Shown: one piece after another, positions 1 to 64,000 of the stretch
How the letters are laid out: each line of letters starts with the position of its first letter
Position numbering within the stretch: the first letter of the stretch is position 1
Assembly: GCF_041346925.1 (NCBI RefSeq)
Contig: NZ_CP166840.1
Span: forward strand, 1,550,001-1,614,000
Direction of reading: 5' to 3'
Source of the DNA: Agaribacterium sp. ZY112
GTDB taxonomy: Bacteria > Pseudomonadota > Gammaproteobacteria > Pseudomonadales > Cellvibrionaceae
Length of the DNA stretch: 64,000 bases
Made by a program: the position numbers and the translations under genes
The notes under the pieces: generated by a model
Seen by the model: only the letters and a program-made list of their open reading frames with translations
Told to the model about the DNA's origin: nothing
Database searches by the model: none

Positions 1-1663
1 AAGTTCCAGCCCTGATGATTTTGTTGTTGCTGACTTAACAAGCTCGGCCAAAACAAGACCCGCCGATAAAGCCCTTGAAGAAGAGCTTATTGTGACAGGC
101 ATACGTGCCAGTTTTGATGAAGCGCCAGAAATGGAGCGGGCTGCCCCCGCTGCCAAACCTATGATGGCGCAGGCTACTGCCGCTAAGCGTAAAATGGAAG
201 CCTCCGCTTTTTATGCTCCCTCGGCGGATATGCCAGCGCAGTCTCAACAAGAACATCGCGACCAATTTGAGCACACGGAGCTAAGTGGCATTAAGCTCGT
301 TAGCAAAGAGCCCGTTTCCACCTTCAGTGTCGATGTCGATACCGCTTCTTATAGTTATGTGCGCCGCGCCTTAAATGAAGGCCGCCTGCCTCCGGCTGAC
401 AGTGTGCGTATAGAGGAAATGCTAAATTACTTCGATTACAACTACCCCGCACCAACTGATAGCAGTGAGCCATTTAATGTCTCGACTTGGCTGAGTGACA
501 GTCCCTGGAATGAAGGTAAAAAGCTACTGCATATCGGTATCAAAGGTTACGAGCTGGAAGCTCAACCTAAGAGCAACCTGGTGTTTTTACTTGATGTCAG
601 TGGTTCCATGGGCAGTGCGGATAAGTTACCGCTGGTGAAGCAGAGCATGAATCTATTGCTCAGCAAGCTTAGGAAAGACGATACGGTGTCCATTGTAGTT
701 TATGCCGGCGCCGCAGGTACGGTGCTTGAGCCAACTAAGGTAGCCGATAAACAAAAGATACTCAGTGCTCTAAATCGCCTAGAAGCGGGTGGTTCAACTG
801 CTGGTGGTCAGGGCATAGAGCTGGCCTATCAGTTGGCTGAAGCCAACTTCGACAAAGAGGCGGTGAATAGAATTATCTTGGCCACCGATGGCGACTTTAA
901 TGTGGGCATTCGCGATAGAGAAACACTCAAAAACTTTGTTGAACGCAAGCGCGACAAGGGGGTTTTCTTAAGTGTGCTTGGTTTTGGTCGCGGCAACTAT
1001 AACGATCAGCTAATGCAGGAACTGGCGCAAAACGGCAACGGCGTGGCGGCTTATATTGATACCTTGGGAGAGGCGAAAAAAGTCTTGGTTGAAGAAGCTC
1101 ACGCGAGCCTCTTTCCCATCGCTAAGGATGTCAAAATCCAGCTCGAGTTTAATCCGGCCCTAGTCAGTGAGTATCGACTTATTGGTTATGAAACTCGCGC
1201 CTTGAGTAATGAAGACTTTAATAACGATAAGGTCGATGCCGGTGATATCGGTGCAGGCCATAAAGTGACGGCGATTTATGAGCTCACTCCGGCGGCTTCT
1301 GCGAGCCAGAGCCACGAGCCTTTACGTTATGCCAATAAAGCTAAAAGGGCCACAGATCACAGTGCCGAATGGGCATTTGTTAAAGTTCGTTACAAACTGC
1401 CAAGTGATAGTAAATCTCAGTTGATAGAGCAGGGTATAAACAAGGCTCAGGAGCAGCTTAGCGCAGAGCTTAAGCAGGAATTTGAGTTCGCCACGGCTGT
1501 GGCAGGGTTTGCTCAGTTGCTAAAAGATGGGCGTTACGTAAATGACTGGGCTCTAGATGATGCTCTAGCTTTGGCTAAAGCAAATCGCGGAGACGATAAC
1601 TTTGGTTATCGCTCCGAGTTTGTACAGCTGATTCGCAAGGCTCAAGTGGCTAGCGATATGTAG
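1..1663 (+). CDS. YfbK-type von Willebrand factor A domain protein (5' end outside window)
   Basis: The reading frame is open from base 2, so the gene begins before the window; the GTG at 92 is only an internal valine codon. After a low-complexity Ala/Met-rich stretch comes a vWF_A N-terminal region (STFSVDVDTASYSYVRRAL), then a vWA domain with an intact MIDAS (DVSGSMGS, later ATDGDFNVG), then a DUF3520-like C-terminus ending in the FGYRSEFVQLIRKA signature. This arrangement matches the YfbK family, envelope proteins of unknown biochemical role. The extreme N-terminus contains EELIVTGIRAS, which resembles the plug-start motif of TonB-dependent receptors. Family assignment is confident; function is not known. 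Confidence 0.9.
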   Translation, partial: SSSPDDFVVADLTSSAKTRPADKALEEELIVTGIRASFDEAPEMERAAPAAKPMMAQATAAKRKMEASAFYAPSADMPAQSQQEHRDQFEHTELSGIKLVSKEPVSTFSVDVDTASYSYVRRALNEGRLPPADSVRIEEMLNYFDYNYPAPTDSSEPFNVSTWLSDSPWNEGKKLLHIGIKGYELEAQPKSNLVFLLDVSGSMGSADKLPLVKQSMNLLLSKLRKDDTVSIVVYAGAAGTVLEPTKVADKQKILSALNRLEAGGSTAGGQGIELAYQLAEANFDKEAVNRIILATDGDFNVGIRDRETLKNFVERKRDKGVFLSVLGFGRGNYNDQLMQELAQNGNGVAAYIDTLGEAKKVLVEEAHASLFPIAKDVKIQLEFNPALVSEYRLIGYETRALSNEDFNNDKVDAGDIGAGHKVTAIYELTPAASASQSHEPLRYANKAKRATDHSAEWAFVKVRYKLPSDSKSQLIEQGINKAQEQLSAELKQEFEFATAVAGFAQLLKDGRYVNDWALDDALALAKANRGDDNFGYRSEFVQLIRKAQVASDM

Positions 1664-1703
1664 TGTGCCCGCGTGCGGAGCTTTAGCTTCGCACGCGGCG
1701 AGC

Positions 1704-2162
1704 TTAAAGGCTGCTGAGGGTTTTTACGTTTTTACCGCTCAGCTCAAAGACAAACTTCTTGCCTGCTTGTAGTTTGTCTTCAGAGCGGCCCAGTGAGTAA
1801 CGCATCGTTTGCACTGTGCCGCTGTCATTGTTTACAAAGGTGATGGTTTTATTGGTCTTGTCGACAGATTGCACTAGTGCAGATACGCGTGTAGATGTCT
1901 TTTGCTTTTTGGCGCGTTGTTTGAATACAGCTTTGTCGCCCACCTCTACTTTGCTTAAGTCGGAGTGGCGTTTGCGATTCACACTCACTTTAGTGTTATT
2001 GGCTAGTTTAAAGTTGTGTAGCTCGCCAGTAGATTTTTCTTTGATGCTGTAGGTCTGAGCTTCTTTGTCGATAGCAACAATGGTGCCTTCAACACGAACG
2101 GCGGCAAAAACGCTGCTGCTAAATAGGGCGCTAAGAAGTAGAGCTGATTTAATAAATGTCAT
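1704..2162 (-). CDS. small secreted DUF5666-like beta-barrel-fold protein
   Basis: I chose the ATG at 2162, which gives 152 residues and begins directly with a signal peptide (MTFIKSALLLSALFSSSVFA, cleavage after AFA/AA). Longer in-frame starts up to 2273 would bury that signal. The mature protein has two short beta-rich units of the type V.GTI..ID....T..I...DG..H.F.L, with a conserved VEVGD turn, followed by a second V..VDK.NKTITF unit. The pattern resembles DUF5666-like OB-fold secreted proteins and the lipoprotein at 12844-13497. It is probably periplasmic. No catalytic motif is visible and the role is unknown. Confidence 0.75.
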   Translation of the reverse strand: MTFIKSALLLSALFSSSVFAAVRVEGTIVAIDKEAQTYSIKEKSTGELHNFKLANNTKVSVNRKRHSDLSKVEVGDKAVFKQRAKKQKTSTRVSALVQSVDKTNKTITFVNNDSGTVQTMRYSLGRSEDKLQAGKKFVFELSGKNVKTLSSL

Positions 2163-2542
2163 ATCAATATTCCCAAAGTAAGTCATATGTAATTTTAAAT
2201 TTGTCTTCGGTAGCAATGTTGTTTTGTTACCGATAGTAATCTTTTGGCTTCTCGTTGAAGTCGTGCTGCGCATAATACATACAAATGTAACCCTGGGTAA
2301 CGCTTGGCCTAGATCGTTTTGTTACGCTTCTGGCGTGTTCAATCGTTAAATGTAATAACCTGAGGGAATTAGTGGGTTTTTATTTCTATTGGTTTTGGTT
2401 ATTAACATTGTGCAAACTTTGAGCTATTAAGCAAGCTGTAGGATAGAGTTAGTGTGTTGGCCTTATCCGTTATAAACTGGCTTTTTTGATTGTCAGGCTT
2501 ACTGCAATTTCTAGTTGGCCCACCTCTAAGAAGTGAGTTTTT
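2163..2542. other. non-coding intergenic region with repeated GTTAC/GTAAC pentamers
   Basis: No convincing gene is seen in these 380 bases between divergent genes. GTTAC occurs at 2226-2230 and 2321-2325, and GTAAC at 2287-2291 and 2297-2301. Their spacing does not reproduce the dyad upstream of the CrcZ-like RNA at 42148-42174. Promoters for both flanking genes must lie here, but I could not assign clear -35/-10 boxes. Confidence 0.5.
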
Positions 2543-3004
2543 GTGTTTCAACCCGATTTAAGTAAAGAAGAAGCGTTTAAGTTCAGCCGTTTTGACCCTG
2601 AAAGCCCTCTCTCAAGTTGTTCGGCCCATCCTATTGTGCTCGAAGATAAAAACTGGCTCACCTGTGAGCACTATTTCAGTAGCAAGATTCTTCGCTCTGC
2701 TTCATTGGCTCATAAAGTAGAAAACACTCATAGTGCTTTGGCTGCAGCAGAGCTTGCAGCACCTTGGTATCGTTTTAAAATTCGCGACTATAAAAAGCTG
2801 CGCGCTGTCTTGATGACCCGCGCTCTTTATACCAAGGTGCAAATGTACGATGAGGTTAAAGAGGCCTTATTGGCGACCGGTGACGAGCTTTTACTAGAGA
2901 CCTCTCTCTATGATTATTACTGGGGGGTTGGTCGCGATGGCCGTGGCTTAAATACGATGGGCAAAGTGTGGATGGATATTCGCAGCAAGCTTAAGGACGC
3001 GTAA
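2543..3004 (+). CDS. NADAR family protein (YbiA-like)
   Basis: GTG start; 153 residues. The sequence fits the NADAR/YbiA superfamily (COG3236): an early FSRFDPESPLSS segment, a central EHYFSSKI helix that replaces the usual EHYYQA..F, and the C-terminal W/YWGVGRDGRGLNTMGKVWMDIR signature with the invariant W-G-x-G-x-x-G-x-N-x-L/M-G pattern. Characterised members are N-glycosidases acting on damaged riboflavin intermediates or on ADP-ribose-type adducts; the substrate here is not deducible. The gene stops 1 nt before the radA start, so the two are probably co-transcribed. Confidence 0.85.
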   Translation: MFQPDLSKEEAFKFSRFDPESPLSSCSAHPIVLEDKNWLTCEHYFSSKILRSASLAHKVENTHSALAAAELAAPWYRFKIRDYKKLRAVLMTRALYTKVQMYDEVKEALLATGDELLLETSLYDYYWGVGRDGRGLNTMGKVWMDIRSKLKDA

Positions 3005-3005
3005 A

Positions 3006-4370
3006 GTGGCAAAAGCAAAAACGGCCTTTGTCTGTAACGACTGCGGTGCCGATTACAGTAAGTGGCAAGGGCAGTGTTCAGAATGCCAAGCTTGGAATAC
3101 CGTTGTTGAAGTGCGGTTGGGGCCTGCCAAGAAAAAAACAAGCTCTTTTCAGGGCTATGCCGGTGGCCAGCAGAGTAATTTATCCAAATTAAGCGAGATC
3201 AAACTTGAAGCGCTACCTCGTTTTAGTTCGGGAATGGAAGAGTTTGATCGAGTGCTTGGTGGCGGTTTTGTGCCGGGTTCGGTGGTCTTATTGGGGGGGC
3301 ACCCTGGTGCCGGAAAGTCGACACTGCTTTTGCAAACCTTGTGCGCTTTAGCTGAAAACCACAGCGCGCTTTATGTAACAGGTGAAGAAAGCCCTCAGCA
3401 AGTGGCTTTAAGGGCGCAGCGTTTAAAGTTGCCGATGGATAAATTGGATTTATTGTCGGCAACCAATGTTGAAGAGATCCTATTTCAGGCCGAGCAAACG
3501 AAACCCAAGTTACTAGTGGTGGATTCGATTCAAGTTGTGCACTTGGATGATGTCAGTTCTGCGCCGGGTTCGGTGACTCAAGTACGAGAGAGTGCTGCGC
3601 AATTAACTCGTTATGCCAAGCAAAGTGGAGCAGTGCTGATTTTAGTTGGACATGTCACTAAAGACGGTTCTTTAGCAGGGCCGAAGGTACTTGAGCATAT
3701 TATTGATTGCTCAATCATGATTGAAGGCACTCACGACAGCCGTTTTAGAACCTTGAGGGGGCATAAAAATCGTTTTGGTGCGGTGAATGAACTCGGTGTG
3801 TTTGCGATGAGTGAGCTTGGCCTTAAAGAGGTGAGTAATCCATCCGCTATATTTTTGCAGCGCAGTGATGATGTCAGCTCGGGCTCTGTGGTTATGGTGG
3901 TTTGGGAGGGAACTCGTCCGCTCTTAGTTGAGATTCAATCTTTAGTGGATGCTTCAAGTTTTGGTAATCCTCGGCGTGTTGCTGTCGGTCTTGAACAGAA
4001 TCGTTTAAATATGCTGCTGGCTGTTTTACATAAACACGGTGGTTTGATGATTGGCGATCAAGACGTTTTTGTAAATGCGGTTGGTGGTGTAAAGATTATT
4101 GAGACCAGTGCTGACTTGGCTTTAATTCTTGCATTGGTTTCAAGTTTTAGAGAGCGCCCATTGCCGCGTGATTTAGTGGTTTTTGGTGAGATTGGTTTAG
4201 CCGGTGAGATTCGTCCTGTGCCTAGTGGTCTTGAGCGTTTAAAAGAAGCCGCAAAGCATGGTTTTAAACAGGCTGTTGTTCCGGCCGCCAATGCACCGAG
4301 AGAAGCCATTAAAGGGTTGAAGGTAAAAGCGGTAAAAACCTTAACCGAAGCCTTGGAAGCGATTGAATAG
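3006..4370 (+). CDS. radA: DNA repair protein RadA (Sms), branch-migration ATPase
   Basis: GTG start, 454 residues, the normal length. An N-terminal C4 zinc finger (C10, C13, C24, C27; CNDCG and CSECQAWNT) is followed by a RecA-like ATPase with Walker A GGHPGAGKST near residue 100, a Walker B LLVVDSIQ, the RadA-specific KNRFG motif in HKNRFGAV, and a Lon-protease-like C-terminal domain (GGVKIIETSADLAL, FGEIGLAGEIRPV) without the catalytic dyad. RadA loads DnaB-type helicase and drives branch migration in recombination. A strong terminator follows. Confidence 0.97.
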   Translation: MAKAKTAFVCNDCGADYSKWQGQCSECQAWNTVVEVRLGPAKKKTSSFQGYAGGQQSNLSKLSEIKLEALPRFSSGMEEFDRVLGGGFVPGSVVLLGGHPGAGKSTLLLQTLCALAENHSALYVTGEESPQQVALRAQRLKLPMDKLDLLSATNVEEILFQAEQTKPKLLVVDSIQVVHLDDVSSAPGSVTQVRESAAQLTRYAKQSGAVLILVGHVTKDGSLAGPKVLEHIIDCSIMIEGTHDSRFRTLRGHKNRFGAVNELGVFAMSELGLKEVSNPSAIFLQRSDDVSSGSVVMVVWEGTRPLLVEIQSLVDASSFGNPRRVAVGLEQNRLNMLLAVLHKHGGLMIGDQDVFVNAVGGVKIIETSADLALILALVSSFRERPLPRDLVVFGEIGLAGEIRPVPSGLERLKEAAKHGFKQAVVPAANAPREAIKGLKVKAVKTLTEALEAIE

Positions 4371-4388
4371 GCTTGAAAAATATCATAG

Positions 4389-4414
4389 AGGGGCTTTGTC
4401 AGCCCCTTTTTCTT
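4389..4414 (+). terminator. Rho-independent terminator of radA
   Basis: Stem AGGGGCT / AGCCCCT with loop TTGTC, followed by TTTTTCTT on the plus strand. It ends at the convergent metallopeptidase gene. Confidence 0.85.
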
Positions 4415-6188
4415 ATTCGCTCAGAGCTGTGGTCGGAACAAGCGGTTGTGTCAATTTGAGCTTAAGGTAGGGGGGCAGTTCGGCGATGGGGCGGGTGCAT
4501 GGTAGCTCCATTAGAGGAGTCTGATTCTGATCTTTTAATAGCAGTGCTTGTTTTGTCTGACAGCTGGATTGCAATATGCGATAAGCGTCAATCCCCTCAT
4601 TAACTAAGTGTTTATTGTTTAGATAATAAATACTCATATCCTCTGTGAAAACATGACAGTGCCTCATTGCTGCTGTTTTTACATGGTCTTGCTGTTGATA
4701 TAGGCTGTGTCCTAGGCAGTGCATATTCATCAGCTCAATGATGGCTTGTTTGCCCCAGTATTGTTGGCGGAATTTGGGCTGTTCGAGACTGTTGTCGCTT
4801 ATTTGAAGTTTGATATTTGTGTTTTCAAACCAGTTGACGACAGCGTTAAGGTTGTTCGTTTCAGCTTCGTTTACAAATTGACTGATAAGGTCGGCAGTGT
4901 TTGTTTGACCGCTTAGCTTCTTAAGCACGGAAAAATATTCATCTTGGTTATAGCTTTTATCTTTTATATTTTCCTTAAATAGAATCGCCCATAGATCAAA
5001 CAACGAACGATGTGGATTGTGTTTTTGAAGTGCCGCATGGCTAGCCAAGGCAATGCTTGCACCACAAGTGTAATAGTTGCGATAGCGACCAATTTGCATA
5101 GACTGATTGAGTGCTTCGTTTCCTTTGTTGAGCACGCATTCGTTAATAGCTAGCTCAAACTTAGCTTGTAATTCGTTGTCATTGAGTAAACCTAACTCGT
5201 ACATGCTAAAAAATGCAAAGGCATCCGCCGCCCCTTCTGCCAGCCAGGCTTGCTTTTGATTTACGTTATAGAACATCTGGCCATTCCAGAAGTGAGCCGT
5301 TTCATGAGTTAGGAACTGAAAAAGCTGTTGTTCGAGCTGTGGGGTCTTTTGTTGCCAGTTTCGACCGTTGAGAGTGAGTTGCATAAGCCCTGATAGTACG
5401 CCGCCAGAGTAATTTGAGAAGCTTTGTTCTTGGTCTGCGTAGTTAAAAAATATAACTGGCTTGAAGTTGAGCTTTTGTTTGGTTTTTTCTTGATAGAAGC
5501 TAAAAAGTTGGGGCAGTGTGGCTTCTGTTTGCTTAAGTACCCATGGCGGTAGGTTGGGGTCGATAAAGGCGACTAGGTTTTTATCTTCAATGGGTTTGAT
5601 ATTACCAAAATAAATATAGCTTCCATTATCGCTCTCAAGCCATTGGGCGGAGCCCTTCTGATACTGTCCCATAAAAGCAATGTGTTGTTTGGGGGCGTTA
5701 AAATAGTAGCGGTTTAGTGGGCGCTTTTTTTCAGTTTTATCGTGGCTGCTGGCGGCTAAACTTAGGTGGTTGCTGTAAAGCAAGAGGCTGCCGTCGCTAA
5801 ACTGTACATTGAGGTTATAGTCGCCTTGGGGGACTTGGTAGTTTGAGTTAAAACTCAATTCTAGGGAATCAAACAAGCTTCCATCTTTGCTTTTTATAAG
5901 TAGCTGTCCGTTTTCAGTATGCCAGTTGAATTTTGTTTTATTAATTTGAAAGATGTTTTGCCTGTCTACTTTGCTTGGTCGACTAAAAGCAATTTGGGGG
6001 ACCATAGAGGGTAATTCATACTGCAGCCTCCAAGAATCACTCTCTTGTTCGTAATAAACATGAATCGCCACTTCATTGCTTGACTCTGTACCTGACCTTG
6101 TTTCTTTGGGGTTAGTCTCACTATGGCTGGTGCTGGATAGGGCGATGATTAAAAAAGTGACAAGTAGGTGGCTAATGACTTTGTGCAC
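4413..6188 (-). CDS. secreted M1-like zinc metallopeptidase (gluzincin)
   Basis: 591 residues with an N-terminal signal peptide (VISHLLVTFLIIALSST). A zinc-site HETAH lies at 295-299 and, after exactly 18 residues, WLAEGAADAF supplies the third ligand Glu318, giving the HEXXH-X18-E spacing typical of family M1. The first 200 residues are beta-rich and the C-terminal 180 residues are alpha-rich, so the overall plan (beta domain, catalytic domain, helical domain) resembles M1. I do not find the GxMEN exopeptidase motif, so it may be an M1-related endopeptidase or aminopeptidase of unusual specificity. It is probably periplasmic or exported. The substrate is unknown. Confidence 0.78.
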   Translation of the reverse strand: MHKVISHLLVTFLIIALSSTSHSETNPKETRSGTESSNEVAIHVYYEQESDSWRLQYELPSMVPQIAFSRPSKVDRQNIFQINKTKFNWHTENGQLLIKSKDGSLFDSLELSFNSNYQVPQGDYNLNVQFSDGSLLLYSNHLSLAASSHDKTEKKRPLNRYYFNAPKQHIAFMGQYQKGSAQWLESDNGSYIYFGNIKPIEDKNLVAFIDPNLPPWVLKQTEATLPQLFSFYQEKTKQKLNFKPVIFFNYADQEQSFSNYSGGVLSGLMQLTLNGRNWQQKTPQLEQQLFQFLTHETAHFWNGQMFYNVNQKQAWLAEGAADAFAFFSMYELGLLNDNELQAKFELAINECVLNKGNEALNQSMQIGRYRNYYTCGASIALASHAALQKHNPHRSLFDLWAILFKENIKDKSYNQDEYFSVLKKLSGQTNTADLISQFVNEAETNNLNAVVNWFENTNIKLQISDNSLEQPKFRQQYWGKQAIIELMNMHCLGHSLYQQQDHVKTAAMRHCHVFTEDMSIYYLNNKHLVNEGIDAYRILQSSCQTKQALLLKDQNQTPLMELPCTRPIAELPPYLKLKLTQPLVPTTALSE

Positions 6189-6261
6189 GATAATCCTTAT
6201 CGATACTGATGAGGGGGGCAGTTTAGCTGAATTGATTCGGGAGAGAAAATGGCGAATGAGT

Positions 6262-6297
6262 ACTGTTAACTTTTCTTATATAAGAAAAGTTAACAGT
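6262..6297. repeat. 36-bp perfect palindrome between divergent genes
   Basis: The 36 bases are their own exact reverse complement: the left half reads ACTGTTAACTTTTCTTAT and the right half mirrors it, with no central spacer. It sits between the divergent starts of the metallopeptidase (6188) and the outer-membrane protein (6399). It lacks an adjacent T-tract, so it looks more like an operator or a cruciform/RNA hairpin than a simple terminator. Confidence 0.9.
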
Positions 6298-6398
6298 TTA
6301 AGGGTTTATTATGTCTTCTCTTATCCTGCCTTTCTGTTCGAACATAACGTAAAATACCCATACTTCCTTCCTTATATTCTTCACTATTGAAGCTTTTT

Positions 6399-7604
6399 AT
6401 GAACATATTCTCTTTGCGTAGTCTCTGTACATCAGCTCTTTTTTTAGCTGCTGCTCTTTCGACTCAAGCGGCTGATTTTTTTGACCCTATTGATGGGCAG
6501 TTGGATATGTCGCAGTTTTTATCTGAAAATGCTTATGGCTTTTTACCTGTACCTATCATTATTACTGACCCTTCTGTTGATGGAGGTTTGGGCATGATGG
6601 GGCTGTTTTTTCATGAGAATGAAGAAGATAAAGAAGCACGTTTAAAAGCTATGCAAAGTGCTACAAGTAATGCTGGTAAGTATTTGATGCCGCCAAGTGT
6701 CAGTGCTGTTGCTGGTGTGAAAACAGGTAATGACAGTTGGTTTGTGGGTGGCGGCCACATGGGCTTTTTTAAGCACGGCGATATTCGTTATACCGGTGGT
6801 GGAGGTTATGGTGATGTGAACCTCGACTTTTATGGCTCTGGCTCTATTCAGCTTCAAAAGCCTGTTGAGATTAATACCAAGGCAACGGTGGTGATGCAGA
6901 ATTTAAAGTTCCGTTTGGGTAAATCAAACTGGTTCTTAGGGCCGACTCAGCAATACATCAATTCAGAAATATCACCTGTAACGTTAGGTACAATAGAAGA
7001 TTATTTACCACCGGCTTGGAGTGAGCAGCTTAAGAAATGGCTAACTGTTGATGTAACAACCTCTGCTTTAGGTGCTGTGCTTGAATACGACTCCCGCGAT
7101 AATATTTTTACGCCTACCTCAGGTTATCAATACCAGTTTAATGCTAAGCGTTTTGACGAAGCGATTGGCAGTGACATCGACTATAGCTTGATGAGTTTAC
7201 AAGGCTTAAATTATTGGCCTTTATCCGAACGTATGCGTGTGGGCCTAAAAGTCGCTGGTGAAAAAGCTAATGCTGATGGTTTTTTACCTCCATTTGCAAT
7301 GCCTTCGGTAAGCTTGCGTGGAATCCCAGCTATGCGTTATCAGGGCATGAAAGTTGCCATGACAGAAGCTGAATTTGGTTATGGTTTTACCCCTCGCTGG
7401 CGAGGTTTGCTCTTTGGTGGCTCTGGCCGTGCAGCTACAAGCGATGAAGAGCTATTTGATAGTAAAGCGTTAAATACTTACGGAGCTGGGTTTCGTTATC
7501 AAATCGCTCGGCGTTATGGTTTTGATATGGGCATGGACTTTGCCGAAGGCCCCGACGGTTTAGTTTGGTATATCACCGCCGGTTCTGCTTGGTCGGGTAT
7601 GTAG
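6399..7604 (+). CDS. outer-membrane beta-barrel protein, BamA/TamA surface-antigen family, no POTRA
   Basis: I chose ATG 6399 (with GAAG 6 nt upstream) over TTG 6387; it starts a signal peptide MNIFSLRSLCTSALFLAAAL ending at TQAA. The 401-residue product consists of alternating beta-strands typical of Omp85-type Bac_surface_Ag barrels, with Y.FNAKRFDEAIGSD, RGIPAMRYQG (the VRGF-like RG motif) and an aromatic-rich C-terminus. The N-terminal segment before the barrel is short, so no POTRA domain can fit. Such short relatives are of unknown function, possibly lipid or protein translocation pores. The gene stops 7 nt before the convergent PilZ gene. Confidence 0.78.
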   Translation: MNIFSLRSLCTSALFLAAALSTQAADFFDPIDGQLDMSQFLSENAYGFLPVPIIITDPSVDGGLGMMGLFFHENEEDKEARLKAMQSATSNAGKYLMPPSVSAVAGVKTGNDSWFVGGGHMGFFKHGDIRYTGGGGYGDVNLDFYGSGSIQLQKPVEINTKATVVMQNLKFRLGKSNWFLGPTQQYINSEISPVTLGTIEDYLPPAWSEQLKKWLTVDVTTSALGAVLEYDSRDNIFTPTSGYQYQFNAKRFDEAIGSDIDYSLMSLQGLNYWPLSERMRVGLKVAGEKANADGFLPPFAMPSVSLRGIPAMRYQGMKVAMTEAEFGYGFTPRWRGLLFGGSGRAATSDEELFDSKALNTYGAGFRYQIARRYGFDMGMDFAEGPDGLVWYITAGSAWSGM

Positions 7605-7611
7605 TGATAAA

Positions 7612-7947
7612 CTAGCGAGCTTCTTCAAGTTGCTCGAGTAGTTGTTTAAGGCGGCGCTGTTCACTGTGGCGGCGCCCCTCGCAAGTTAGACCTACATAGT
7701 GTTCTTTGATATGGCTGATATGGCCACTGAGTTCGAGTTTGGCCGCGCAGTCGAGCTCGATATTGACGTTCAGCTTCTCACCTAGCTCAAGTTCAAAGTC
7801 GCCGAGTACGGCTATTAGCGCTCCTCCCTCACTAATATTGAGCAGATGGGCATCGAGATCCTGTTCACTATCTTCTAAATTAACGTAGCTACGAAGTCGA
7901 AACCGCGGTGTACTACGCATATCGTCAAAGTCTTTTTCTGTGTTCAC
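7612..7947 (-). CDS. PilZ domain protein
   Basis: GTG start with AAGGA about 8 nt upstream; 111 residues. A single PilZ domain shows the c-di-GMP motifs: Arg motif in PRFRLRSYV and NISEGG (N-x-S-x-x-G). The gene lies 9 nt downstream of another PilZ gene in the same direction, so the two are almost certainly co-transcribed. A stand-alone PilZ domain suggests a c-di-GMP adaptor controlling motility, surface or exopolysaccharide functions; the target cannot be named. Confidence 0.85.
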   Translation of the reverse strand: MNTEKDFDDMRSTPRFRLRSYVNLEDSEQDLDAHLLNISEGGALIAVLGDFELELGEKLNVNIELDCAAKLELSGHISHIKEHYVGLTCEGRRHSEQRRLKQLLEQLEEAR

Positions 7948-7956
7948 ATGGTTTCC

Positions 7957-8325
7957 TTAGTGATTATTTAGCAGCTCATCGATGACACGCTCAGCGGCGT
8001 TGGCATCGTCAATATTAAGCTCGATCAAGCGGCGTAAATGACTAGCGCTTTCTACATCAATGCTGGTACAACGAAAGCCCAAGCAGTCACTGCCGCTATG
8101 AACCATCTGTACCTTCATTTGTACTTCGGTGTCTTCACTTAGAAATATGCTTATATCGGCACTCATATCGGTGCGTAATTGATAATTATTAGGGGTTTCT
8201 AATAGCACCCCGTTTAGGCTGATATCGATGACTTTGGTATGAAAGACGGTATCTGCCTGAACCAAGGTGGCTGCGGTATCAAAATCGACGCGAGTATAGC
8301 GCCTGCGTTCGCTTTCATCGGACAT
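7957..8325 (-). CDS. PilZ domain protein
   Basis: ATG start, 122 residues. The N-terminus has the RxxxR box (ERRRYTRVDF), and DISLNGVLLE supplies the D-x-S-x-x-G box, so c-di-GMP binding is expected. A C-terminal helix follows the PilZ barrel (SASHLRRLIELNIDDANAAE). It is the first gene of the PilZ pair with the gene ending at 7612; the two proteins share fold and motifs but are divergent, so they are probably old paralogues with separate partners. Confidence 0.87.
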   Translation of the reverse strand: MSDESERRRYTRVDFDTAATLVQADTVFHTKVIDISLNGVLLETPNNYQLRTDMSADISIFLSEDTEVQMKVQMVHSGSDCLGFRCTSIDVESASHLRRLIELNIDDANAAERVIDELLNNH

Positions 8326-8423
8326 GTTAGGCCTCGTTTATGGGCTACGTTTATAGTGTAGCGGCCTGCTAGTCGATGAACAAATAACAGTTTATGCATA
8401 TTTTGACTTGGGGCTTGAAAGCC

Positions 8424-8999
8424 CTAATTTAAGCCTTGCAGGTTATGTTTTGAGTACTTTAAGAGCCTTAAAAAGTGAGCTTTCTTTTGCTCTGCGACGG
8501 TGTTGGTTGTGTTTAGTTGCCAGGCATGGTCATTAATAGCGAGCGGCCAGTTGATCAACCACGTGCCTTGTGCCGTTTGTAGTAGAGGAAATTGGTCTCG
8601 ATAGTGGAAGTCGAGCCCGCTGTTATCGGGTTTGTTATGATACAAAAGAATACTGTATTGCTTGTTTGCTGATTGTTCTATGTGAGCGAGCTTGAGCCCC
8701 TGCTCGGAAACGAGTAGGTAGCCCTCGGTGTCACTCTTATGAATATAACCCAGTAAGGCTCGATTTAGATATATTGCGGCGATAGAGCTCTTGGGTGTAC
8801 TTGTTTTTATTGGTGTTGCTTGCAGGCTTCTTGTCGCTTTCTTTTGAGCTCTTGTGACTGAGCTTTGCGCGGCAGCTGGAGTAGGACTTGGGGTATTTTC
8901 AGCGCCTTTATTTTCCGGTGTGTGTGTTGAGTTAAAGGTGCAGCTGCTCAGAGTGAGCATTAGGCTTAGAAGAAAAAGGGTTACTACTGGCTGTCGCAT
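8424..8999 (-). CDS. hypothetical lipoprotein
   Basis: 191 residues. The signal has lipobox LTLSSC (Cys about residue 20), so the mature N-terminus is lipidated. A Ser/Thr/Pro/Ala-rich linker of about 45 residues follows, typical of a flexible tether, then a compact beta-rich domain (IAAIYLNRALLGYIHK, YSILLYHNK, GTWLINWPLAINDHAWQL). I do not recognise the family. The following ettA gene on the same strand is 155 nt away. Confidence 0.7.
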   Translation of the reverse strand: MRQPVVTLFLLSLMLTLSSCTFNSTHTPENKGAENTPSPTPAAAQSSVTRAQKKATRSLQATPIKTSTPKSSIAAIYLNRALLGYIHKSDTEGYLLVSEQGLKLAHIEQSANKQYSILLYHNKPDNSGLDFHYRDQFPLLQTAQGTWLINWPLAINDHAWQLNTTNTVAEQKKAHFLRLLKYSKHNLQGLN

Positions 9000-9106
9000 G
9001 ACTAAATAAAGCTAATCGAGTAAGTGATTTTATTAGCTTAGCTTAGTCATGGGCCTTTAAAGCTCAGGAGCTTTTTCTTGTGATATGTGAGCTTATATTT
9101 GAAACG

Positions 9107-9132
9107 AGCGCCTGGATTGATTCACAGGCGCT
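9107..9132 (-). terminator. probable terminator hairpin downstream of ettA
   Basis: Stem AGCGCCTG / CAGGCGCT with a 10-nt loop lies 23 nt beyond the ettA stop. The T-tract on the minus strand is short (CGTTTC), so efficiency is uncertain. Confidence 0.5.
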
Positions 9133-9154
9133 TTGTCTCTTCTACCTGCCAGAT

Positions 9155-10819
9155 TTAGCTCTTAATGGGCTTGTATTTCATACGTTGAGGCTGGGCGTTT
9201 TCGCCTTTACGCTCAACAAAGTCCTCGTGGTACTCGGTGTAGTTACCCTCAAAGAATACAACTTCACTGTCACCTTCGTAGGCGAGTATGTGAGTAGCTA
9301 CGCGATCTAGGAACCAGCGGTCGTGCGAGATAACCAAGGCAGAACCTGGGAAGGCTAAAATAGCTTCTTCTAATGCGCGCAGGGTTTCAACGTCGAGGTC
9401 ATTTGATGGCTCATCGAGTAATAATACGTTAGCGCCTTGCTTAAGCGTATTGGCCAAGTGCAGACGGCCGCGCTCACCACCGGATAAGTCGCCAACACGT
9501 TTTTGCTGGTCACTGCCTTTAAAGTTAAAGCGACCGGCGTAAGCGCGTGAGCTGACTTCGTAGTTACCGATTTTGAGCATATCGGCGCCGCCACTGATGG
9601 CTTGCCAAACACTTTCGTCGTCGTTAAGGCCTTCGCGACCTTGTTCGACAAAGGCGAGCTGTACGGTATCGCCGATAACGACTTCACCGCTGTCAGGCGT
9701 TTCGGTGCCTTTGATCATACGGAATAAGGTCGATTTACCTGCGCCGTTACCACCAACAATACCCACAATGGCACCTTTCGGTACGGTGAAGTTGAGATTG
9801 TCGATCAGTTGTCTATCGCCAAACCCTTTGCAAACATTGTGGAATTCAATGACTTTGTCGCCTAAGCGCTCACCGGGTGGAATGTAGATTTCGTTGGTCT
9901 CGTTGCGGGTCTGAAAGTCTTGGCTTTGCATTTCTTCAAAGCGAGCTAAACGCGCTTTGTTTTTAGCTTGGCGGCCTTTCGGGTTTTTGCGCACCCATTC
10001 TAATTCGGCTTTTACGGCTTTTTCACGTGCGGCTTCGCTGCGTGATTCTTGTGCTAAACGAGCTTCTTTTTGTTCCAGCCAGTTGGTGTAATTGCCTTCA
10101 TAAGGAATGCCATGGCCTCGATCGAGTTCTAGAATCCAGCCAGCTGCGTTATCTAGGAAGTAGCGGTCATGGGTAATAGCGACCACGGTGCCGGTGAATT
10201 CTTGTAAAAAGCGCTCCAGCCAAAATACTGATTCAGCATCCAAGTGGTTGGTTGGCTCATCAAGTAACAACATATCTGGGCGACTTAATAATAAGCGGCA
10301 CAAAGCAACACGGCGTTTTTCACCACCACTTAAGGTGTCTACATTGGCATCCCAAGGTGGTAAACGTAAGGCGTCGGCTGCAACGTCAAGTTTGTGTTCT
10401 AGGTTGTGTGCATCCCAAGCCTGAATAGTATCTTCGAATCTCGCCTGTTTTTTAGCCAGGGCATCAAAGTCGGCATCGGGTTCGGCGTAAGCCGCATAGA
10501 CATCATTAAGGCCATTCAGCGCATCGATAGCTTCTTGCACGCCTTCTTCAATATTGCCACGAACGTCTTTGTCGCTGTTGAGTTGGGGTTCTTGAGGAAG
10601 ATACCCAACTTTAATATCCGGCATTGGTCGCGCTTCGCCGCTAATGTCGGTATCGAGGCCAGCCATAATACGCAGCAGGGTCGACTTACCTGCACCGTTT
10701 AAACCGAGAACACCAATCTTGGCGCCGGGGAAAAATGAAAGGCTTATGTCTTTTAAAATTTCACGTTTGGGCGGTACAACCTTACCCACGCGATTCATTG
10801 TGTAAACGTATTGAGCCAC
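9155..10819 (-). CDS. ettA: energy-dependent translational throttle protein EttA (ABC-F)
   Basis: GTG start with GAGGAAA upstream; 554 residues starting MAQYVYTMNRVGKVVPPKR, which is nearly the canonical EttA N-terminus. It has two ABC cassettes: Walker A GLNGAGKSTLL and GGNGAGKSTLF, signature LSGGEKRR and LSGGERGR, and Walker B LLLDEPTNHLD and LLLDEPSNDLD, joined by the P-site tRNA interaction linker rich in Lys/Arg/Glu. There are no membrane segments, as expected for ABC-F. EttA binds the ribosomal E site and gates the first elongation cycle according to the ATP/ADP ratio. Confidence 0.97.
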   Translation of the reverse strand: MAQYVYTMNRVGKVVPPKREILKDISLSFFPGAKIGVLGLNGAGKSTLLRIMAGLDTDISGEARPMPDIKVGYLPQEPQLNSDKDVRGNIEEGVQEAIDALNGLNDVYAAYAEPDADFDALAKKQARFEDTIQAWDAHNLEHKLDVAADALRLPPWDANVDTLSGGEKRRVALCRLLLSRPDMLLLDEPTNHLDAESVFWLERFLQEFTGTVVAITHDRYFLDNAAGWILELDRGHGIPYEGNYTNWLEQKEARLAQESRSEAAREKAVKAELEWVRKNPKGRQAKNKARLARFEEMQSQDFQTRNETNEIYIPPGERLGDKVIEFHNVCKGFGDRQLIDNLNFTVPKGAIVGIVGGNGAGKSTLFRMIKGTETPDSGEVVIGDTVQLAFVEQGREGLNDDESVWQAISGGADMLKIGNYEVSSRAYAGRFNFKGSDQQKRVGDLSGGERGRLHLANTLKQGANVLLLDEPSNDLDVETLRALEEAILAFPGSALVISHDRWFLDRVATHILAYEGDSEVVFFEGNYTEYHEDFVERKGENAQPQRMKYKPIKS

Positions 10820-10904
10820 GGGCTTTCCTCAGTAACGATAAGATGGGCGCAAGGTAGCGAAAGTCGGAGCCTAAAGCAACTTTCATATAAACTTGCCAGA
10901 GGCT

Positions 10905-10934
10905 TTGCTGTCTTATTTTACTTACACGTATACT
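10905..10934 (+). promoter_or_regulatory. candidate sigma-70 promoter for nhaA
   Basis: A -35-like TTGCTG (10905-10910) and a -10-like TATACT (10929-10934) are separated by 18 nt, 45 nt before the nhaA start. Assigned by motif only. Confidence 0.5.
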
Positions 10935-10978
10935 GATAGCTTGTAATTACGTCTTAAGTGATCACTTTTGAGGATTAA

Positions 10979-12163
10979 ATGAACATAATTAAACGGTATT
11001 TCCACCATCAGCTAGCTGGCCCGCTCTTGCTATTCGGAGCTACTTTTGCCGCGCTGTTGTTTGCCAATGCACCATTATTAACACCCTATTATAAGTTACT
11101 GTTGAGCACGCCCGTTGAGGTCAAAGTTGGTGCATTAGAAATCGCTAAGCCCTTATTGCTTTGGGTGAATGATGGTTTGATGGCCTTTTTCTTCTTGTTA
11201 GTAGGTTTGGAGTTAAAGCGAGAATTTTTAGAAGGTGAGCTCAGCGATAAGCGAAATATCATTTTGCCTGGCTTAGGGGCTATTGGTGGCATGGCTGCAC
11301 CGGCCTTAATTTATGCTTTTATCAATAAAGATAATCCAGAGGCGCTGGCTGGTTGGGCTATTCCTGCGGCGACTGATATCGCGTTTGCCTTGGGTGTATT
11401 GTCTCTTTTAGGTTCAAGAGTACCTTTAAGTTTAAAAGTATTTTTAACCTCGCTGGCCATTTTTGATGATGTTGGTGCCATCATTATTATTGCGATGTTT
11501 TATACCGCTAATATTAGTAGCGAGGCCTTAATTATCGCCGCGGTTTGTAGCGCGATGTTATTTACCGTTAATCGATCAGGTATCACTCAGTTGGGACCTT
11601 ATGTCGCTATTGGTTTGGTGATGTGGGTGGCTCTATTAAAATCGGGTGTTCACGCAACCTTAGCGGGTGTTGTGATTGCCTTGTTTATTCCTATGCGCGA
11701 TCCAGAAAATCCTAAGCGCTCTCCGCTTAAGTCGCTTGAGCACGATTTACATAGCACGGTGTTTTTTATCACCTTGCCTATTTTTGCTTTCTGTAATGCG
11801 GGGATTAACTTTTCTAAAGTGGGGCTTGATCAGGTATTGCACGGCGTGCCCTTAGGTATTGCAGCGGGGCTTTTCCTCGGTAAGCAAATAGGCATTCTTT
11901 TATTTTGTATGCTTCCTGTGATGCTGGGCTGGATTAAATTACCTCAAGGTATGACTAAGTTTGGTTTGTGGGGGGTAAGCTGTATCTGTGGTATCGGTTT
12001 TACAATGAGCTTGTTTATTGGCTCCTTGGCTTTTCAGGAAACAGGCGTCGACATGGTTTATGACGAGCGTTTGGGGATTTTGATCGGTTCTTTATTATCC
12101 GGTGTGCTGGGTTATCTTGTTTTAAATTGGTCTTTACCCAAACAGGCAAAGGGCTCTAATTAA
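10979..12163 (+). CDS. nhaA: Na+/H+ antiporter NhaA
   Basis: ATG start with GAGGAT upstream; 394 residues, the typical length. There are about 12 hydrophobic segments. Family hallmarks are DGLMAFFFLLVGLELKRE, PAATDIAFALGVL and the catalytic aspartate pair in LAIFDDVGAIIII, which bind Na+ and H+ in the NhaA mechanism. The C-terminus carries GFTMSLFIGSLAF. NhaA exports sodium in exchange for protons at the inner membrane and supports pH and salt homeostasis, which suits a marine host. A strong terminator follows the gene. Confidence 0.97.
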   Translation: MNIIKRYFHHQLAGPLLLFGATFAALLFANAPLLTPYYKLLLSTPVEVKVGALEIAKPLLLWVNDGLMAFFFLLVGLELKREFLEGELSDKRNIILPGLGAIGGMAAPALIYAFINKDNPEALAGWAIPAATDIAFALGVLSLLGSRVPLSLKVFLTSLAIFDDVGAIIIIAMFYTANISSEALIIAAVCSAMLFTVNRSGITQLGPYVAIGLVMWVALLKSGVHATLAGVVIALFIPMRDPENPKRSPLKSLEHDLHSTVFFITLPIFAFCNAGINFSKVGLDQVLHGVPLGIAAGLFLGKQIGILLFCMLPVMLGWIKLPQGMTKFGLWGVSCICGIGFTMSLFIGSLAFQETGVDMVYDERLGILIGSLLSGVLGYLVLNWSLPKQAKGSN

Positions 12164-12191
12164 GCGTTGAAACCAGCGTTTATGTTTAGTT

Positions 12192-12223
12192 AAAGGCTGC
12201 TGTTAACACAAGCAGCCTTTTTT
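12192..12223 (+). terminator. Rho-independent terminator of nhaA
   Basis: Stem AAAGGCTGCT / AGCAGCCTTT with loop GTTAACACA, followed by TTTATT. Confidence 0.9.
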
Positions 12224-12843
12224 ATTGCGCATTGTTTTGTTTATTTAGGCATTACCTAGGTGATACCTAACCTTAAACCCGCGCCTTCGGGGTCTATTGG
12301 GTAGCTATTTAGCCTAATAGCAGCGCCAAGTTCTAGGCTGAATATTTGACCGGCGATAGGTACTACTTGAGTTAGTATAAGGTCAATAGGGACTAGTTTG
12401 ATCTCGCGCTCCCTGTCATCGGTACATGATTAGCAAGTATGACGTAGGTTCAGCCATCTTCTTGTTCAGTGTGGCCTTTGTTGCCCTAAGTGCCTTTCCT
12501 CATTGCTAGATTGCTGATTATGTGTATTTAACGCGGGTTTATTTAAGCCTCTTGACGCCTTCACTTTGGAGGGGGGGGGTTTTAGGTTTCTTGGTGCTTA
12601 AAGCCGCTAGTTTATAAGCACTGATTTCTTGACTTTAGATAATAGGGTTGTTTAATCCATACGTTATTTGGCTTTTGCAGGTCCTGAATTTATGTATTGG
12701 GCCTTTGTCGCAATAATGGGCGTTAACTTTAGTTTGTTAGTACGCTATTCTGGCGGGGTTAAATTACGGTGCTAACGGCTATTTATTTGGATCGTCGCGC
12801 TTTTAAAAATATAAACTTTTGCTTACTTCATAAGGAATGAACC
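12224..12843. other. 620-bp non-coding stretch
   Basis: No convincing ORF, tRNA or repeat is seen. It contains a run of nine G at 12571-12579 and, just before the lipoprotein gene, an AT-rich AAAAATATAAAC that may be a -10 region. It could hold an unrecognised RNA or a decayed gene. Confidence 0.4.
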
Positions 12844-13497
12844 ATGAACTCAAAGTTTGCTTTAACCTCACTTGCACTACTTGTATCTGCTGGCGTATTA
12901 GTCGGTTGTGGCGAAAAAGAAGCCGCTCCAGCGGTTGTTGAAGAAGTTGCTGTTGTTGAGCCCGTAGAAGCTGAAATCGTAGAAAAGCCTTATATCACCA
13001 GTAGCTTTGCTTCTACTGTTAATGCCACGGTTAAGTCTTTGAATCTTGAAACTCGTGAAGTGGTTTTGTTGGCTGAAGATGGTTCTGAGCTAGATTTTGT
13101 TGTCAGCGAAGACGCTCGTAATTTAGATCAGGTTGAAATCGGTGATACGGTTGTTTCTGAATACGAGACTACGATTACTTTCGAAGTGGTTGCTGGTGAA
13201 GATATTCCTAAGCTAGGTGCTGTTGAAGGTGGTGCTATTGTTCGCTCTGAAGAAGGTGAAAAGCCTGGTCTTGCGATTGTTGATGAAAGTATTGAGGCCT
13301 TTAAAGTATCAGATATTAATATTGAGGCGGGCACCTTTAAGTTGACCAATGCTGAGGGTATTGAGAAGGAATACGTAGCAGAAGATCCTGAGAACCTTAA
13401 GCGTACCGAAGTGGGCGATGTGTTGTTGGTGTCTGTGTCTGAATCTGTTGCTATCGACGTTGTTGAGAGTGATTGGAAGCTAGGCGCTGACGAATAA
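12844..13497 (+). CDS. lipoprotein with two tandem DUF5666-like repeats
   Basis: ATG start after AAGGA; 217 residues. The lipobox is VLVGC (Cys near residue 22), followed by an Ala/Val/Glu-rich acidic tether. Two repeats of about 60-70 residues follow: one from ASTVNATVKSLNLETREVVL to the VEIGD turn and its strand, the second from FKVSDINIEAGTFKLTNAEG to the TEVGD turn. The strand-turn pattern matches the secreted protein ending at 1704. The protein is strongly acidic. Function is unknown; the second copy ends in a short acidic tail. Confidence 0.8.
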   Translation: MNSKFALTSLALLVSAGVLVGCGEKEAAPAVVEEVAVVEPVEAEIVEKPYITSSFASTVNATVKSLNLETREVVLLAEDGSELDFVVSEDARNLDQVEIGDTVVSEYETTITFEVVAGEDIPKLGAVEGGAIVRSEEGEKPGLAIVDESIEAFKVSDINIEAGTFKLTNAEGIEKEYVAEDPENLKRTEVGDVLLVSVSESVAIDVVESDWKLGADE

Positions 13498-13686
13498 GTT
13501 ACCTGCCTGTTGCCAGTGTGTGGGGCTTACTCGCACGCTGGCTTTAAAGCTTCCTTACCTCTATGTAACTGTCTTCTGTTCCCTGTCACTTGGCTCAGTT
13601 TTAGAGCTATTCTCCTGCCCCTAGCTTGCTTAAACAAGCTTTACTCTTTTGCTATTTCAACTGCTGCGAACAATGCGTGTTTCGTG

Positions 13687-13692
13687 TACAAT
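13687..13692 (+). promoter_or_regulatory. candidate -10 element upstream of glyA
   Basis: TACAAT at 13687-13692 is 60 nt upstream of the glyA start, and the bases 17 nt before it (CTGCGA) are a poor -35. Weak, motif-only assignment. Confidence 0.3.
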
Positions 13693-13751
13693 GCGCGCCT
13701 CTTCGGCACCTAGCCGCACCTGTTTTCTGCCCCTAAGACTTGAGGACGCCC

Positions 13752-15017
13752 ATGTTTGATCCTAACCAAACTCTCGAAGCCTTTGATCCTGAAATTTGGC
13801 AAAGTATTCAAAAAGAAAGCCGCCGTCAGGAAGAGCATATCGAATTGATTGCCTCTGAAAACTACACCAGCCCAGCAGTGATGGTTGCCCAAGGCACCAA
13901 ACTGACCAATAAATACGCCGAAGGTTATCCTGGCAAGCGTTATTATGGTGGTTGTGAGTATGTTGATACTGCTGAATCATTAGCTATTGAGCGCGCTAAA
14001 GAACTTTTTGGTGCTGATTATGCCAATGTGCAGCCGCACAGTGGTTCTCAGGCCAATAATGCGGTTTACGCGGCGCTTTGTAACCCCGGTGATACCGTTT
14101 TGGGTATGAGCTTGGCGCACGGTGGTCACTTGACTCACGGGGCGAAAGTAAGCTTCTCAGGTAAGATCTACAACTCAGTTCAATACGGCTTAAACCCAGA
14201 AACGGGTTTAGTTGATTACAACGAGATTCGCGAGCTGGCGCTAGAGCACAAGCCTAAGATGATTGTTGCTGGTTTCTCTGCTTACTCTCAAGTTCTTGAT
14301 TGGCAGAAATTCCGTGATATCGCTGATGAAGTAGGCGCCTACCTATTGGTTGATATGGCTCATGTTGCAGGTTTGGTTGCTGCGGGCGAGTACCCGTCAC
14401 CTGTTCAAATTGCCGACGTGACTACATCTACCACTCATAAGACTTTGCGTGGCCCTCGTGGTGGTATCATCTTGGCCAAGGCCAATGAAGAGATTGAAAA
14501 GAAACTCAATTCTGCGGTATTCCCAGGTGGCCAAGGTGGCCCATTGATGCACGTGATTGCTGCAAAAGCGGTCAGCTTTAAAGAAGCCATGAGTGATGAA
14601 TACAAGACTTACCAAAAGCAAGTTGTCGTCAACGCTAAAGCTATGGCCAAAGTTTTTATTGAGCGTGGTATTAACATAGTTAGTGGCGGTACTGAAAACC
14701 ACCTTATGTTGGTTGACCTAATTGGTAAAGAGTATTCCGGTAAGGATGCAGACGCCGCTCTTGGTGAAGCCAACATTACCGTAAACAAAAACTCAGTGCC
14801 TAATGACCCGCGCTCACCCTTTGTTACTTCTGGTTTACGTGTTGGCACGCCAGCTATTACAACTCGTGGCTTTGGTGAGAAAGAAAGCACTGATTTAGCA
14901 AATTGGATTGTTGATGTGCTCGATAGTCTAGAAAATGGCACCAGTGAAGACGTTATTGCTGCGACCAAAGAGAAAGTATTGGCCGTATGTGAGAAGTTCC
15001 CTGTGTATGCATCTTAA
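13752..15017 (+). CDS. glyA: serine hydroxymethyltransferase
   Basis: I chose ATG 13752, with GAGG 6 nt upstream, over TTG 13740; it gives 421 residues starting [19 protein letters not shown]-enzyme hallmarks are present: [47 protein letters not shown] and the PLP-lysine site [15 protein letters not shown]. GlyA interconverts serine and glycine while loading one-carbon units on tetrahydrofolate in the cytoplasm, feeding purine, thymidylate and methionine synthesis. It is monocistronic, with its own terminator. Confidence 0.98.
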
Positions 15018-15040
15018 GCAGAGAATCTGATTGCTTAAAA

Positions 15041-15071
15041 GGCGGCTCTATTTTAGAGCCGCCTTTTTTTT
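15041..15071 (+). terminator. Rho-independent terminator of glyA
   Basis: Perfect stem GGCGGCTCTA-type arm with AGAGCCGCC, loop TTTT, followed by eight T. Confidence 0.95.
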
Positions 15072-15246
15072 GCCTGTAAAAATGGTTCTTAGCTGTGGGG
15101 TTTATATTTAGCTAGATAATGTGCGTTAACCGGCTGTAAGGATTTCGTAATAATAGCGACGAAGTATGGAGTTTAATCGGTAGTTCTAAGTGCTAGTTAA
15201 AAAGCGCGGCTTCCGGTGTTTGTTATTGTTTAAGCAGGAAAGCTTT

Positions 15247-16611
15247 ATGAGTAGCTCCGTCTCCTTCCGTTTGCGCGGTATTGTCTTAAGTCTCTTTTTA
15301 GTTCTATTTGCTGTCATTTTTTCTGCACTGAGTTACCTCAATGAAGTTGGTGACAGTCAGGGGCGCCATTATTTAATTCTCGCGGAACTGACACAATTAG
15401 ATGATGCGAGTAAGAACTTCAAACAACGCGGTGAATACTATCTTGCTAATGCGCCGCGTGATTACGAAAGTTATTTTCGTGACGTTGCTGTATTTCACCG
15501 TGAAATGCAAGACGATATTCAAGCCTTTGAGTTTAAATTACAGCGCGTTTTAAATGAGCAAGCGAATCAGGGGGGATTTATTTTTCAGTCCATCCAAGGC
15601 CTATTTTCTAATAAACGAGAGTTGCTTCTTAAGCAAGAGGTTTCCCGCTCATCAGAGCATTGGCGGCTCTTTAAGCAAAAGTTAGCAGAGGCTTTAGGTA
15701 CTAACAAGGCTGAGCCTCGCCTAGAGTGGGGCGCACAATATATTGTTGATAATGCAGATGCTTTAAGTGGCCAGCTTGTGGGAATGATTAATGCGTATCG
15801 CTCTCTATTGGCAGAGCGAGCGGTTCAGAATGAAAACTTAGCTAAGTGGGCCATTATTATTACGGCTCTAAGCTTATTGTTTGGCATGGCCTTTATGCAG
15901 TGGATTGTTTGGCGTATAGGTCGAACAGCGGCTGCGTGTGAACGAGTCGCTAATGGTGATTTTGGCTATCAGTTAGAGGAGGGGGCACGTGACGAACTGG
16001 GTTCAATGACTCGTGCCTTTAATTCTTTGTCATCTAGAGTGAGCTTGGTTTTGGGCTTGCTTACAAAGTTAAATACGGCTCGTCAGCCAGGTGAAGCCTT
16101 ATCTGCGTTTTGGAAAGACAGTGCTAACTATTTAAATGCAGATTGGATGGGGTTGATGATTCAAAGTAGCGATGGAAGCCATTTGGTGCTTACTCACCAG
16201 CAAGGTGTAGCAACAACGCAGAAATGGCAGCACCGTCGTATTGAGGTTATGAGTGAGTCGAAATTAGAAGTGCAAGTAGCTTCAACATTAAACAGTGGTG
16301 ATGTATACCAGTGCGATAACCTTGTTGCTGAAGCTAAAGGCAGTTCGGGTTCTTTGTTCTTTCGTGAGCTTCTACAAAATACGATGTTACGCTCGTTTAT
16401 GGTTGTGCCTTTGGTCAATCACGACAAGAGCTGGCGTGCAGTCTTGATTGTAGGTAAAGGGGCGCATAAGCAGTTCTCTCTAGATCAGTACGATCTACTT
16501 AATAACTTGGCTCCAGTCATCGGTTCTATTTTTGCTAACGCAACCAATAACCGGAAAGTTGCAATCAAAAAACCTGAGAGGCAAATAAGCAAACAAACCG
16601 AGCCTGCCTAG
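15247..16611 (+). CDS. membrane sensor with HAMP and GAF domains and no output domain
   Basis: I chose ATG 15247, preceded by AGGAAA, giving 454 residues. TM1 lies at about residues 10-32. A helical periplasmic domain of about 185 residues follows, with Q/E/L-rich heptads (LTQLDDASKNFKQRGEYYL). TM2 is WAIIITALSLLFGMAFMQWI, then a HAMP (RVANGDFGYQLEEGARDELG) and a GAF-like domain (DWMGLMIQSSDGSHLVL, MVVPLVNHDKSWRAVLIVGK). The protein stops soon after with a basic, polar tail. No histidine kinase, GGDEF, EAL or MCP domain is present, so it may signal through a partner. Confidence 0.8.
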   Translation: MSSSVSFRLRGIVLSLFLVLFAVIFSALSYLNEVGDSQGRHYLILAELTQLDDASKNFKQRGEYYLANAPRDYESYFRDVAVFHREMQDDIQAFEFKLQRVLNEQANQGGFIFQSIQGLFSNKRELLLKQEVSRSSEHWRLFKQKLAEALGTNKAEPRLEWGAQYIVDNADALSGQLVGMINAYRSLLAERAVQNENLAKWAIIITALSLLFGMAFMQWIVWRIGRTAAACERVANGDFGYQLEEGARDELGSMTRAFNSLSSRVSLVLGLLTKLNTARQPGEALSAFWKDSANYLNADWMGLMIQSSDGSHLVLTHQQGVATTQKWQHRRIEVMSESKLEVQVASTLNSGDVYQCDNLVAEAKGSSGSLFFRELLQNTMLRSFMVVPLVNHDKSWRAVLIVGKGAHKQFSLDQYDLLNNLAPVIGSIFANATNNRKVAIKKPERQISKQTEPA

Positions 16612-16673
16612 GCTATTGGGTCGCGAGACTTAAGCTAGGCCGTTCTTGTATCAAGGTCTGCCAGCGCCCCGTT

Positions 16674-16690
16674 GGTCCTGCTGGTGGACC
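16674..16690 (+). other. small hairpin upstream of a terminator
   Basis: GGTCC / GGACC stem with a 7-nt loop, 9 nt upstream of a strong terminator at 16700. Together they could be the 3' part of a small RNA or the mRNA tail of the upstream gene. Confidence 0.35.
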
Positions 16691-16699
16691 TATTGTGTG

Positions 16700-16724
16700 C
16701 CGGCCCTTAGGGGCCGGCTTTTTT
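16700..16724 (+). terminator. strong Rho-independent terminator
   Basis: Stem GCCGGCCC / GGGCCGGC with loop TTAG, followed by six T; about 90 nt after the sensor gene. Confidence 0.92.
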
Positions 16725-16853
16725 GAGAGGTTTAAGCAGCAGGGACTTTAGCTATCACCTTTGTGTTCTGTATCCTATGATTAGATTTATGTTTTAATAG
16801 TCTTTACCTCGAATCTAGCAAACTATATAGCCCATTAGGGAGGTGACATCAAT

Positions 16854-17360
16854 ATGAGGTTTTTATTGATAGCAGCTATGGCCTTGTGTGCGGCGCCGCT
16901 GTCTTCTATGGGGGCGCATGCCCAAGATTACTCTTTTTATGAATCTCTCTCAGTTGATGAGTTGATTGAACAAGCCAAAAAGAGTGTGGGCAGAGATGGT
17001 GCAGTTGGTGGTGCACAGCTTGTCTCCCCTGCTGCTGAAGTTGCGGTTGAGGGCGAACTCAGTACCATGCCTTATCGTTGTGCTAATTACACGTTAATGC
17101 GTTTTATGAGTATGTCCGGTTTCCCTACTGATGACTTACCCGCCATTAACTTCTGCGTTGAAATGCATTCAAAAGATGAGGTAGTGGCTACTTTCCATAT
17201 TCCTGAAAATTTGGCGACTAAGTTAAGAGGTGATGTCAGAGTTGGTGATGTAGTCAGGCTTTGGGGGCGTTGGATATATACGATTGAGTTCAGTAAGCGC
17301 CCCTATCTATTACTGGATGACTACAAACTAAGCCCTGACGGAAAAGCTAGTTCAGAGTAA
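16854..17360 (+). CDS. hypothetical periplasmic protein
   Basis: ATG start behind a near-perfect ribosome site GGGAGGTGA 8-9 nt upstream. 168 residues with a signal peptide ending AHA/QD. The mature protein has a helical start (YESLSVDELIEQAKKSVG) and a beta-rich core with two cysteines that may form a disulfide (YRCANYTLM, INFCVEM). The strand pattern around VRVGDVVRLWGRWIYT resembles an OB-fold. I do not recognise a family. The optimal Shine-Dalgarno suggests high translation. It precedes the GFA gene pair in the same direction. Confidence 0.75.
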   Translation: MRFLLIAAMALCAAPLSSMGAHAQDYSFYESLSVDELIEQAKKSVGRDGAVGGAQLVSPAAEVAVEGELSTMPYRCANYTLMRFMSMSGFPTDDLPAINFCVEMHSKDEVVATFHIPENLATKLRGDVRVGDVVRLWGRWIYTIEFSKRPYLLLDDYKLSPDGKASSE

Positions 17361-17402
17361 GCTCATCAACAATTCAAACAATATCTTCAATGGAATAAGT
17401 GT

Positions 17403-17828
17403 ATGAAGGGCGCTTGTTTATGCGGCTGCGTGTCGTTTCAGTTGGCGATATCAGACCTTAAGATTTATCAATGCCACTGCGAGCAATGCAGAAAGCAAAC
17501 AGGTACGGCCTCTAGTTGCGGCTCGGTGATTAAAGAGCAAAATTTTAAGTGGTTGTCCGGGCAGGACAATATCAGTAGGTGGCAAAAGCAGAGTGGTTTT
17601 ACTTCCCACTTTTGCAGCACATGTGGCTCGTCGGTAGCTAATAAGTTTAGAGGTCGGCCCTATTATTGGGTGCCTGTAGGTTTATTGGAAAGTGATAATA
17701 TCGATGTGGTGATTAATATTTTTAGTTGCGAGAAAGCTGCTTGGAGTAAAGTCGATGACAGTGAAAACACTTATAAGACAAAACCTTCTGTTGAAACCCT
17801 GTTGACTCTTCTTGGTGCCGACGTTTAG
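17403..17828 (+). CDS. GFA/CENP-V family zinc protein
   Basis: 141 residues. The conserved zinc cysteines are all present: CLCG at the N-terminus, CHCEQCRKQTG and FCSTCGSS. These define the GFA domain (glutathione-dependent formaldehyde-activating enzyme / CENP-V). Family members bind zinc and some bind glutathione adducts, but most bacterial members are uncharacterised; formaldehyde activation should not be assumed. A second, diverged GFA gene lies 100 nt downstream in the same direction, so this is an old tandem duplication or two independently acquired members. Confidence 0.88.
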   Translation: MKGACLCGCVSFQLAISDLKIYQCHCEQCRKQTGTASSCGSVIKEQNFKWLSGQDNISRWQKQSGFTSHFCSTCGSSVANKFRGRPYYWVPVGLLESDNIDVVINIFSCEKAAWSKVDDSENTYKTKPSVETLLTLLGADV

Positions 17829-17928
17829 TGCTACGTCATGATGTTGGCAGCTCAGTGGTGAAGAACTTGAATAGGCTAGTGCTATCAGAGCTAAGAGGGT
17901 AAAACTACATACATATAGGGGGGAGCCT

Positions 17929-18333
17929 ATGGTCGATGGAACATGCTTATGTGGCAAGATTAGTTACAAGGTAGAGTTATTGCCAAATATGGTTTTTAAT
18001 TGTCACTGTCAGTATTGTCGGAAGGCACATGGTGCGGCATATGCAACAATGGCGCTGGCGAATAAAGAGAGCTTAACCTTAGCCGATCCCAGCTCACTTT
18101 TGACGGAACATAAAAACACGCTTGGTGGTTTTCGCGCGTTTTGCTCTGCATGTGGTTCACGCTTAATGAATTATGGTCCTGAAGGCACGCCCTATTTATC
18201 TATAGTCTTGGCAAGTGTCGATAGCCCCATTGACTTTACAGCGGTTGCACATTGCAACACAGAATCTAAAGCCTCATGGTGTGAGCCTTATGAAGGTGTA
18301 GCTAGTTTCCCGGGTTTCCCTGAGGGCTTTTAA
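17929..18333 (+). CDS. GFA/CENP-V family zinc protein (second copy)
   Basis: 134 residues, ATG start after a G-rich site GGGGGGAG. Zinc motifs are CLCGKISY, CHCQYCRKAHG and FCSACGSRL, in the same spacing as the gene at 17403. Between them the two proteins differ widely: this one has an AYATMALANKESL segment and a long tail rich in aromatic and Gly/Pro residues (PYEGVASFPGFPEGF). The duplicated pair may act on different adducts. Biochemical role not assigned. Confidence 0.88.
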   Translation: MVDGTCLCGKISYKVELLPNMVFNCHCQYCRKAHGAAYATMALANKESLTLADPSSLLTEHKNTLGGFRAFCSACGSRLMNYGPEGTPYLSIVLASVDSPIDFTAVAHCNTESKASWCEPYEGVASFPGFPEGF

Positions 18334-18396
18334 TTGCCTTATATTTAACAAGCTAGCTGGTTTGTGTTGGACGTGGTTGTATAGGAGACAGCCTGT

Positions 18397-18414
18397 ATGA
18401 GTATGAATCTATGA
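18397..18414 (+). CDS. five-codon leader ORF overlapping the CDF transporter start
   Basis: AGGAG at 18383-18387 is 9 nt from ATG 18397, which opens ATG AGT ATG AAT CTA TGA. Its TGA overlaps the ATG of the transporter gene in an ATGA junction. The only good ribosome site serves this mini-ORF, so the transporter may be translated by reinitiation. Whether a peptide is made is unknown. Confidence 0.4.
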   Translation: MSMNL

Positions 18415-19028
18415 GTGGTTGTTGTGATGGTGGCTGTTCCGCTAACGCAATGCGCGATAAGCGCCAGTGCGGAACCTTAAAAATCGTTTTGCTTATCAAT
18501 GCTTGTATGTTTGTTGCGGTTGTTGCTGCGGCCTTATTAAGCAAGTCAACGGCATTGCTTGCCGACAGCCTAGATAACCTAGGTGATGCCCTAACTTATG
18601 GTTTAAGTCTGTATGCGGTTAGTCGTGGGGCTCGCTTAAAAGCTCAAGTTGCCCTTTTTAAAGGGGCTTTAATCTTAGCGGCAGCCCTATTTGTTGCTGG
18701 GCAAATTATTTATCGAATATGGGTGCCTAGCGTACCGACCTATGAGCTGATGGGAGTGTTTAGCCTACTTGGGCTTGTAGCAAACTCTACATGTTTGGCT
18801 TTACTTTGGCGCCATCGAAATGAAGACGTCAATATGAGTTCTGTTTGGGAATGCTCCCGTAATGATATCGCCTCTAATTTGTCGGTATTTATTGCTGCGG
18901 CTGCAGTGTGGCTAACCGGCTCGGGCTGGCCTGATATTTTTGTGGCTATGTGTTTGGTGGTTTTATTGCTTCGCTCAGCGTTTCGTGTGCTTTCCTCAGC
19001 ACTTAAAGAATTACAGCAGGCTTCTTAA
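18411..19028 (+). CDS. short cation transporter of the CDF type with Cys-rich N-terminus
   Basis: 205 residues. It begins MSGCCDGGCSANAM, a metal-ligand-like Cys cluster, then has about five to six hydrophobic segments. The membrane metal site of cation diffusion facilitators is recognisable in ADSLDNLGDALTYG (TM2) and CSRNDIASN (TM5). There is no cytoplasmic C-terminal CDF domain. Probable substrate is a divalent metal; which one is not deducible. Translation is likely coupled to a tiny leader ORF. Confidence 0.8.
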   Translation: MSGCCDGGCSANAMRDKRQCGTLKIVLLINACMFVAVVAAALLSKSTALLADSLDNLGDALTYGLSLYAVSRGARLKAQVALFKGALILAAALFVAGQIIYRIWVPSVPTYELMGVFSLLGLVANSTCLALLWRHRNEDVNMSSVWECSRNDIASNLSVFIAAAAVWLTGSGWPDIFVAMCLVVLLLRSAFRVLSSALKELQQAS

Positions 19029-19100
19029 GCTTAGTGTCGTCGTTCTTTTAGCTTTTTTTTATAGTGGATGCTTTTATAGAAGTGATATTTAAGGTGTATT

Positions 19101-19457
19101 GTGTCTTTAGGTCTTAAGTTTTCTTTAGGTTTTGTGTTTATCTTGCTGTTGTTCTTTTTAGTTAGATTTCTTGTGCTGAATCAGCAAGATTTGAGTATTA
19201 GCGAGTCTTCTTATGAGTGTTCTGCAAACGCTTGTGATTATAGTTTTACGGTAAAGAATGATTCGGATTTTAGGGCTGAGGCCAGTGTGCGTGTTCAGCT
19301 CAGTGCCTTTGGTGGCATTAAAGGGGATGAGCGTTTAGCCATGGAGCTTGTACCAATGTCTGTAGCGGCGCGATCAAGTGAAACCTACAGCGCATCGATA
19401 GTAAGTGATAAAACTGCAGATTCTGTGATTTTTGTGCTTTCCGAGCGTAAACCCTAA
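19101..19457 (+). CDS. hypothetical membrane-anchored protein
   Basis: GTG start with AAGG 6 nt upstream; 118 residues. One N-terminal membrane segment (GLKFSLGFVFILLLFFLVRFL) is followed by a small periplasmic beta domain with two cysteines (YECSANACDYSFTVKND) that reads like an Ig-type or DUF-class sandwich. The next gene starts immediately after its stop, so they form one operon. No family recognised. Confidence 0.65.
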   Translation: MSLGLKFSLGFVFILLLFFLVRFLVLNQQDLSISESSYECSANACDYSFTVKNDSDFRAEASVRVQLSAFGGIKGDERLAMELVPMSVAARSSETYSASIVSDKTADSVIFVLSERKP

Positions 19458-19469
19458 GTGCTTATCTTG

Positions 19470-19853
19470 ATGCCAAGAGCCGTGATCATAACTCTTTTAC
19501 TTGGCTTTTTGTCCTCATGTGTGCAGTGGTTTCCCGCTAGGGCTCAAGAGCTTGAGCCCGGTATATTTGAAGTCAATGCACTGGGTAATTCGTTCTCTAG
19601 TCTTAAAAGCCTCAAAAATAAGGTGGCTAAAAAAGCCTTGGCTCTGTGTGAGCAGCAAGCAATAGAGGCTGCTGCACAAACATCAGGTTTGCAAGAGCCC
19701 GATGCTGAGCACCTGTCAGTGAGGTTGATACCTAAGAAGGTTAAGATCGATAAGTTTGAATCGTATACGGATGAAATTTATATCGACGGTCGTACTCAGA
19801 GTGCTTCTTATTTTAGTTATACACAAACCATAGAGTGTGTTGCTGCTGAGTAA
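19470..19853 (+). CDS. hypothetical lipoprotein
   Basis: I prefer ATG 19470 over GTG 19458; the signal peptide then begins MPRAVIITLLLGFLSSC with lipobox LSSC near residue 17. The mature 110-residue protein is short, with LKSLKNKVAKKALALCEQQA in the helical middle and a beta segment near the C-terminus. The start is not certain. It is the second gene of a pair with 19101-19457 and is unrecognised. Confidence 0.6.
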   Translation: MPRAVIITLLLGFLSSCVQWFPARAQELEPGIFEVNALGNSFSSLKSLKNKVAKKALALCEQQAIEAAAQTSGLQEPDAEHLSVRLIPKKVKIDKFESYTDEIYIDGRTQSASYFSYTQTIECVAAE

Positions 19854-20072
19854 TCTCTACAGCAGCGGTATTTGTGTTTTCCCTTCTGTATTTGCCTAAT
19901 AACTCAATTGAAAGCCGTATAGCTGCTTGTTTTATGCTTTAATACGCGCCGTGAATACCAGCTTAAGTGCTTGTTTTCCTTAGCATATTCGTGGCTGTTG
20001 TGGTGTGGGCTAGATCAAGTGAGAGTGTTGTTCTGGCTGTTCTGAACTTGAGTGATATAAATAGGTAAGGGT

Positions 20073-23000
20073 ATGAAACAAATAAAGCGCAATTTGGCCT
20101 TTGTGGTGATGTGCGCCGCAGGGCTTACTCTATCGGGCTGTTCGCAAGATAGTCTAGATGATGTAAAAAGCTCTAATACGGGCGCTTCCTATACTGTGCT
20201 TGAAGATGTGGTTTTAATTCCGGCATTGCCTATTAGCCTTGATTACAGCGTTGCTGGTAGTCTAGAAAAGAAGGTGCAAATCTTTGTCGACAACCCTGCA
20301 AGTTATGCCAGCTTAAGCATTATTGCTGATGGTAAGTTAGTGCTTGATGCACTCAATATCCCTAAAGCAGGGCCTCAGCAGCTAGATGCTTTGCTGCGCT
20401 TTGATGGCGAAGGGCCGGTGACACTAACCGTTAAATCTAATGCCGCCGATTTAAAGCTCGAAAGCCTTGTTTTTGAAGACGTGGTTGGCTTGGATATTCC
20501 TAGCTATAAGGATATCTCGGTTCAAGCGGGCATCGATAAAGTTAGCTCTCTAAAATATGCTGGGCCTACAATTGCGGATATTGATTGGGACGGCGATTAC
20601 GATTTTATTGTTAACAACCACAATGATGCGAGCAGTAAGCTTTATTGGAACAACGGTGATGGCACGGTCACTAAACACAATAAAGACTTAGCTCGTTGGT
20701 TTATGCACGATTTACACGGTACGGCCGCTGGTGATTACGACAACGATGGCGATCTTGACTTGGTTGTTACTCAAGGCGGAGGTAATGGGCAGTTTCCTTC
20801 AAAAGCCAATTTTTATACCAATAATAACGGCACCTTTGTTTTAACCACGGGCGATGTTGGCATAGACCGTGGTGGGCGTGGGCGCGGTGCTAAATGGACA
20901 GATATGGATCTGGATGGCGATCTAGATTTAATGCTTATCAATGAAACCAGTCTCACAGTGCCCAAGCCCCAGCACTATTTCCATGAAAATATGGGCGATG
21001 GCACTTTTATACATAGGCCCATTGCGGGAATGCAAGATCAGCATCAATCTCGAGCTCTGTTGACGGATCTCAATAATGACAACATCGATGACTTGGTGCT
21101 TTACGGCCCCCTATCGGTTTGGCTTGGCAATGGTGATTTTACGTTTACCGATATTAGCCACCGTTTTTCTGAAGAAGTGCTTGGTTTGCGCGGTGTGATG
21201 GCCGTTACCGATATTGATATCGATAACGATGGTGATCAAGATCTGTATCTAGCTCGAGGCAAAGAATTTGAGCATGGAAAAGGAGAAGCCCCCTCAATAG
21301 ATTTTGATCCGCAGGCTAAAGAATTTGCTATTAAAACGCGTGGTTATAAAGGTGTTGATGCTTTTGATTTTACCGCTCATGGTGAAATCAAATTACATAA
21401 TTATTATTTTTTAACTCAAGGGGCATTTAGAGATAAAGACTACCCAATCTTTTTAGGTGCTGATAAGGCGGCGACTGTTGTTGACTCGGGTGGGCAGTTC
21501 AGTTTTAAAGCAGAGCAAGCTCAAGGTTGGCCAGAGGATCGCAGTGCCGATGGTTTATATTTTGGTTACCTTGGTGAAGGACGCTGGAAAGCTGAGCTAG
21601 TACGCAACACTAATAATTTTTGGAGTTATCGTTTTAACCTTTCAGGTTTAAGTGAAGCCAAACCGCTATTTACCCCAGATAATAGAAATATAGCGGATGT
21701 ATTATTGCGTAATGATGGCGAGCAATTTGTGGATGTCTCGCGTGAGTGGTCTATCCCAAGCGGAGGTAATTCTTTAGGTGTGACCCGAGGCGATTTTAAT
21801 AACGACTCTTATCAAGATTTATTTGTTTATCGTTGGGGCAGTGTGGCTTCTCGTATATCTGACTTTATGTTGCTTAATAATGGTCAGGGCCAATTCCATA
21901 CAGTCACTATGCACGGCGCCAATGATGTGGGCGGGCCAGGTAATGGGGATATGGGCCAAGCTTTTGATTTTGATTTAGATGGTGACTTAGACATATTAAG
22001 CGGCAGTGAATACGGTGAATGGTATCTATATGAAAACGCTGAACCCGGTCAGGGTAATTATGCTTTAGTAAAAGTTGATTACTCACCTAAGGCTAATATT
22101 GACCCCATTTCTGCTGAAGTGATTGTGAAAACAGCCAATGCAGAGTATCGCAAGCGAGTGGGTTCTGCAGGTGCAGTATTCTCGCAAAGTCTATTAAATA
22201 CCGTTCACTTTGGTTTGGGTGAAGCACAGGCAATAAAAAAGATCACGATACGTTGGCGTAACGGTGAAACAGTAGAATTTAATAATAAAAAAGCCAACCA
22301 GCTCTTTGATAGTAATCAGCTCGACCCGCAGAGCATTGAACTTGCAGCGCTTAGCAAGGATATCCGTAAAGGCGCTTCCATGCCGATTAAGGCGAGTTTG
22401 ACACCAGAGAAGGCGGATAGCCGTTTGTTGTGGTCTTCCAGTGACAATAAAGTGCTTAAGGTAGACCAATCTGGTTTGGTTACCGCACTTGGGGATGAGG
22501 GTGAAAAGGCCGTTATTACAGCAAAAAGTGAAGCTAATGGACTTTCTTCCTCACAAGAGCTAAGTGTTGTTGGTTGGTTTGCTAAGCCGCTCACTGAGTT
22601 GAGTTTAACGGTTCCAGAGCAGAGATTTTATGTGGGCACAACTATCGATGTGCAAAGCACCTTTAAGCCTCTAGATGCCGACGATAAGGGGCTTAGTTGG
22701 TCTAGCTCGAATGAAGCAGTGGCTACTGTGGACGCCAACGGCAAAGTAAGTGCTTTGACTCCGGGGCGCACCATGATCAAAGCTATTACGGCGGCAAATA
22801 ATCAATTAAGTGATTCGCTTGAGCTTGTGGTTGAGGCTTTTGTGGAAGGTGGTATTGAGCTGCTTAATGAGCAGGCTTTTAAAGATGGCAGTTTTAAGGT
22901 GGGTGACGAGCTTAATATTCAAGTGCGTTATCATGCGGGTTCAGGTAACAAGGTGATAGCTTCTGATGAAGGCGGCATACGTTATTGGTTGCGCCACTTT

Positions 23001-23216
23001 AAATATAAGTGGATTCCAGCCAAAGATCGAACCTTTATCGATAGTACTGTGCTTGGTACAGAGGCTGGCAGCTCTTCAATGACAATTAGTTTAGATGGGC
23101 TGACGCCAACTGCAGAGTTACCAGAAGGTCACTTCTATCAGTTAAGAGCCTCGTTTGCTGGTAGTGATGGCAAGATGCACGATGTGAAGGTGGATAACCT
23201 GAATATTGTTAAATAA
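20073..23216 (+). CDS. large FG-GAP/VCBS, ASPIC/UnbV and Big_2 lipoprotein
   Basis: 1047 residues, ATG preceded by TAAGGG. Lipobox LTLSGC (Cys23). About seven calcium-site FG-GAP/VCBS units follow (GDYDNDGDLDLVV, DMDLDGDLDLMLIN, DIDIDNDGDQDLYL, GDFNNDSYQDLFV, DFDLDGDLDILSG), forming a probable beta-propeller. Next comes an ASPIC/UnbV domain (near residues 680-745: RVGSAGAVFSQSL, VHFGLGEA, ITIRWRNG), then two Ig-like Big_2 domains (LLWSSSDNKVLKVD, LSWSSSNEAVATVD) and a C-terminal beta domain of about 110 residues. The design is that of a cell-surface or outer-membrane-anchored adhesive or polymer-binding protein. It is flanked by short lipoprotein and acyltransferase genes with no evident pathway. 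Confidence 0.9.
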   Translation: MKQIKRNLAFVVMCAAGLTLSGCSQDSLDDVKSSNTGASYTVLEDVVLIPALPISLDYSVAGSLEKKVQIFVDNPASYASLSIIADGKLVLDALNIPKAGPQQLDALLRFDGEGPVTLTVKSNAADLKLESLVFEDVVGLDIPSYKDISVQAGIDKVSSLKYAGPTIADIDWDGDYDFIVNNHNDASSKLYWNNGDGTVTKHNKDLARWFMHDLHGTAAGDYDNDGDLDLVVTQGGGNGQFPSKANFYTNNNGTFVLTTGDVGIDRGGRGRGAKWTDMDLDGDLDLMLINETSLTVPKPQHYFHENMGDGTFIHRPIAGMQDQHQSRALLTDLNNDNIDDLVLYGPLSVWLGNGDFTFTDISHRFSEEVLGLRGVMAVTDIDIDNDGDQDLYLARGKEFEHGKGEAPSIDFDPQAKEFAIKTRGYKGVDAFDFTAHGEIKLHNYYFLTQGAFRDKDYPIFLGADKAATVVDSGGQFSFKAEQAQGWPEDRSADGLYFGYLGEGRWKAELVRNTNNFWSYRFNLSGLSEAKPLFTPDNRNIADVLLRNDGEQFVDVSREWSIPSGGNSLGVTRGDFNNDSYQDLFVYRWGSVASRISDFMLLNNGQGQFHTVTMHGANDVGGPGNGDMGQAFDFDLDGDLDILSGSEYGEWYLYENAEPGQGNYALVKVDYSPKANIDPISAEVIVKTANAEYRKRVGSAGAVFSQSLLNTVHFGLGEAQAIKKITIRWRNGETVEFNNKKANQLFDSNQLDPQSIELAALSKDIRKGASMPIKASLTPEKADSRLLWSSSDNKVLKVDQSGLVTALGDEGEKAVITAKSEANGLSSSQELSVVGWFAKPLTELSLTVPEQRFYVGTTIDVQSTFKPLDADDKGLSWSSSNEAVATVDANGKVSALTPGRTMIKAITAANNQLSDSLELVVEAFVEGGIELLNEQAFKDGSFKVGDELNIQVRYHAGSGNKVIASDEGGIRYWLRHFKYKWIPAKDRTFIDSTVLGTEAGSSSMTISLDGLTPTAELPEGHFYQLRASFAGSDGKMHDVKVDNLNIVK

Positions 23217-23241
23217 CAGCCCTTGACTTTTAAAGTGTGCA

Positions 23242-23262
23242 GCGGGCTTGCAATAAGCCCGC
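23242..23262 (+). terminator. terminator-like hairpin after the FG-GAP lipoprotein
   Basis: Stem GCGGGCTT / AAGCCCGC with loop GCAAT, 25 nt after the stop. The following bases are GTTAAG, so the T-tract is poor. Confidence 0.55.
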
Positions 23263-23295
23263 GTTAAGCACTGACAGGTGTTTTTATATGTTTTT

Positions 23296-24414
23296 CTACA
23301 GGTATTTTAAAATAAGCGACTGAGGATTTCGGGCTTTAAAACCTCGATACCATAAGCAAAAAGGATAGAGTGCAAGTAGCATAACAAAGGTAATTAGGTA
23401 ACAGGTTTGTAGATCGGTAAAGCCGCTCATGCCCGCATACGTTGCTGTACCAGTTAAAATTACTCGGTGAACTAAATAAAAGATCATTGCTGTTTGCCCA
23501 AAGACCAAGAGTACGCCTTTGTCGCGTACGCCTATTAACTTTTCTACTTTCATCATCAGCGCTAAGAGTAAGCTCATAATGCCGAGCTCAAGCAATATAT
23601 ATGCTGCTGATGGTGGATATTTACTCACGTGCAACCAATGCTGCCAGCTTGTATCATCACGGTACAAAAACATATTGCCGTAGCCATTAAGGTAACGCAC
23701 TACGGAAAACGCAATTAAGGCAAGAATACCAAGGCCAATCAATAAGCTTTGTGGATCTAGTTTGGTTTTTGCTTCTTTATATTGAACGATATAGCGACCA
23801 AAAACCCAGCCCAAGATCATAATTGATAGCCAAGGGAATAGTGGGTAAATAATACGTAAATCAGCCGATGAATATTTACTGAATAAAAGCGCCGTAATTA
23901 CCGATTCGATATTTTGGCCAGGGGGCCAGAATTGAGCCGTTAATAGTTCTCCACCGGCAATCCAAGCTAGCGCAATACCAATCAGCCAAGCACTTGATAG
24001 GCGGCGTAGCATGGCCATGCAAATAAATGAAGCGCCGATGGCGTATAAAACTTGAATAGTGAATCGGCCGCTAAAAAAAGACACGATGGTTAAGTCCATT
24101 AATAAAATCACCAGACCGCGCAGTATGATATCTTTATCGATGCCCCATGGATCAATGCCTTTACTAACTTTGCGTTCAACAGAAATAGCTAAAGCTGTAC
24201 CGGCTAAGAAGACAAAGGTGGGCGCGCAAACATGGCTGAGCCAGCGGGTAAAAAAAGCGAAGGCAGGTAATGGGTCGCCAGGGCTATAGCTTGTGGCAGA
24301 GTCGACGACTAGGTGGTTGGCATCATAAGCCATAGAGACATGATCTAAGACCATAATGATCATGACAAATCCGCGCATCCAGTCAATCGCGGCAATACGT
24401 TTAGAGTTGGCCAT
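23296..24414 (-). CDS. DUF1624/HGSNAT-like multi-pass membrane protein
   Basis: I chose ATG 24414 (GGAG about 10 nt upstream) over GTG 24426, giving 372 residues. It starts RIAAIDWMRGFVMIIMVLDH, the signature of DUF1624 proteins, which are related to the catalytic domain of heparan-alpha-glucosaminide N-acetyltransferase. About ten hydrophobic helices follow. The conserved MVLDHVSMAYDAN and VFLAGTALAIS motifs carry the candidate catalytic His and Asp. Likely it moves acyl groups across the membrane to a sugar or polymer; the acceptor is unknown. Confidence 0.85.
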   Translation of the reverse strand: MANSKRIAAIDWMRGFVMIIMVLDHVSMAYDANHLVVDSATSYSPGDPLPAFAFFTRWLSHVCAPTFVFLAGTALAISVERKVSKGIDPWGIDKDIILRGLVILLMDLTIVSFFSGRFTIQVLYAIGASFICMAMLRRLSSAWLIGIALAWIAGGELLTAQFWPPGQNIESVITALLFSKYSSADLRIIYPLFPWLSIMILGWVFGRYIVQYKEAKTKLDPQSLLIGLGILALIAFSVVRYLNGYGNMFLYRDDTSWQHWLHVSKYPPSAAYILLELGIMSLLLALMMKVEKLIGVRDKGVLLVFGQTAMIFYLVHRVILTGTATYAGMSGFTDLQTCYLITFVMLLALYPFCLWYRGFKARNPQSLILKYL

Positions 24415-24573
24415 GGGGCAGAGCACTCCGTGTGCTGAGGTGAGTCTACTTTTATCTAATAACTTAAAAAGTATTAGGGGGCTTGATGGTAGAAGAAGTA
24501 TATTCTGGCTGTAAAAGGAAGCAAGTGCTAGCAGGGAGCTTTGAGCCGGTTTGATCTATAAAAAGGAGGATTT

Positions 24574-25017
24574 ATGAGGCATATTAACAAATTACTTATG
24601 TGGACTTCAGTGTTGCTCCTTCTTGCTTGTGGTGGTACGCAAAAAGACGCACCTAAGATTGAGCGCCAACATTATAATTCATGGGAGAAAGACTTAGGCT
24701 ATAGCCAAGTTGTTAGAGTCGGAAATACGCTCTATGTCTCAGGTATGACGGCTCAAGGGGTGACGCTTGAATCACAAATGCGGGCAATATATAAGAGCTT
24801 ACAGCGAGTGCTTGATGATTATAAGATTAGCAGTGCCAGTGTTGTAAAAGAGGTGATTTATACAAGAGATATAGAAGCGCTAAAAAAAGCTAATTCAATT
24901 AGGTTGGCGTTTTACAGTGATGATCAGTACCCAAGTTCATCATGGTTGCAGGTAGAGCAGTTATTCTTGAAAGATTTTTTAGTTGAAATTGAGTTTGTGC
25001 TTGTTGTTGATGGCTAG
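24574..25017 (+). CDS. exported RidA-like lipoprotein
   Basis: Strong site AAAGGAGG 7 nt upstream; 147 residues. Lipobox LLLAC (Cys about 19) makes this a lipoprotein, followed by a YjgF/YER057c/UK114 (RidA) domain: LGYSQVVRVGNTLYVSGM, TLESQMRAIYKSLQRVL, VVKEVIYTRDIEAL and VEIEFVLVV. Cytosolic RidA proteins deaminate reactive enamines/imines. The canonical arginine in the C-terminal R-hxhE stretch is not obvious, as the QLFLKDFLVEIE segment reads without the usual arginine. An envelope RidA is uncommon. It sits 17 nt before a CDF transporter gene, so both may be co-transcribed. Confidence 0.85.
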   Translation: MRHINKLLMWTSVLLLLACGGTQKDAPKIERQHYNSWEKDLGYSQVVRVGNTLYVSGMTAQGVTLESQMRAIYKSLQRVLDDYKISSASVVKEVIYTRDIEALKKANSIRLAFYSDDQYPSSSWLQVEQLFLKDFLVEIEFVLVVDG

Positions 25018-25034
25018 CTACAGGGGTTAATAAA

Positions 25035-25994
25035 ATGAAGCAAAGTGACCTTGAAAAGAAAACGATAAGACTAGGTGTTTGGCTTGGCTGTTTTTTTGTC
25101 GCTCTGGGTTTATTGTTTGCATTCCTGACGGGCTCCGAAGCAATTTTACTCGACGCTTTATTCTCGCTTATTGGAGTCGTTCTTGCGTTAGTGACTATGA
25201 CAGTTTCGCGTTTAGTGCAGCGCCCAGCAGACTCAAAATACCCTTTTGGATATTGGTATTACGAAAGTTTTTTAAATTTGGCAAAAAGCGCGATCATTTT
25301 AGTGCTGAGCTGTGTTGCTTTGACCTCGGCATGTATTGCTCTATTTAATGGTGGACGCAGTGTGGAGGCTGGCTGGGCGCTTATCTATGCGCTGATTGCA
25401 AGTGTAGGCTGTTTATTGGCCAGTTTTATATTCTCGCGTGCAGCTAAAAAAGCTCAATCGACATTACTTGAGGTGGATGCCGCTAACTGGCGCATAGATG
25501 CAGTTTTAAGTGGGGCCATTGCTTTAGCATTTACTTTGGTTAAGTGCTTAGAGCAATCGCAGTGGCAAAGCCTTATTCCCTATGTCGACCCTGCTCTTGT
25601 GGTAATATTGGTTGTACTTACTTTAGCTATTCCTGTTCGAATATTGCGTAGCTCATGGCATTCTGTCATCGGGCGCACCCCAAACAGCCCGCGAAGCCGA
25701 GCGGTTGAGCTCTGTGTGAATTCCATCTTTGAGTCACTACCACTAAAAAGTAAAAGTTTACGTATGCTTAATGCTGGGCGTGCTTTTTATGTACAGCTAT
25801 ACCTTCTTGTAGAGCAAGATATCGGCATTGTAGAGCAAGACGGGATTCGGAAAGAGCTTTATGAAGCTCTGCTGGCCTTAGGGGGGGATCAAAGTATAAA
25901 CATAAGCTCAGATAATTTAGTGCTTTCTGTCGTATTTACACAAAAAACTCAATGGCTTGAACGTTCGGTAATGCCTGAGTCTCATAAGCCTTAG
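25035..25994 (+). CDS. cation diffusion facilitator (CDF) transporter
   Basis: 319 residues with six hydrophobic segments and a C-terminal cytoplasmic domain. CDF features are GSEAILLDALFSLIGVVLAL (TM2 site, where D at LLDALFS replaces the HxxxD start), RPADSKYPFGYWYYES, and a TM5 metal-site equivalent in VDAANWRIDAVLSG. A metal ion such as zinc, iron or manganese is exchanged for protons; the ion is not deducible. It belongs to a probable unit with the upstream exported RidA-like gene and the downstream DUF502 gene 31 nt away. Confidence 0.88.
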   Translation: MKQSDLEKKTIRLGVWLGCFFVALGLLFAFLTGSEAILLDALFSLIGVVLALVTMTVSRLVQRPADSKYPFGYWYYESFLNLAKSAIILVLSCVALTSACIALFNGGRSVEAGWALIYALIASVGCLLASFIFSRAAKKAQSTLLEVDAANWRIDAVLSGAIALAFTLVKCLEQSQWQSLIPYVDPALVVILVVLTLAIPVRILRSSWHSVIGRTPNSPRSRAVELCVNSIFESLPLKSKSLRMLNAGRAFYVQLYLLVEQDIGIVEQDGIRKELYEALLALGGDQSINISSDNLVLSVVFTQKTQWLERSVMPESHKP

Positions 25995-26025
25995 TATAGG
26001 TATAGGCCGTAAGAAAGGTGTCTGA

Positions 26026-26610
26026 ATGAACAAGAGTATTCGTTTTATAGGTGATTGTTGTTTTACTGGGATCTTAGTGGTTGTTCCGGTGCTCCTTCTT
26101 GCCCTTGTTTTGGGTGAAATGTTTGAGGCGATCCATGGTCTCGCAGGCTTTGTTGCAGACAGCTTGCCCTATGACATTCTGCCTCCTATTTATGAACGTA
26201 TGCTGGCAGCAATATTTTTAATCATTGCTTGTCTATTTGTTGTGGGCTTAAGTGCGCGAGCAGGTCTTTTGAATAAGTTCTTCTCTAACTTAGAAAAGCA
26301 AAGCCTAGGCCGGTTGCAGATTTATAAACTCTTAAAGCGGCTTTCCTATGGTGTACTTGGTGCGAATAATGAGAGTGCCATGAAGTGTTGCATATACCAA
26401 GAGGCCAAAGGGCGTTATCAGCTCGCTTACTTAATTGAAGAGGGTAAATACTACAGCACCATTATGCTACCTTTCGCTCCTGCCGCTATGAGTGGACCTA
26501 TTCTCATGGTAGAGCATGCTAATATTCAAAGAGTGGATATTAAAATGTCAGAAGCCATGTTGGTTTTAAATCAAATGGGTGAAGGGATGCAGGCGTTATT
26601 AGATAAGTAA
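26026..26610 (+). CDS. DUF502 family membrane protein
   Basis: 194 residues. Two membrane segments (TGILVVVPVLLLALVLGEMF and AIFLIIACLFVVGLSARA) are separated by a loop that contains LPYDILPPIYERM. The tail reads YLIEEGKYYSTIMLPFAPAAM, matching the DUF502 pattern. Function in the inner membrane is not known. It is the third gene of a possible three-gene unit with the exported RidA-like protein and a CDF transporter, and is followed by about 500 bp without a gene. Confidence 0.8.
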   Translation: MNKSIRFIGDCCFTGILVVVPVLLLALVLGEMFEAIHGLAGFVADSLPYDILPPIYERMLAAIFLIIACLFVVGLSARAGLLNKFFSNLEKQSLGRLQIYKLLKRLSYGVLGANNESAMKCCIYQEAKGRYQLAYLIEEGKYYSTIMLPFAPAAMSGPILMVEHANIQRVDIKMSEAMLVLNQMGEGMQALLDK

Positions 26611-27108
26611 GAATAACTTTTCTTATAGCTAGTAGTGCTTAACTCCTTCTCGGAACGTTTTGGTAAATGAAGTCTCATCATCTAAATAAAGCTTACATTG
26701 TCAGTACGGATTTGCGTTAATAGTGGTTTTTAATTATATGTGTGAGCGGGCTGGCCAAGTTTTGTGAAAGAGTCTTAATTACTTGTATGCGTACGGTATA
26801 TGTAATTCTATTGTTTTATAGAGTATAAAAAGTAAGTAATTATACTTACAGCATCGAATGAGATTGTCGGAGAGAAGAGGCCTAATCTTTTGGGGTGTTT
26901 GTAGGGGCTTATAATTTGTGTGGGTTCATAGCATTAATGTTTACAGTTAGGCTGCGTAATTTCATCGCAGGAGTGAGTAATACATGGCATGGTGGATGTT
27001 TTTTTTGTTGATACTCAAAGGTTTGTAAGGGTTGCTTTTACGATCTTTAGTGTTAAATGTGAAGGTTTTATGTCGCTTGCTTGAGTATTGGAAATAATAA
27101 GAGTGCGT
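26611..27108. other. about 500-bp AT-rich non-coding stretch
   Basis: No ORF with a plausible ribosome site is seen. A 9-bp inverted repeat, TAATTACTT at 26776-26784 and AAGTAATTA at 26834-26842, surrounds a 49-bp AT-rich spacer. Composition is visibly AT-richer than the surrounding genes. Confidence 0.4.
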
Positions 27109-27582
27109 ATGGAAGTCAATTTTAGAGTAGCAACAGTTGATGATTGTGAAACAATAGGGTCTTTGGTTGTAGATCTTACAACCGAAATTTGTAATCTGAC
27201 GAAGGCTCAATATTTTGATATAGATCTTGAGTCTACAGTTCAACGCTGTAGGGAGCTTATTCGTGACGGGCATTACTTTGCCATTATTGGGCTTTGTAAA
27301 AATACTCCAGTATCTGTTGCAACTATAACGGAAACTTATGCTCTTTATGCTGGCGGTAAAATAGGTGTAATCCAAGAGTTTTATGTTTCTCCTGAATTCA
27401 GGAGTTCTGGATTGGGTTCAATGCTAATTGAGCAAGTCCAAAATCATGCTAAGAAACAAAACTGGTCTTGTATTGAGTTATGTACACCACCATTGCCTGA
27501 ATTTGATCGTACATTAGAGTTCTACCAAAAAAATGGCTTAGCTCCTGTTGGCGGGCGTAAAATGAGGAAAACACTGCTGTAA
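27109..27582 (+). CDS. GNAT family N-acetyltransferase
   Basis: I chose ATG 27109 (AAGAG about 6-10 nt upstream) rather than TTG 27088, giving 157 residues. GNAT motifs are FRVATVDDCETIGSLVVDL at the N-terminus, GKIGVIQEFYVSPEFRSSGL (motif A with the R-x-x-G-x-G/S-type pyrophosphate loop RSSGLGSML) and LEFYQKNGLAPVGGRKMRKT at the C-terminus. It transfers an acetyl group from acetyl-CoA to an unknown amine. It starts a short run of AT-richer, accessory-looking genes. Confidence 0.9.
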   Translation: MEVNFRVATVDDCETIGSLVVDLTTEICNLTKAQYFDIDLESTVQRCRELIRDGHYFAIIGLCKNTPVSVATITETYALYAGGKIGVIQEFYVSPEFRSSGLGSMLIEQVQNHAKKQNWSCIELCTPPLPEFDRTLEFYQKNGLAPVGGRKMRKTLL

Positions 27583-27777
27583 ATCATTGTTAACAGGTCA
27601 AACTTATTGGGCTAAATACTATTCTTGATAAGGATCGTTAGAACTTTTAATAAGTGGCCTAATAGCATGAGTACAGCTAGTAAAGCTTTGGTTGGAATCA
27701 GGCTGATCCTGATTTGGTCAGTTGCGTGCTGTTTTGTTTACATGGGTTTTTGATATTCGAAGAAAAAGGAAATATGA

Positions 27778-28095
27778 ATGAAAATCATTAAAGGAATAAT
27801 CACCCTTCTCTATAGCTTGCTTATTTCAGTTAGCGTATTTTCTCTGTCCCCGGATGAAGAGGGTGGCCAAGCTATCCTCTTCAAAATAATTGATGAAAAC
27901 CATGTTGAGGTTAATGGGGAAAATACGAAAGCTGGTAAGTCTTGGGTTGAAGCAAATAAATATATAGACCCATATAAGATCAATACTTATCGAATAATCA
28001 ACGCCCAAGATTATCCCGATAACGCCAAGGTGATTGTTAGAAGCATGGCTATTGTCGCTAATACGGCCGGTGTTGATGTCGAGCAAGTTAAGTGA
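27778..28095 (+). CDS. small secreted protein, unknown
   Basis: ATG 27778 with AAGGA 8 nt upstream; 105 residues with a signal-like N-terminus (GIITLLYSLLISVSVF). The mature portion contains GGQAILFKIIDENHVEVNGE and a YIDPYKINTYRIINAQDY segment. It is a beta-rich secreted domain of no recognised family. It sits in an AT-rich patch between a GNAT and an AraC-type regulator and may be a horizontally acquired cargo gene. Confidence 0.6.
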   Translation: MKIIKGIITLLYSLLISVSVFSLSPDEEGGQAILFKIIDENHVEVNGENTKAGKSWVEANKYIDPYKINTYRIINAQDYPDNAKVIVRSMAIVANTAGVDVEQVK

Positions 28096-28174
28096 GTGTT
28101 AATAAAATCTATGGTTAATAGGCAGCTTGTGCTAGTCACTGTGTCGCTTGGTTTGTCTGGCTTTGAGGTATGTT

Positions 28175-28594
28175 ATGAGTGCAACTTGTAAAGTTTCCAG
28201 ACTGAATGTCAGTAGGGACTATATAGCTGATAACTACCTTATTCCGTTTAACTTGTCTGAAGTGGCAATGCATTCGAATATGTCTCCATATCATTTTTTG
28301 CGTGTGTTTAAACGGGTTTATGGCGAAACGCCAAACGAGTTTTTGATTCGGCTTAGAATTGAAAAAGCTAAGAGTATGCTTATTACAGAGAATCTAAGTG
28401 TCTCAGAGGTTTGTGAGCGAGTAGGCTATATAAGCCTTGGTAGTTTTTCCTCGCTGTTTTTCAAGCAGGTCGGCATGGCGCCTACCTTGTATCGCCGTAA
28501 GTTGTGGGCTTTGTCTTCTGAAGCATTTCGTTTTCCAAAACAATCTATACCTGCTTGTTATGCCTACCACTTTGGGGGGGAATCGGCTAGTTGA
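28175..28594 (+). CDS. AraC-type transcription regulator, DNA-binding domain only
   Basis: I chose ATG 28175, with GAGG 6 nt upstream, giving 139 residues. It contains the two AraC-type helix-turn-helix motifs: LSEVAMHSNMSPYHFLRVFK and SVSEVCERVGYISLGSFSSL, the second followed by FKQVGMAPTLYRRKL. No N-terminal sensing or effector domain is present, so activity could be constitutive, or effector binding is elsewhere. A run of seven Gs lies near the 3' end, close to the stop. It probably regulates the VOC gene that begins 72 nt downstream. Confidence 0.85.
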   Translation: MSATCKVSRLNVSRDYIADNYLIPFNLSEVAMHSNMSPYHFLRVFKRVYGETPNEFLIRLRIEKAKSMLITENLSVSEVCERVGYISLGSFSSLFFKQVGMAPTLYRRKLWALSSEAFRFPKQSIPACYAYHFGGESAS

Positions 28595-28666
28595 GCAATA
28601 TTGGAGAAATATGTTTTGGCTTGTTTCTATAAAATAAAGCCGATCAAACAAATTAGGAGTATAGAG

Positions 28667-29080
28667 ATGATTACATCCATAGCCCACGTAACAGTATATG
28701 TACTTAACCAAGACGAAGCGCTTGATTTTTATAAAAACAAGCTCGGATTTGAGGTTGGTGATGATATGACCGTAGAGGGTGGTTTCCGCTGGTTAACGGT
28801 GCATCCAAAATCCAGCCCGCAACCTGAATTAGTATTGGCGGAGCCAAAAGAAGGGCCGATGTTTACCAAAGATTCCGCTGAAAAAATACGAAGCTTAGTC
28901 GCGGAGGGGGCATTCGGAGTGGGCGTTTTCGAAACGGAAAACTGCCAAAAAACATATGAGTTACTTGCAAGTAAAGGTGTTGAGTTTATTCAGCCACCTA
29001 CCGATCAACTTTATGGGGTCGAAGCTATGGGCAAAGATAATTCTGGTAATTGGTTTAGTCTGGTTCAGCAAGCTAAATAG
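28667..29080 (+). CDS. VOC (glyoxalase/bleomycin resistance-like) family protein
   Basis: I chose ATG 28667, preceded by TTAGGAG, giving 137 residues. It is a two-module VOC fold: HVTVYVLNQDEALDFYKNKL and GFEVGDDMTVEGGFRWLTVH in module one, and GVEFIQPPTDQLYGVEAMGK and DNSGNWFSLVQ in module two. The metal-ligand positions His (HVTVYV), and the Glu/His-type positions later, are only partly recognisable, so the chemistry cannot be named; VOC members can be glyoxalases, dioxygenases or binding proteins. It is paired with an AraC-type regulator immediately upstream. Confidence 0.85.
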   Translation: MITSIAHVTVYVLNQDEALDFYKNKLGFEVGDDMTVEGGFRWLTVHPKSSPQPELVLAEPKEGPMFTKDSAEKIRSLVAEGAFGVGVFETENCQKTYELLASKGVEFIQPPTDQLYGVEAMGKDNSGNWFSLVQQAK

Positions 29081-29246
29081 TATTTAAGGCCTTAAGTTAG
29101 TTAAGCGATAAAAAGCCTATTATCTCAAGGCCTGATCCATCTCTTATCTGTGAGCTTTAAGTGTGATGAAATAAGATCTATTCGCTTTGTGTTTAGGTCT
29201 TTATCTAAGGCTTATTCACTGAGTTTACTGAGTGAATCTTAGAGTC

Positions 29247-31070
29247 TTATGGCTCTAACCAGGTTTCAATTTGCTGGCATATTTGTGTTTGGCTTAAGCC
29301 TAGTTTGGCGAGTAATTCTTTGCGTTTTCCGTGTTCCACAAACTGATCTTTATAACCCAGGTTTAACATGGCGACATTCATTTTTTCTTGTTGTAGCCAC
29401 TGGTTTACGCTTGAGCCAATGCCACCTAGTTGAGCACCATCCTCGATGCTAACAAAGTGCTTATAAGATCGGGCGAGCCGTTTTAATAAGTCTTTATCAA
29501 AAGGTTTAATCCAGCGCATATCCACTAGGCCCCAGTTTTTTTCTAGGGCAAGCTCTTGTAGCTGGCTTTCACCGAGTAAGCTGCCGAAATTTAATAAACA
29601 GCAGTTTTGGCCTTGTCTTAGTTCGTGCGCTTTACCTATGGCCTTCTCGGTGCTTGCTTGGCTTTGTACATTGGCGCAGCGTCCGCGCGGATAACGCACT
29701 GCAGCAGGGCCGGGGTGCGCATAAGCTGCGCTTAGCAGTTGTTCACATTCACTGGCGCTGCTTGGGCAGGCGATAATGATGTTGGGCACACAATTTAAAA
29801 AGCTGATATCGAAGCTGCCGTGATGGCTTGCACCGTCTTCGCCAACTAGGCCCGCTCTATCAATAGCAAAAAGAACATCTAACTTTTGCAAGGCGATGTC
29901 GTGAATTAATTGATCATAAGCGCGCTGCAAAAAAGTCGAATAAATGGCGACAACGGGCTTTTGCTGTTGGCAGGCAAGCCCAGCAGCAAATGTAAGTGCG
30001 TGTTGCTCAGCAATGGCGACATCGTAGTAGCGATCAGCAAAGCGCTGGCTAAATTCAACTAGGCCTGAACCTTCACGCATAGCTGGGGTGATGGCAATTA
30101 ATTTGGGGTCTAGTTCTGCTTGTTTGCATATCCAGCGGCCAAATATATCTTGATATTTGGGGGCCGGTATTGGTGCGGGTGTGTGCGTTTTTTGTTTTGT
30201 TTCGATTTTTGTTAGCGCGTGGTAGCTAATTGGGTCGTCCATAGCTGGTGTAAAACCGCGCCCTTTTTGCGTTCGAACATGTAGGAGCGCAGGGCCCTTT
30301 TGTGCGAGTAGGCGCCGCAGTTTTTGTACCAGCGTTTTTAGGTCGTGACCATCAACCGGGCCGCTGTAGCGTAAGCCTAAATCTTCAAATAGATTTGCGT
30401 TGCATACGGCGGGAGCATCGGCTTCTTGCTTTTGCTGTCGGCCGTGAATAACGCGCTCTAAATAAGAAGCAAAGCCACCTTCATTGGCGCTAATCGACAT
30501 GGTGTTGTCGTTAAGTACAATAAGCATGGGGGCTTGGCAGTGGGCAGCGTGATTAAGTGCTTCAAAAGCCATGCCGGCGGTCATGGCGCCATCACCGATG
30601 ATGGCAACACTGTGGGAGCTTGGTTTATTGCTGTGTTTGGCTTGTGCCTGTTTGGCGAGAGCCATACCCAGTGCGGCAGAGATAGAAGTTGAACTGTGGC
30701 CGGTGCCAAAACTGTCAAAAGGACTTTCGTCGCGGCTGGGGAACGGTGCAAGACCGCCTTGTTGGCGCATGCTAAACATCTGTTCGCGTCGGCCACTCAG
30801 AATTTTATGAGGGTAAGCCTGATGGCCTACGTCCCAGATAAGGTCGTCTTTGGGGGTGTTGAGCACATAATGCAGGGCTACCGTTAGTTCAACCACTCCC
30901 AAGCCTGCGCCAAAGTGGCCGCCGGTTTGAGAGACACTAAAAAGTAAAAACTCGCGCAATTGGCGCGCGAGTTCTGGCAATTCAGTTTCGCTGAGTTGGC
31001 GCAAATCGGCCGGCTCAGCGATGGCATCGAGCAGGGGGGTGGGAGGACGCTGTTCGGGTAACTCCGTCAT
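29247..31070 (-). CDS. dxs: 1-deoxy-D-xylulose-5-phosphate synthase
   Basis: 607 residues starting MTELPEQRPPTPLLDAIAEP. Thiamine-diphosphate binding and DXS landmarks are WDVGHQAYPHKILSGR, FDSFGTGHSSTSISAALGMA, IGDGAMTAGMAFEALNHA (GDG motif) and, in the transketolase-like central region, VAIAEQHALTFAAGLAC. The enzyme condenses pyruvate with glyceraldehyde-3-phosphate at the entry of the MEP isoprenoid pathway and also supplies thiamine and pyridoxal precursors. It begins 8 nt after the ppc stop with AGGA in the gap, so it is probably translated from a shared ppc-dxs mRNA. Confidence 0.97.
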   Translation of the reverse strand: MTELPEQRPPTPLLDAIAEPADLRQLSETELPELARQLREFLLFSVSQTGGHFGAGLGVVELTVALHYVLNTPKDDLIWDVGHQAYPHKILSGRREQMFSMRQQGGLAPFPSRDESPFDSFGTGHSSTSISAALGMALAKQAQAKHSNKPSSHSVAIIGDGAMTAGMAFEALNHAAHCQAPMLIVLNDNTMSISANEGGFASYLERVIHGRQQKQEADAPAVCNANLFEDLGLRYSGPVDGHDLKTLVQKLRRLLAQKGPALLHVRTQKGRGFTPAMDDPISYHALTKIETKQKTHTPAPIPAPKYQDIFGRWICKQAELDPKLIAITPAMREGSGLVEFSQRFADRYYDVAIAEQHALTFAAGLACQQQKPVVAIYSTFLQRAYDQLIHDIALQKLDVLFAIDRAGLVGEDGASHHGSFDISFLNCVPNIIIACPSSASECEQLLSAAYAHPGPAAVRYPRGRCANVQSQASTEKAIGKAHELRQGQNCCLLNFGSLLGESQLQELALEKNWGLVDMRWIKPFDKDLLKRLARSYKHFVSIEDGAQLGGIGSSVNQWLQQEKMNVAMLNLGYKDQFVEHGKRKELLAKLGLSQTQICQQIETWLEP

Positions 31071-31078
31071 TCCTGCTC

Positions 31079-33700
31079 TTAGCCAGTGTTACGCATGCCG
31101 GCACTGATGCCCGCCATGGTGACTTTTAAGGCGCGCTCTAGCTCTTCACTCATCTCTCCTGCAAGGCGTTCACGCTTAAGTAACTCGGCTTGAAGGTAGT
31201 TCAGTGGGTCGACATAGGGTTTGCGTGCATTAATAGAGAGTTGCAGCATCGGGTCGCTATCAAGCACTTCTTTTTGCTCTTTGATTTCGTTGAGCTTGTT
31301 GCCAAGTGCGATTAAGTCAGCGCGAAGCTGCTCTCCAAGTTCGTGCAGCTCGGGTTTAACCAGCTGTTGCTCGTAGTGGGCGCAGATATTAACGTCGGCC
31401 TTGCCAACCACCATTTCGAGTAAGTCGATAAAACTCGAGAAAAAAGACCAGTTTTCAAGCATGTCTTTAAACAGGCTTGGGTCTTTTTCTTCTGCATATA
31501 CAAGCGCTTGATGCACGCCCAACCAGCTAGGTAGGTTTAAGCGTACTTGCATCCAGGCAAATACCCAGGGAATCGCACGCAGGCTTTCTACGCCACCTGT
31601 TGCTTTGCGCTTGGCCGGACGTGAGCCTATAGCGAGTTTACCAAGCTCTTGCTCCGGGGTTAGGCTGCGGAAATAAGGTACAAAGCTTGGGTGCTCACGG
31701 ACAATGCCTCGGTACGCAGCTAAGCTGCTCTGAGCCATCTCTTCAATAAGCTCACGCCATTCAGCTTTAGGGGCTGGACTTGGTTTGAGGCTGGCGCGTA
31801 AGGTGGCCACCACATAGGTGCGAAGGCTATGGAATGCAATCGGTGGCATACCAAATTTATAGCGGATCATCTCACCTTGCTCAGTAACACGGATGCGACC
31901 GCGCACAGAACCTGGAGGTTGAGAGGCCATGGCTTTTTCAACAGGGCCGCCACCGCGACCTACAGTACCACCACGGCCGTGGAAGAGGGTTAAGTCGATT
32001 TGATATTGCTCGGCTAGCTCAACCAGTTTCTCTTGCGCTTGGTATTGAGCCCACGTTGCTGCGAGCTTACCTGCATCTTTAGCGCTGTCGCTGTAACCAA
32101 TCATGACGCATTGGCTGCCGCCGGTATATTTTTGGTACCAGTGCATCTGCCACAAGGTGTTCATCACTTTGGCGGCACGGTTTAGATCGTCCAAGGTTTC
32201 AAAAAGAGGCACAACCGGCATAGCCCAGCTCACCCCGCTTTCTTTAAGCAATAGGGCGACTGCGAGTACGTCTGATGCTTGTTCGGCCATGGAGATAACG
32301 TAATGGCTTAAACACTCTTCAGGTTGCTCGGCAATTACGCGGCAGGTGTCTAGAACTTCTTTGGTTTCAGGTGTGGCTGGCCACTGTTTAGGGAGAAGTG
32401 GGCGCTTACTCTGAAGTTGTTCTAAGAGGAACTCTATGCGCTTTTCTTCATCCCACTCGCGATACGAGCCTAGATCTAGGTGCAGGCAAAGCTCATCTAG
32501 AGCTTGTACGTGACGGTCGCCGTCTTGACGAACATCAACGGGGCTTAGGTTGATGCCAAAAGCATAAACACGGCGAATGGTGTCGATAAGTGGGCCATCG
32601 GCAACACGCTGGAAGCCACTCTCACACAAAGAACGGTGTGCGAGTAAGAGCGGCTCGAGTATATCTTCACGCGTTTCAATTAAGTCTGTTGGGCGCGATA
32701 GGGTTTCGCCATTAAGAGTGCCTTTAAGCCAGCTGCGGCTGCGGGCAAGTCGGTCTCGTAGTTGTTCAAAGAGATCGCGATAAGGGGTAACAGAATTGGG
32801 CTCATCGAGCTGATGACGCAATTCAGCGCTGGCGACGCTCATGCTGATATTGGCTACTAACTCATCAATATCAGCTAAATATAGGCGTGTAGCGCGGGCG
32901 CGGCCTATGAGTATAACTTCACGTGTGACGTCATGGGTGACGTTGGGGTTGCCGTCACGGTCGCCTCCCATCCACGAGCAGAAGGTGAAGGGGGTGGAAT
33001 CCATTGCTAGCGAGTTACCCAGCTTATCTTGGCAGATACGGTTAAGGTGGCGAATAAACTCTGGTACGGCTTTCCACAAGCTAAACTCAATCACTGAGAA
33101 GCCGCCACGGGCTTCATCCATGGCTGTTGGGCGTTCGTTGCGGATCTCGTCGGTGTTCCAGATCTCTTCAACCAAACGCTCTAGATTCTTTTTGTGCTTG
33201 TGTTGAAGTGGCTCAGGTAGGTTGCTGCGATCGAGTTCATCAAGACTGGACTGCAGAGCGTTAAACTTGCGAATTAATGTACGGCGGCTGACTTCAGTAG
33301 GGTGAGCGGTTAGTACAAGGTTGATCTTTAGCTCTGAGATGGCCTTGGTGAGCTCGTCATTGCTGTAGTCGTCACCTAGTTCTTTGATAATGCCACGAAG
33401 CGTATCTTCTGGCTGAATCTTGGCGCGGCAATTGTAGTGTTGCTCGGCTATATTGGTCAGATTCAAAAACTGGGTAAAGGCACGTGCCAGTGGCAGTATG
33501 TCTTGATCTTTAAGTTGAGTAAGCGAGTCGACAAGAGGTTGATAGTCGACTTCATGTGCATCAGCGAGCTGCTTGGAGATGTTGCGAATTTCTTCAACGG
33601 CATTAAAGAGTTCGGGGCCTTCGTGTTCACTAATGGTTTGGCCGAGAAGCTCTCCTAATACACGGACATTATCACGTAGGGATTCGGGCAGCTGATGCAT
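31079..33700 (-). CDS. ppc: phosphoenolpyruvate carboxylase
   Basis: I chose ATG 33700, preceded by CGGAG, giving 873 residues (GTG 33745 would add 15). Family motifs are NLVLTAHPTEVSRRTLIRKF with the active-site His, GGDRDGNPNVT, MIGYSDSAKDAGKLAATW, FHGRGGTVGRGGGP and the C-terminal MRNTG. PEPC makes oxaloacetate from PEP and bicarbonate to refill the TCA cycle in the cytoplasm. The gene heads a tight ppc-dxs unit. Length and motifs are normal. Confidence 0.98.
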   Translation of the reverse strand: MHQLPESLRDNVRVLGELLGQTISEHEGPELFNAVEEIRNISKQLADAHEVDYQPLVDSLTQLKDQDILPLARAFTQFLNLTNIAEQHYNCRAKIQPEDTLRGIIKELGDDYSNDELTKAISELKINLVLTAHPTEVSRRTLIRKFNALQSSLDELDRSNLPEPLQHKHKKNLERLVEEIWNTDEIRNERPTAMDEARGGFSVIEFSLWKAVPEFIRHLNRICQDKLGNSLAMDSTPFTFCSWMGGDRDGNPNVTHDVTREVILIGRARATRLYLADIDELVANISMSVASAELRHQLDEPNSVTPYRDLFEQLRDRLARSRSWLKGTLNGETLSRPTDLIETREDILEPLLLAHRSLCESGFQRVADGPLIDTIRRVYAFGINLSPVDVRQDGDRHVQALDELCLHLDLGSYREWDEEKRIEFLLEQLQSKRPLLPKQWPATPETKEVLDTCRVIAEQPEECLSHYVISMAEQASDVLAVALLLKESGVSWAMPVVPLFETLDDLNRAAKVMNTLWQMHWYQKYTGGSQCVMIGYSDSAKDAGKLAATWAQYQAQEKLVELAEQYQIDLTLFHGRGGTVGRGGGPVEKAMASQPPGSVRGRIRVTEQGEMIRYKFGMPPIAFHSLRTYVVATLRASLKPSPAPKAEWRELIEEMAQSSLAAYRGIVREHPSFVPYFRSLTPEQELGKLAIGSRPAKRKATGGVESLRAIPWVFAWMQVRLNLPSWLGVHQALVYAEEKDPSLFKDMLENWSFFSSFIDLLEMVVGKADVNICAHYEQQLVKPELHELGEQLRADLIALGNKLNEIKEQKEVLDSDPMLQLSINARKPYVDPLNYLQAELLKRERLAGEMSEELERALKVTMAGISAGMRNTG

Positions 33701-33847
33701 GGGTACTCCGTTATGAAAAAGGGAGCGTAATTGTACGTCATCCACCGCTTGAGTGCAGCAAAGTCAGTTCTGGCGAGCAGTTAATGGCTCTTCTATGCTC
33801 TAAGGAGGTAGTGTCAATTGACCTACATCCATTAATTTCGGTTGAGC

Positions 33848-36448
33848 ATGCTGAATTCTTTGAGTCTAAATACTAAGATTATCGCGTTGGCGCTGCTTTG
33901 TGTATTGCCGGTAATGTTGGTAATTAGCCTATTGTTCTACGAGCAACAGAGCTTGCTTGGGCGTGATAAGGCGATGCTTAAGGAGATGGCTACAGAGTTG
34001 GTCATTGCTGAGCTTGAGCGAGAGTTAGTGCTGCGAGAGCAGGTATTAGAGGGCTTGTTGTCTAAAAATAAAACAGGAGATTTCTTTACCTATCAAAACA
34101 ACGCTAGCGCGCAGCCTCCAAGTTCACATATTTTGCATGCCGATAACAAAAAAGCGGCTACAGATCGGCAGCTATTGAAGCCAAGTTTTATCCTTACTGC
34201 CGATGTAAATGGCCGTTTATTGGAGAGTATGGAGGCTGATCCTTTACTTAAGGATTTACAGCAAGGTTTAACGCAGCCCCTTGTTTTAGGTCGTCCACAA
34301 CTGGTTTTCCTACAGGGTAAAGCCTATCTGTTATTGAGCGTGCCTTTTCAGCCCTTCTTCTCAGCCCCAAGGCCGCTTCATGCAGCCTCAGCCATTTCGA
34401 AGACTGCATGGCTGTTATCCCTAAGCGAACTTGGCTCGATATTAACACTGTGGTTTGAACAGCATGAACCGATTAGTTTTCGGCTACGTGCCAGCGGTTA
34501 TGGTGTGCCTGAAAAGGATGCTGACGGGGGTGTTAGCGTTGATTCAGAAAGTGCTGCTAGCATGCAGTATTCTGGCTCGACGGGTATTGTTTTTAATAGT
34601 CTGGCGAGCGAAGGAGGGGAGATCAGTTCAAGCCAAGAATTTGAAGTACGGGGCCTTCCTTTTAAGTTGGACTTTAATGGCGACTTGTTAAAAGTGGAGC
34701 GCGTTGCCATTTTTCCCGCGATGATCGCCTTATTGCTATTTCTGTGTGTGGCCTTGGCTGGCGCTGTTCATTACTTTCTTATTCGTAGAGTCAATGAATT
34801 AAATGATGTTGCCAAGGCTTATGCCAGTGGAGATTATGATAGTCGCGTTAAAGCTCGAGGTGATGATGAAATTGCTCAGTTGGGTTATAGCTTAAATGGC
34901 ATGTGTGCGGAGATAAGCCAGGCTCAACTCTACCTTAAAAAAATGGTCGAAGTGAGAACTCAAGAGGCTAAGCAAGCCGTTGAAAGATTACATGCCATTT
35001 TGTCTTCCGTGAATGATGCCATTATCTCGATTAATGTTGATGGTGAAATTTTGTCTTTTAATCGTTCTGCGGAGCGAATTTTTGCTTACACCGAAAAAGA
35101 TATACTTGGTAAAAGCGTTAATCTATTAATGCCTTTTACGTTCTCTGTTAAACACGACGCTTATGTTAAAAACTCACATATAGAGCCTAATCATCGCCAT
35201 AACATATGGGGGAAAGAACGAAAACTAGAGGGCAAGCGACAAACAGGTGAAACATTTCCCGTCTCTATTGCTGTAACACGAGTATGCACAGATGGTGATG
35301 TGTTTTATACAAGCGTGATACGAGATTTAAGCGAACAACAGGCTACAGAGCGAAAACTGGCAGAAAAGGAACGCTTATTTAATACCGCAATTCATACTTC
35401 CTCGCAGCCTTTTATTATTATGAGTGCGGATGGGAAATTAATGGAGGTGAATCAAGCAATGTGCTCTTGGCTTGGTTATGAACTCGAAGATTTAATGTTA
35501 CAGCGTCTTCCTGAACTTGTTTCTGATAAGCATAGAGTGGCGAATGACTCTTGCTTATCAAAAATGCGGATCGGCGAATTAACAACCGTCGTTAGAGAAG
35601 AGCAATATATCAGGCGAGATGAGTGTTTAGTATGGGGACTCATGTCGGCTACTGCCGTACAAGATGAGCAAGGTGCGGTTGCTTTATTAGTAGCACAAAT
35701 TACAGACATCGATGAAAGCAAACGCCTTGCTTTAGAGTTAGAGCAGCGCAATAAAGAATTAGAACGCAGCAATTCCGACCTAGATCAATTTGCGTATATT
35801 GCTTCTCATGACTTAAAGTCACCTTTAAATGCCATAAAGAAAATTGTTAGTTGGATTGAAGAAGACGGCAAAGAGCAGTTAAGTGAGGTCAGTCTAGATA
35901 ATATTCACTTGCTGAAAAATCGAACAGATCGAATGATGACTCTACTTAATGATTTACTGTTGTACAGTAAAGTGGGGCGCTTTGAGAGAGAGCCTGAATG
36001 TGTAGAGTTACACACATTATGCAGCAGCATCTTTGATATATTAGACAAACCAGAAGACTTTGATTTACAAGTCGAAGAATTCGAGCTCTGTGTACCCCGA
36101 GTGCCATTTGAATTGGTATTGCGAAACTTAATGAGCAACGCAATTAAGCATTACGAGGGAAGTGGCGGTCGTTTACATATTAGCGTGGGCCGTCAGCGGG
36201 GGTTTTACGTATTGCGAGTTGCCGATAATGGTCCGGGCATTGCACCGGAATTACAAAATAAAGCTTTGGAAATGTTTCAAACTTTAAAACCACGTGACAC
36301 CACCGAAGGCAGTGGCATGGGCTTGGCATTGGTTAAAAAAACAGTTGAGTATTTTAATGGATCTCTTGAAATTGATTCTGATGGTCAGAGGGGAACCACG
36401 ATGGTGGTCTATTGGCCTGAGTTAGAGTCGGTAGCGGCAGGAAAATAG
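33848..36448 (+). CDS. membrane histidine kinase with HAMP and two PAS domains
   Basis: I chose ATG 33848 over TTG 33842, giving 866 residues. TM1 near 7-30, a roughly 250-residue periplasmic domain, TM2 (MIALLLFLCVALAGAVHYFL), HAMP (YASGDYDSRVKARGDDEIAQ), two PAS domains (near 385-490 and 515-615), a Gln/Glu/Arg-rich coil, and a DHp with H654 in YIASHDLKSPLNAI. The CA domain has intact N, G1 and G2 boxes (NLMSNAIKHYEGSG, VADNGPGIAPE, GSGMGLALVKK). It ends 1 nt before the response-regulator gene, so the two form a pair linking an envelope signal to c-di-GMP. Confidence 0.9.
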   Translation: MLNSLSLNTKIIALALLCVLPVMLVISLLFYEQQSLLGRDKAMLKEMATELVIAELERELVLREQVLEGLLSKNKTGDFFTYQNNASAQPPSSHILHADNKKAATDRQLLKPSFILTADVNGRLLESMEADPLLKDLQQGLTQPLVLGRPQLVFLQGKAYLLLSVPFQPFFSAPRPLHAASAISKTAWLLSLSELGSILTLWFEQHEPISFRLRASGYGVPEKDADGGVSVDSESAASMQYSGSTGIVFNSLASEGGEISSSQEFEVRGLPFKLDFNGDLLKVERVAIFPAMIALLLFLCVALAGAVHYFLIRRVNELNDVAKAYASGDYDSRVKARGDDEIAQLGYSLNGMCAEISQAQLYLKKMVEVRTQEAKQAVERLHAILSSVNDAIISINVDGEILSFNRSAERIFAYTEKDILGKSVNLLMPFTFSVKHDAYVKNSHIEPNHRHNIWGKERKLEGKRQTGETFPVSIAVTRVCTDGDVFYTSVIRDLSEQQATERKLAEKERLFNTAIHTSSQPFIIMSADGKLMEVNQAMCSWLGYELEDLMLQRLPELVSDKHRVANDSCLSKMRIGELTTVVREEQYIRRDECLVWGLMSATAVQDEQGAVALLVAQITDIDESKRLALELEQRNKELERSNSDLDQFAYIASHDLKSPLNAIKKIVSWIEEDGKEQLSEVSLDNIHLLKNRTDRMMTLLNDLLLYSKVGRFEREPECVELHTLCSSIFDILDKPEDFDLQVEEFELCVPRVPFELVLRNLMSNAIKHYEGSGGRLHISVGRQRGFYVLRVADNGPGIAPELQNKALEMFQTLKPRDTTEGSGMGLALVKKTVEYFNGSLEIDSDGQRGTTMVVYWPELESVAAGK

Positions 36449-36449
36449 T

Positions 36450-38171
36450 ATGCGCATACTGATAGTTGATGACGACATGGTCGATAGACAAATTGTTAAG
36501 CGAGCTTTGGCTTTGGGCTCCATGTCTTATGAATTAGTGGAGGCTGAGACAGTTGATGAGGGTTTGGCCAAGTTTGAGCAAGGCAAGTTTGATCTTGTGC
36601 TTATTGATTTTCGTATGCCGGGCAAAGACGGTATTGAACTGGTACTAACTATTCGAGATACCTATAGCGATCGACGCTCTGCTATTGTCATGATGAGCAA
36701 CAGCGAAGATGAACAAGTGGCACTTGATGCTATTCGTGCAGGAGCTCAAGATTTTATCCTTAAAAACGAAATTTCAGCTTCTCGTTTACGCCGATCAATT
36801 TTACACGCACAGACTCGCTTTGAATTAGAGCAGCAGTTGCAAGAGAGTTATACCAAGCTTAAACAGCTAGCTGAAAGGGATGCTTTAACGGGGCTTGCAA
36901 ATCGCCATTTATTCGATGAGTCCTTAAAGTTAAGTATTGCCAATAATAAACGCGGAGAGCACAAGCTTGCCTTATTGTTGATTGATTTGGATAATTTTAA
37001 ATATGTAAATGATAGTTTTGGTCACGATGTTGGTGATTTATTGTTACAGAGGGTAGTGAAGCGTATCCATTCCTGTTTGCGTGGAAGTGAGTTATTTGCT
37101 CGTTTGGGAGGAGATGAGTTTGCTATTAGTTTGTCTAATCTGTCTTCAGCCAATGATGCAAGCAGAGTCGCGCAGCGTATTCTTTTAGTATTAGAAAAGC
37201 CTTTTGAAATTAATGGCCGCTCTTTTACTTCTGGAGCAAGTATTGGCATTGCCTTACACCCTGATAACGGTTTGAGCTCAGAAGATGTGGTGAAAAATGC
37301 CGACATTGCTATGTATAGGGCTAAGAAAAAAGGGAAAAATCAAGCCTGCTTTTTTGAAGAAGAAATGCAGCAGCAATTCGCCTCGCGCCATCAGGTAGAG
37401 CAAGATTTGCGTTTTGCTATAGATAACGAGCAGTTTGTTTTAACTTATCAGCCTGTGTATTCGGCTCTAAGTCATGAGTTAGGTGGCTATGAAGTTTTTT
37501 TGAAGTGGCAAGACGAACTTGGTTATCATGATCCGTCAGAATTTTTACCAATTGCTGAAGAGTCTCGACTGATTTTGCAGCTTGGCCGTTGGCTGATTGA
37601 AAAAACCATTGCTCAGCAAGCGAAGTGGGCCATAGAGCATGGGCATAAAGCCTTTATGTCTATTAATTTAAGCCCAGTACAATTAGCTGATAAAAGCCTG
37701 CCCGATTTATTGGTTGAGTTGTTTGAGCGCTACCAAACGACAGCAGATAATTTTATTTTTGAGATATCAGAACTTGCTTTAGCGGGGGTGGAAAAAGATG
37801 TTAGAGCTTGTATCGATCATCTAAGGGGCTTGGGTTGTAAGGTGGCCTTGGGTGACTTTGGTGCTGGTTTATCTTCCATTGCTAATTTGCGCGATTTCCC
37901 TTTCGATCTAATAAAAATCGAACGCAGTTTTTTACCTTCAGATACAAGCAGTAAGCAAGATAAGGCCTTGTTTGAAAGTGTGGTGAAAATGATTCAAGCC
38001 TTGGAGTTTGAAACCGTCGTGGTTGGCACTGAGACCGTTGAGCAGGTTGAGCTCTGTTGTGATTTAGGTATTAATCAATTGCAGGGCCACTTCTTTGCCC
38101 GTGCTGAATCTGCCGATTACATCGAAAATAATTATTTGATGCGTAATTTTCAAGATAATCAGGCTCTTTAA
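36450..38171 (+). CDS. REC-GGDEF-EAL response regulator, EAL probably degenerate
   Basis: 573 residues. REC: DDD at 7-9, phospho-Asp D53 and Lys near 105. GGDEF: intact active site GGDEF at 220-224 (LFARLGGDEFAIS), with the upstream I-site RxxD altered to R211-G-S-E214. EAL: the signature is EVF (348-350), DDFG is GDFG (468-471), KID is KIE (489-491), and the E-G-V-E loop is TETVE. It therefore probably makes c-di-GMP, with the EAL acting as a sensor or being inert. Phosphorylation by the preceding kinase is expected. The nearest PilZ proteins in the window are at 7612-8325. Confidence 0.92.
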   Translation: MRILIVDDDMVDRQIVKRALALGSMSYELVEAETVDEGLAKFEQGKFDLVLIDFRMPGKDGIELVLTIRDTYSDRRSAIVMMSNSEDEQVALDAIRAGAQDFILKNEISASRLRRSILHAQTRFELEQQLQESYTKLKQLAERDALTGLANRHLFDESLKLSIANNKRGEHKLALLLIDLDNFKYVNDSFGHDVGDLLLQRVVKRIHSCLRGSELFARLGGDEFAISLSNLSSANDASRVAQRILLVLEKPFEINGRSFTSGASIGIALHPDNGLSSEDVVKNADIAMYRAKKKGKNQACFFEEEMQQQFASRHQVEQDLRFAIDNEQFVLTYQPVYSALSHELGGYEVFLKWQDELGYHDPSEFLPIAEESRLILQLGRWLIEKTIAQQAKWAIEHGHKAFMSINLSPVQLADKSLPDLLVELFERYQTTADNFIFEISELALAGVEKDVRACIDHLRGLGCKVALGDFGAGLSSIANLRDFPFDLIKIERSFLPSDTSSKQDKALFESVVKMIQALEFETVVVGTETVEQVELCCDLGINQLQGHFFARAESADYIENNYLMRNFQDNQAL

Positions 38172-38183
38172 TTATTTTTTGCT

Positions 38184-38213
38184 AACCAGTTTGGCTAACG
38201 AGCCAAACTGGTT
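38184..38213. terminator. bidirectional-position terminator hairpin between convergent genes
   Basis: Perfect 13-bp stem AACCAGTTTGGCT / AGCCAAACTGGTT with loop AACG, between the convergent GGDEF-EAL gene and panB. The plus-strand downstream side is T-rich (GCTTTCGCTTTTC). Confidence 0.8.
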
Positions 38214-38225
38214 GCTTTCGCTTTT

Positions 38226-39041
38226 CTATTTAAAAATATGTTCGTCAGCGGGAAAAGCGCCGTTTTTAACATCTTGCACATAGTTAGCCATCGCATCGGG
38301 GATGTCTTTACTTTCGAGCAGGAAGTTTTTCGAGAATTTGGGTGGCTGAGCGGTCAAGCCGAGAATGTCATTGATAACCAGTACCTGAGCATCACAGTCG
38401 CGTCCGGCACCAATGCCGATGGTAGGAATACGCATTTGCGCACTGATTTCACAGGCCAGTTCATCGGGCACACATTCTAATAGCAGTATATCGGCGCCTG
38501 CAGCTTCAAGTACTTGGGCGTCTTTAATTAACTGTTGTGCGCTGTCTTTGTCGCGGCCCTGTACTCTGAAACCACCAAACTTATTTACTGATTGCGGAGT
38601 TAAACCTATGTGTGCACATACTGGGATGCCGCGATCACTAAGCTGTTTTACTGTGTCTGCTGCCCATTCACCGCCTTCTAATTTGACTAAGTGAGCCCCT
38701 GCTTGCATTAAACGGGCGGCATTGCGCATCGCTTGATCAATAGTTGCATAGCTCATAAAAGGCATGTCTCCCATGATCAAACACTTGTTGGTGCCGCGGC
38801 TGACGGCTTCAACGTGGTAGATCATGTGCTCCATGGTAACGGGCACCGTACTGTCAAAACCTAGAACGGTCATGCCGAGGCTGTCACCAACAAGGATCAC
38901 TTCGACACCGCTTTGCTCAGCCATGGCGGCCATGGGGGCGTCATAGAGGGCGACAGTGACAAACTTTTGTTTGTTTTCTTTCATTTTCTTAAGCGTTAGC
39001 AGGGTAGTCGCTTTGCTTAAGGCGGTAGAGGCGTAACTCAT
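38226..39041 (-). CDS. panB: 3-methyl-2-oxobutanoate hydroxymethyltransferase
   Basis: 271 residues, 15 nt after the deoxynucleoside-kinase gene. PanB landmarks are EVILVGDSLGMTVLGFDSTV, the PVTMEHMIYH helix, GDMPFMSYAT, and GIPVCAHIGLTPQSVNKFGG, with GIGAGRDCDAQVLV near the end. It transfers a hydroxymethyl group from methylene-tetrahydrofolate to 2-oxoisovalerate, the first committed step of pantothenate synthesis. Its usual partner panC does not follow; the next gene converges on it. Confidence 0.97.
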   Translation of the reverse strand: MSYASTALSKATTLLTLKKMKENKQKFVTVALYDAPMAAMAEQSGVEVILVGDSLGMTVLGFDSTVPVTMEHMIYHVEAVSRGTNKCLIMGDMPFMSYATIDQAMRNAARLMQAGAHLVKLEGGEWAADTVKQLSDRGIPVCAHIGLTPQSVNKFGGFRVQGRDKDSAQQLIKDAQVLEAAGADILLLECVPDELACEISAQMRIPTIGIGAGRDCDAQVLVINDILGLTAQPPKFSKNFLLESKDIPDAMANYVQDVKNGAFPADEHIFK

Positions 39042-39056
39042 GATGGGGTCTCGCAG

Positions 39057-39734
39057 TTAAAACATGGCCGACTTTGGGTTGTAGTAGTGGCGGCCCGAGC
39101 GAATATTCAACATATATTGGACTAGGTCTTGGTAGTCCTGCTCGTTGTTTGTCCAGTCTATTTCGGTTGCATTAATGATTAGCAAAGGGCTTTGATCATA
39201 AAAATGGAAAAAGCGTGCATAGGCATCATTTAATGCGTTGAGGTAGTCGTTGCTAATTTTTTGTTCATTGGCAGCACCACGGCTTTCAATACGGCTCTGT
39301 AACACATCTATAGGTGCTTGAAGGTAGATAACTAAATCGGGTATCGGCGCTTCAATGTGCATTTGTTTATGCACTTGTTGATAGAGTTCGTGCTCGTCTT
39401 TATCTAGGGTGATCTCGGCAAAGAGAGGGTCCTTATCGATGAGGAAGTCGGCAACATGGGCGCTCTCAAACAGCTCGCCACGGTGCAGCTCATTGAGCTG
39501 CTGTACTCGCTGAAACAAAAAAAACAGTTGGGTAGGTAGGGCGCTATTGCTTTCATTATTGTAAAAGCGCTCTAAAAATGGGTTGTCCTCGACTTGTTCC
39601 AGTAAGGTTTCATAGTTTAGTGTTTCAGCTAGGCGTTTGGCGAGTGAGGTTTTGCCAACACCAATACAGCCTTCGATAGCGATATAGGGGCGTTTTTGGT
39701 TTGTTAGCTCATCCGTGTTGGGGCTGTCACTCAC
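39057..39734 (-). CDS. deoxynucleoside kinase (deoxyadenosine/deoxycytidine/deoxyguanosine type)
   Basis: GTG start in a GTGA overlap with the folK stop; 225 residues. A P-loop GCIGVGKTSLAKRLAE and the DFLIDKDPLFAEITLD segment (equivalent to the D-x-x-x-x-K-D-x-x-F pattern), plus DLVIYLQAPIDVLQSRIESR (lid Arg), define the dCK/dGK family. It phosphorylates deoxynucleosides for salvage; the base specificity is not deducible. It lies inserted between folK and panB, where Pseudomonas has these two genes adjacent. Confidence 0.9.
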   Translation of the reverse strand: MSDSPNTDELTNQKRPYIAIEGCIGVGKTSLAKRLAETLNYETLLEQVEDNPFLERFYNNESNSALPTQLFFLFQRVQQLNELHRGELFESAHVADFLIDKDPLFAEITLDKDEHELYQQVHKQMHIEAPIPDLVIYLQAPIDVLQSRIESRGAANEQKISNDYLNALNDAYARFFHFYDQSPLLIINATEIDWTNNEQDYQDLVQYMLNIRSGRHYYNPKSAMF

Positions 39735-40231
39735 TCGCTTTCCTCACTTGCCTTTAATTGCCAAAGGCCGCCATCAGAAAGCTGGGAAGCCAAGGTTTCT
39801 ATACGGCCTAAACCCTCAATTTCAAGCTCTGGGTTTAGCTCGCGCCAAGGCCATAATACAAAATTTCGTTCAGCAATTCTTGGGTGCGGCAGCATTAATT
39901 CTGCTTGGTTGCTGTTGCGCCCTTCGAACCAAAGTAGGTCTAGGTCTAGGGTGCGAGCCCCCCAGCGAATAATGCGCTTGCGCCCGCAGTCGGCTTCGAT
40001 CTTGTGAAAGCAAGCCAATAGATCTTCTGCACTGAGTTCGGTCTGTAATTCAGCTACGCCGTTAACGTAGTCGGGTTGTTCGCCTGGGCCTACGGCGGTG
40101 CTGCCGTACCAAGACGAGCGCCGAAGAAACTGAATATCGGGGTTTTGTTTGAGTTGCTCTATGGCATACTGCAATTGCTCAAGGGGCTGGTTTAAGTTCG
40201 CACCTAGCCCACAGTAGGCAAGTTTAGTCAT
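39731..40231 (-). CDS. folK: 7,8-dihydro-6-hydroxymethylpterin pyrophosphokinase
   Basis: I chose ATG 40231, which overlaps the pcnB stop by 8 nt and starts TKLAYCGLGANLNQPLEQL, the usual FolK N-terminus; a longer in-frame start at 40294 lies inside pcnB. The 166-residue protein has YGSTAVGPGEQPDYVNGVAE, then the HPPK signature RWGARTLDLDLLWFE. It transfers pyrophosphate from ATP to the pterin in folate synthesis. Translation is likely coupled to pcnB and to the deoxynucleoside-kinase gene. Confidence 0.95.
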   Translation of the reverse strand: MTKLAYCGLGANLNQPLEQLQYAIEQLKQNPDIQFLRRSSWYGSTAVGPGEQPDYVNGVAELQTELSAEDLLACFHKIEADCGRKRIIRWGARTLDLDLLWFEGRNSNQAELMLPHPRIAERNFVLWPWRELNPELEIEGLGRIETLASQLSDGGLWQLKASEESE

Positions 40232-41579
40232 GTTGAGGCTTATTGGTTTTGCGTCGGCGTGTGCGTGGCTTGCGTCGTTTTCGAGGTGTGCCACTGTTTT
40301 TGGCTTGTTCTAATAGAGCTTGGCGCTGTTCTTCATTGCCAAATTGGAATTCCGTCCACCACTGGCCGAGTTGAGCTAGATCTTCGCCGCTTTGCTCACG
40401 CAATAAAACAAAGTCGTAAGCGGCGCGAAAGCGCGGGTGCTCAAGTAAGCTTGTTGCGCGGCGTTCATCGCGCTTTGGAAGGCGTAATTGTAAAGTCCAA
40501 ATTTCACGCATGGGTATCAAGAAACGCTTCGGAATAGCCGTTCGTTGCAGCTGTTCAGAGATGACACCGGTCGCGGCACGGTTCATCAGCTCTTGTTCTC
40601 CGCCTCGGTGTTGGGTGCGCATGGCTTCCATTTGTTCTTGTAGTTGAGGCCATAAGAATGCTGCGTAGATAAATGCTGGAGTGACACGTTTGTTTTGAGC
40701 AAGGCGTTGATCTGTATTCGCTGCTGCGCAGCGCAAGAGTTTTTGAGCCTGTTCATTGTTGCCACAGAGTACCTTGGAGGCAGCAGGGAATAAGTGTTCC
40801 AGAAGGTGGAAGTTATGTAACTCTTCAAGAATCCTTTCAGCTTTGCCACTTAAAAAGAGTTTTAGAACCTCTTCAAATAGGCGTGCGGAAGGAATTTCTA
40901 GCAGGTAATTACTGTGTTCTCTAATTGGCTGCTCAGTTGCTTCGTCGAGTTCGAATCCGAGTTTGCTCTTAAAGCGTATGGCCCGCAACATGCGCACTGG
41001 ATCTTCTTTATAGCGAGCATCTGGATCGCCAATGATGCTCAGCTTTCGCTGCTGCAAGTCTTCAAGGCCGTTGCAGTAATCGATAATGCTTTCGCTGCTT
41101 GGGTCGTAATACAGAGCGTTGATGCTGAAATCTCGACGAAAAGCGTCGGAGCGTAAATCCCCATAGACGTTGTCGCGTAATAATATGCCTTTATCGCTTT
41201 GTACGGCATGGCGCTTGCCCGCTGCGTCATCGTGCGAGCCGCGAAAGGTGGTGACTTCAAGGACTTCTCGGCCCATGCGCACATGTACAATTTTAAAGCG
41301 GCGGCCAATAATGCGGGCGCGTTTAAAGACGTGTTGCACTTGTTCGGGCGTGGCATTGGTTGCTACATCGAAGTCTTTTGGGTGGCCACCGAGTAAGGTG
41401 TCTCTTACGCCGCCGCCAACTAAGTATGCTTCCCAGCCGGCCTCTTGTAGCTGTTCGATCACTCGCAAAGCATTGTAGCTGAGGTCTCGTTTCTTAATGC
41501 CGTGAATATCCACACCGATTAGACGGGGTTCTGTGGCAGCGTTGTCTGAGCGAAATAAGTTTTTTAATTTTCTAAGCAT
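40224..41579 (-). CDS. pcnB: poly(A) polymerase I
   Basis: 451 residues. Nucleotidyltransferase motifs are AYLVGGGVRDTLLGGHPKDF with the catalytic DFD in HPKDFDVAT, and the second Asp in FSINALYYDPS. The head is DIHGIKKRDLSYNALRVIEQ and the tail is strongly basic (RKRRKPRTRRRKTNKPQHD), as expected for RNA binding. It adds poly(A) tails to RNA and promotes decay. In Pseudomonas the crcZ RNA gene precedes pcnB; here the gap upstream (41580-42402) also holds a CrcZ-like element. Confidence 0.97.
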   Translation of the reverse strand: MLRKLKNLFRSDNAATEPRLIGVDIHGIKKRDLSYNALRVIEQLQEAGWEAYLVGGGVRDTLLGGHPKDFDVATNATPEQVQHVFKRARIIGRRFKIVHVRMGREVLEVTTFRGSHDDAAGKRHAVQSDKGILLRDNVYGDLRSDAFRRDFSINALYYDPSSESIIDYCNGLEDLQQRKLSIIGDPDARYKEDPVRMLRAIRFKSKLGFELDEATEQPIREHSNYLLEIPSARLFEEVLKLFLSGKAERILEELHNFHLLEHLFPAASKVLCGNNEQAQKLLRCAAANTDQRLAQNKRVTPAFIYAAFLWPQLQEQMEAMRTQHRGGEQELMNRAATGVISEQLQRTAIPKRFLIPMREIWTLQLRLPKRDERRATSLLEHPRFRAAYDFVLLREQSGEDLAQLGQWWTEFQFGNEEQRQALLEQAKNSGTPRKRRKPRTRRRKTNKPQHD

Positions 41580-41690
41580 AGGCAGTGTAACGAGGGGCCA
41601 TCCTAGTTGGTAGGGCTCGTGAATTGGCGGATTCTACCACAGCTTGAGCGGAGGCGGCATTTGAGTGTCGTTAACAGTGTTTGAGGTCGG
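41580..41690 (-). promoter_or_regulatory. probable pcnB promoter region
   Basis: 111 bases between the CrcZ-like RNA terminator and the pcnB ATG. No ORF. Its own pcnB promoter is expected here because the upstream RNA ends at a strong terminator; specific boxes were not assigned. Confidence 0.35.
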
Positions 41691-41722
41691 AAACGAAAAC
41701 GGGAAAGCATAGGCTTTCCCGT
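41691..41722 (-). terminator. Rho-independent terminator of the CrcZ-like RNA
   Basis: On the minus strand the stem ACGGGAAAGC / GCTTTCCCGT has loop CTAT and is followed by TTTCGTTT. It separates the RNA from pcnB. Confidence 0.92.
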
Positions 41723-41875
41723 CGAATTCGGTTTTTATTCTTATTTAAAGATATTCAACATCCATGTCCGATATAGCTGCTTTTTCAAGCCTGACCTTTC
41801 CAAAGGTTCGCAAGTCGGTTCTACGTCGTTTTTTGTTCTTTATTGTTATTTTTAGTTGTTAATCAGTTTTCTATA

Positions 41876-41938
41876 TTTTTATTATTTATTGTTGTTATGT
41901 CAGTTATTTGTCTTTTTTATTATTTATTGTTGTTATGT
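41876..41938. repeat. exact 25-bp direct repeat within the CrcZ-like RNA
   Basis: The 25-base TTTTTATTATTTATTGTTGT(TATGT) occurs at 41876-41900 and again at 41914-41938, 38 nt apart. On the minus strand each copy starts ACATAACAACAATAAATAA, i.e. a CA-motif block. Confidence 0.95.
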
Positions 41939-42033
41939 AAGTAGTTTGTCTTTTCTTATTATTGTTTATTGTTCTTATTAGCTATGTTGTCTTTTGTTTT
42001 TATTCTTTATTGTTTTTATTATGTCGCTAATAA

Positions 42034-42050
42034 GAGCATGTGGCGTGCCA
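42034..42050 (-). promoter_or_regulatory. sigma-54 promoter (-24/-12) for the CrcZ-like RNA
   Basis: Read on the minus strand: TGGCACGCCACATGCTC. GG and GC are separated by exactly 10 nt, and TGGCACG-N4-ATGCT matches the consensus TGGCACG-N4-TTGCT at all but one base. The predicted start is about 42025. Confidence 0.88.
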
Positions 42051-42147
42051 ATATATAAAAAGCCAATTAAAACAACTGGTTAGCTTGTTTGGGGGCTGTT
42101 CTTATTCCCTTTTGGAATGGTGGGTCGTTACCATATGTGCCGAGGTT

Positions 42148-42174
42148 TGTTACTGGGGCTACACAGGGGTAACA
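42148..42174. promoter_or_regulatory. candidate CbrB upstream activating dyad
   Basis: TGTTAC (42148-42153) and GTAACA (42169-42174) form a 6-bp inverted repeat with a 15-nt spacer, centred about 136 nt upstream of the predicted RNA start. A further GTTAC half-site is at 42127-42131. As I recall, CbrB sites in Pseudomonas crcZ promoters are described as a TGTTAC/GTAACA dyad of similar spacing; this should be checked. Confidence 0.6.
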
Positions 42175-42402
42175 CGAAGGGTAGGCTTCGGATTTAGAGT
42201 GAGAGTCGCTAATTGTAAGGACTTTCAGCTGGTTCTGATGTTTGGACTGCTTATTGGAGGGCTTGCTTTGGGAAAAGTTCACTCAGTATGAGAAAAAGCT
42301 TGAGCACTAGGGTAGCAAGTATGAGCCTCCCACCACTTCATTTGGGTGAGAAGCTTGATAATTGGCTACTTTAAGCTTGTATAGGAGGTTAAGAGGGGGG
42401 GC

Positions 42403-43791
42403 TTAAGCCTTTTTACCTTGTGTTGGTTTTTGGCGGGGGATGCCTAGGCGCTGGCGTCGTTCCCATAAGCACTTGCGGCTAACACCTAACTTTTTCGCAA
42501 GTTCGGTTTCACTCATGTGATCTTGATGTTCAAGCACAAAACGCTGGAAATAGTCTTCAAGGCTTAAGTCTTCATGGGCTTCAGCCGTTGGCGCTGGATT
42601 GGCGTTTGTTTCACTAGCGCCTGAATCAACGCGCACAAGTTCGTGCTCAATAGCTAGCTGGGTGTGATCGATGGCCTTTTCGTTGTCACAGAGAATGACA
42701 GAGCGTTGCATCGCATTTTCAAGCTCGCGGATGTTACCGGGCCAAGGGTAGGTGGTAATGGCTTGAATAGCTTCAGGCGTGAGGCTTAAAGGCGGTCTAA
42801 GCATTTCGGTACAGAAGCGTTTAATAAAAGTTTCAGCAAGTAACAAGATGTCTTTGCCGCGCTCGCGTAGCGGCGGTAAGCGCAGCTGTACAACGTTGAT
42901 GCGGAAATATAAGTCTTCGCGGAACTTGCCTTCTCTAGCTAGGGTTGCGAGGTCGCGATGGGTGGCGGCGACGAGCCTAACATCTACTTTGTGGCTTTCG
43001 GTGGAGCCTATAGGCCTGACTTCGCCTTCTTGTAGTACTCGCAGCAAGCGAGCTTGCGCTTCAAGAGGTAGTTCGCCAATCTCATCTAAGAACAGTGTAC
43101 CTCCATCTGCTGCAGCGACTAAGCCTTCTCGGTTTGATGCGGCCCCTGTAAAGGCTCCTTTTTCATGGCCAAAGAGTTCGGCCTCGATCAGGGTTTCAGG
43201 GATTGCTGCGCAGTTAACGCTGATTAGTGCTTTGTCTTTGCGTGGGCTTTCACTGTGGATGGCATTGGCAACGAGTTCTTTACCTGTGCCCGTTTCACCC
43301 AAGACTAATACTGTTGCAGAGGTTGGAGCGACTTTGTGAATTTTGCCGTAGACCTCGCGCATGATGGCGCTGCTGCCAATCATTCCCTCGATGGGAGTGT
43401 CTTTTTCTTCTGCTGGTCTGCGGTTTGCTGCTGCAGCTGACTTGATGCTTTTGCCTAATACACGTTTAACCGCAGCAATCATCTCTTCGTGATCAAAGGG
43501 TTTGGCGACATAATCAACCGCGCCCATACGCATAGAGTCTACGGCTGAGCGTAGGCTGGCGTAGCTGGTCATGATAAGGACGGGTACATCACCGGCCAGT
43601 TTAATTAGGTCTGTACCGGGAGCGCCAGGCAGGCGTAGATCACTGATAATAAGGTCAAAGGTATCTATTTTTTGCTTGGTCGCTTCTGCGACTGAGCCGG
43701 TTTCCACGACTTCATATTTATTGCGACTTAATAGTTTGCGTAGTGCGGTACGAATGATGACTTCGTCTTCAACAATTAAAATCTTGCTCAT
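42403..43791 (-). CDS. cbrB: sigma-54-dependent NtrC-family response regulator CbrB
   Basis: 462 residues. REC with phospho-Asp D51 (LIISDLRLPG), sigma-54 AAA+ with Walker A GETGTGKELVANAIHSES and the GAFTGA loop in GHEKGAFTGAASNREG, and a Fis-type HTH (SETELAKKLGVSRKCLWERR). It lies just after the SSS-type kinase gene and before the CrcZ-like RNA, as in Pseudomonas. By that synteny it activates the RNA promoter at 42034-42050 with sigma-54. The LRSAVDSMRMGAVDYVAKPF signature closely matches CbrB. Confidence 0.93.
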   Translation of the reverse strand: MSKILIVEDEVIIRTALRKLLSRNKYEVVETGSVAEATKQKIDTFDLIISDLRLPGAPGTDLIKLAGDVPVLIMTSYASLRSAVDSMRMGAVDYVAKPFDHEEMIAAVKRVLGKSIKSAAAANRRPAEEKDTPIEGMIGSSAIMREVYGKIHKVAPTSATVLVLGETGTGKELVANAIHSESPRKDKALISVNCAAIPETLIEAELFGHEKGAFTGAASNREGLVAAADGGTLFLDEIGELPLEAQARLLRVLQEGEVRPIGSTESHKVDVRLVAATHRDLATLAREGKFREDLYFRINVVQLRLPPLRERGKDILLLAETFIKRFCTEMLRPPLSLTPEAIQAITTYPWPGNIRELENAMQRSVILCDNEKAIDHTQLAIEHELVRVDSGASETNANPAPTAEAHEDLSLEDYFQRFVLEHQDHMSETELAKKLGVSRKCLWERRQRLGIPRQKPTQGKKA

Positions 43792-43910
43792 AGTCGTGTT
43801 ACCTAGATCTCCTCATTAACAACTCACGCATTTAGCTTATCGCTAGCGGAGGCGGTATCTGCAAGCCAAATTGACCTGCAGCGGGAGTTTATTATTAGGC
43901 CCAAAGGGCT

Positions 43911-46895
43911 TTAGTTAGATGTGCTAGTGTTACTTAGGGTCTCAGTAGATGCAAGAGCGCTGGGCAAATTTATCACAAACTTTGTGCCTTTCTGTAACAC
44001 CCTATCTGTAGGGCTTATGATTTCCATTTGTCCTCCGTGGTCTTCAATAATGCTGTAGACCATAGCAAGGCCAAGGCCTGTGCCTTCTCCAGGCTCTTTG
44101 GTGGTAAAAAAGGGCTCTAAGATACGACCCTGTATCTCTGCAGGAATACCTGGACCTTCATCAATAACCGCAAACTGAACATCCTTATCGATACGATCAA
44201 CAACAACACTGACCTTGGTGCCCTCGGGGCAGGCGTCGCGTGCATTGCCAAGTAGATTAACAAACACTTGTATAAGGCGCTGGCTGTCACCGCTAACTCG
44301 AACGTATTCGGGCACATCGTTTACAAACTGCATTTGAGCTTTTTCTTTTTGTAAGGCAATTAGATTGATGCCTTCTTGGGCGCAGTCTCGAAGGTTTACG
44401 GCTTCTAGTTCACTGCCTCGATTGTGGCCAGCGTGGCTAAAGCTGACTAGTGAGTGAACAATGCGGCTGACTCGCTTGGTCTGGCTTAGAATTTGGTCAG
44501 CGGTTTCTAGGATCTCTGGATCATCGGTTTCGTATTTTAAGATTTGAGCAAGGCTGTCGATGCCAGTGACCGGATTGCCGATTTCATGGGCTACTCCTGC
44601 CGCAAGACGGCCGACGGAGGCTAGGCGTTCACTGTGCAGTAGTTCGTTTTCGAGCATTTGTAGTTCGGTAACATCTTCGAGCAATATGACTTGTCCATCG
44701 ACTTGGTGCTCAAGAGATGATGGGATGCTGGCCTTATGTAAGTTGAGCCAGCGCTCGCTATCGGCAATTTCAATAAGCTGTTTGTGCTGGTGGTTTTCAC
44801 TTAAGTCAGCAAAAGACGCCAGTAGGGGCCCCCAGGGTTCTAATACATCATCTAAGCGTGAACCTCTAACCTGCTCGCTGGCAATGCCGCTTAGGTTTTG
44901 CATAGCATGATTCCACATAAGGACTTCGCGGTCTTTGCCGACGCTGAGGCCGGCCATGGGTAGCTTTTCTAAGGTGCGTCGGTGGTACAGGCGCAAGCTA
45001 TCTAGCTCTGCAGTAAGTCCGCTTAAGTGGTCGCGATAGTGGTGTAGGCGTTCTTCGATCAGGTTAATATCGGTTGCCCCTTCAACTTCGGGTACGCGCA
45101 ATGGAATCAGGGTATCCATAATTTCGGTGGCCAGAGAGATGCCTAATAAGCCGCTGAGGTTGGCTTCAATTTCATCTCTAAGGCGGCGCAGTGCATAAGG
45201 GCGTCTTTCATTGGGGTTGAGCCCCAATTCGCCTAGAGCTCGGTGGACTTCAATGCGGGCGGTGTTTTGGCCAATACGCTCACTGAGCCGTTCAACCATC
45301 TCTTCTGGGTCGCGAATATCCAGCACCATTCTTACTGGGTGGCTGAGCTCATCTTCAGAGCAGAGTTCGGCTGAGTAGCGCTCTTCATTACTTTGTTTTG
45401 TGAGCAACGAAATAATGACAAAGCTGCCGACATTCAGTGCTGTTGACCACAGGGCGATATCGCTCCAGGCACTCATGCCTATAGTGATACTTAAGTCAGC
45501 AAAGCCGAGAGCAAACGTGTGTTCACCGATGTAAATAGGCAGCAATAGACCTGCGGCCCATATGCCCATGCCCAGGCCTAGGCCAGTCAATAAACCTTGG
45601 CGGTTTGCGCCTGCCCAATGGGTAACGCAGATAATACCGGGCAATAATTGCAGGGCTGCGATAAAGGCCATGAGTGCAAGGTCACTTAAGCTGTAGCGGT
45701 GTTCAAGTGCGCTATAAAAAACATAAGCTAGGGCAATAATGGCCAGAACTAAGCCGCGACGAATGGTAACGATCTGGCCGTAGAGTTCACTTTTGGAGCT
45801 GAGTGAGGCTGCAGGCAAAATCCACTGATTCATCACCATCGTAGATATGGCTAGGCAGATCGAGACAATCGCTCCAGTAGCGGCACTTAAGCCTGCGACA
45901 AAACTGATGATGGTGAAGGTAGGGCTTTCGGCTAGTAGCGGCACTGCGAGTGAGTAGTACTCGCTTGGAATGCTACTGCCAAATTGCTGCCCGGCCCAGA
46001 GGATGGGGAAGATGGGTAATGCCATTAACAGCATAAAGAGTGGGAAGGCCCACGTCACGGTGTACGTTGAGTGGCGTAAGGGATTTTCAACCACGGCCAT
46101 GTGGAAAATGTGAGGCATGGCTACGGCAGTTGAAAGGAAGATCAGTAGCAGGGTATGGCTTTCTGAGTTCTTTAATGGTGCGTAGAGCTCATCGAGCTTT
46201 TCTGGGTTTTCCACCAGCCATTGGTCGAGGCCGCTCACACCACCAAAGACGGCATAGAGGCAAAAACCACCAACGGCAAGCATGCCAAATAACTTAACGA
46301 CGGATTCAAAAGCCATTGCTGTAATTAGGCCTTTATGGTGTTCTCTGTTAGCGCCAAATACCAATGCAAAACAAGCGATCACAATACAATAAACCAAGGC
46401 TAGGGCATCGCGAGTATCAAAGCTGTCGAGGCCGCGTTCAATATCGTGGCTGCTGCTGGTCAGTAGTACGATGGTGTCGGCAACCGCTTGAATCTGCAGG
46501 CTTAAAAGTGGCAGTACAGATAGGAGCATGCAGAGCGTCACTAAGCCGCCGACTTCGTGGCTGTGGTAGCGAAAGGTTAGCAAGTCGGCCATCGAGGTGA
46601 TTTGAAAGCGCCGAGCCAGTTCGATCAGGGGTTTGAGAGCGACAGGAGCAAATAGAAAAAGCATGCCTGTGCCCATGTAATACGCTAAGGCGCCGTAGCC
46701 AAAGTCATCAGCAAACTCGATAACACCGTAATAGCTCACCGCACTCGCAAAGATACCCAGTGAGAGGATGTACATCACTGGGTGTGAGGCAACCTTGCTT
46801 GGGATAATGTTTCGTTCTGTCGCCCAAGCAATAGAAAATAGGATGCTGAGGTAAATAAGACAGATTAAGGCAACGTCAAAAAAACTAAAGCTCAT
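43911..46895 (-). CDS. cbrA: CbrA, sodium-solute symporter-like histidine kinase
   Basis: 994 residues. About 13 hydrophobic segments in residues 1-505 form an SSS-family module ([24 protein letters not shown] repeats; [19 protein letters not shown]). A cytosolic linker, a PAS region (near 640-740), a DHp with H770 in [19 protein letters not shown] and a CA domain ([35 protein letters not shown]) follow. The domain order matches CbrA, the membrane kinase of the CbrAB carbon/nitrogen-balance system; the SSS part can bind or move histidine in Pseudomonas. The 60-residue gene upstream overlaps it by 11 nt. Confidence 0.93.
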
Positions 46896-47067
46896 GCTTT
46901 TTCACCAGTGAGCGCTGCACAAAGTAGGCAATAATAATAATGGCCAGCCAAATGATATACGGGCGATACCATCCCCCCGTGGTGCTAAGTAACCAGCTGA
47001 ATAGGCTGGGGGAGAAGATAAATAGCAGAAGAAGAATAAGCAGTAGTGGGCTTTGGCGCATGAGCAA
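46885..47067 (-). CDS. cbrX: CbrX-like small membrane protein overlapping cbrA
   Basis: 60 residues with two hydrophobic segments (LLLILLLLFIFSPSLFSWLL and IIWLAIIIIAYFV) and a basic-polar tail ([10 protein letters not shown]). Its stop lies 11 nt into cbrA, whose ATG is in another frame, so translation of the two is probably coupled. A small ORF at the same place, called cbrX in Pseudomonas, is the basis for the symbol; sequence-level homology has not been checked. Confidence 0.7.
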   Translation of the reverse strand: MLMRQSPLLLILLLLFIFSPSLFSWLLSTTGGWYRPYIIWLAIIIIAYFVQRSLVKKHEL

Positions 47068-47115
47068 GAGCGAGTTGTTAAGGGTGCTCTAGTGTAGCTT
47101 AAAGTGCAGTAATAC

Positions 47116-48009
47116 TCAGCTTAGATCTGAGAGTAGAAGCTCGCGGCAGTCATCAAGGTTAAGCTGGGGCCAGCGCTCGGTCGCCCATGTTAATAGTGCT
47201 CTAAGCTCTCTGGGGGCTGAGTGGGTATCCATGCCAAGCGCTCGGCAAGCTCGCTTTACATTTTCAAGTGCCTCTGTGTTGTTAAGTGCAGGTGCGTGGT
47301 TTTGCTTGCTGAGTTTTTGCCCTGCTGAGCTGCTTATGACAGGGATGTGTAAATAGTTGGGTGTTGATGCGCCAAATAGTGTCATCAGAGCCACTTGCTT
47401 GCAGGTGGTTTCTAGGAGATCACTACCGCGGACCACATGGGTGATACCTTGATGGCTATCGTCACAGCTTACCGCTAGCTGATAGGCAAATAAGCCATCT
47501 TTGCGATGAATAATAAAGTCACCACTCTGGGCTAGGTCTTCCTTTTGTAAGCCTTGGGCTCGGTCTTGAAAGCTAAAAAGGCTTTGCCTGCTAAAGGCGA
47601 GATCGCAGTTTAGGCGAGTGGCAGCGGGGGTATTTACTGGCAGTGTTCTAAGGCGGCAGTGTCCGTCATAGCAGCCGGTTAGCTCTTTAAGGCGCTTGCG
47701 GTTGCAGTTACAACGGTAACTTAGGCCTTGTTCTTTGAGGTTTTGTAACTGCTGTTGATATCTGTGCTGGTGTTGGCTTTGGTAGCTGTGGCTCTCGTCC
47801 CAATCGAGACCGTGTTGCTTGAGGCTGTCGATGATTAATAGGTCGGCGCCAGCTTGCTCGCGAGGAGGGTCAATATCTTCTATGCGCAGTAGCCATTGGC
47901 CCTGGTGGGCTCGAGCATCTAGCCACGAGGCAAGTGCACAAACGAGGGAGCCAAAGTGTAGGGGGCCGGATGGAGATGGAGCGAAGCGGCCGCGATAAGC
48001 GCAGGGCAT
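47116..48009 (-). CDS. gluQ: glutamyl-Q tRNA(Asp) synthetase
   Basis: 297 residues, a glutamyl-tRNA-synthetase catalytic core without the anticodon-binding domain. It carries RGRFAPSPSGPLHFGSLVCA (the HIGH-like region), the KLSKQ box in SAGQKLSKQNHA, and a zinc-ligand set CNCNRKRLKELTGCYDGHC in the insertion. It attaches glutamate to queuosine in tRNA(Asp). It follows dksA and precedes cbrX-cbrA, the same order as in Pseudomonas. Confidence 0.95.
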   Translation of the reverse strand: MPCAYRGRFAPSPSGPLHFGSLVCALASWLDARAHQGQWLLRIEDIDPPREQAGADLLIIDSLKQHGLDWDESHSYQSQHQHRYQQQLQNLKEQGLSYRCNCNRKRLKELTGCYDGHCRLRTLPVNTPAATRLNCDLAFSRQSLFSFQDRAQGLQKEDLAQSGDFIIHRKDGLFAYQLAVSCDDSHQGITHVVRGSDLLETTCKQVALMTLFGASTPNYLHIPVISSSAGQKLSKQNHAPALNNTEALENVKRACRALGMDTHSAPRELRALLTWATERWPQLNLDDCRELLLSDLS

Positions 48010-48028
48010 AAGCTGAAAGGGTAACTAG

Positions 48029-48057
48029 AAGCACTTCAGTTGTTGGCTGAAGTGCTT
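48029..48057 (-). terminator. hairpin between dksA and gluQ
   Basis: 11-bp stem AAGCACTTCAG / CTGAAGTGCTT with a 7-nt loop, in the 55-nt gap. The downstream minus strand has no T-tract, so it is more likely a partial attenuator or processing hairpin than a full terminator. Confidence 0.5.
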
Positions 48058-48064
48058 GCAGGTC

Positions 48065-48499
48065 TTAACCGAGGATCTGCTTTTCTTTGATCTCGTCCAG
48101 AGTCTTACAGTCCACGCATAGGGTCGCTGTTGGGCGAGCTTCTAGGCGGCGAATGCCTATCTCTACACCACAGGCGTCACAATAACCGTAATCTTCAGTT
48201 TCGAGCAGCTCTAAGGTTTTGTCGATCTTTTTAATGAGTTTGCGCTCGCGGTCACGAGTGCGAAGCTCAAGACTGAACTCTTCTTCTTGACTAGCTCTAT
48301 CAGCTGGATCAGGAAAGTTGGCTGCTTCGTCTTTCATATGCGTAACAGTGCGATCAACCTCTTCCATTAGTTCACGTCGCCAAGCCATTAATAGGGCTCG
48401 GAAATGAACTTTTTGTTCGGGGTTCATATACTCTTCGCCGTCTTTTTCCTCGTAAGGAGTGAAGTCGCGAAGTGCGAAGCTATTATTTGCGTCAGGCAT
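48065..48499 (-). CDS. dksA: RNA polymerase-binding transcription factor DksA
   Basis: I chose ATG 48499 (AGAAGG upstream), giving 144 residues and the usual DksA N-terminus. The coiled-coil tip DPADRAS (D64, D67), which reaches the polymerase secondary channel, is followed by the [18 protein letters not shown] arm. The zinc finger is complete (C107, C110, C128, C131; CDACG...CVDC). DksA with ppGpp tunes rRNA and amino-acid promoters. It is the first gene of the dksA-gluQ-cbr run. Confidence 0.98.
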
Positions 48500-48679
48500 T
48501 GGATGGCCCTTCTTGTTTATGATCCATATTAAACAGCGCCGAAATGACGATTGTTCGTCGCTTTTCAACGTCTTCTGCAGGCCTTTTAAGAGGCGGCTGT
48601 CAGAAAGGGGGAGCACGCTACCAGATATGTTTAGCTAGTGCTAGTGATTTCTAGCTCGTGCGTACTCTAGCTTATCAGT

Positions 48680-48991
48680 TTAGTCGCTCAAATCTACATA
48701 TACTTGCTGCTTCTGTATTATTAGTGGGTATTTTTGCAATTTTGCATTGCTACATGGGCCCGCTACGCACAGTCCGTTATCTATACGAAACAGTGCACCG
48801 TGAGAGGCACATTGAATAAGCTCTTCGTCGTAGTCTAAGAATTGCTCATTGTCCCAGTCGAGTCGAATACCTCGGTGTGGGCAGCTGTTCTTGTAGGCGT
48901 GCCAATGGTCAGCCTCGCTGACAAGAAAAAGGGCCAGTCCATCAAGGTCAAACGCGAGGCTGCGTTTTTGTGTCTGCTGGAGCGTGTCCAA
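48680..48991 (-). CDS. small Rieske [2Fe-2S] protein
   Basis: TTG start; there is no in-frame ATG or GTG upstream before the stop. 103 residues. The cluster motifs are CPHRGIRLDWDNEQF and CASHGALFRIDNG (C-x-H and C-x-x-H), followed by CVAGPC. Such short Rieske proteins are electron-transfer ferredoxins of assorted dioxygenase or unknown partners. It lies 19 nt after a TfoX C-terminal-domain gene and may be co-transcribed with it. No partner oxygenase is nearby. Confidence 0.85.
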   Translation of the reverse strand: MDTLQQTQKRSLAFDLDGLALFLVSEADHWHAYKNSCPHRGIRLDWDNEQFLDYDEELIQCASHGALFRIDNGLCVAGPCSNAKLQKYPLIIQKQQVYVDLSD

Positions 48992-49010
48992 TGAGCATAA
49001 ATGCTTGATC

Positions 49011-49286
49011 TTAGCTTACCTCAGCTAATTGCTCGGCTTCTTTGACAAGTTGGTCTTTGAGTTCGGGGCTTAAATCGTTCCAGTGAACATTCATTAAGGC
49101 GCCTTGCAGTGCATAAAGCATGACCTTGCTTACATGAATGCCGCGTCGTTTGATTCTGCAGTAGGCTTCTACTGCTCCCATTTTGTTGAGGTCATCGAGA
49201 CTGTTGATGCCTATGGCTCGAAGTATGTTTACAGAGGCCATACCGAGGTTTTTAAGCTCGAGTAGTTCGCTGTGCTCAGCCGTCAT
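49011..49286 (-). CDS. TfoX C-terminal-domain protein
   Basis: I chose ATG 49286, behind GGAGAAAGG, over GTG 49301; it gives 91 residues. The LKNLGMASVNILRAIGINSL opening and CRIKRRGIHVSKVMLYALQG middle match the TfoX C-terminal helical domain. The N-terminal TfoX domain is absent. Full-length TfoX (Sxy) controls competence in other gammaproteobacteria, but domain-only proteins have no assigned function. Co-directional with the Rieske gene 19 nt downstream. Confidence 0.85.
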   Translation of the reverse strand: MTAEHSELLELKNLGMASVNILRAIGINSLDDLNKMGAVEAYCRIKRRGIHVSKVMLYALQGALMNVHWNDLSPELKDQLVKEAEQLAEVS

Positions 49287-49406
49287 TATCCTTTCTCCCA
49301 CGTACTTATTATTATTGGCGTCATGGTGGTATTGTTGCTATTCCATCTTCGCGTTAAATACCGCGATTGAACAATAATACATAGATCTACAAACGGCGCA
49401 ATTATT

Positions 49407-50093
49407 TTGAATTGCTTATATCTTACTCAGACTCATCTGATGGGCTTGTCGCAGCAGGGCTTGGTCTTGCGTAACGGTCAATACTTAGCTTCAGACGTGT
49501 GGCCGGCTCTCGAAAAAGTTCAATTGGCAGCAGCTCAACACGGCTTTGACTTACGTTTAGCCAGCGCATATCGCAGCTTTGATAGGCAGTTACTTATTTG
49601 GAATGCTAAAGCTCAGGGCTTAAGGCCCGTGTTTGATGAGAGCGGTCAAGCTCTTACAATTGCGGATTTATCTCCTGAAGAGCTACTGCACGCGATTTTA
49701 CGCTGGTCGGCTTTGCCAGGCGCCTCACGCCATCACTGGGGTACGGATTTTGATATCTATGATGCCGCAGCGCTGGAGCCTGGGCAGGGCTTTGAGTTGC
49801 TGGGCTCAGAGTGTGAGCCCGGAGGGCTTTTTGGCGAATTCTACCAGTGCTTAGATGCACTGCTACGTGAGCATCCGTGTTTCTATCGCCCTTATGCTGA
49901 GGATCAGGGAGGGGTGTCCCCTGAGCCGTGGCACTTAAGTTATCAGCCTTTGGCACAACAGTGTTTTGAAGGGTTTGAGCCTCAAGCCCTTAAGAAGCTA
50001 ATAGAAAATACCGACATTGCTCTTAAGCAGCCCCTATTAAAGCATTTTGATGAGCTTATTGAGCGCTATTTTATGAGAGTTAGCCTATGTTGA
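49407..50093 (+). CDS. M15 family D-alanyl-D-alanine carboxypeptidase-like protein
   Basis: TTG start assumed, ATG 49440 is an alternative. 228 residues. LAS-metallopeptidase motifs are RLASAYRSFDRQLLIWNAKA, GASRHHWGTDFDIYDAAA with the zinc His and Asp, and PEPWHLSYQ with the last His. No clear signal peptide is seen, which is unusual for a cell-wall enzyme and leaves its location uncertain. It probably cleaves the terminal D-Ala bond in peptidoglycan precursors or fragments. It overlaps the HAD gene by 7 nt. Confidence 0.85.
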   Translation: MNCLYLTQTHLMGLSQQGLVLRNGQYLASDVWPALEKVQLAAAQHGFDLRLASAYRSFDRQLLIWNAKAQGLRPVFDESGQALTIADLSPEELLHAILRWSALPGASRHHWGTDFDIYDAAALEPGQGFELLGSECEPGGLFGEFYQCLDALLREHPCFYRPYAEDQGGVSPEPWHLSYQPLAQQCFEGFEPQALKKLIENTDIALKQPLLKHFDELIERYFMRVSLC

Positions 50094-50806
50094 TTATCTT
50101 CGACTGCGATGGCGTCTTGGTTGATAGTGAGCAGTTAGCCGCTAAGGTGTTTAGTGATACCTTGGCCGATTACCAGTTTTGTTTGAGTGCGGATGAGTGT
50201 TTATCTCGTTTTAAGGGGTGGACGCTAGAGGCCTGTTATCAATGGCTTGTACCTCAATTTGGAGGCGCTTTACCCGATGGTTTTGATGAAGCGATTAAAG
50301 CCAATACACGCGAGGTGTTTGCTCGTGAGTTAAAGGCTGTTAACGATGTTGAGTCTGTTTTACAGCAGCTTCAAAAGCGCAATCGCAGTTTCTGTGTGGC
50401 TTCTAATGGCGGTTTAAAAAAGATAGATAATTCCTTATCGGTCTGTGGTTTGGCACAGTACTTTCCTGTTCCAGTGCGCTTTTCTGCAGAGCAAGTCAGT
50501 CAGGGCAAGCCATCACCTGAGTTATTTTTAAAAGCAGCAGAGGCTATTGGTGTCCCGCCTCGTTTTTGTTGGGTGGTTGAAGATAGTTTAGCGGGCTGTC
50601 AGGCGGCCAAAGCAGCGGCTATGAATTTAGTCTTCTTTAATGAAACCGCAGAGCCCACACCTCAAGCTGTAGTCGATCTGAGGCCTGTTAAAGTTGTTCA
50701 CTCTATGCTTGAGTTGCGTTCGTTTTTCGAGTCTAAGCCAGCGGCCTTCTATACTGAAAGGCAGTTAGAAGGTGAGCTTATAAATATAGATGCCCAAGAG
50801 AGTTAA
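50087..50806 (+). CDS. HAD-superfamily phosphatase
   Basis: 239 residues, in a tight operon between M15 and the repeat-protein gene. The catalytic motif I is IIFDCDGVLVDSEQL, and the DxD-type motif IV reads CWVVEDSLAGCQAAKAAAMN. The cap domain type I and Lys in VSQGKPSPELFLKAAEAIG are present. Similar to YieH/Gph-type phosphatases of small sugar or nucleotide phosphates; substrate not deducible. Confidence 0.9.
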   Translation: MLIIFDCDGVLVDSEQLAAKVFSDTLADYQFCLSADECLSRFKGWTLEACYQWLVPQFGGALPDGFDEAIKANTREVFARELKAVNDVESVLQQLQKRNRSFCVASNGGLKKIDNSLSVCGLAQYFPVPVRFSAEQVSQGKPSPELFLKAAEAIGVPPRFCWVVEDSLAGCQAAKAAAMNLVFFNETAEPTPQAVVDLRPVKVVHSMLELRSFFESKPAAFYTERQLEGELINIDAQES

Positions 50807-50809
50807 ATA

Positions 50810-51556
50810 ATGTCTGATGCCGTTTATGACCTAGTGTTTAGTGGGCAGCTTGCTCGCGGTGCAGAGCTTGCTGAAGCTAAGCGAAATATTGCCCAGTTAT
50901 TTAAGATTGCAGATGCGAAAGTTGAGCAGCTTTTTTCTGGTAAAGAAGTTGTACTGAAAAAAGGCATTAGCTTTGATGTTGCAACGAAATATCGCGTTGC
51001 CATTAAGCGAGCCGGTTGTCTTGTTGAGTTGAGAGAGCAGCAAGTTGTGAAGCCTGCTGCAAAAGCCGTGTTTAATGTGCCAGCAGCAGAGCCCGAGAGT
51101 GCTTCGAAGGCTCACGTAGCTCAAGCCAGTGCCGCTAGTACTTCCGCCCCTATGTCTGAAGCTTCACCTGCGTCATCATTCAGTTCGTCGGTTTCGACAG
51201 TTCCAGAGGTCGAAAGCTTCGATTTAGCTCCTGCCGGTGAGGCCCTGTTAAAAGAGAGTGAAAAACGCTCTGTAGAGCCTGTGCTCGTTGACACCAGTAG
51301 CTTGAGTGTCAAAGCTGGAGGCGATTTACTTGAGGCGGATGAAAAAACAGTGTTTGTCGAGCGCGAAGTCAGCTTGCAGGCTTCATTGGCCCCTGTGGGA
51401 GAGCAGCTTTTGCAAGAGTCTGAGCGTGAACATATTGAGCCGCTAGAGGTCGACGTGAGTACTTTAGATTTGGCAGAAGTTGGTGTGGATTTGGGGCAAG
51501 AAACTGAAAAGAAAGAAGAGAAAGTACCTGATATAAGCCATCTTCATTTGGAATAG
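50810..51556 (+). CDS. hypothetical protein with a DUF805-type N-terminal domain and internal repeats
   Basis: 248 residues. The first 75 residues (YDLVFSGQLARGAELAEAKR, VVLKKGISFDVATKYRVAIK) resemble the N-terminal domain found before DUF805 and zinc-ribbon proteins. An Ala/Ser/Pro-rich, low-complexity linker follows. The second half has two repeats of about 36 residues (LAPAGEALLKESEKRSVEP and LAPVGEQLLQESEREHIEP), each followed by a VDxSxLxxxxxGxDL stretch. The region is acidic and probably disordered between units. Function unknown; it closes an operon with the HAD gene. Confidence 0.7.
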   Translation: MSDAVYDLVFSGQLARGAELAEAKRNIAQLFKIADAKVEQLFSGKEVVLKKGISFDVATKYRVAIKRAGCLVELREQQVVKPAAKAVFNVPAAEPESASKAHVAQASAASTSAPMSEASPASSFSSSVSTVPEVESFDLAPAGEALLKESEKRSVEPVLVDTSSLSVKAGGDLLEADEKTVFVEREVSLQASLAPVGEQLLQESEREHIEPLEVDVSTLDLAEVGVDLGQETEKKEEKVPDISHLHLE

Positions 51557-51570
51557 TAAGCTTAATATGT

Positions 51571-51597
51571 AAAAAAACCGGGCTGAGCCCGGTTTTC
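51571..51597. terminator. terminator shared by convergent genes
   Basis: Symmetric stem ACCGGGC / GCCCGGT with loop TGA, flanked by A7 on the left and TTTTCTAATTT on the right, so it has a T-tract in either direction. Confidence 0.93.
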
Positions 51598-51625
51598 TAA
51601 TTTGCAGTCACTTAAGTTGTGTGGC

Positions 51626-52159
51626 TTAAGATTCTGCTTCGAAGTTTGCTATAGAATCTTCGATTTCTTTTTTGGCTGCAGCTGCATCATCCCAGCCTTC
51701 AATTTTTACCCACTTGCCTTCTTCTAAGTCTTTGTAGTGCTCAAAGAAGTGTGTGATCTGTTTAAGTGAGATAGGAGGTAGGTCTGCTGCTTCTTTAATG
51801 CCGTCAAAGAAGGGGGTTACTTTACTTACTGGAACCGCTAGGATTTTTGCGTCTTCACCACCGTCATCAGTCATTTTTAGGATACCAATTGGGCGACAAG
51901 GAACGACTGAGCCAGCTTGCAGAGGGCTGGTCATAAAGACCAATACGTCAACCGGATCACCATCACCACAAAGGGTGTTAGGCACATAACCATAGTTGCA
52001 AGGGTAGCGCATAGAAGTGCCGAGGATACGGTCAACAAATAAGGCACCGCTGTCTTTATCTATTTCGTATTTGATCGGCTCGCCACCCATAGGGATTTCG
52101 ATAATAACATTGACTTCTTCTGGGGCTTTTTTGCCAGTAGGAACCAGGTGCAGGCTCAT
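51626..52159 (-). CDS. ppa: inorganic pyrophosphatase
   Basis: 177 residues, ATG after AGGAAA. Family I landmarks are [20 protein letters not shown], the catalytic [13 protein letters not shown] (D-x-D-x-x-D motif), [12 protein letters not shown] and [20 protein letters not shown]. It hydrolyses pyrophosphate in the cytoplasm, pulling nucleic-acid and other syntheses forward. Monocistronic. Confidence 0.98.
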
Positions 52160-52424
52160 AAACTTTTCCTATAGAAAATAGTTGGTTACTTCAGTGCTCA
52201 AGGCAATTGAGCGGGGGAATTAAAGCCGAGAATTGTAACACAGGCCATAACAATTGCAGTGTTCATCAGTTGTTACAGTGAGTTATTTTGCTTAACGAAG
52301 AGCGCGGCCCGTTGAGTGCAGTCTTAAATGCACTAACTTGATGTGCGAGGCGTGCTACAACCATGGCCGCTGTTTGTTTCTTTACGAGCTACTTAACTGA
52401 GCTTGTTGCGAGTGTTTATGCAAC

Positions 52425-52676
52425 TTACTGGAAGTTTGAAGTTGCCCATAAACCGTGTATTGCTGTTTGCCCAGCGCTCGCTGGGCTACCTCCTTGTTCT
52501 AGGTGCTCTAGGTAGAGCTCTATACCCTTTAAGGCGCTTGAGCGGCCAGGGTAGGGGCCAATAGTGTTGCCTTCTCTGGTGTAAAAGAAGTACTCATCTG
52601 CAACGCTGAATATACGGTCGGCGCGAAAGTAGGTACGCTCGTTTACTTCGCCTTTTCTCAGTTCCATTGTGGTCAT
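52425..52676 (-). CDS. DUF6316-like small protein
   Basis: 83 residues, ATG with AGGAT 7 nt upstream. The NERTYFRADRIFSVADEYFF and TREGNTIGPYPGRSSALKGI segments match a small family of gammaproteobacterial proteins (DUF6316-type) with aromatic, glycine-rich loops. The C-terminus is low-complexity. Function unknown. It stands alone, without clear operon partners. Confidence 0.7.
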   Translation of the reverse strand: MTTMELRKGEVNERTYFRADRIFSVADEYFFYTREGNTIGPYPGRSSALKGIELYLEHLEQGGSPASAGQTAIHGLWATSNFQ

Positions 52677-53085
52677 AATTCATCCTAGAGTTTACTACCT
52701 ACTTAAATCTTCCGTGGGTAAGCATATGTGTTTGTCGTGTTCAAGCTTTGAGCGTTTAATATTTTATTCTGGCGCCTTTGTCCTCGGAGATAGATGAGCC
52801 GCTTGTTGGGCCCGCTACTAAGATCGAGACTGCTTGAGCATGCAATTATGTGATCTATGTCTCGTTTTGCAAGTTTTTTGGTTATAAAAAAAACAAATAA
52901 GATGGTTTTTGAGCATTTAGTATTAGTTTTGTTTCTCTTTCTTATTTCATTTCTGGGCTTGAGCGACTTATTAACTCGCTGTGCTAGGGGGCGGCCCTAA
53001 TCTACTGAAGCCCTTAGGTGAAAATGCTAAGCTAGGCCTCTTTCTTGGCTTCTTTGAAGCATCAAACCTGAATTGTAGGAAAACA
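52677..53085. other. 409-bp intergenic stretch
   Basis: No ORF or RNA gene recognised. AT-rich between about 52880 and 52950. It must hold the promoter of mpl; an in-frame upstream extension of mpl to 52981 is possible but unlikely because the usual Mpl N-terminus starts at 53086. Confidence 0.4.
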
Positions 53086-54537
53086 GTGAAGCAGCATATT
53101 CATATTGTTGGTATTTGCGGTACCTTTATGGGCTCGCTTGCGCTTTTGGCAAAAGAGGCTGGTTATAAAGTTAGTGGTTGTGATTTGGGCGTTTATCCGC
53201 CGATGAGCACCCAGCTAGAAGAGGCTGGTATTGAGCTAATAGACGGGTTTTCAGAGCAGCAAGTGGCGCTTAAGCCCGACCTTTGGGTAATTGGTAATGT
53301 CGTAAGCCGAGGCAATGAGCTGATGGAAGCCATCTTAAATAGTGGTTTACCTTATACCAGCGGCCCTCAGTGGCTTGCCGATCATGTTTTACAGGGTCGT
53401 TGGGTATTGGCGGTAGCGGGGACTCACGGTAAAACCACAACTTCATCGATGTTGGCGTGGATACTCGAATACGCGGGGTTTGAGCCTGGCTTTTTAATTG
53501 GCGGGGTACCTGAGAATTTTGGTCTATCAGCGCGTTTAGGTAAGAGCGACTTTTTTGTTATTGAGGCCGATGAATACGATACTGCATTTTTTGATAAGCG
53601 CAGTAAGTTTGTGCACTATCGACCTCAGACTCTTATTCTTAATAATCTCGAATTTGATCACGCAGATATCTTTGATTCACTAAAGGATATTCAAAAGCAG
53701 TTCCATCATTTGGTGCGCACGGTTAGCGGCCAAGGCTTATTGATTTCGCCAAAAGCAGATAAGGCCCTAAATGACGTTTTAGCAATGGGGGCTTGGACCC
53801 AGTGTCAGCATAGTGGCATGGCAGAAGCCTGTGAGGAAAATGCAGCAGCCCAGCACTTGAGTGAGCCGACGGCTTGGCAATACCGTTTATTGGATAAGGT
53901 GAGTAACAGTGCAGAGATCTTGTTCGAAGGGCAAAGCGTTGCGAGCTTAACTTGGCATTTAAGCGGTGAGCATAATTTGCAGAATGCCCTGCACGCCGTT
54001 GCTGCTGCGCGCCATATTGGCATTGCACCTGCGTTGGCCTGTGAAGCTTTATCTTCGTTTAAAAACGTGAAGCGGCGTATGCAATTGCTTGCTGAGGTGG
54101 GGGGGTGTCGGGTCTATGATGATTTTGCCCACCACCCAACGGCGATCAAATTCACTCTGGAAGGTTTACGGCGAAAGGTTGGCGGGGAGTCTATCTTAGC
54201 CGTTATTGAACCGCGCTCAAATACAATGAAATTGGGTGTACATGCCGAGGCTTTAGGTGAGGCGAGCCAAGAAGCTGATGACTGTTTTTGGTTTGACGAT
54301 GCTTCTATGCCTTGGTCTTTAGCCGATAAAGTCTCACGTGAGGATGGTAGTGCCGTAATTTTTAGTGAGCATGACGTTCTCATCGATGCCTGTTTAACTA
54401 AGGCGGCTAAGGGCCAGCCTTTACATATAGTGGTGATGAGCAACGGTGGCTTTGCTGGTGTGCCAAGGCGTATTGCTGATGCTATTACAGAGGCTATGCA
54501 GCTAAGTGAGAATATAAAGGGGTGCGGAAATGAGTAG
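53086..54537 (+). CDS. mpl: UDP-N-acetylmuramate:L-alanyl-gamma-D-glutamyl-meso-diaminopimelate ligase
   Basis: I chose GTG 53086 with AGGA 7 nt upstream (rest reads KQHIHIVGICGTFMGSLALL, the normal Mpl N-terminus), giving 483 residues. The Mur-ligase ATP site AVAGTHGKTTTSSMLAW and IEADEYDTAFFDKRSKF (metal and UDP binding) are intact, with VYDDFAHHPTAIKFTLEGLR in the C-terminal domain. Mpl ligates recycled tripeptide to UDP-MurNAc in peptidoglycan recycling. It overlaps ubiX by 8 nt. Confidence 0.97.
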   Translation: MKQHIHIVGICGTFMGSLALLAKEAGYKVSGCDLGVYPPMSTQLEEAGIELIDGFSEQQVALKPDLWVIGNVVSRGNELMEAILNSGLPYTSGPQWLADHVLQGRWVLAVAGTHGKTTTSSMLAWILEYAGFEPGFLIGGVPENFGLSARLGKSDFFVIEADEYDTAFFDKRSKFVHYRPQTLILNNLEFDHADIFDSLKDIQKQFHHLVRTVSGQGLLISPKADKALNDVLAMGAWTQCQHSGMAEACEENAAAQHLSEPTAWQYRLLDKVSNSAEILFEGQSVASLTWHLSGEHNLQNALHAVAAARHIGIAPALACEALSSFKNVKRRMQLLAEVGGCRVYDDFAHHPTAIKFTLEGLRRKVGGESILAVIEPRSNTMKLGVHAEALGEASQEADDCFWFDDASMPWSLADKVSREDGSAVIFSEHDVLIDACLTKAAKGQPLHIVVMSNGGFAGVPRRIADAITEAMQLSENIKGCGNE

Positions 54538-55135
54538 GCAAAAAGTTTGTTTGGCGATGAGTGGCGCTTCAGGGGCTCAATATGGTTTGCGTTTATTGCA
54601 AGCCCTGATGGCGGCCGACTGTGAAGTCGCCTTGCTTATCTCTGATGCCGCCAAAGTGGTGATTAATACAGAAACAGACCTGAGCCTTGCGGATACGCTT
54701 GAAGCCCAGCAAGCTCAACTGGAAGTCTATAGCTCTGCTAAGGCTGGCCAGTTAACGTTGTATGCGCGCGATGATTGGTTTGCCCCTGTCGCTTCGGGAT
54801 CGTCTGCCCCCCGAGCTATGGTGATTTGCCCTGCTAGTGGCGGCACGTTATCGGCGATTGCATGTGGAGCTAGCAATAACCTTATTGAGCGAGCTGCCGA
54901 TGTGGCTTTAAAGGAGCGCAGGCAGTTGATTGTTGTACCAAGAGAGGCGCCTTATTCGACGGTGCACTTGCGCAATATGCTCACCTTAAGTGAGTTAGGT
55001 GCGGTTGTGCTGCCGGCTAGCCCCGGTTTTTATCAGTGCCCCCAGAGTATTGAAGCCTTAGTCGACTTTGTTGTAGCGCGCATCTTGGATCAATTAGGTT
55101 TGGATCAGGATTTATTGCCTCGCTGGGGGGAGTAA
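54530..55135 (+). CDS. ubiX: flavin prenyltransferase UbiX
   Basis: 201 residues. The opening KVCLAMSGASGAQYGLRLLQ binds FMN, and CPASGGTLSAIACGASNNLI and REAPYSTVHLRNMLTLSELG complete the UbiX signature. It attaches a dimethylallyl unit to FMN, making the prenyl-FMN cofactor of the UbiD decarboxylase in ubiquinone synthesis. It overlaps mpl by 8 nt, so translation is probably coupled. Confidence 0.96.
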   Translation: MSRQKVCLAMSGASGAQYGLRLLQALMAADCEVALLISDAAKVVINTETDLSLADTLEAQQAQLEVYSSAKAGQLTLYARDDWFAPVASGSSAPRAMVICPASGGTLSAIACGASNNLIERAADVALKERRQLIVVPREAPYSTVHLRNMLTLSELGAVVLPASPGFYQCPQSIEALVDFVVARILDQLGLDQDLLPRWGE

Positions 55136-55293
55136 GGCCGTATTTAGCGGCTGTGGTTACAAGCTGTTACATTTTATTAGCGTGTATAAGTGAAATCGCA
55201 TGGCGCTTTGGCTCGAAAATTCCTAAAATGGCGCACTTTCTAAAGGCTCAAATGGAGTATTTGAGTTTTGGATATAGCCAATGATTGGACACC

Positions 55294-57858
55294 ATGACCA
55301 AAGACCTGAGTACTTATCTCTCCCGGCTCTATTTTCGAGCTGTTCTGGACTACCCAAAAATCGTTTTGTTAACGCTGTTAGTGTTAGCTGTGTTTTTGGC
55401 CTCAGGTCTGCCTAACTTTAAATTAGATGCCTCTGCTGATTCCCTTACTTTAGAGCAAGATAGCGATTTAGATTTCTTTCGTGAAACAAGGCGAAGCTTT
55501 GATAGTGGTGATTTTCTTGTTGTTACTTTTAAGCCTAAAAACGAACTCTTTTCAAAGGCATCACTAGCCACTTTAGCTCAGCTGCAAGATGATTTAAAAC
55601 AGGTTGAAGGTGTTGAAAGCATTAATAGCATCTTAAATGTGCCTCTTTTATATAGCCCCAAACAGAGTTTAACGGAGCTTGCTGCTAGCCCTCGTACTCT
55701 TGCTACGGTGGAGGTTGATTTTAAAGATGCGCGTGCCGAATTTTGGTATAGCCCGATCTATAAAAAACTAATCTTAGGCCCAGACGGTAAAACCACAGCC
55801 TTGCAGCTCAATTTGAAAGTTGATCACGAGCTCATTGCCCTTGTTCGAGAGCGTGACGCGCTGCTGCAACAGCGCTCAGAAAGCCCAGATTGGTCGTCTG
55901 AACAGACAGCCCGTTTGTTGGAGGTTGAGCAGCAATATTTACAGTTGCGCACCGAGGCAGATCTGATATCGCGTAAGCGCGTGCAGCAGGTGCGTGAAAT
56001 CGTTTTGAGTTATCAAGATCAAGCGCAAATATTTGTGGGTGGTGTGGCGATGATCGCTGCCGACATGATCAGCTTTATTCAGAGTGATTTACTGGTCTTT
56101 GGCATAGCCGTTGTTTTGTTTATGGTGTTGGTATTAGCGCTTATCTTTCGCAGTGCCAAATTTGTATTTATTCCAATGCTGTGTTGTTTAACCGCTGTAT
56201 TGATGATGCTGGGTTATGTGAGTTGGTTAGATTGGCGTTTAACAGTGATTAGCTCGAACTTCGTTGCTCTTTTATTGATTATCTCGCTGTCGATTATTAT
56301 CCATTTAGTGGTGCGCTATCGGGAGCTAGAGGCTCAACACCCGTCGTGGTCAACACGCTCGTTAGTTAAAACCACGCTTATTTTTATGGCTCGACCTTGT
56401 TTTTATACCGCTATTACTACAATCGTGGCTTTTGCTTCACTAGTGGTCAGTGGCATTCGGCCGGTAATCGACTTTGGCTGGATGATGACCTTAGGTTTAG
56501 CGGTTGCTTTAACCTTGGCGTTTTTGATCTTGCCTTCGGCGCTGGTGCTTCTGCCTTCAAAATCGGAACGTAAAGCAAGTACTGCACAGGGTAAACCCTA
56601 TACCGAATATGCAGCAGCTTTAGTGGAACGTTTTGGGAGCCGTATTACCCTGTCGTTTATTGCTCTGTTTTTGCTTGCCTTATGGGGGGCTAAACAGCTG
56701 CAGGTAGAAAATCGTTTTGTTGATTATTTTCACGAGAGTACCGAAATATACAAAGGCCTCACCGTGATAGATAACCAACTTGGCGGCACCATTAGTCTGG
56801 ATATTATTATCAATCAGCCCGAGCAAAGTTCGTTTTTGGATGAGCAGCAGCTAAGTTTTGCCGGTGATGAATTTGGTGGTGATTTTGATGATGAGTTTTC
56901 TGACGATGGTTTTGCTGATGAGGGTTTTGATGAGCTTTCCGACGATGACCCGTTTTCTGAAGCGAGTGATAATGCCGTTAGTTATTGGATGACGGTAGGA
57001 GGCTTAAAGCAGATTGAATGGCTGCATCAGTACCTTGAGCAACAGCCTGAAATTGGCAAAGTGCAAAGCTTAGCCACCTTGTATGAGGTAGGGCGTGATA
57101 TTAATGGCAGTTTGAATGACTTTGAATTGGCCTTAATGCAAAAGGCCCTTAGCAAAGATGTACGCGATGTATTGATTTCTCCTTATCTATCTGATGATGG
57201 CAAGCAAGCAAGAATTACTCTGCGAGTGATTGATACTTTCCCAGACCTCTCTCGTTCAGAGTTGGTTCAGCGAATTCAGACACACATCGAAGAGGAGGCT
57301 CCTTTTGTCGCGAGTGAAAGCCGCATGACCGGTTTATTGGTGCTTTATAACAATATGTTGCAGAGTTTGTTTAACTCACAAATACTCACTTTGGGAGTTG
57401 TCTTTTTAGCTATTTATTTAATGCTGGCTATTTTGTTTAAATCTCTGGTGGTAGCTACGATTGCGATCATTCCTAATATTTTTGCCGCTTTTTATGTGCT
57501 TGGTGGTATGGGTTTATTGGCTATTCCGTTAGATATGATGACCATTACCGTGGCGGCTATCACGGTTGGTATCGGTGTCGATCATACAATTCATTATATT
57601 CACCGTTTTCGCGCAGAATTGCGTCGCGATGGTGATGTAGTGGCAGCAATGCATCGCTCTCACGCCTCCATCGGCCGGGCAATGTATTACACGGCGGTGA
57701 TCATTATTTTTGGCTTTGGCATTATGGCGCTGAGTCGTTTTATCCCAACGATTTATTTTGGTTTACTGACGGGCTTTGCAATGTTTGTTTCCCTGCTCGG
57801 CTCATTGTTGTTACTGCCTAGATTATTAATGATGCCGATCTTTAGGCGCTTTCTTTAA
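55294..57858 (+). CDS. RND-superfamily exporter (MMPL/COG1033 type)
   Basis: I chose ATG 55294 over TTG 55285, giving 854 residues. Twelve predicted membrane segments in two halves, each with a large periplasmic loop. Conserved segments are FVALLLIISLSIIIHLVVRY, ARPCFYTAITTIVAFASLVV and GIGVDHTIHYIHRFRAELRR. The second loop holds an acidic insert of about 35 residues starting FAGDEFGGDFDDEFSDDGFA. The family moves lipids or hydrophobic compounds at the inner membrane; substrate unknown. Confidence 0.88.
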   Translation: MTKDLSTYLSRLYFRAVLDYPKIVLLTLLVLAVFLASGLPNFKLDASADSLTLEQDSDLDFFRETRRSFDSGDFLVVTFKPKNELFSKASLATLAQLQDDLKQVEGVESINSILNVPLLYSPKQSLTELAASPRTLATVEVDFKDARAEFWYSPIYKKLILGPDGKTTALQLNLKVDHELIALVRERDALLQQRSESPDWSSEQTARLLEVEQQYLQLRTEADLISRKRVQQVREIVLSYQDQAQIFVGGVAMIAADMISFIQSDLLVFGIAVVLFMVLVLALIFRSAKFVFIPMLCCLTAVLMMLGYVSWLDWRLTVISSNFVALLLIISLSIIIHLVVRYRELEAQHPSWSTRSLVKTTLIFMARPCFYTAITTIVAFASLVVSGIRPVIDFGWMMTLGLAVALTLAFLILPSALVLLPSKSERKASTAQGKPYTEYAAALVERFGSRITLSFIALFLLALWGAKQLQVENRFVDYFHESTEIYKGLTVIDNQLGGTISLDIIINQPEQSSFLDEQQLSFAGDEFGGDFDDEFSDDGFADEGFDELSDDDPFSEASDNAVSYWMTVGGLKQIEWLHQYLEQQPEIGKVQSLATLYEVGRDINGSLNDFELALMQKALSKDVRDVLISPYLSDDGKQARITLRVIDTFPDLSRSELVQRIQTHIEEEAPFVASESRMTGLLVLYNNMLQSLFNSQILTLGVVFLAIYLMLAILFKSLVVATIAIIPNIFAAFYVLGGMGLLAIPLDMMTITVAAITVGIGVDHTIHYIHRFRAELRRDGDVVAAMHRSHASIGRAMYYTAVIIIFGFGIMALSRFIPTIYFGLLTGFAMFVSLLGSLLLLPRLLMMPIFRRFL

Positions 57859-58031
57859 GTATTTTTTCAAAGTAAGTGCGTGTTTAGCTCATGCTTTTGG
57901 CTGTTGGCGCTTGAGTTTTTTAATGGGCCTACCGGTGGGAACTAGGTTTGTTCAGAGGGGGGAAGCAGGGGCTACTAACTAAGCCCTTTTTATTCTCCAA
58001 GTCTAGGCTGAGCATATCGAAGAGGTAGCGC

Positions 58032-58430
58032 TTAGGCGCACTTCTTGTTGGATAAGTGACTAAAGTAATAATCTAATGCGGTGCAGACCAATAAGGCCAC
58101 AAAAGCACCGGCGGCATTGGCTCCCAGATCACTCCACGAGGGGCTGCGGCTTCCTAAGCCTTGCATTAATTCCATAAACCCTGAAAAGGCAATCGTAAAA
58201 GCCAGCCAAAACAAACGGCTTGGTTTGGCGTCAAAGGCAAGCCAGAGTGAGCAAAATAAGAGAAAGTTACCCACACCATGCAGCAGGGCGTCATTAAGGC
58301 TTACCGTTTCTTGTAGGCTCCGCGAGGGCAGTAGTAGCAGTACACAGTAGATGAGGGTGGCGATAACAAGCTGAGCACGTCGGATAAACTTGATTGCTGG
58401 CCTGTGAAAAAAAGCGAGTTTGGTTTGCAT
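58032..58430 (-). CDS. VanZ-like membrane protein
   Basis: 132 residues with about four hydrophobic segments. The SLQETVSLNDALLHGVGNFL and GFMELMQGLGSRSPSWSDLG segments match the VanZ-like family, including the E-x-x-Q and S-x-x-D pattern and the ANAAGAFVALL helix. VanZ-like proteins are associated with envelope and glycopeptide-response genes but have no defined enzyme activity. It lies alone, between an exporter and a lipoprotein-like gene. Confidence 0.8.
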   Translation of the reverse strand: MQTKLAFFHRPAIKFIRRAQLVIATLIYCVLLLLPSRSLQETVSLNDALLHGVGNFLLFCSLWLAFDAKPSRLFWLAFTIAFSGFMELMQGLGSRSPSWSDLGANAAGAFVALLVCTALDYYFSHLSNKKCA

Positions 58431-58729
58431 GTAAAAAAATCTGTGGCTCGGCAGAGTCGATATGATACAAGCCTAGTGTGTTGTATATTCTCTTATCACT
58501 GAGGCGGGCTGTTTAAGGCAATGAGCAGTCTTTATAAGCCTTGAAGGTGGCAATTGCAATCGCAGATGCCAAAAAGCCTTGAGCCTTACTCTCTCTTTGG
58601 CGCTTCTCAAATGGGGAACTGAGTCTAGCTTTATTGTCTTTTTGGTGCCGACTAGGCCTAGTTTCATTGCACTGTGCTTCGTGATTCGGTAAAACAGGGC
58701 CCTCTCTTATTGGCGTGTTTATTTGGTGT

Positions 58730-59572
58730 ATGTCTTTGTTGCTAATCTCTGGCACTTATCGTTATAGGTCTTTTCTCGTTTGGGGCTTTTTGCTTGGGCT
58801 TGCTGCGTGCTCTTGGCCAAGCGTCAAAGAGGTGCATGAGCCTGAGCCCCTTAAATCGAGCGCTGAGCTTGAACCTGAGTTGAGTGCAGAGATATTGGCT
58901 CTAAAGCAGGGGCAGCTAGAACTTAATCAGCTTATTACCGAGTTAGCCCTTAACCTTGAGTCTTTAAATAGCAGCAAGCAGCTCTCCAATCAGGCTGATG
59001 CTGAAAGTGCCGTCACTGAACCCAGCGCAAGCGTGGAAGTAGATACTGAGCTTGAGTTTTCAAAGCTGGTTTTGGGGCGCAGTGAGTGGTTGTGGTTAAG
59101 CGGTGCTAGGCGTTATTTCCCTGCTCAGCTGGATACGGCCTCAGAGCTTAGCCTCTTATGTGTTGATAATTTGACCTCCTTTGAACGCAATGGCGAGCCT
59201 TGGTTGCGCTTTGACTTAGAGTTCGATCAGAAAGTTAGTAGTATTGAGTTGGCCCAGTTTGGCTCAGTTAAATACAAGCACTTGGGATTTAGCAAAAAGA
59301 AAAAAGTCCCCGTCGTGCTTATTCCGGTTGAACTGGCTGATGTCCAAGAGAATATTAAGTTCATGTTGGTATCAGCTAAAGATAAAGCCTCTCATGTTGT
59401 GCTAGGGCGCAACTTTCTAACCGACATCGCTGTGGTTGATGTTGCGCAAAAACATGTGCTTAAACGTAAACCAGCCTATCTCACTCTTGAGGCTCAGGCC
59501 TTGCAAGAGAACAGCTTGAGGGAGCAGTCCAAGCAAGAGGCAGCCCAGAGTATCTCGAATGAAGCACAATAA
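58730..59572 (+). CDS. retropepsin-like peptidase, lipoprotein, cluster partner of 7TM transglutaminase
   Basis: I chose ATG 58730, though GTG 58715 is possible. Lipobox GLAAC near residue 28. A helical/acidic linker (residues about 30-115) leads to a domain of the putative retropepsin-like or ATP-dependent-zinc-protease family (COG4067): SEWLWLSGARRYFPAQLDTA, then HVVLGRNFLTDIAVVDVAQK. The expected catalytic DTGA is DTAS here, so activity is doubtful. It is followed by the two other genes of the same cluster and overlaps the first by 14 nt. Confidence 0.8.
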   Translation: MSLLLISGTYRYRSFLVWGFLLGLAACSWPSVKEVHEPEPLKSSAELEPELSAEILALKQGQLELNQLITELALNLESLNSSKQLSNQADAESAVTEPSASVEVDTELEFSKLVLGRSEWLWLSGARRYFPAQLDTASELSLLCVDNLTSFERNGEPWLRFDLEFDQKVSSIELAQFGSVKYKHLGFSKKKKVPVVLIPVELADVQENIKFMLVSAKDKASHVVLGRNFLTDIAVVDVAQKHVLKRKPAYLTLEAQALQENSLREQSKQEAAQSISNEAQ

Positions 59573-61076
59573 AACGGCTCTTTATTTACTTGTTTTGTTA
59601 TTGGTGCTTGTTGGGCTTGCGCTTACTTGGCAGCGTCACAATGTTTATCAGGTGCCTTGGTTGCCAGGCGAAAAACAACAAGTGTGGTCTGTTGAAGCCA
59701 AGCTTGAATTTTTAGGTTCTGGTGAGCCCGCCTTGGTGTCCTTGGCACTGCCTGATTCTCAGCGTGGCAAAGAGTTGTTGAGTGAATATACCGCCAGCCC
59801 AGGTTATGGCTTGGCCTTTGTTTTACGTGAAGGCGTACGCCGTGCTGAATGGTCTATCAGTCGCGCAGAAGGCCCTCAAACACTGTATTACCGCGCTGAA
59901 TTTACCAGCGACAACAAACTTAAATTAGCCCAGTCTAAGCCCGCTTTAGTTGCCAGTCCTCTGCTTAGTCACTCGGGGCCACAAAGTTCAGCTGCTCGGC
60001 AGCTTTTAAGCCAAGCAAGCTTGCGTTCTGCCGATGAGCGGACCTTAGTTAGAGAGCTTGTACGTGAATTTAACGCCGAGGAGCAAGCGGTTGCTTTATT
60101 AAGTGATACCGCGCCTCGTGAGCAGTGGCTACAAGCCCTGTTGATGGATGCGACGGTTGCTACGCGAATTATTTCGGTTTTAACTCTAGAAGATGGTCGG
60201 CGTCGCTCGCAGCTAAGCCCGTATTTACAAGTTTTTGTCAGTGACAGCGACTACTTTCTTGTTGACCCTTATTCTGGTTTACCAGCAGACGAAGATCACT
60301 TGTTGATGTGGGAATATCGTTCAGCGCCTTTACTTGATGTTGAAGGTGGACGTTATTCGCGAGTTTCTTTCTCTGTGATTGAGAATAAGTTAGCCGTTCG
60401 AGATATTGTGGCTCAACGCCATCAGAGTATTGCGAGTTTGCACGATTTTTCGATTCACCAGTTGCCTCTTTCAGAGCAGGCTTTGTTTAAAGGTATTTTG
60501 TTAGTCCCTATTGGGGTTTTACTTGTTTGCCTTTTACGTATTGTTATCGGCATTAAGACAGCCGGTACCTTTATGCCGGTATTAATTGCGATAGCCTTTA
60601 TACAAACAAGCTTACTCACTGGCCTAGTTGGTTTTGTTTTAATTGTCGGCGTAGGCTTATTAATCCGAGGCTATTTAAGCCAGCTAAATTTACTTTTGGT
60701 CGCGCGGATATCAACGGTCATTATTGCCGTAATTATTTTAATCGCCGTGCTTGCGGTTATCAGTTACCAACTTGGTTGGAGTGAAGGTTTAAAAATAAGC
60801 TTTTTCCCTATGGTTATTCTTAGTTGGACGATCGAACGCATGTCGATTTTGTGGGAAGAAGAAGGTGGTAGAGAGGTCCTACTTCAGGTGTCGGGCTCTT
60901 TATTTACGGCTGTTTTGGCTTACCTTTTGATGACCAATCACTATGTGCAGCACTTAACCTTTAACTTTCTTGGCCTGCAGTTAGTACTTATGGCAGTGGT
61001 GTTATTATTGGGCAGTTATACCGGTTATCGAGTGTTGGAGCTGCATCGTTTTTATGCCCTTGTGAAGCGTAAATAA
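59559..61076 (+). CDS. inactive transglutaminase fused to 7 transmembrane helices
   Basis: 505 residues. One N-terminal membrane helix, then a periplasmic transglutaminase-like domain without a recognisable Cys-His-Asp triad (VREFNAEEQAVALLSD, LYYRAEFTSDNKLKL), and seven C-terminal membrane helices (KGILLVPIGVLLVCLLRIVI, GIKTAGTFMPVLIAIAFIQT). This is the Transglut_i_TM/7TM_transglut pair of families. It lies between the retropepsin-like gene and the ATP-grasp gene, the known conserved three-gene cluster predicted to handle a peptide substrate. It overlaps the ATP-grasp gene by 1 nt. Confidence 0.88.
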   Translation: MKHNKTALYLLVLLLVLVGLALTWQRHNVYQVPWLPGEKQQVWSVEAKLEFLGSGEPALVSLALPDSQRGKELLSEYTASPGYGLAFVLREGVRRAEWSISRAEGPQTLYYRAEFTSDNKLKLAQSKPALVASPLLSHSGPQSSAARQLLSQASLRSADERTLVRELVREFNAEEQAVALLSDTAPREQWLQALLMDATVATRIISVLTLEDGRRRSQLSPYLQVFVSDSDYFLVDPYSGLPADEDHLLMWEYRSAPLLDVEGGRYSRVSFSVIENKLAVRDIVAQRHQSIASLHDFSIHQLPLSEQALFKGILLVPIGVLLVCLLRIVIGIKTAGTFMPVLIAIAFIQTSLLTGLVGFVLIVGVGLLIRGYLSQLNLLLVARISTVIIAVIILIAVLAVISYQLGWSEGLKISFFPMVILSWTIERMSILWEEEGGREVLLQVSGSLFTAVLAYLLMTNHYVQHLTFNFLGLQLVLMAVVLLLGSYTGYRVLELHRFYALVKRK

Positions 61077-62044
61077 TGGGCTTTTTTTTGTGGGACCGCT
61101 GGCATCAGTTAAAAGGCATGGGCGTGCTGGGTATGAACCGGCGCAACCACCATTATATAGGCCGTTATAACGATCGTTCACTCTACCCTTTAGTGGATAA
61201 CAAGTTAAACACTAAGCAGCTGGCTCTAGAATTTGGAGTGAGCACGCCGAAGTTGATTGCGGTGGTTGATAATCAGCACGATGTTCCTCGTGTTGGAATC
61301 ATTCTGGGCAAGCATAAAGGCTTTTGCATCAAGCCTGCTAAAGGCTCTGGTGGCAAAGGTATCTTAGTTATTACCGAAAGTCGTTTAGCGGATGATGGGC
61401 AGCAATTGCAGTTTTGTAAGCCTAGCGGTGAATGGGTTGGCTTGGCTTATGTGCAAAGGCACATTTCCAATATCTTGGCGGGGCTCTTTTCTTTAGGGGG
61501 GGCCACCGATGTCGCTATGGTTGAGACTTTGTTAGTACCTAATAAAGAGCTTGCTGCATTTAGCTTTCAGGGGGTGCCGGATATTCGAGTGATTGTGTTC
61601 CGGGGGATTCCGGTGATGGCGATGATGCGCTTGGCTTGCGCGGCGTCACATGGTAAAGCTAATCTGCATCAAGGCGCGATTGGTGTCGGTCTTGATATTC
61701 ACAGTGGTGAAGCGGTGCATGCGGTGCAAAATGATCATCGTATAGAGCTTCATCCCGATACGGACATCGAGCTAAACTCTTTGTTTGTACCCCATTGGGA
61801 TGAGCTCTTAGAGCTCTCTATGGCCTGCCAAGAAATCAGCGGCTTGGGCTATTTGGGGGTGGATTTAGTCATTGATCAACATGAAGGCCCCACCTTGTTG
61901 GAATTGAATGCACGTCCTGGCCTGTCTATACAAATTGCTAATAATGCTGGGCTTATCCCCCGCCTAAGCGCAATTGAATCCCTAAACAAACCAGAATTGA
62001 TGAGCCGTGAAGCCAAGCTGGCTTATGCGCGAGAGCACTTTTAA
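61076..62044 (+). CDS. ATP-grasp alpha-L-glutamate ligase-like protein
   Basis: 322 residues, ATG in a TAATG overlap. ATP-grasp landmarks are GILVITESR and KPAKGSGGKGILVITE, LLELNARPGLSIQIANNAGL. This is the sugar-transport/ATPgrasp_ST-type family of amidoligases. With the 7TM transglutaminase-like and retropepsin-like genes it forms a three-gene operon predicted by comparative genomics to make or modify an unknown peptide at the envelope. Substrate is not known. Confidence 0.9.
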   Translation: MGFFLWDRWHQLKGMGVLGMNRRNHHYIGRYNDRSLYPLVDNKLNTKQLALEFGVSTPKLIAVVDNQHDVPRVGIILGKHKGFCIKPAKGSGGKGILVITESRLADDGQQLQFCKPSGEWVGLAYVQRHISNILAGLFSLGGATDVAMVETLLVPNKELAAFSFQGVPDIRVIVFRGIPVMAMMRLACAASHGKANLHQGAIGVGLDIHSGEAVHAVQNDHRIELHPDTDIELNSLFVPHWDELLELSMACQEISGLGYLGVDLVIDQHEGPTLLELNARPGLSIQIANNAGLIPRLSAIESLNKPELMSREAKLAYAREHF

Positions 62045-62175
62045 AGGCCCGTTTATAGCAGCGTGGGCCTGAATAAGAGCACGCTTTGGGCTTTATCCAT
62101 TTAGCCCCTGTGCCGTTCGTCAAGGGCAGGCTATAATGCCGGATTGACCTTAAGTAGCCCCCTAAAAGCATTCTT

Positions 62176-63432
62176 ATGAACGTTACCGATTACATGATCG
62201 ACCTTGGCAAAAAAGCTCGTAAAGCTTCTCGCCAAATGCTAGCTGCAAGCACCGCTGACAAAAACGGTGCTTTACTTGCGATTGCTAGTGAACTTGATGC
62301 CCAACGAGCAAGTATTGTTGCTGAAAACCAGCGTGATCTAGAAGCTGGTCGTGCTGCAGGTTTAGATGCTGCGCTGATTGATCGTTTAGAGCTAAACGAT
62401 GCGCGTATCGACGGCATGATCGAAGGTCTGAGCCAAGTAGCTGCGTTGCCTGATCCATGTGGTGAAATCACCGATATGAAAAACCGCCCTTCGGGCATTC
62501 AGGTTGGTAAGCAGCGTGTGCCACTGGGTGTGATCGGCATCATTTATGAAAGCCGCCCTAATGTCACCGTTGATGCAGCTAGCCTGTGCTTAAAAGCGGG
62601 TAACGCAACGATTTTACGTGGCGGTAAAGAAGCCATTCATAGTAATAAAGCGATCGCTAAGTGCATTGAGTTGGGTTTGGAAAAAACCGGCCTACCTAAA
62701 GACGCCGTGCAGGTTGTCGAAACAACCGATCGCGCTGCCGTTGGCGCCCTAATTACCATGCCTGAATATGTTGACGTGATTGTGCCTCGTGGTGGTCGCG
62801 GCTTGATTGAGCGTATTAGTGCCGATGCGCGAGTCAGCGTCATTAAGCACCTTGATGGTATTTGCCATGTCTTTATTGATAAAGATGCCGACCTGAAAAA
62901 AGCCCACGATATTGCGCTTAACAGTAAAACCCATCGTTATGGAGTGTGTAATGCGATGGAAACCTTATTGGTGCACGCCGATGTCGCCAAAGAGGTCTTA
63001 CCTGGTCTGCGTAAAGATTACGATGCTAAAGGTGTTGAGTTGCGTGGTTGTGCCCGCACCTTGGATATTTTGCCTGGCATTGAAACCGCCAGTGAAGAAG
63101 ATTGGGATACAGAATATTTAGCACCTGTATTAGCTATTAAAGTGGTCTCGAGCTTTGAAGAAGCAGTTGATCATATTAATACTCACAGCTCACAGCACAC
63201 CGAAAGCATCGTCACTGAAAATTACACCATGGCGCGTCAGTTTATTGCGCAGGTTGATAGCGCGTCTGTCATGATTAACGCATCAACCCGTTTTGCTGAT
63301 GGTTTTGAATACGGTTTAGGTGCAGAAATCGGTATTAGTACGGATAAAATTCATGCGCGTGGACCAGTTGGTTTAGAGGGGCTGACTTCCCAGAAGTGGG
63401 TTGTTATGGGCGATGGCCATATTCGCGTTTAA
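62176..63432 (+). CDS. proA: gamma-glutamyl phosphate reductase
   Basis: 418 residues. [20 protein letters not shown] and [20 protein letters not shown] define ProA, with the catalytic Cys in [20 protein letters not shown]. It reduces gamma-glutamyl phosphate to the semialdehyde in proline synthesis (cytoplasm). The gene is followed by nadD 16 nt downstream in the same direction, a common neighbour arrangement. proB is not adjacent. Confidence 0.98.
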
Positions 63433-63448
63433 TGCAGCATAGTAAGTA

Positions 63449-64000
63449 GTGGCGGCATCGGTTGCAGTATTAGGTGGTAGTTTTGACCCTTTGCATTTAG
63501 GGCATTTAGCCTTGGTAAAAGCGGCTTTAGAGCAAATAAAGCCGGATTGTTTATTGCTTTTACCCTGTGCGACACCGCCTCATAAAGCGAACTTGGTCAG
63601 CTCTGCAGAAATGCGTTTGGCCATGCTGCAAGCGGCTGTTACGGAGCTTGCCGATTCTCGACTAGAAATAGACGTTCGGGAGTTTGAGCGTGAAGGAGCC
63701 TCTTACAGCTTATTAAGCCTGCAAGAGCTTCGAGCCAAATATGGTAAGGCTTGCAGTTTGAATTTCATCATTGGTTGGGATTCTCTGCAAAGCTTAGATC
63801 GCTGGTTTCAATGGCGAGAGTTATTTGCACTGTGTAACTTTGTGATTGCAAAACGACCGGGTTATACAGAGCTAGAATCAGCAGAAATACGCAAAGAAAA
63901 ACAGCAGCGTGAGGTCGAGGCGGCGCAATTAAATCAACACAGCGCCGGAGCTATGGCTGAATTGCCGATGCCTGCTTGGCCTATATCATCAAGTGAATTG
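63449..64000 (+). CDS. nadD: nicotinate-nucleotide adenylyltransferase (3' end outside window)
   Basis: GTG start at 63449, one codon after an in-frame stop region; the frame stays open to base 64000 (184 codons seen). The nucleotidyltransferase signature GGSFDPLHLGHLALVKAAL (T/G-x-F-D-P-x-H-x-G-H) is at the N-terminus, followed by LPCATPPHKANLVSSAEMRL, IGWDSLQSLDRWFQWRELF and, near the end, SSSEL. It makes nicotinate adenine dinucleotide for NAD synthesis. The final residues are cut off by the window. Confidence 0.95.
   Translation, partial: MAASVAVLGGSFDPLHLGHLALVKAALEQIKPDCLLLLPCATPPHKANLVSSAEMRLAMLQAAVTELADSRLEIDVREFEREGASYSLLSLQELRAKYGKACSLNFIIGWDSLQSLDRWFQWRELFALCNFVIAKRPGYTELESAEIRKEKQQREVEAAQLNQHSAGAMAELPMPAWPISSSEL

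Follow-up and report, generated by a model that had tools for sequence, protein, structure and literature searches.

Is the CbrAB-crcZ locus confined to the Pseudomonadaceae, or does the gap between cbrB and pcnB in a member of the Cellvibrionaceae also hold a crcZ gene? The question was raised by a 64,000-nt stretch of the Agaribacterium sp. ZY112 genome (the window), in which a reading of the sequence alone had placed a CrcZ-type decoy RNA. Passages of PMC8871633 describe the locus in Pseudomonas and Azotobacter alone and call it unique to Pseudomonadaceae, and CbrAB is called exclusive to that family in a passage of PMC6296734. Among the matches listed from the openly licensed literature, we found no description of CrcZ or CbrAB outside Pseudomonadaceae. 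NCBI puts the Cellvibrionaceae in the Cellvibrionales, a separate order from Pseudomonadaceae; in what follows, order means the GTDB grouping, which unites Cellvibrionaceae with Pseudomonas-type genomes. We consider it highly probable that the cbrB-pcnB gap of this bacterium, which does not belong to the Pseudomonadaceae, holds its crcZ gene, encoding a CbrAB- and sigma-54-driven decoy for Hfq (with Crc).

The minus strand of the locus encodes, in order, gluQRS, cbrA, cbrB, the candidate RNA, pcnB, folK, a nucleotide-kinase-like gene with weak matches below cut-off, and panB. The cbrA gene (43911..46895, minus strand) codes for a 994-aa sensor histidine kinase, 46% identical across its whole length to its match in G043, a genome with an RF01675 CrcZ. 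The N-terminal half is similar to the transporter portion of CbrA; Pfam at E 0.001 listed the kinase domains HisKA and HATPase_c alone and no transporter domain. The 462-aa product of cbrB (42403..43791, minus strand) was identified by its receiver and sigma-54 activator domains, its position beside CbrA and its 62% identity to Pseudomonas fildesensis CbrB. pcnB (40224..41579, minus strand) matches TIGR01942 with 523.7 bits. These identifications bear out the crcZ-like position proposed for the RNA gene, between cbrB and pcnB and on the strand of both. The cbrB-pcnB gap is 823 nt long and contains, from 5' to 3', CbrB subsites F1, R1 and R2, an IHF-like site, a sigma-54 promoter and an A-rich stretch, followed by a structured 3' part and then a terminator. 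Elsewhere in the window (33842-38171, plus strand), the list of open reading frames, judged by eye, has a sensor-kinase-like ORF directly followed by a REC-GGDEF-EAL-like ORF.

The claimed GG-N10-GC sigma-54 promoter is present as the near-consensus site TGGCACGCCACATGCT (TGGCACG-N4-ATGCT; 42035..42050, minus strand), and the transcript is expected to start near 42024. Three CbrB subsites are predicted upstream on the same strand: F1 (TGTTAC, 42169..42174), R1 (GTAACA, 42148..42153) 21 nt from F1, and R2 (GTAACG, 42126..42131), with 22 nt to R1 and 81 nt to the sigma-54 site. The IHF-like site TAACCAGTTGTTT (42070..42082, minus strand) has one mismatch to YAANNNNTTGATW, which we take to be the IHF consensus and used to score such sites. 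The F site TGTTAC, the CbrB subsites and assistance by IHF are described for crcZ in a passage of PMC6296734.

We surveyed the same elements in 57 family loci in which three or more A-rich motifs come after a strict sigma-54 site. The F-R1 pair is found in 56 of them (shuffles: mean 0.02, maximum 1) and all three subsites in 51. Spacing in the family is 19-23 nt for F-R1, 21-23 nt for R1-R2 and 80-92 nt (median 80) for R2 to the sigma-54 site. In seven Pseudomonadaceae loci (L068, L071-L074, L083, L086) the corresponding distances are 20-23, 21-22 and 81-82 nt, placing the CbrB-IHF-sigma-54 spacing of the Agaribacterium locus (21/22/81 nt) within 1-2 nt of Pseudomonas crcZ. In 51 of the 57 family loci we found an IHF-like site with no more than one mismatch (mononucleotide shuffles: mean 6.3, maximum 12). 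The best match precedes the sigma-54 site by 32 or 33 nt in 55 of the 57, and four of the seven Pseudomonadaceae loci have an IHF-like site with one mismatch. Halomonas maura (L087) has the sigma-54 site and the motifs and lacks the F-R1-R2 spacing. Alone, the F-R pair is not specific: it occurs at four places in the genome, and a reversed control pattern occurs three times forward and once reverse. Of these four places, the one in the window is the sole one whose locus includes a strict sigma-54 site. Promoter and subsites F1, R1 and R2 stand together at the candidate gene, as at a CrcZ-type gene.

In three loci of one genus (L227, L231, L232) the -12 element of the sigma-54 site reads GT rather than GC (TGGCACGCTAAATGTA or similar), and the A-rich RNA is present. 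In L064 and L053, two tandem sigma-54 sites lie in one cbrB-pcnB gap with AAN motifs after each, possibly two crcZ copies side by side. At L083:4977-5037, the match to Rfam P36 (RF01679, 'Pseudomonas sRNA') coincides with the CbrB subsites (TGTTAC...GTAACA...GTAACG) upstream of crcZ. There P36 thus marks promoter DNA, not necessarily a separate sRNA; it perhaps also marks the cbrB terminator.

The proposed RNA (41691..42024, minus strand) would be about 334 nt long. The sequence-only reading had counted at least six AANAAN clusters in about 335 nt; we found 11 non-overlapping AANAANAA in 42025-41691 on the minus strand. The runner-up separate stretch has four in a genome sample of 464 kb (the window plus 400 kb), read on both strands as 36,574 overlapping windows of 335 nt. 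Within the RNA, the predicted Hfq-binding array (41830..42020, minus strand) consists of AAN-triplet units whose cores start at 42014, 41973, 41931, 41893 and 41847. Across 56 family RNAs, the junction between two AAN-AAN runs contains a single extra A in 135 cases and two extra A in two cases, and is one base short in seven; uninterrupted AAN runs of four occur 148 times. The number of one-extra-A units per RNA ranges from 0 to 5 (0 in 3 RNAs, 3 in 19, 5 in 3), and the Agaribacterium RNA is one of the three with five. Spacing between units is regular, with 69 of 82 distances within 32-46 nt, 28 of exactly 41 nt and a median of 41 nt.

An origin of the array as an A-rich stretch that arose by chance or mutation and persisted through drift is extremely improbable. 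Runner-up stretches in the genome sample do reach 44% A, as such a reading would have it. Against it, the 198-nt A-rich segment (66% A) carries more motifs than shuffles of the same segment: 10 AANAANAA versus 5.8 +/- 1.5 after dinucleotide shuffling (10 is reached in 2 of 1000 shuffles), and eight of the stricter AAYAAYAA versus 1.6 (0 of 1000). The same one-extra-A units also recur in 53 of the 56 family RNAs, mostly at the spacing given above. Like CrcZ-type RNAs, the candidate thus has several A-rich (ARN)n stretches fitting the Hfq distal face. Passages of PMC4063720 and PMC9890229 describe six ARN triplets held by the distal face and Hfq-Crc structures with skipped A-sites. We infer one Hfq hexamer per array unit. 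Near start codons (-35..+20), AANAANAA is found in 25 of 337 sampled genes; per 25-nt bin around those starts the highest count is 17 (0..+24), slightly higher than the 2-14 of the others, and the scan singled out no Hfq targets.

The RNA gene ends in an intrinsic terminator (41698..41723, minus strand) with an 11-pair stem and a T tail, as had been claimed. Terminator-like sites in the region number 2 versus 3.5 expected in shuffles, i.e. they show no excess. The stem GGGAAAGC recurs in 12 of 32 picked terminators, and GGGAAAG is found in 19 of the 32 terminators of a second set. On the minus strand pcnB comes after the stretch, as it would if the stretch were a pcnB leader (5' UTR) or an A-rich spacer and no separate decoy RNA. 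We regard that explanation as very unlikely: the strong terminator separates the stretch from pcnB, the CbrB-IHF-sigma-54 promoter is its own and is conserved in place, and the RNA is also found in L221, L231 and L236, where no pcnB was found in the fetched stretch. A GGA-spaced ORF of at least 20 codons occurs in 20 of 55 RNAs.

How far does the CrcZ-type arrangement of cbrB and an A-rich RNA extend? CbrA has a full-length match in 36 of 38 genomes, Agaribacterium included. A strong match (E 1e-150) is found in 118 of 120 family genomes, a few of the matches being pieces at contig ends, and in all 106 of the 106 family genomes with good completeness. Sequence downstream of cbrA was fetched for 25 family loci (Agaribacterium included), 13 loci of other families in the order, 40 further family loci and 18 loci outside the order; a cbrB match was present in 17 of these 18. 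Downstream of cbrB, a 350-nt span with at least five motifs is present in 59 of the 65 family loci, Agaribacterium included (22 of 25 and 37 of 40), in 6 of the 13 loci of other families in the order, and in none of the 17 CbrAB loci fetched outside the order. Gilvimarinus gilvus (L082) and Halomonas maura (L087) are named examples of loci with the RNA. When a strict sigma-54 site just before the motifs is also required, the counts are 22 of 25 and 32 of 40 for the family, 5 of 13 for the other families and 0 of 17 outside the order. Of the six family exceptions, L038 reaches a contig end, L041, L218, L220 and L240 are without pcnB in the fetched stretch and L054 has four motifs. The other-family loci below five motifs are short or motif-poor, run into a contig end, or have no pcnB in the part that was fetched. 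The AANAAN enrichment in the cbrB-pcnB gap of relatives, whose absence had been set beforehand as grounds for rejecting the CrcZ-type reading, is therefore present, and the locus does reach a wider group than Pseudomonas, as had been suggested.

Outside the order, 18 of 33 CbrA matches were followed downstream (L190-L207). The L205 stretch ended before cbrB, and that of L191 reaches 736 nt past it. The 17 cbrB matches are 52-59% identical in 16 genomes and 35% in L207. Neither pcnB nor an A-rich RNA was found in the fetched downstream stretches. CbrAB thus extends beyond the order, and the RNA beside cbrB was seen within the order alone. These data contradict the exclusivity of CbrAB-CrcZ to Pseudomonadaceae.

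The RNA had been thought too diverged for an easy sequence search, and the Rfam CrcZ model indeed misses it. Rfam CrcZ has no match in 38000-46000 up to E 10; the three Rfam matches listed for that search lie elsewhere, are weak and are unrelated to the candidate. RF01675, with a gathering score of 95 bits, has no match in the genome at E 0.001, nor in L066 up to E 1; a family member, L034, gives 24.8 bits (E 0.0078). Like CrcZ of Pseudomonas and Azotobacter (RF01675), the candidate has its place between cbrB and pcnB, the CbrB subsites with their spacing, the sigma-54 promoter, several A-rich Hfq motifs, the terminator and a UUGGA-type element. It differs in length (about 334 nt versus 407 nt in P. 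aeruginosa), in the regular spacing of its units about 41 nt apart with a one-A step between two AAN runs, and in a CANGGANG site that is present in Cellvibrionaceae RNAs and was not seen in L083 and L086. P. aeruginosa CrcZ has six A-rich stretches according to a passage of PMC4063720. The sequence-only reading had held that motif content and flanks were all that remained, making the RNA a functional analogue. That part did not stand, since the CbrB-IHF-sigma-54 spacing and the UUGGA-type element are kept as well. As the promoter spacing matches that of Pseudomonas and the UUGGA-type element stands at the corresponding place, common descent is likelier than mere analogy. Judged by place, promoter and parts, the gene is very likely an ortholog of crcZ beyond the reach of the Rfam model.

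The CrcY and CrcX RNAs of P. putida, A. vinelandii and P. syringae are also CbrB-controlled Hfq-Crc decoys, and are further copies elsewhere in the genome. In the Agaribacterium genome, a model of the 3' element found this copy alone plus one chance-level match (E 0.5); a copy without the element would escape it.

The genome encodes CbrA, CbrB, RpoN, Hfq, Crc and CsrA. A search for crc had been proposed as a check, and Crc was found (L077:1411-2175, minus strand; 254 aa) adjoining a phosphoribosyltransferase gene that we took for pyrE. Its best PDB match is P. aeruginosa Crc (236.8 bits), followed by the 'exonuclease III' 2myi (230.8 bits), the putative exodeoxyribonuclease 4b5h (181.6) and other exonucleases (at most 121.7). 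Its motifs are LQD, CGNWAMA and SSH, versus LQD, CGSLYVA and SQH in P. aeruginosa Crc and LQE, CGDLNVA and SDH in the XthA-like protein of the same genome. These three motifs are presumably catalytic in nucleases. They are altered at the same places as in P. aeruginosa Crc, and the protein is nearer Crc than exonuclease III. At E 1e-30, 115 of the order's 145 genomes have Crc-like proteins, in a search that lumps Crc with its nuclease relatives. Hfq (85 aa) has one match in the genome, which thus encodes both Hfq and Crc as expected for a CrcZ-type system. For CsrA, two matches pass the curated cut-off and three are weaker; the csrA genes that pass it, together with one of the weaker ones, lie at G000:C1 2412217, 2172047 and 1986352 (L181-L183). 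Place, promoter, motif content, terminator, relatives and the crc and hfq genes together support the CrcZ-type reading.

Downstream of the array, the RNA has a second conserved part. CCGACT (41813..41818, minus strand), a variant of a CTGACT box, stands just before a first GGA hairpin, ACCUUUGGAAAGGU (41794..41807, minus strand), which has UUGGA at its loop (Rsm/CsrA-like site 1) and a place matching that of the UUGGAGAGG element of Pseudomonas CrcZ. A second candidate site, CAUGGAUG (41759..41766, minus strand), conforms to CANGGANG, the core of the CsrA/RsmA consensus, given as A/U-CANGGANG-U/A in a passage of PMC6849547.

Tests for GGA in hairpin loops and for CTGACT were defined on a discovery set of 20 RNAs and then applied to a held-out set of 32, with dinucleotide shuffles as control. 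The discovery set comprises 20 of the 25 family loci (L035, L038, L041, L050 and L054 were left out, having no terminator found or no RNA), and the held-out set 32 of the 40 (L218, L220 and L240 had fewer than four motifs; no terminator was found in L228, L238, L239, L243 and L248). In the discovery set, GGA in a hairpin loop was counted 29 times versus 10.1 expected (0 of 300 shuffles) and UUGGA was found in 10 RNAs versus 3.0 (0 of 300). Total GGA (56 versus 49.6 expected, 31 of 300) and RNAs with at least two GGA (17 versus 15.5) were unremarkable in this set. The held-out set gave 43 GGA in loops versus 15.7 expected (0 of 300), UUGGA in 13 RNAs versus 5.1, CTGACT in 22 versus 0.76, and the control AGG in loops 16 times versus 14.6 (117 of 300). 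CANGGANG is present in 41 of the 52 RNAs (14 of 20 and 27 of 32) versus 0.7 and 1.1 expected; the maximum of 500 shuffles was 4 in the first set and 5 in the second, and the reversed and complementary motifs gave 0. As CANGGANG was named after both sets had been viewed, its second-set count is no held-out test; the consensus itself is published. All loci are related, and the second set has close pairs (e.g. L229/L247), so the shuffle counts overstate significance. In the genome sample CANGGANG has a frequency of 0.018 per 140 nt.

The GGA of CANGGANG is predicted to be unpaired with a mean probability of 0.72 in the 44 of 55 RNAs that have the motif; the value for the remaining G of those segments is 0.36. 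In Agaribacterium the three GGA bases of CAUGGAUG have values of 0.74, 0.41 and 0.51 and the local hairpin is weak. RNAalifold gave no consensus base pair in the 3'-element alignments A1 (12 sequences) and A2 (27 sequences), and we therefore claim no covariation. The stem register differs between clades, with compensatory-looking changes by eye (GGACA/UGUCC, GGGGC/GCCCC). As A2 was picked by a pattern requiring GGA and [CG]ANGGA, these are invariant in it by construction.

Outside the family, CANGGANG was not found in 11 of the 13 RNAs read and is present in L087 (Halomonas maura) and L208. UUGGA follows CUAACUGAUUCUU in all five RF01675 loci read on the given strand (L068, L071-L074) and in the RF01675 consensus; at the corresponding place Cellvibrionaceae RNAs have CUGACU...UUGGAGAG or variants. 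Of 20 loci outside the family, the 3'-element model matched one (L074, 15.1 bits, E 0.0015), and homology of the element with Pseudomonas thus relies chiefly on the UUGGA common to both and on its position. In P. aeruginosa CrcZ, RsmN binds a UUGGA half and RsmA an AGGGA half, as a passage of PMC6061880 reports.

Might the RNA be CbrB-activated and work chiefly through pairing with mRNAs, or chiefly as a sponge for CsrA/Rsm, and have in Hfq a mere chaperone? Neither the CTGACT box nor CANGGANG, frequent as they are, is needed for Hfq titration. Like RsmY, RsmZ and CsrB, the RNA has GGA in hairpin loops and the CsrA/RsmA consensus. Dedicated CsrA sponges such as RsmZ and CsrB have many GGA hairpins. 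The candidate, unlike them, has two candidate GGA sites and CbrB-type control sites, and the AAN array is its longest conserved part. Such a mode of action is therefore decidedly improbable as the main one. Besides its proposed role as an Hfq decoy, the RNA may, with less confidence, bind CsrA through the 3' domain, which suggests a link between Hfq/Crc control and CsrA control. This link is the most interesting part of our interpretation and the least certain.

Gene order, promoter parts and their spacing, motif enrichment, the terminator, conservation and the partner genes listed above were read from sequence; phosphorylation, transcription, Hfq-Crc binding and relief of catabolite repression are carried over from Pseudomonas. 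By analogy, CbrA would phosphorylate CbrB when good carbon sources are exhausted. CbrB on F1-R1-R2, with IHF bending the DNA, would then activate sigma-54 RNA polymerase at 42050-42035. The transcript, about 334 nt long, would present about five A-rich units, each able to occupy the distal face of one Hfq hexamer, and would pull Hfq (with Crc) off mRNAs whose translation Hfq blocks, relieving catabolite repression. We give even chances to a two-headed CrcZ in Cellvibrionaceae, with a regular array of modules of about 41 nt at the 5' side, each taking up one Hfq hexamer with Crc, and a two-GGA domain capturing a CsrA/RsmA dimer at the 3' side, and with the Rsm contact of P. aeruginosa as the remnant of a stronger ancestral link. 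Carbon limitation would in that case release Hfq/Crc and CsrA control together via CbrAB.

The spacing of AAN units by about 41 nt and the 3' domain with GGA hairpin loops and CANGGANG are new here. Such distant sequences let the working parts of CrcZ be read, and the conserved CsrA consensus turns the binding of RsmA and RsmN to P. aeruginosa CrcZ into an evolutionary prediction. The CbrAB-crcZ locus is near-universal in a second family, one that NCBI puts in another order, and gives these bacteria a concrete, testable mechanism of carbon-source choice.
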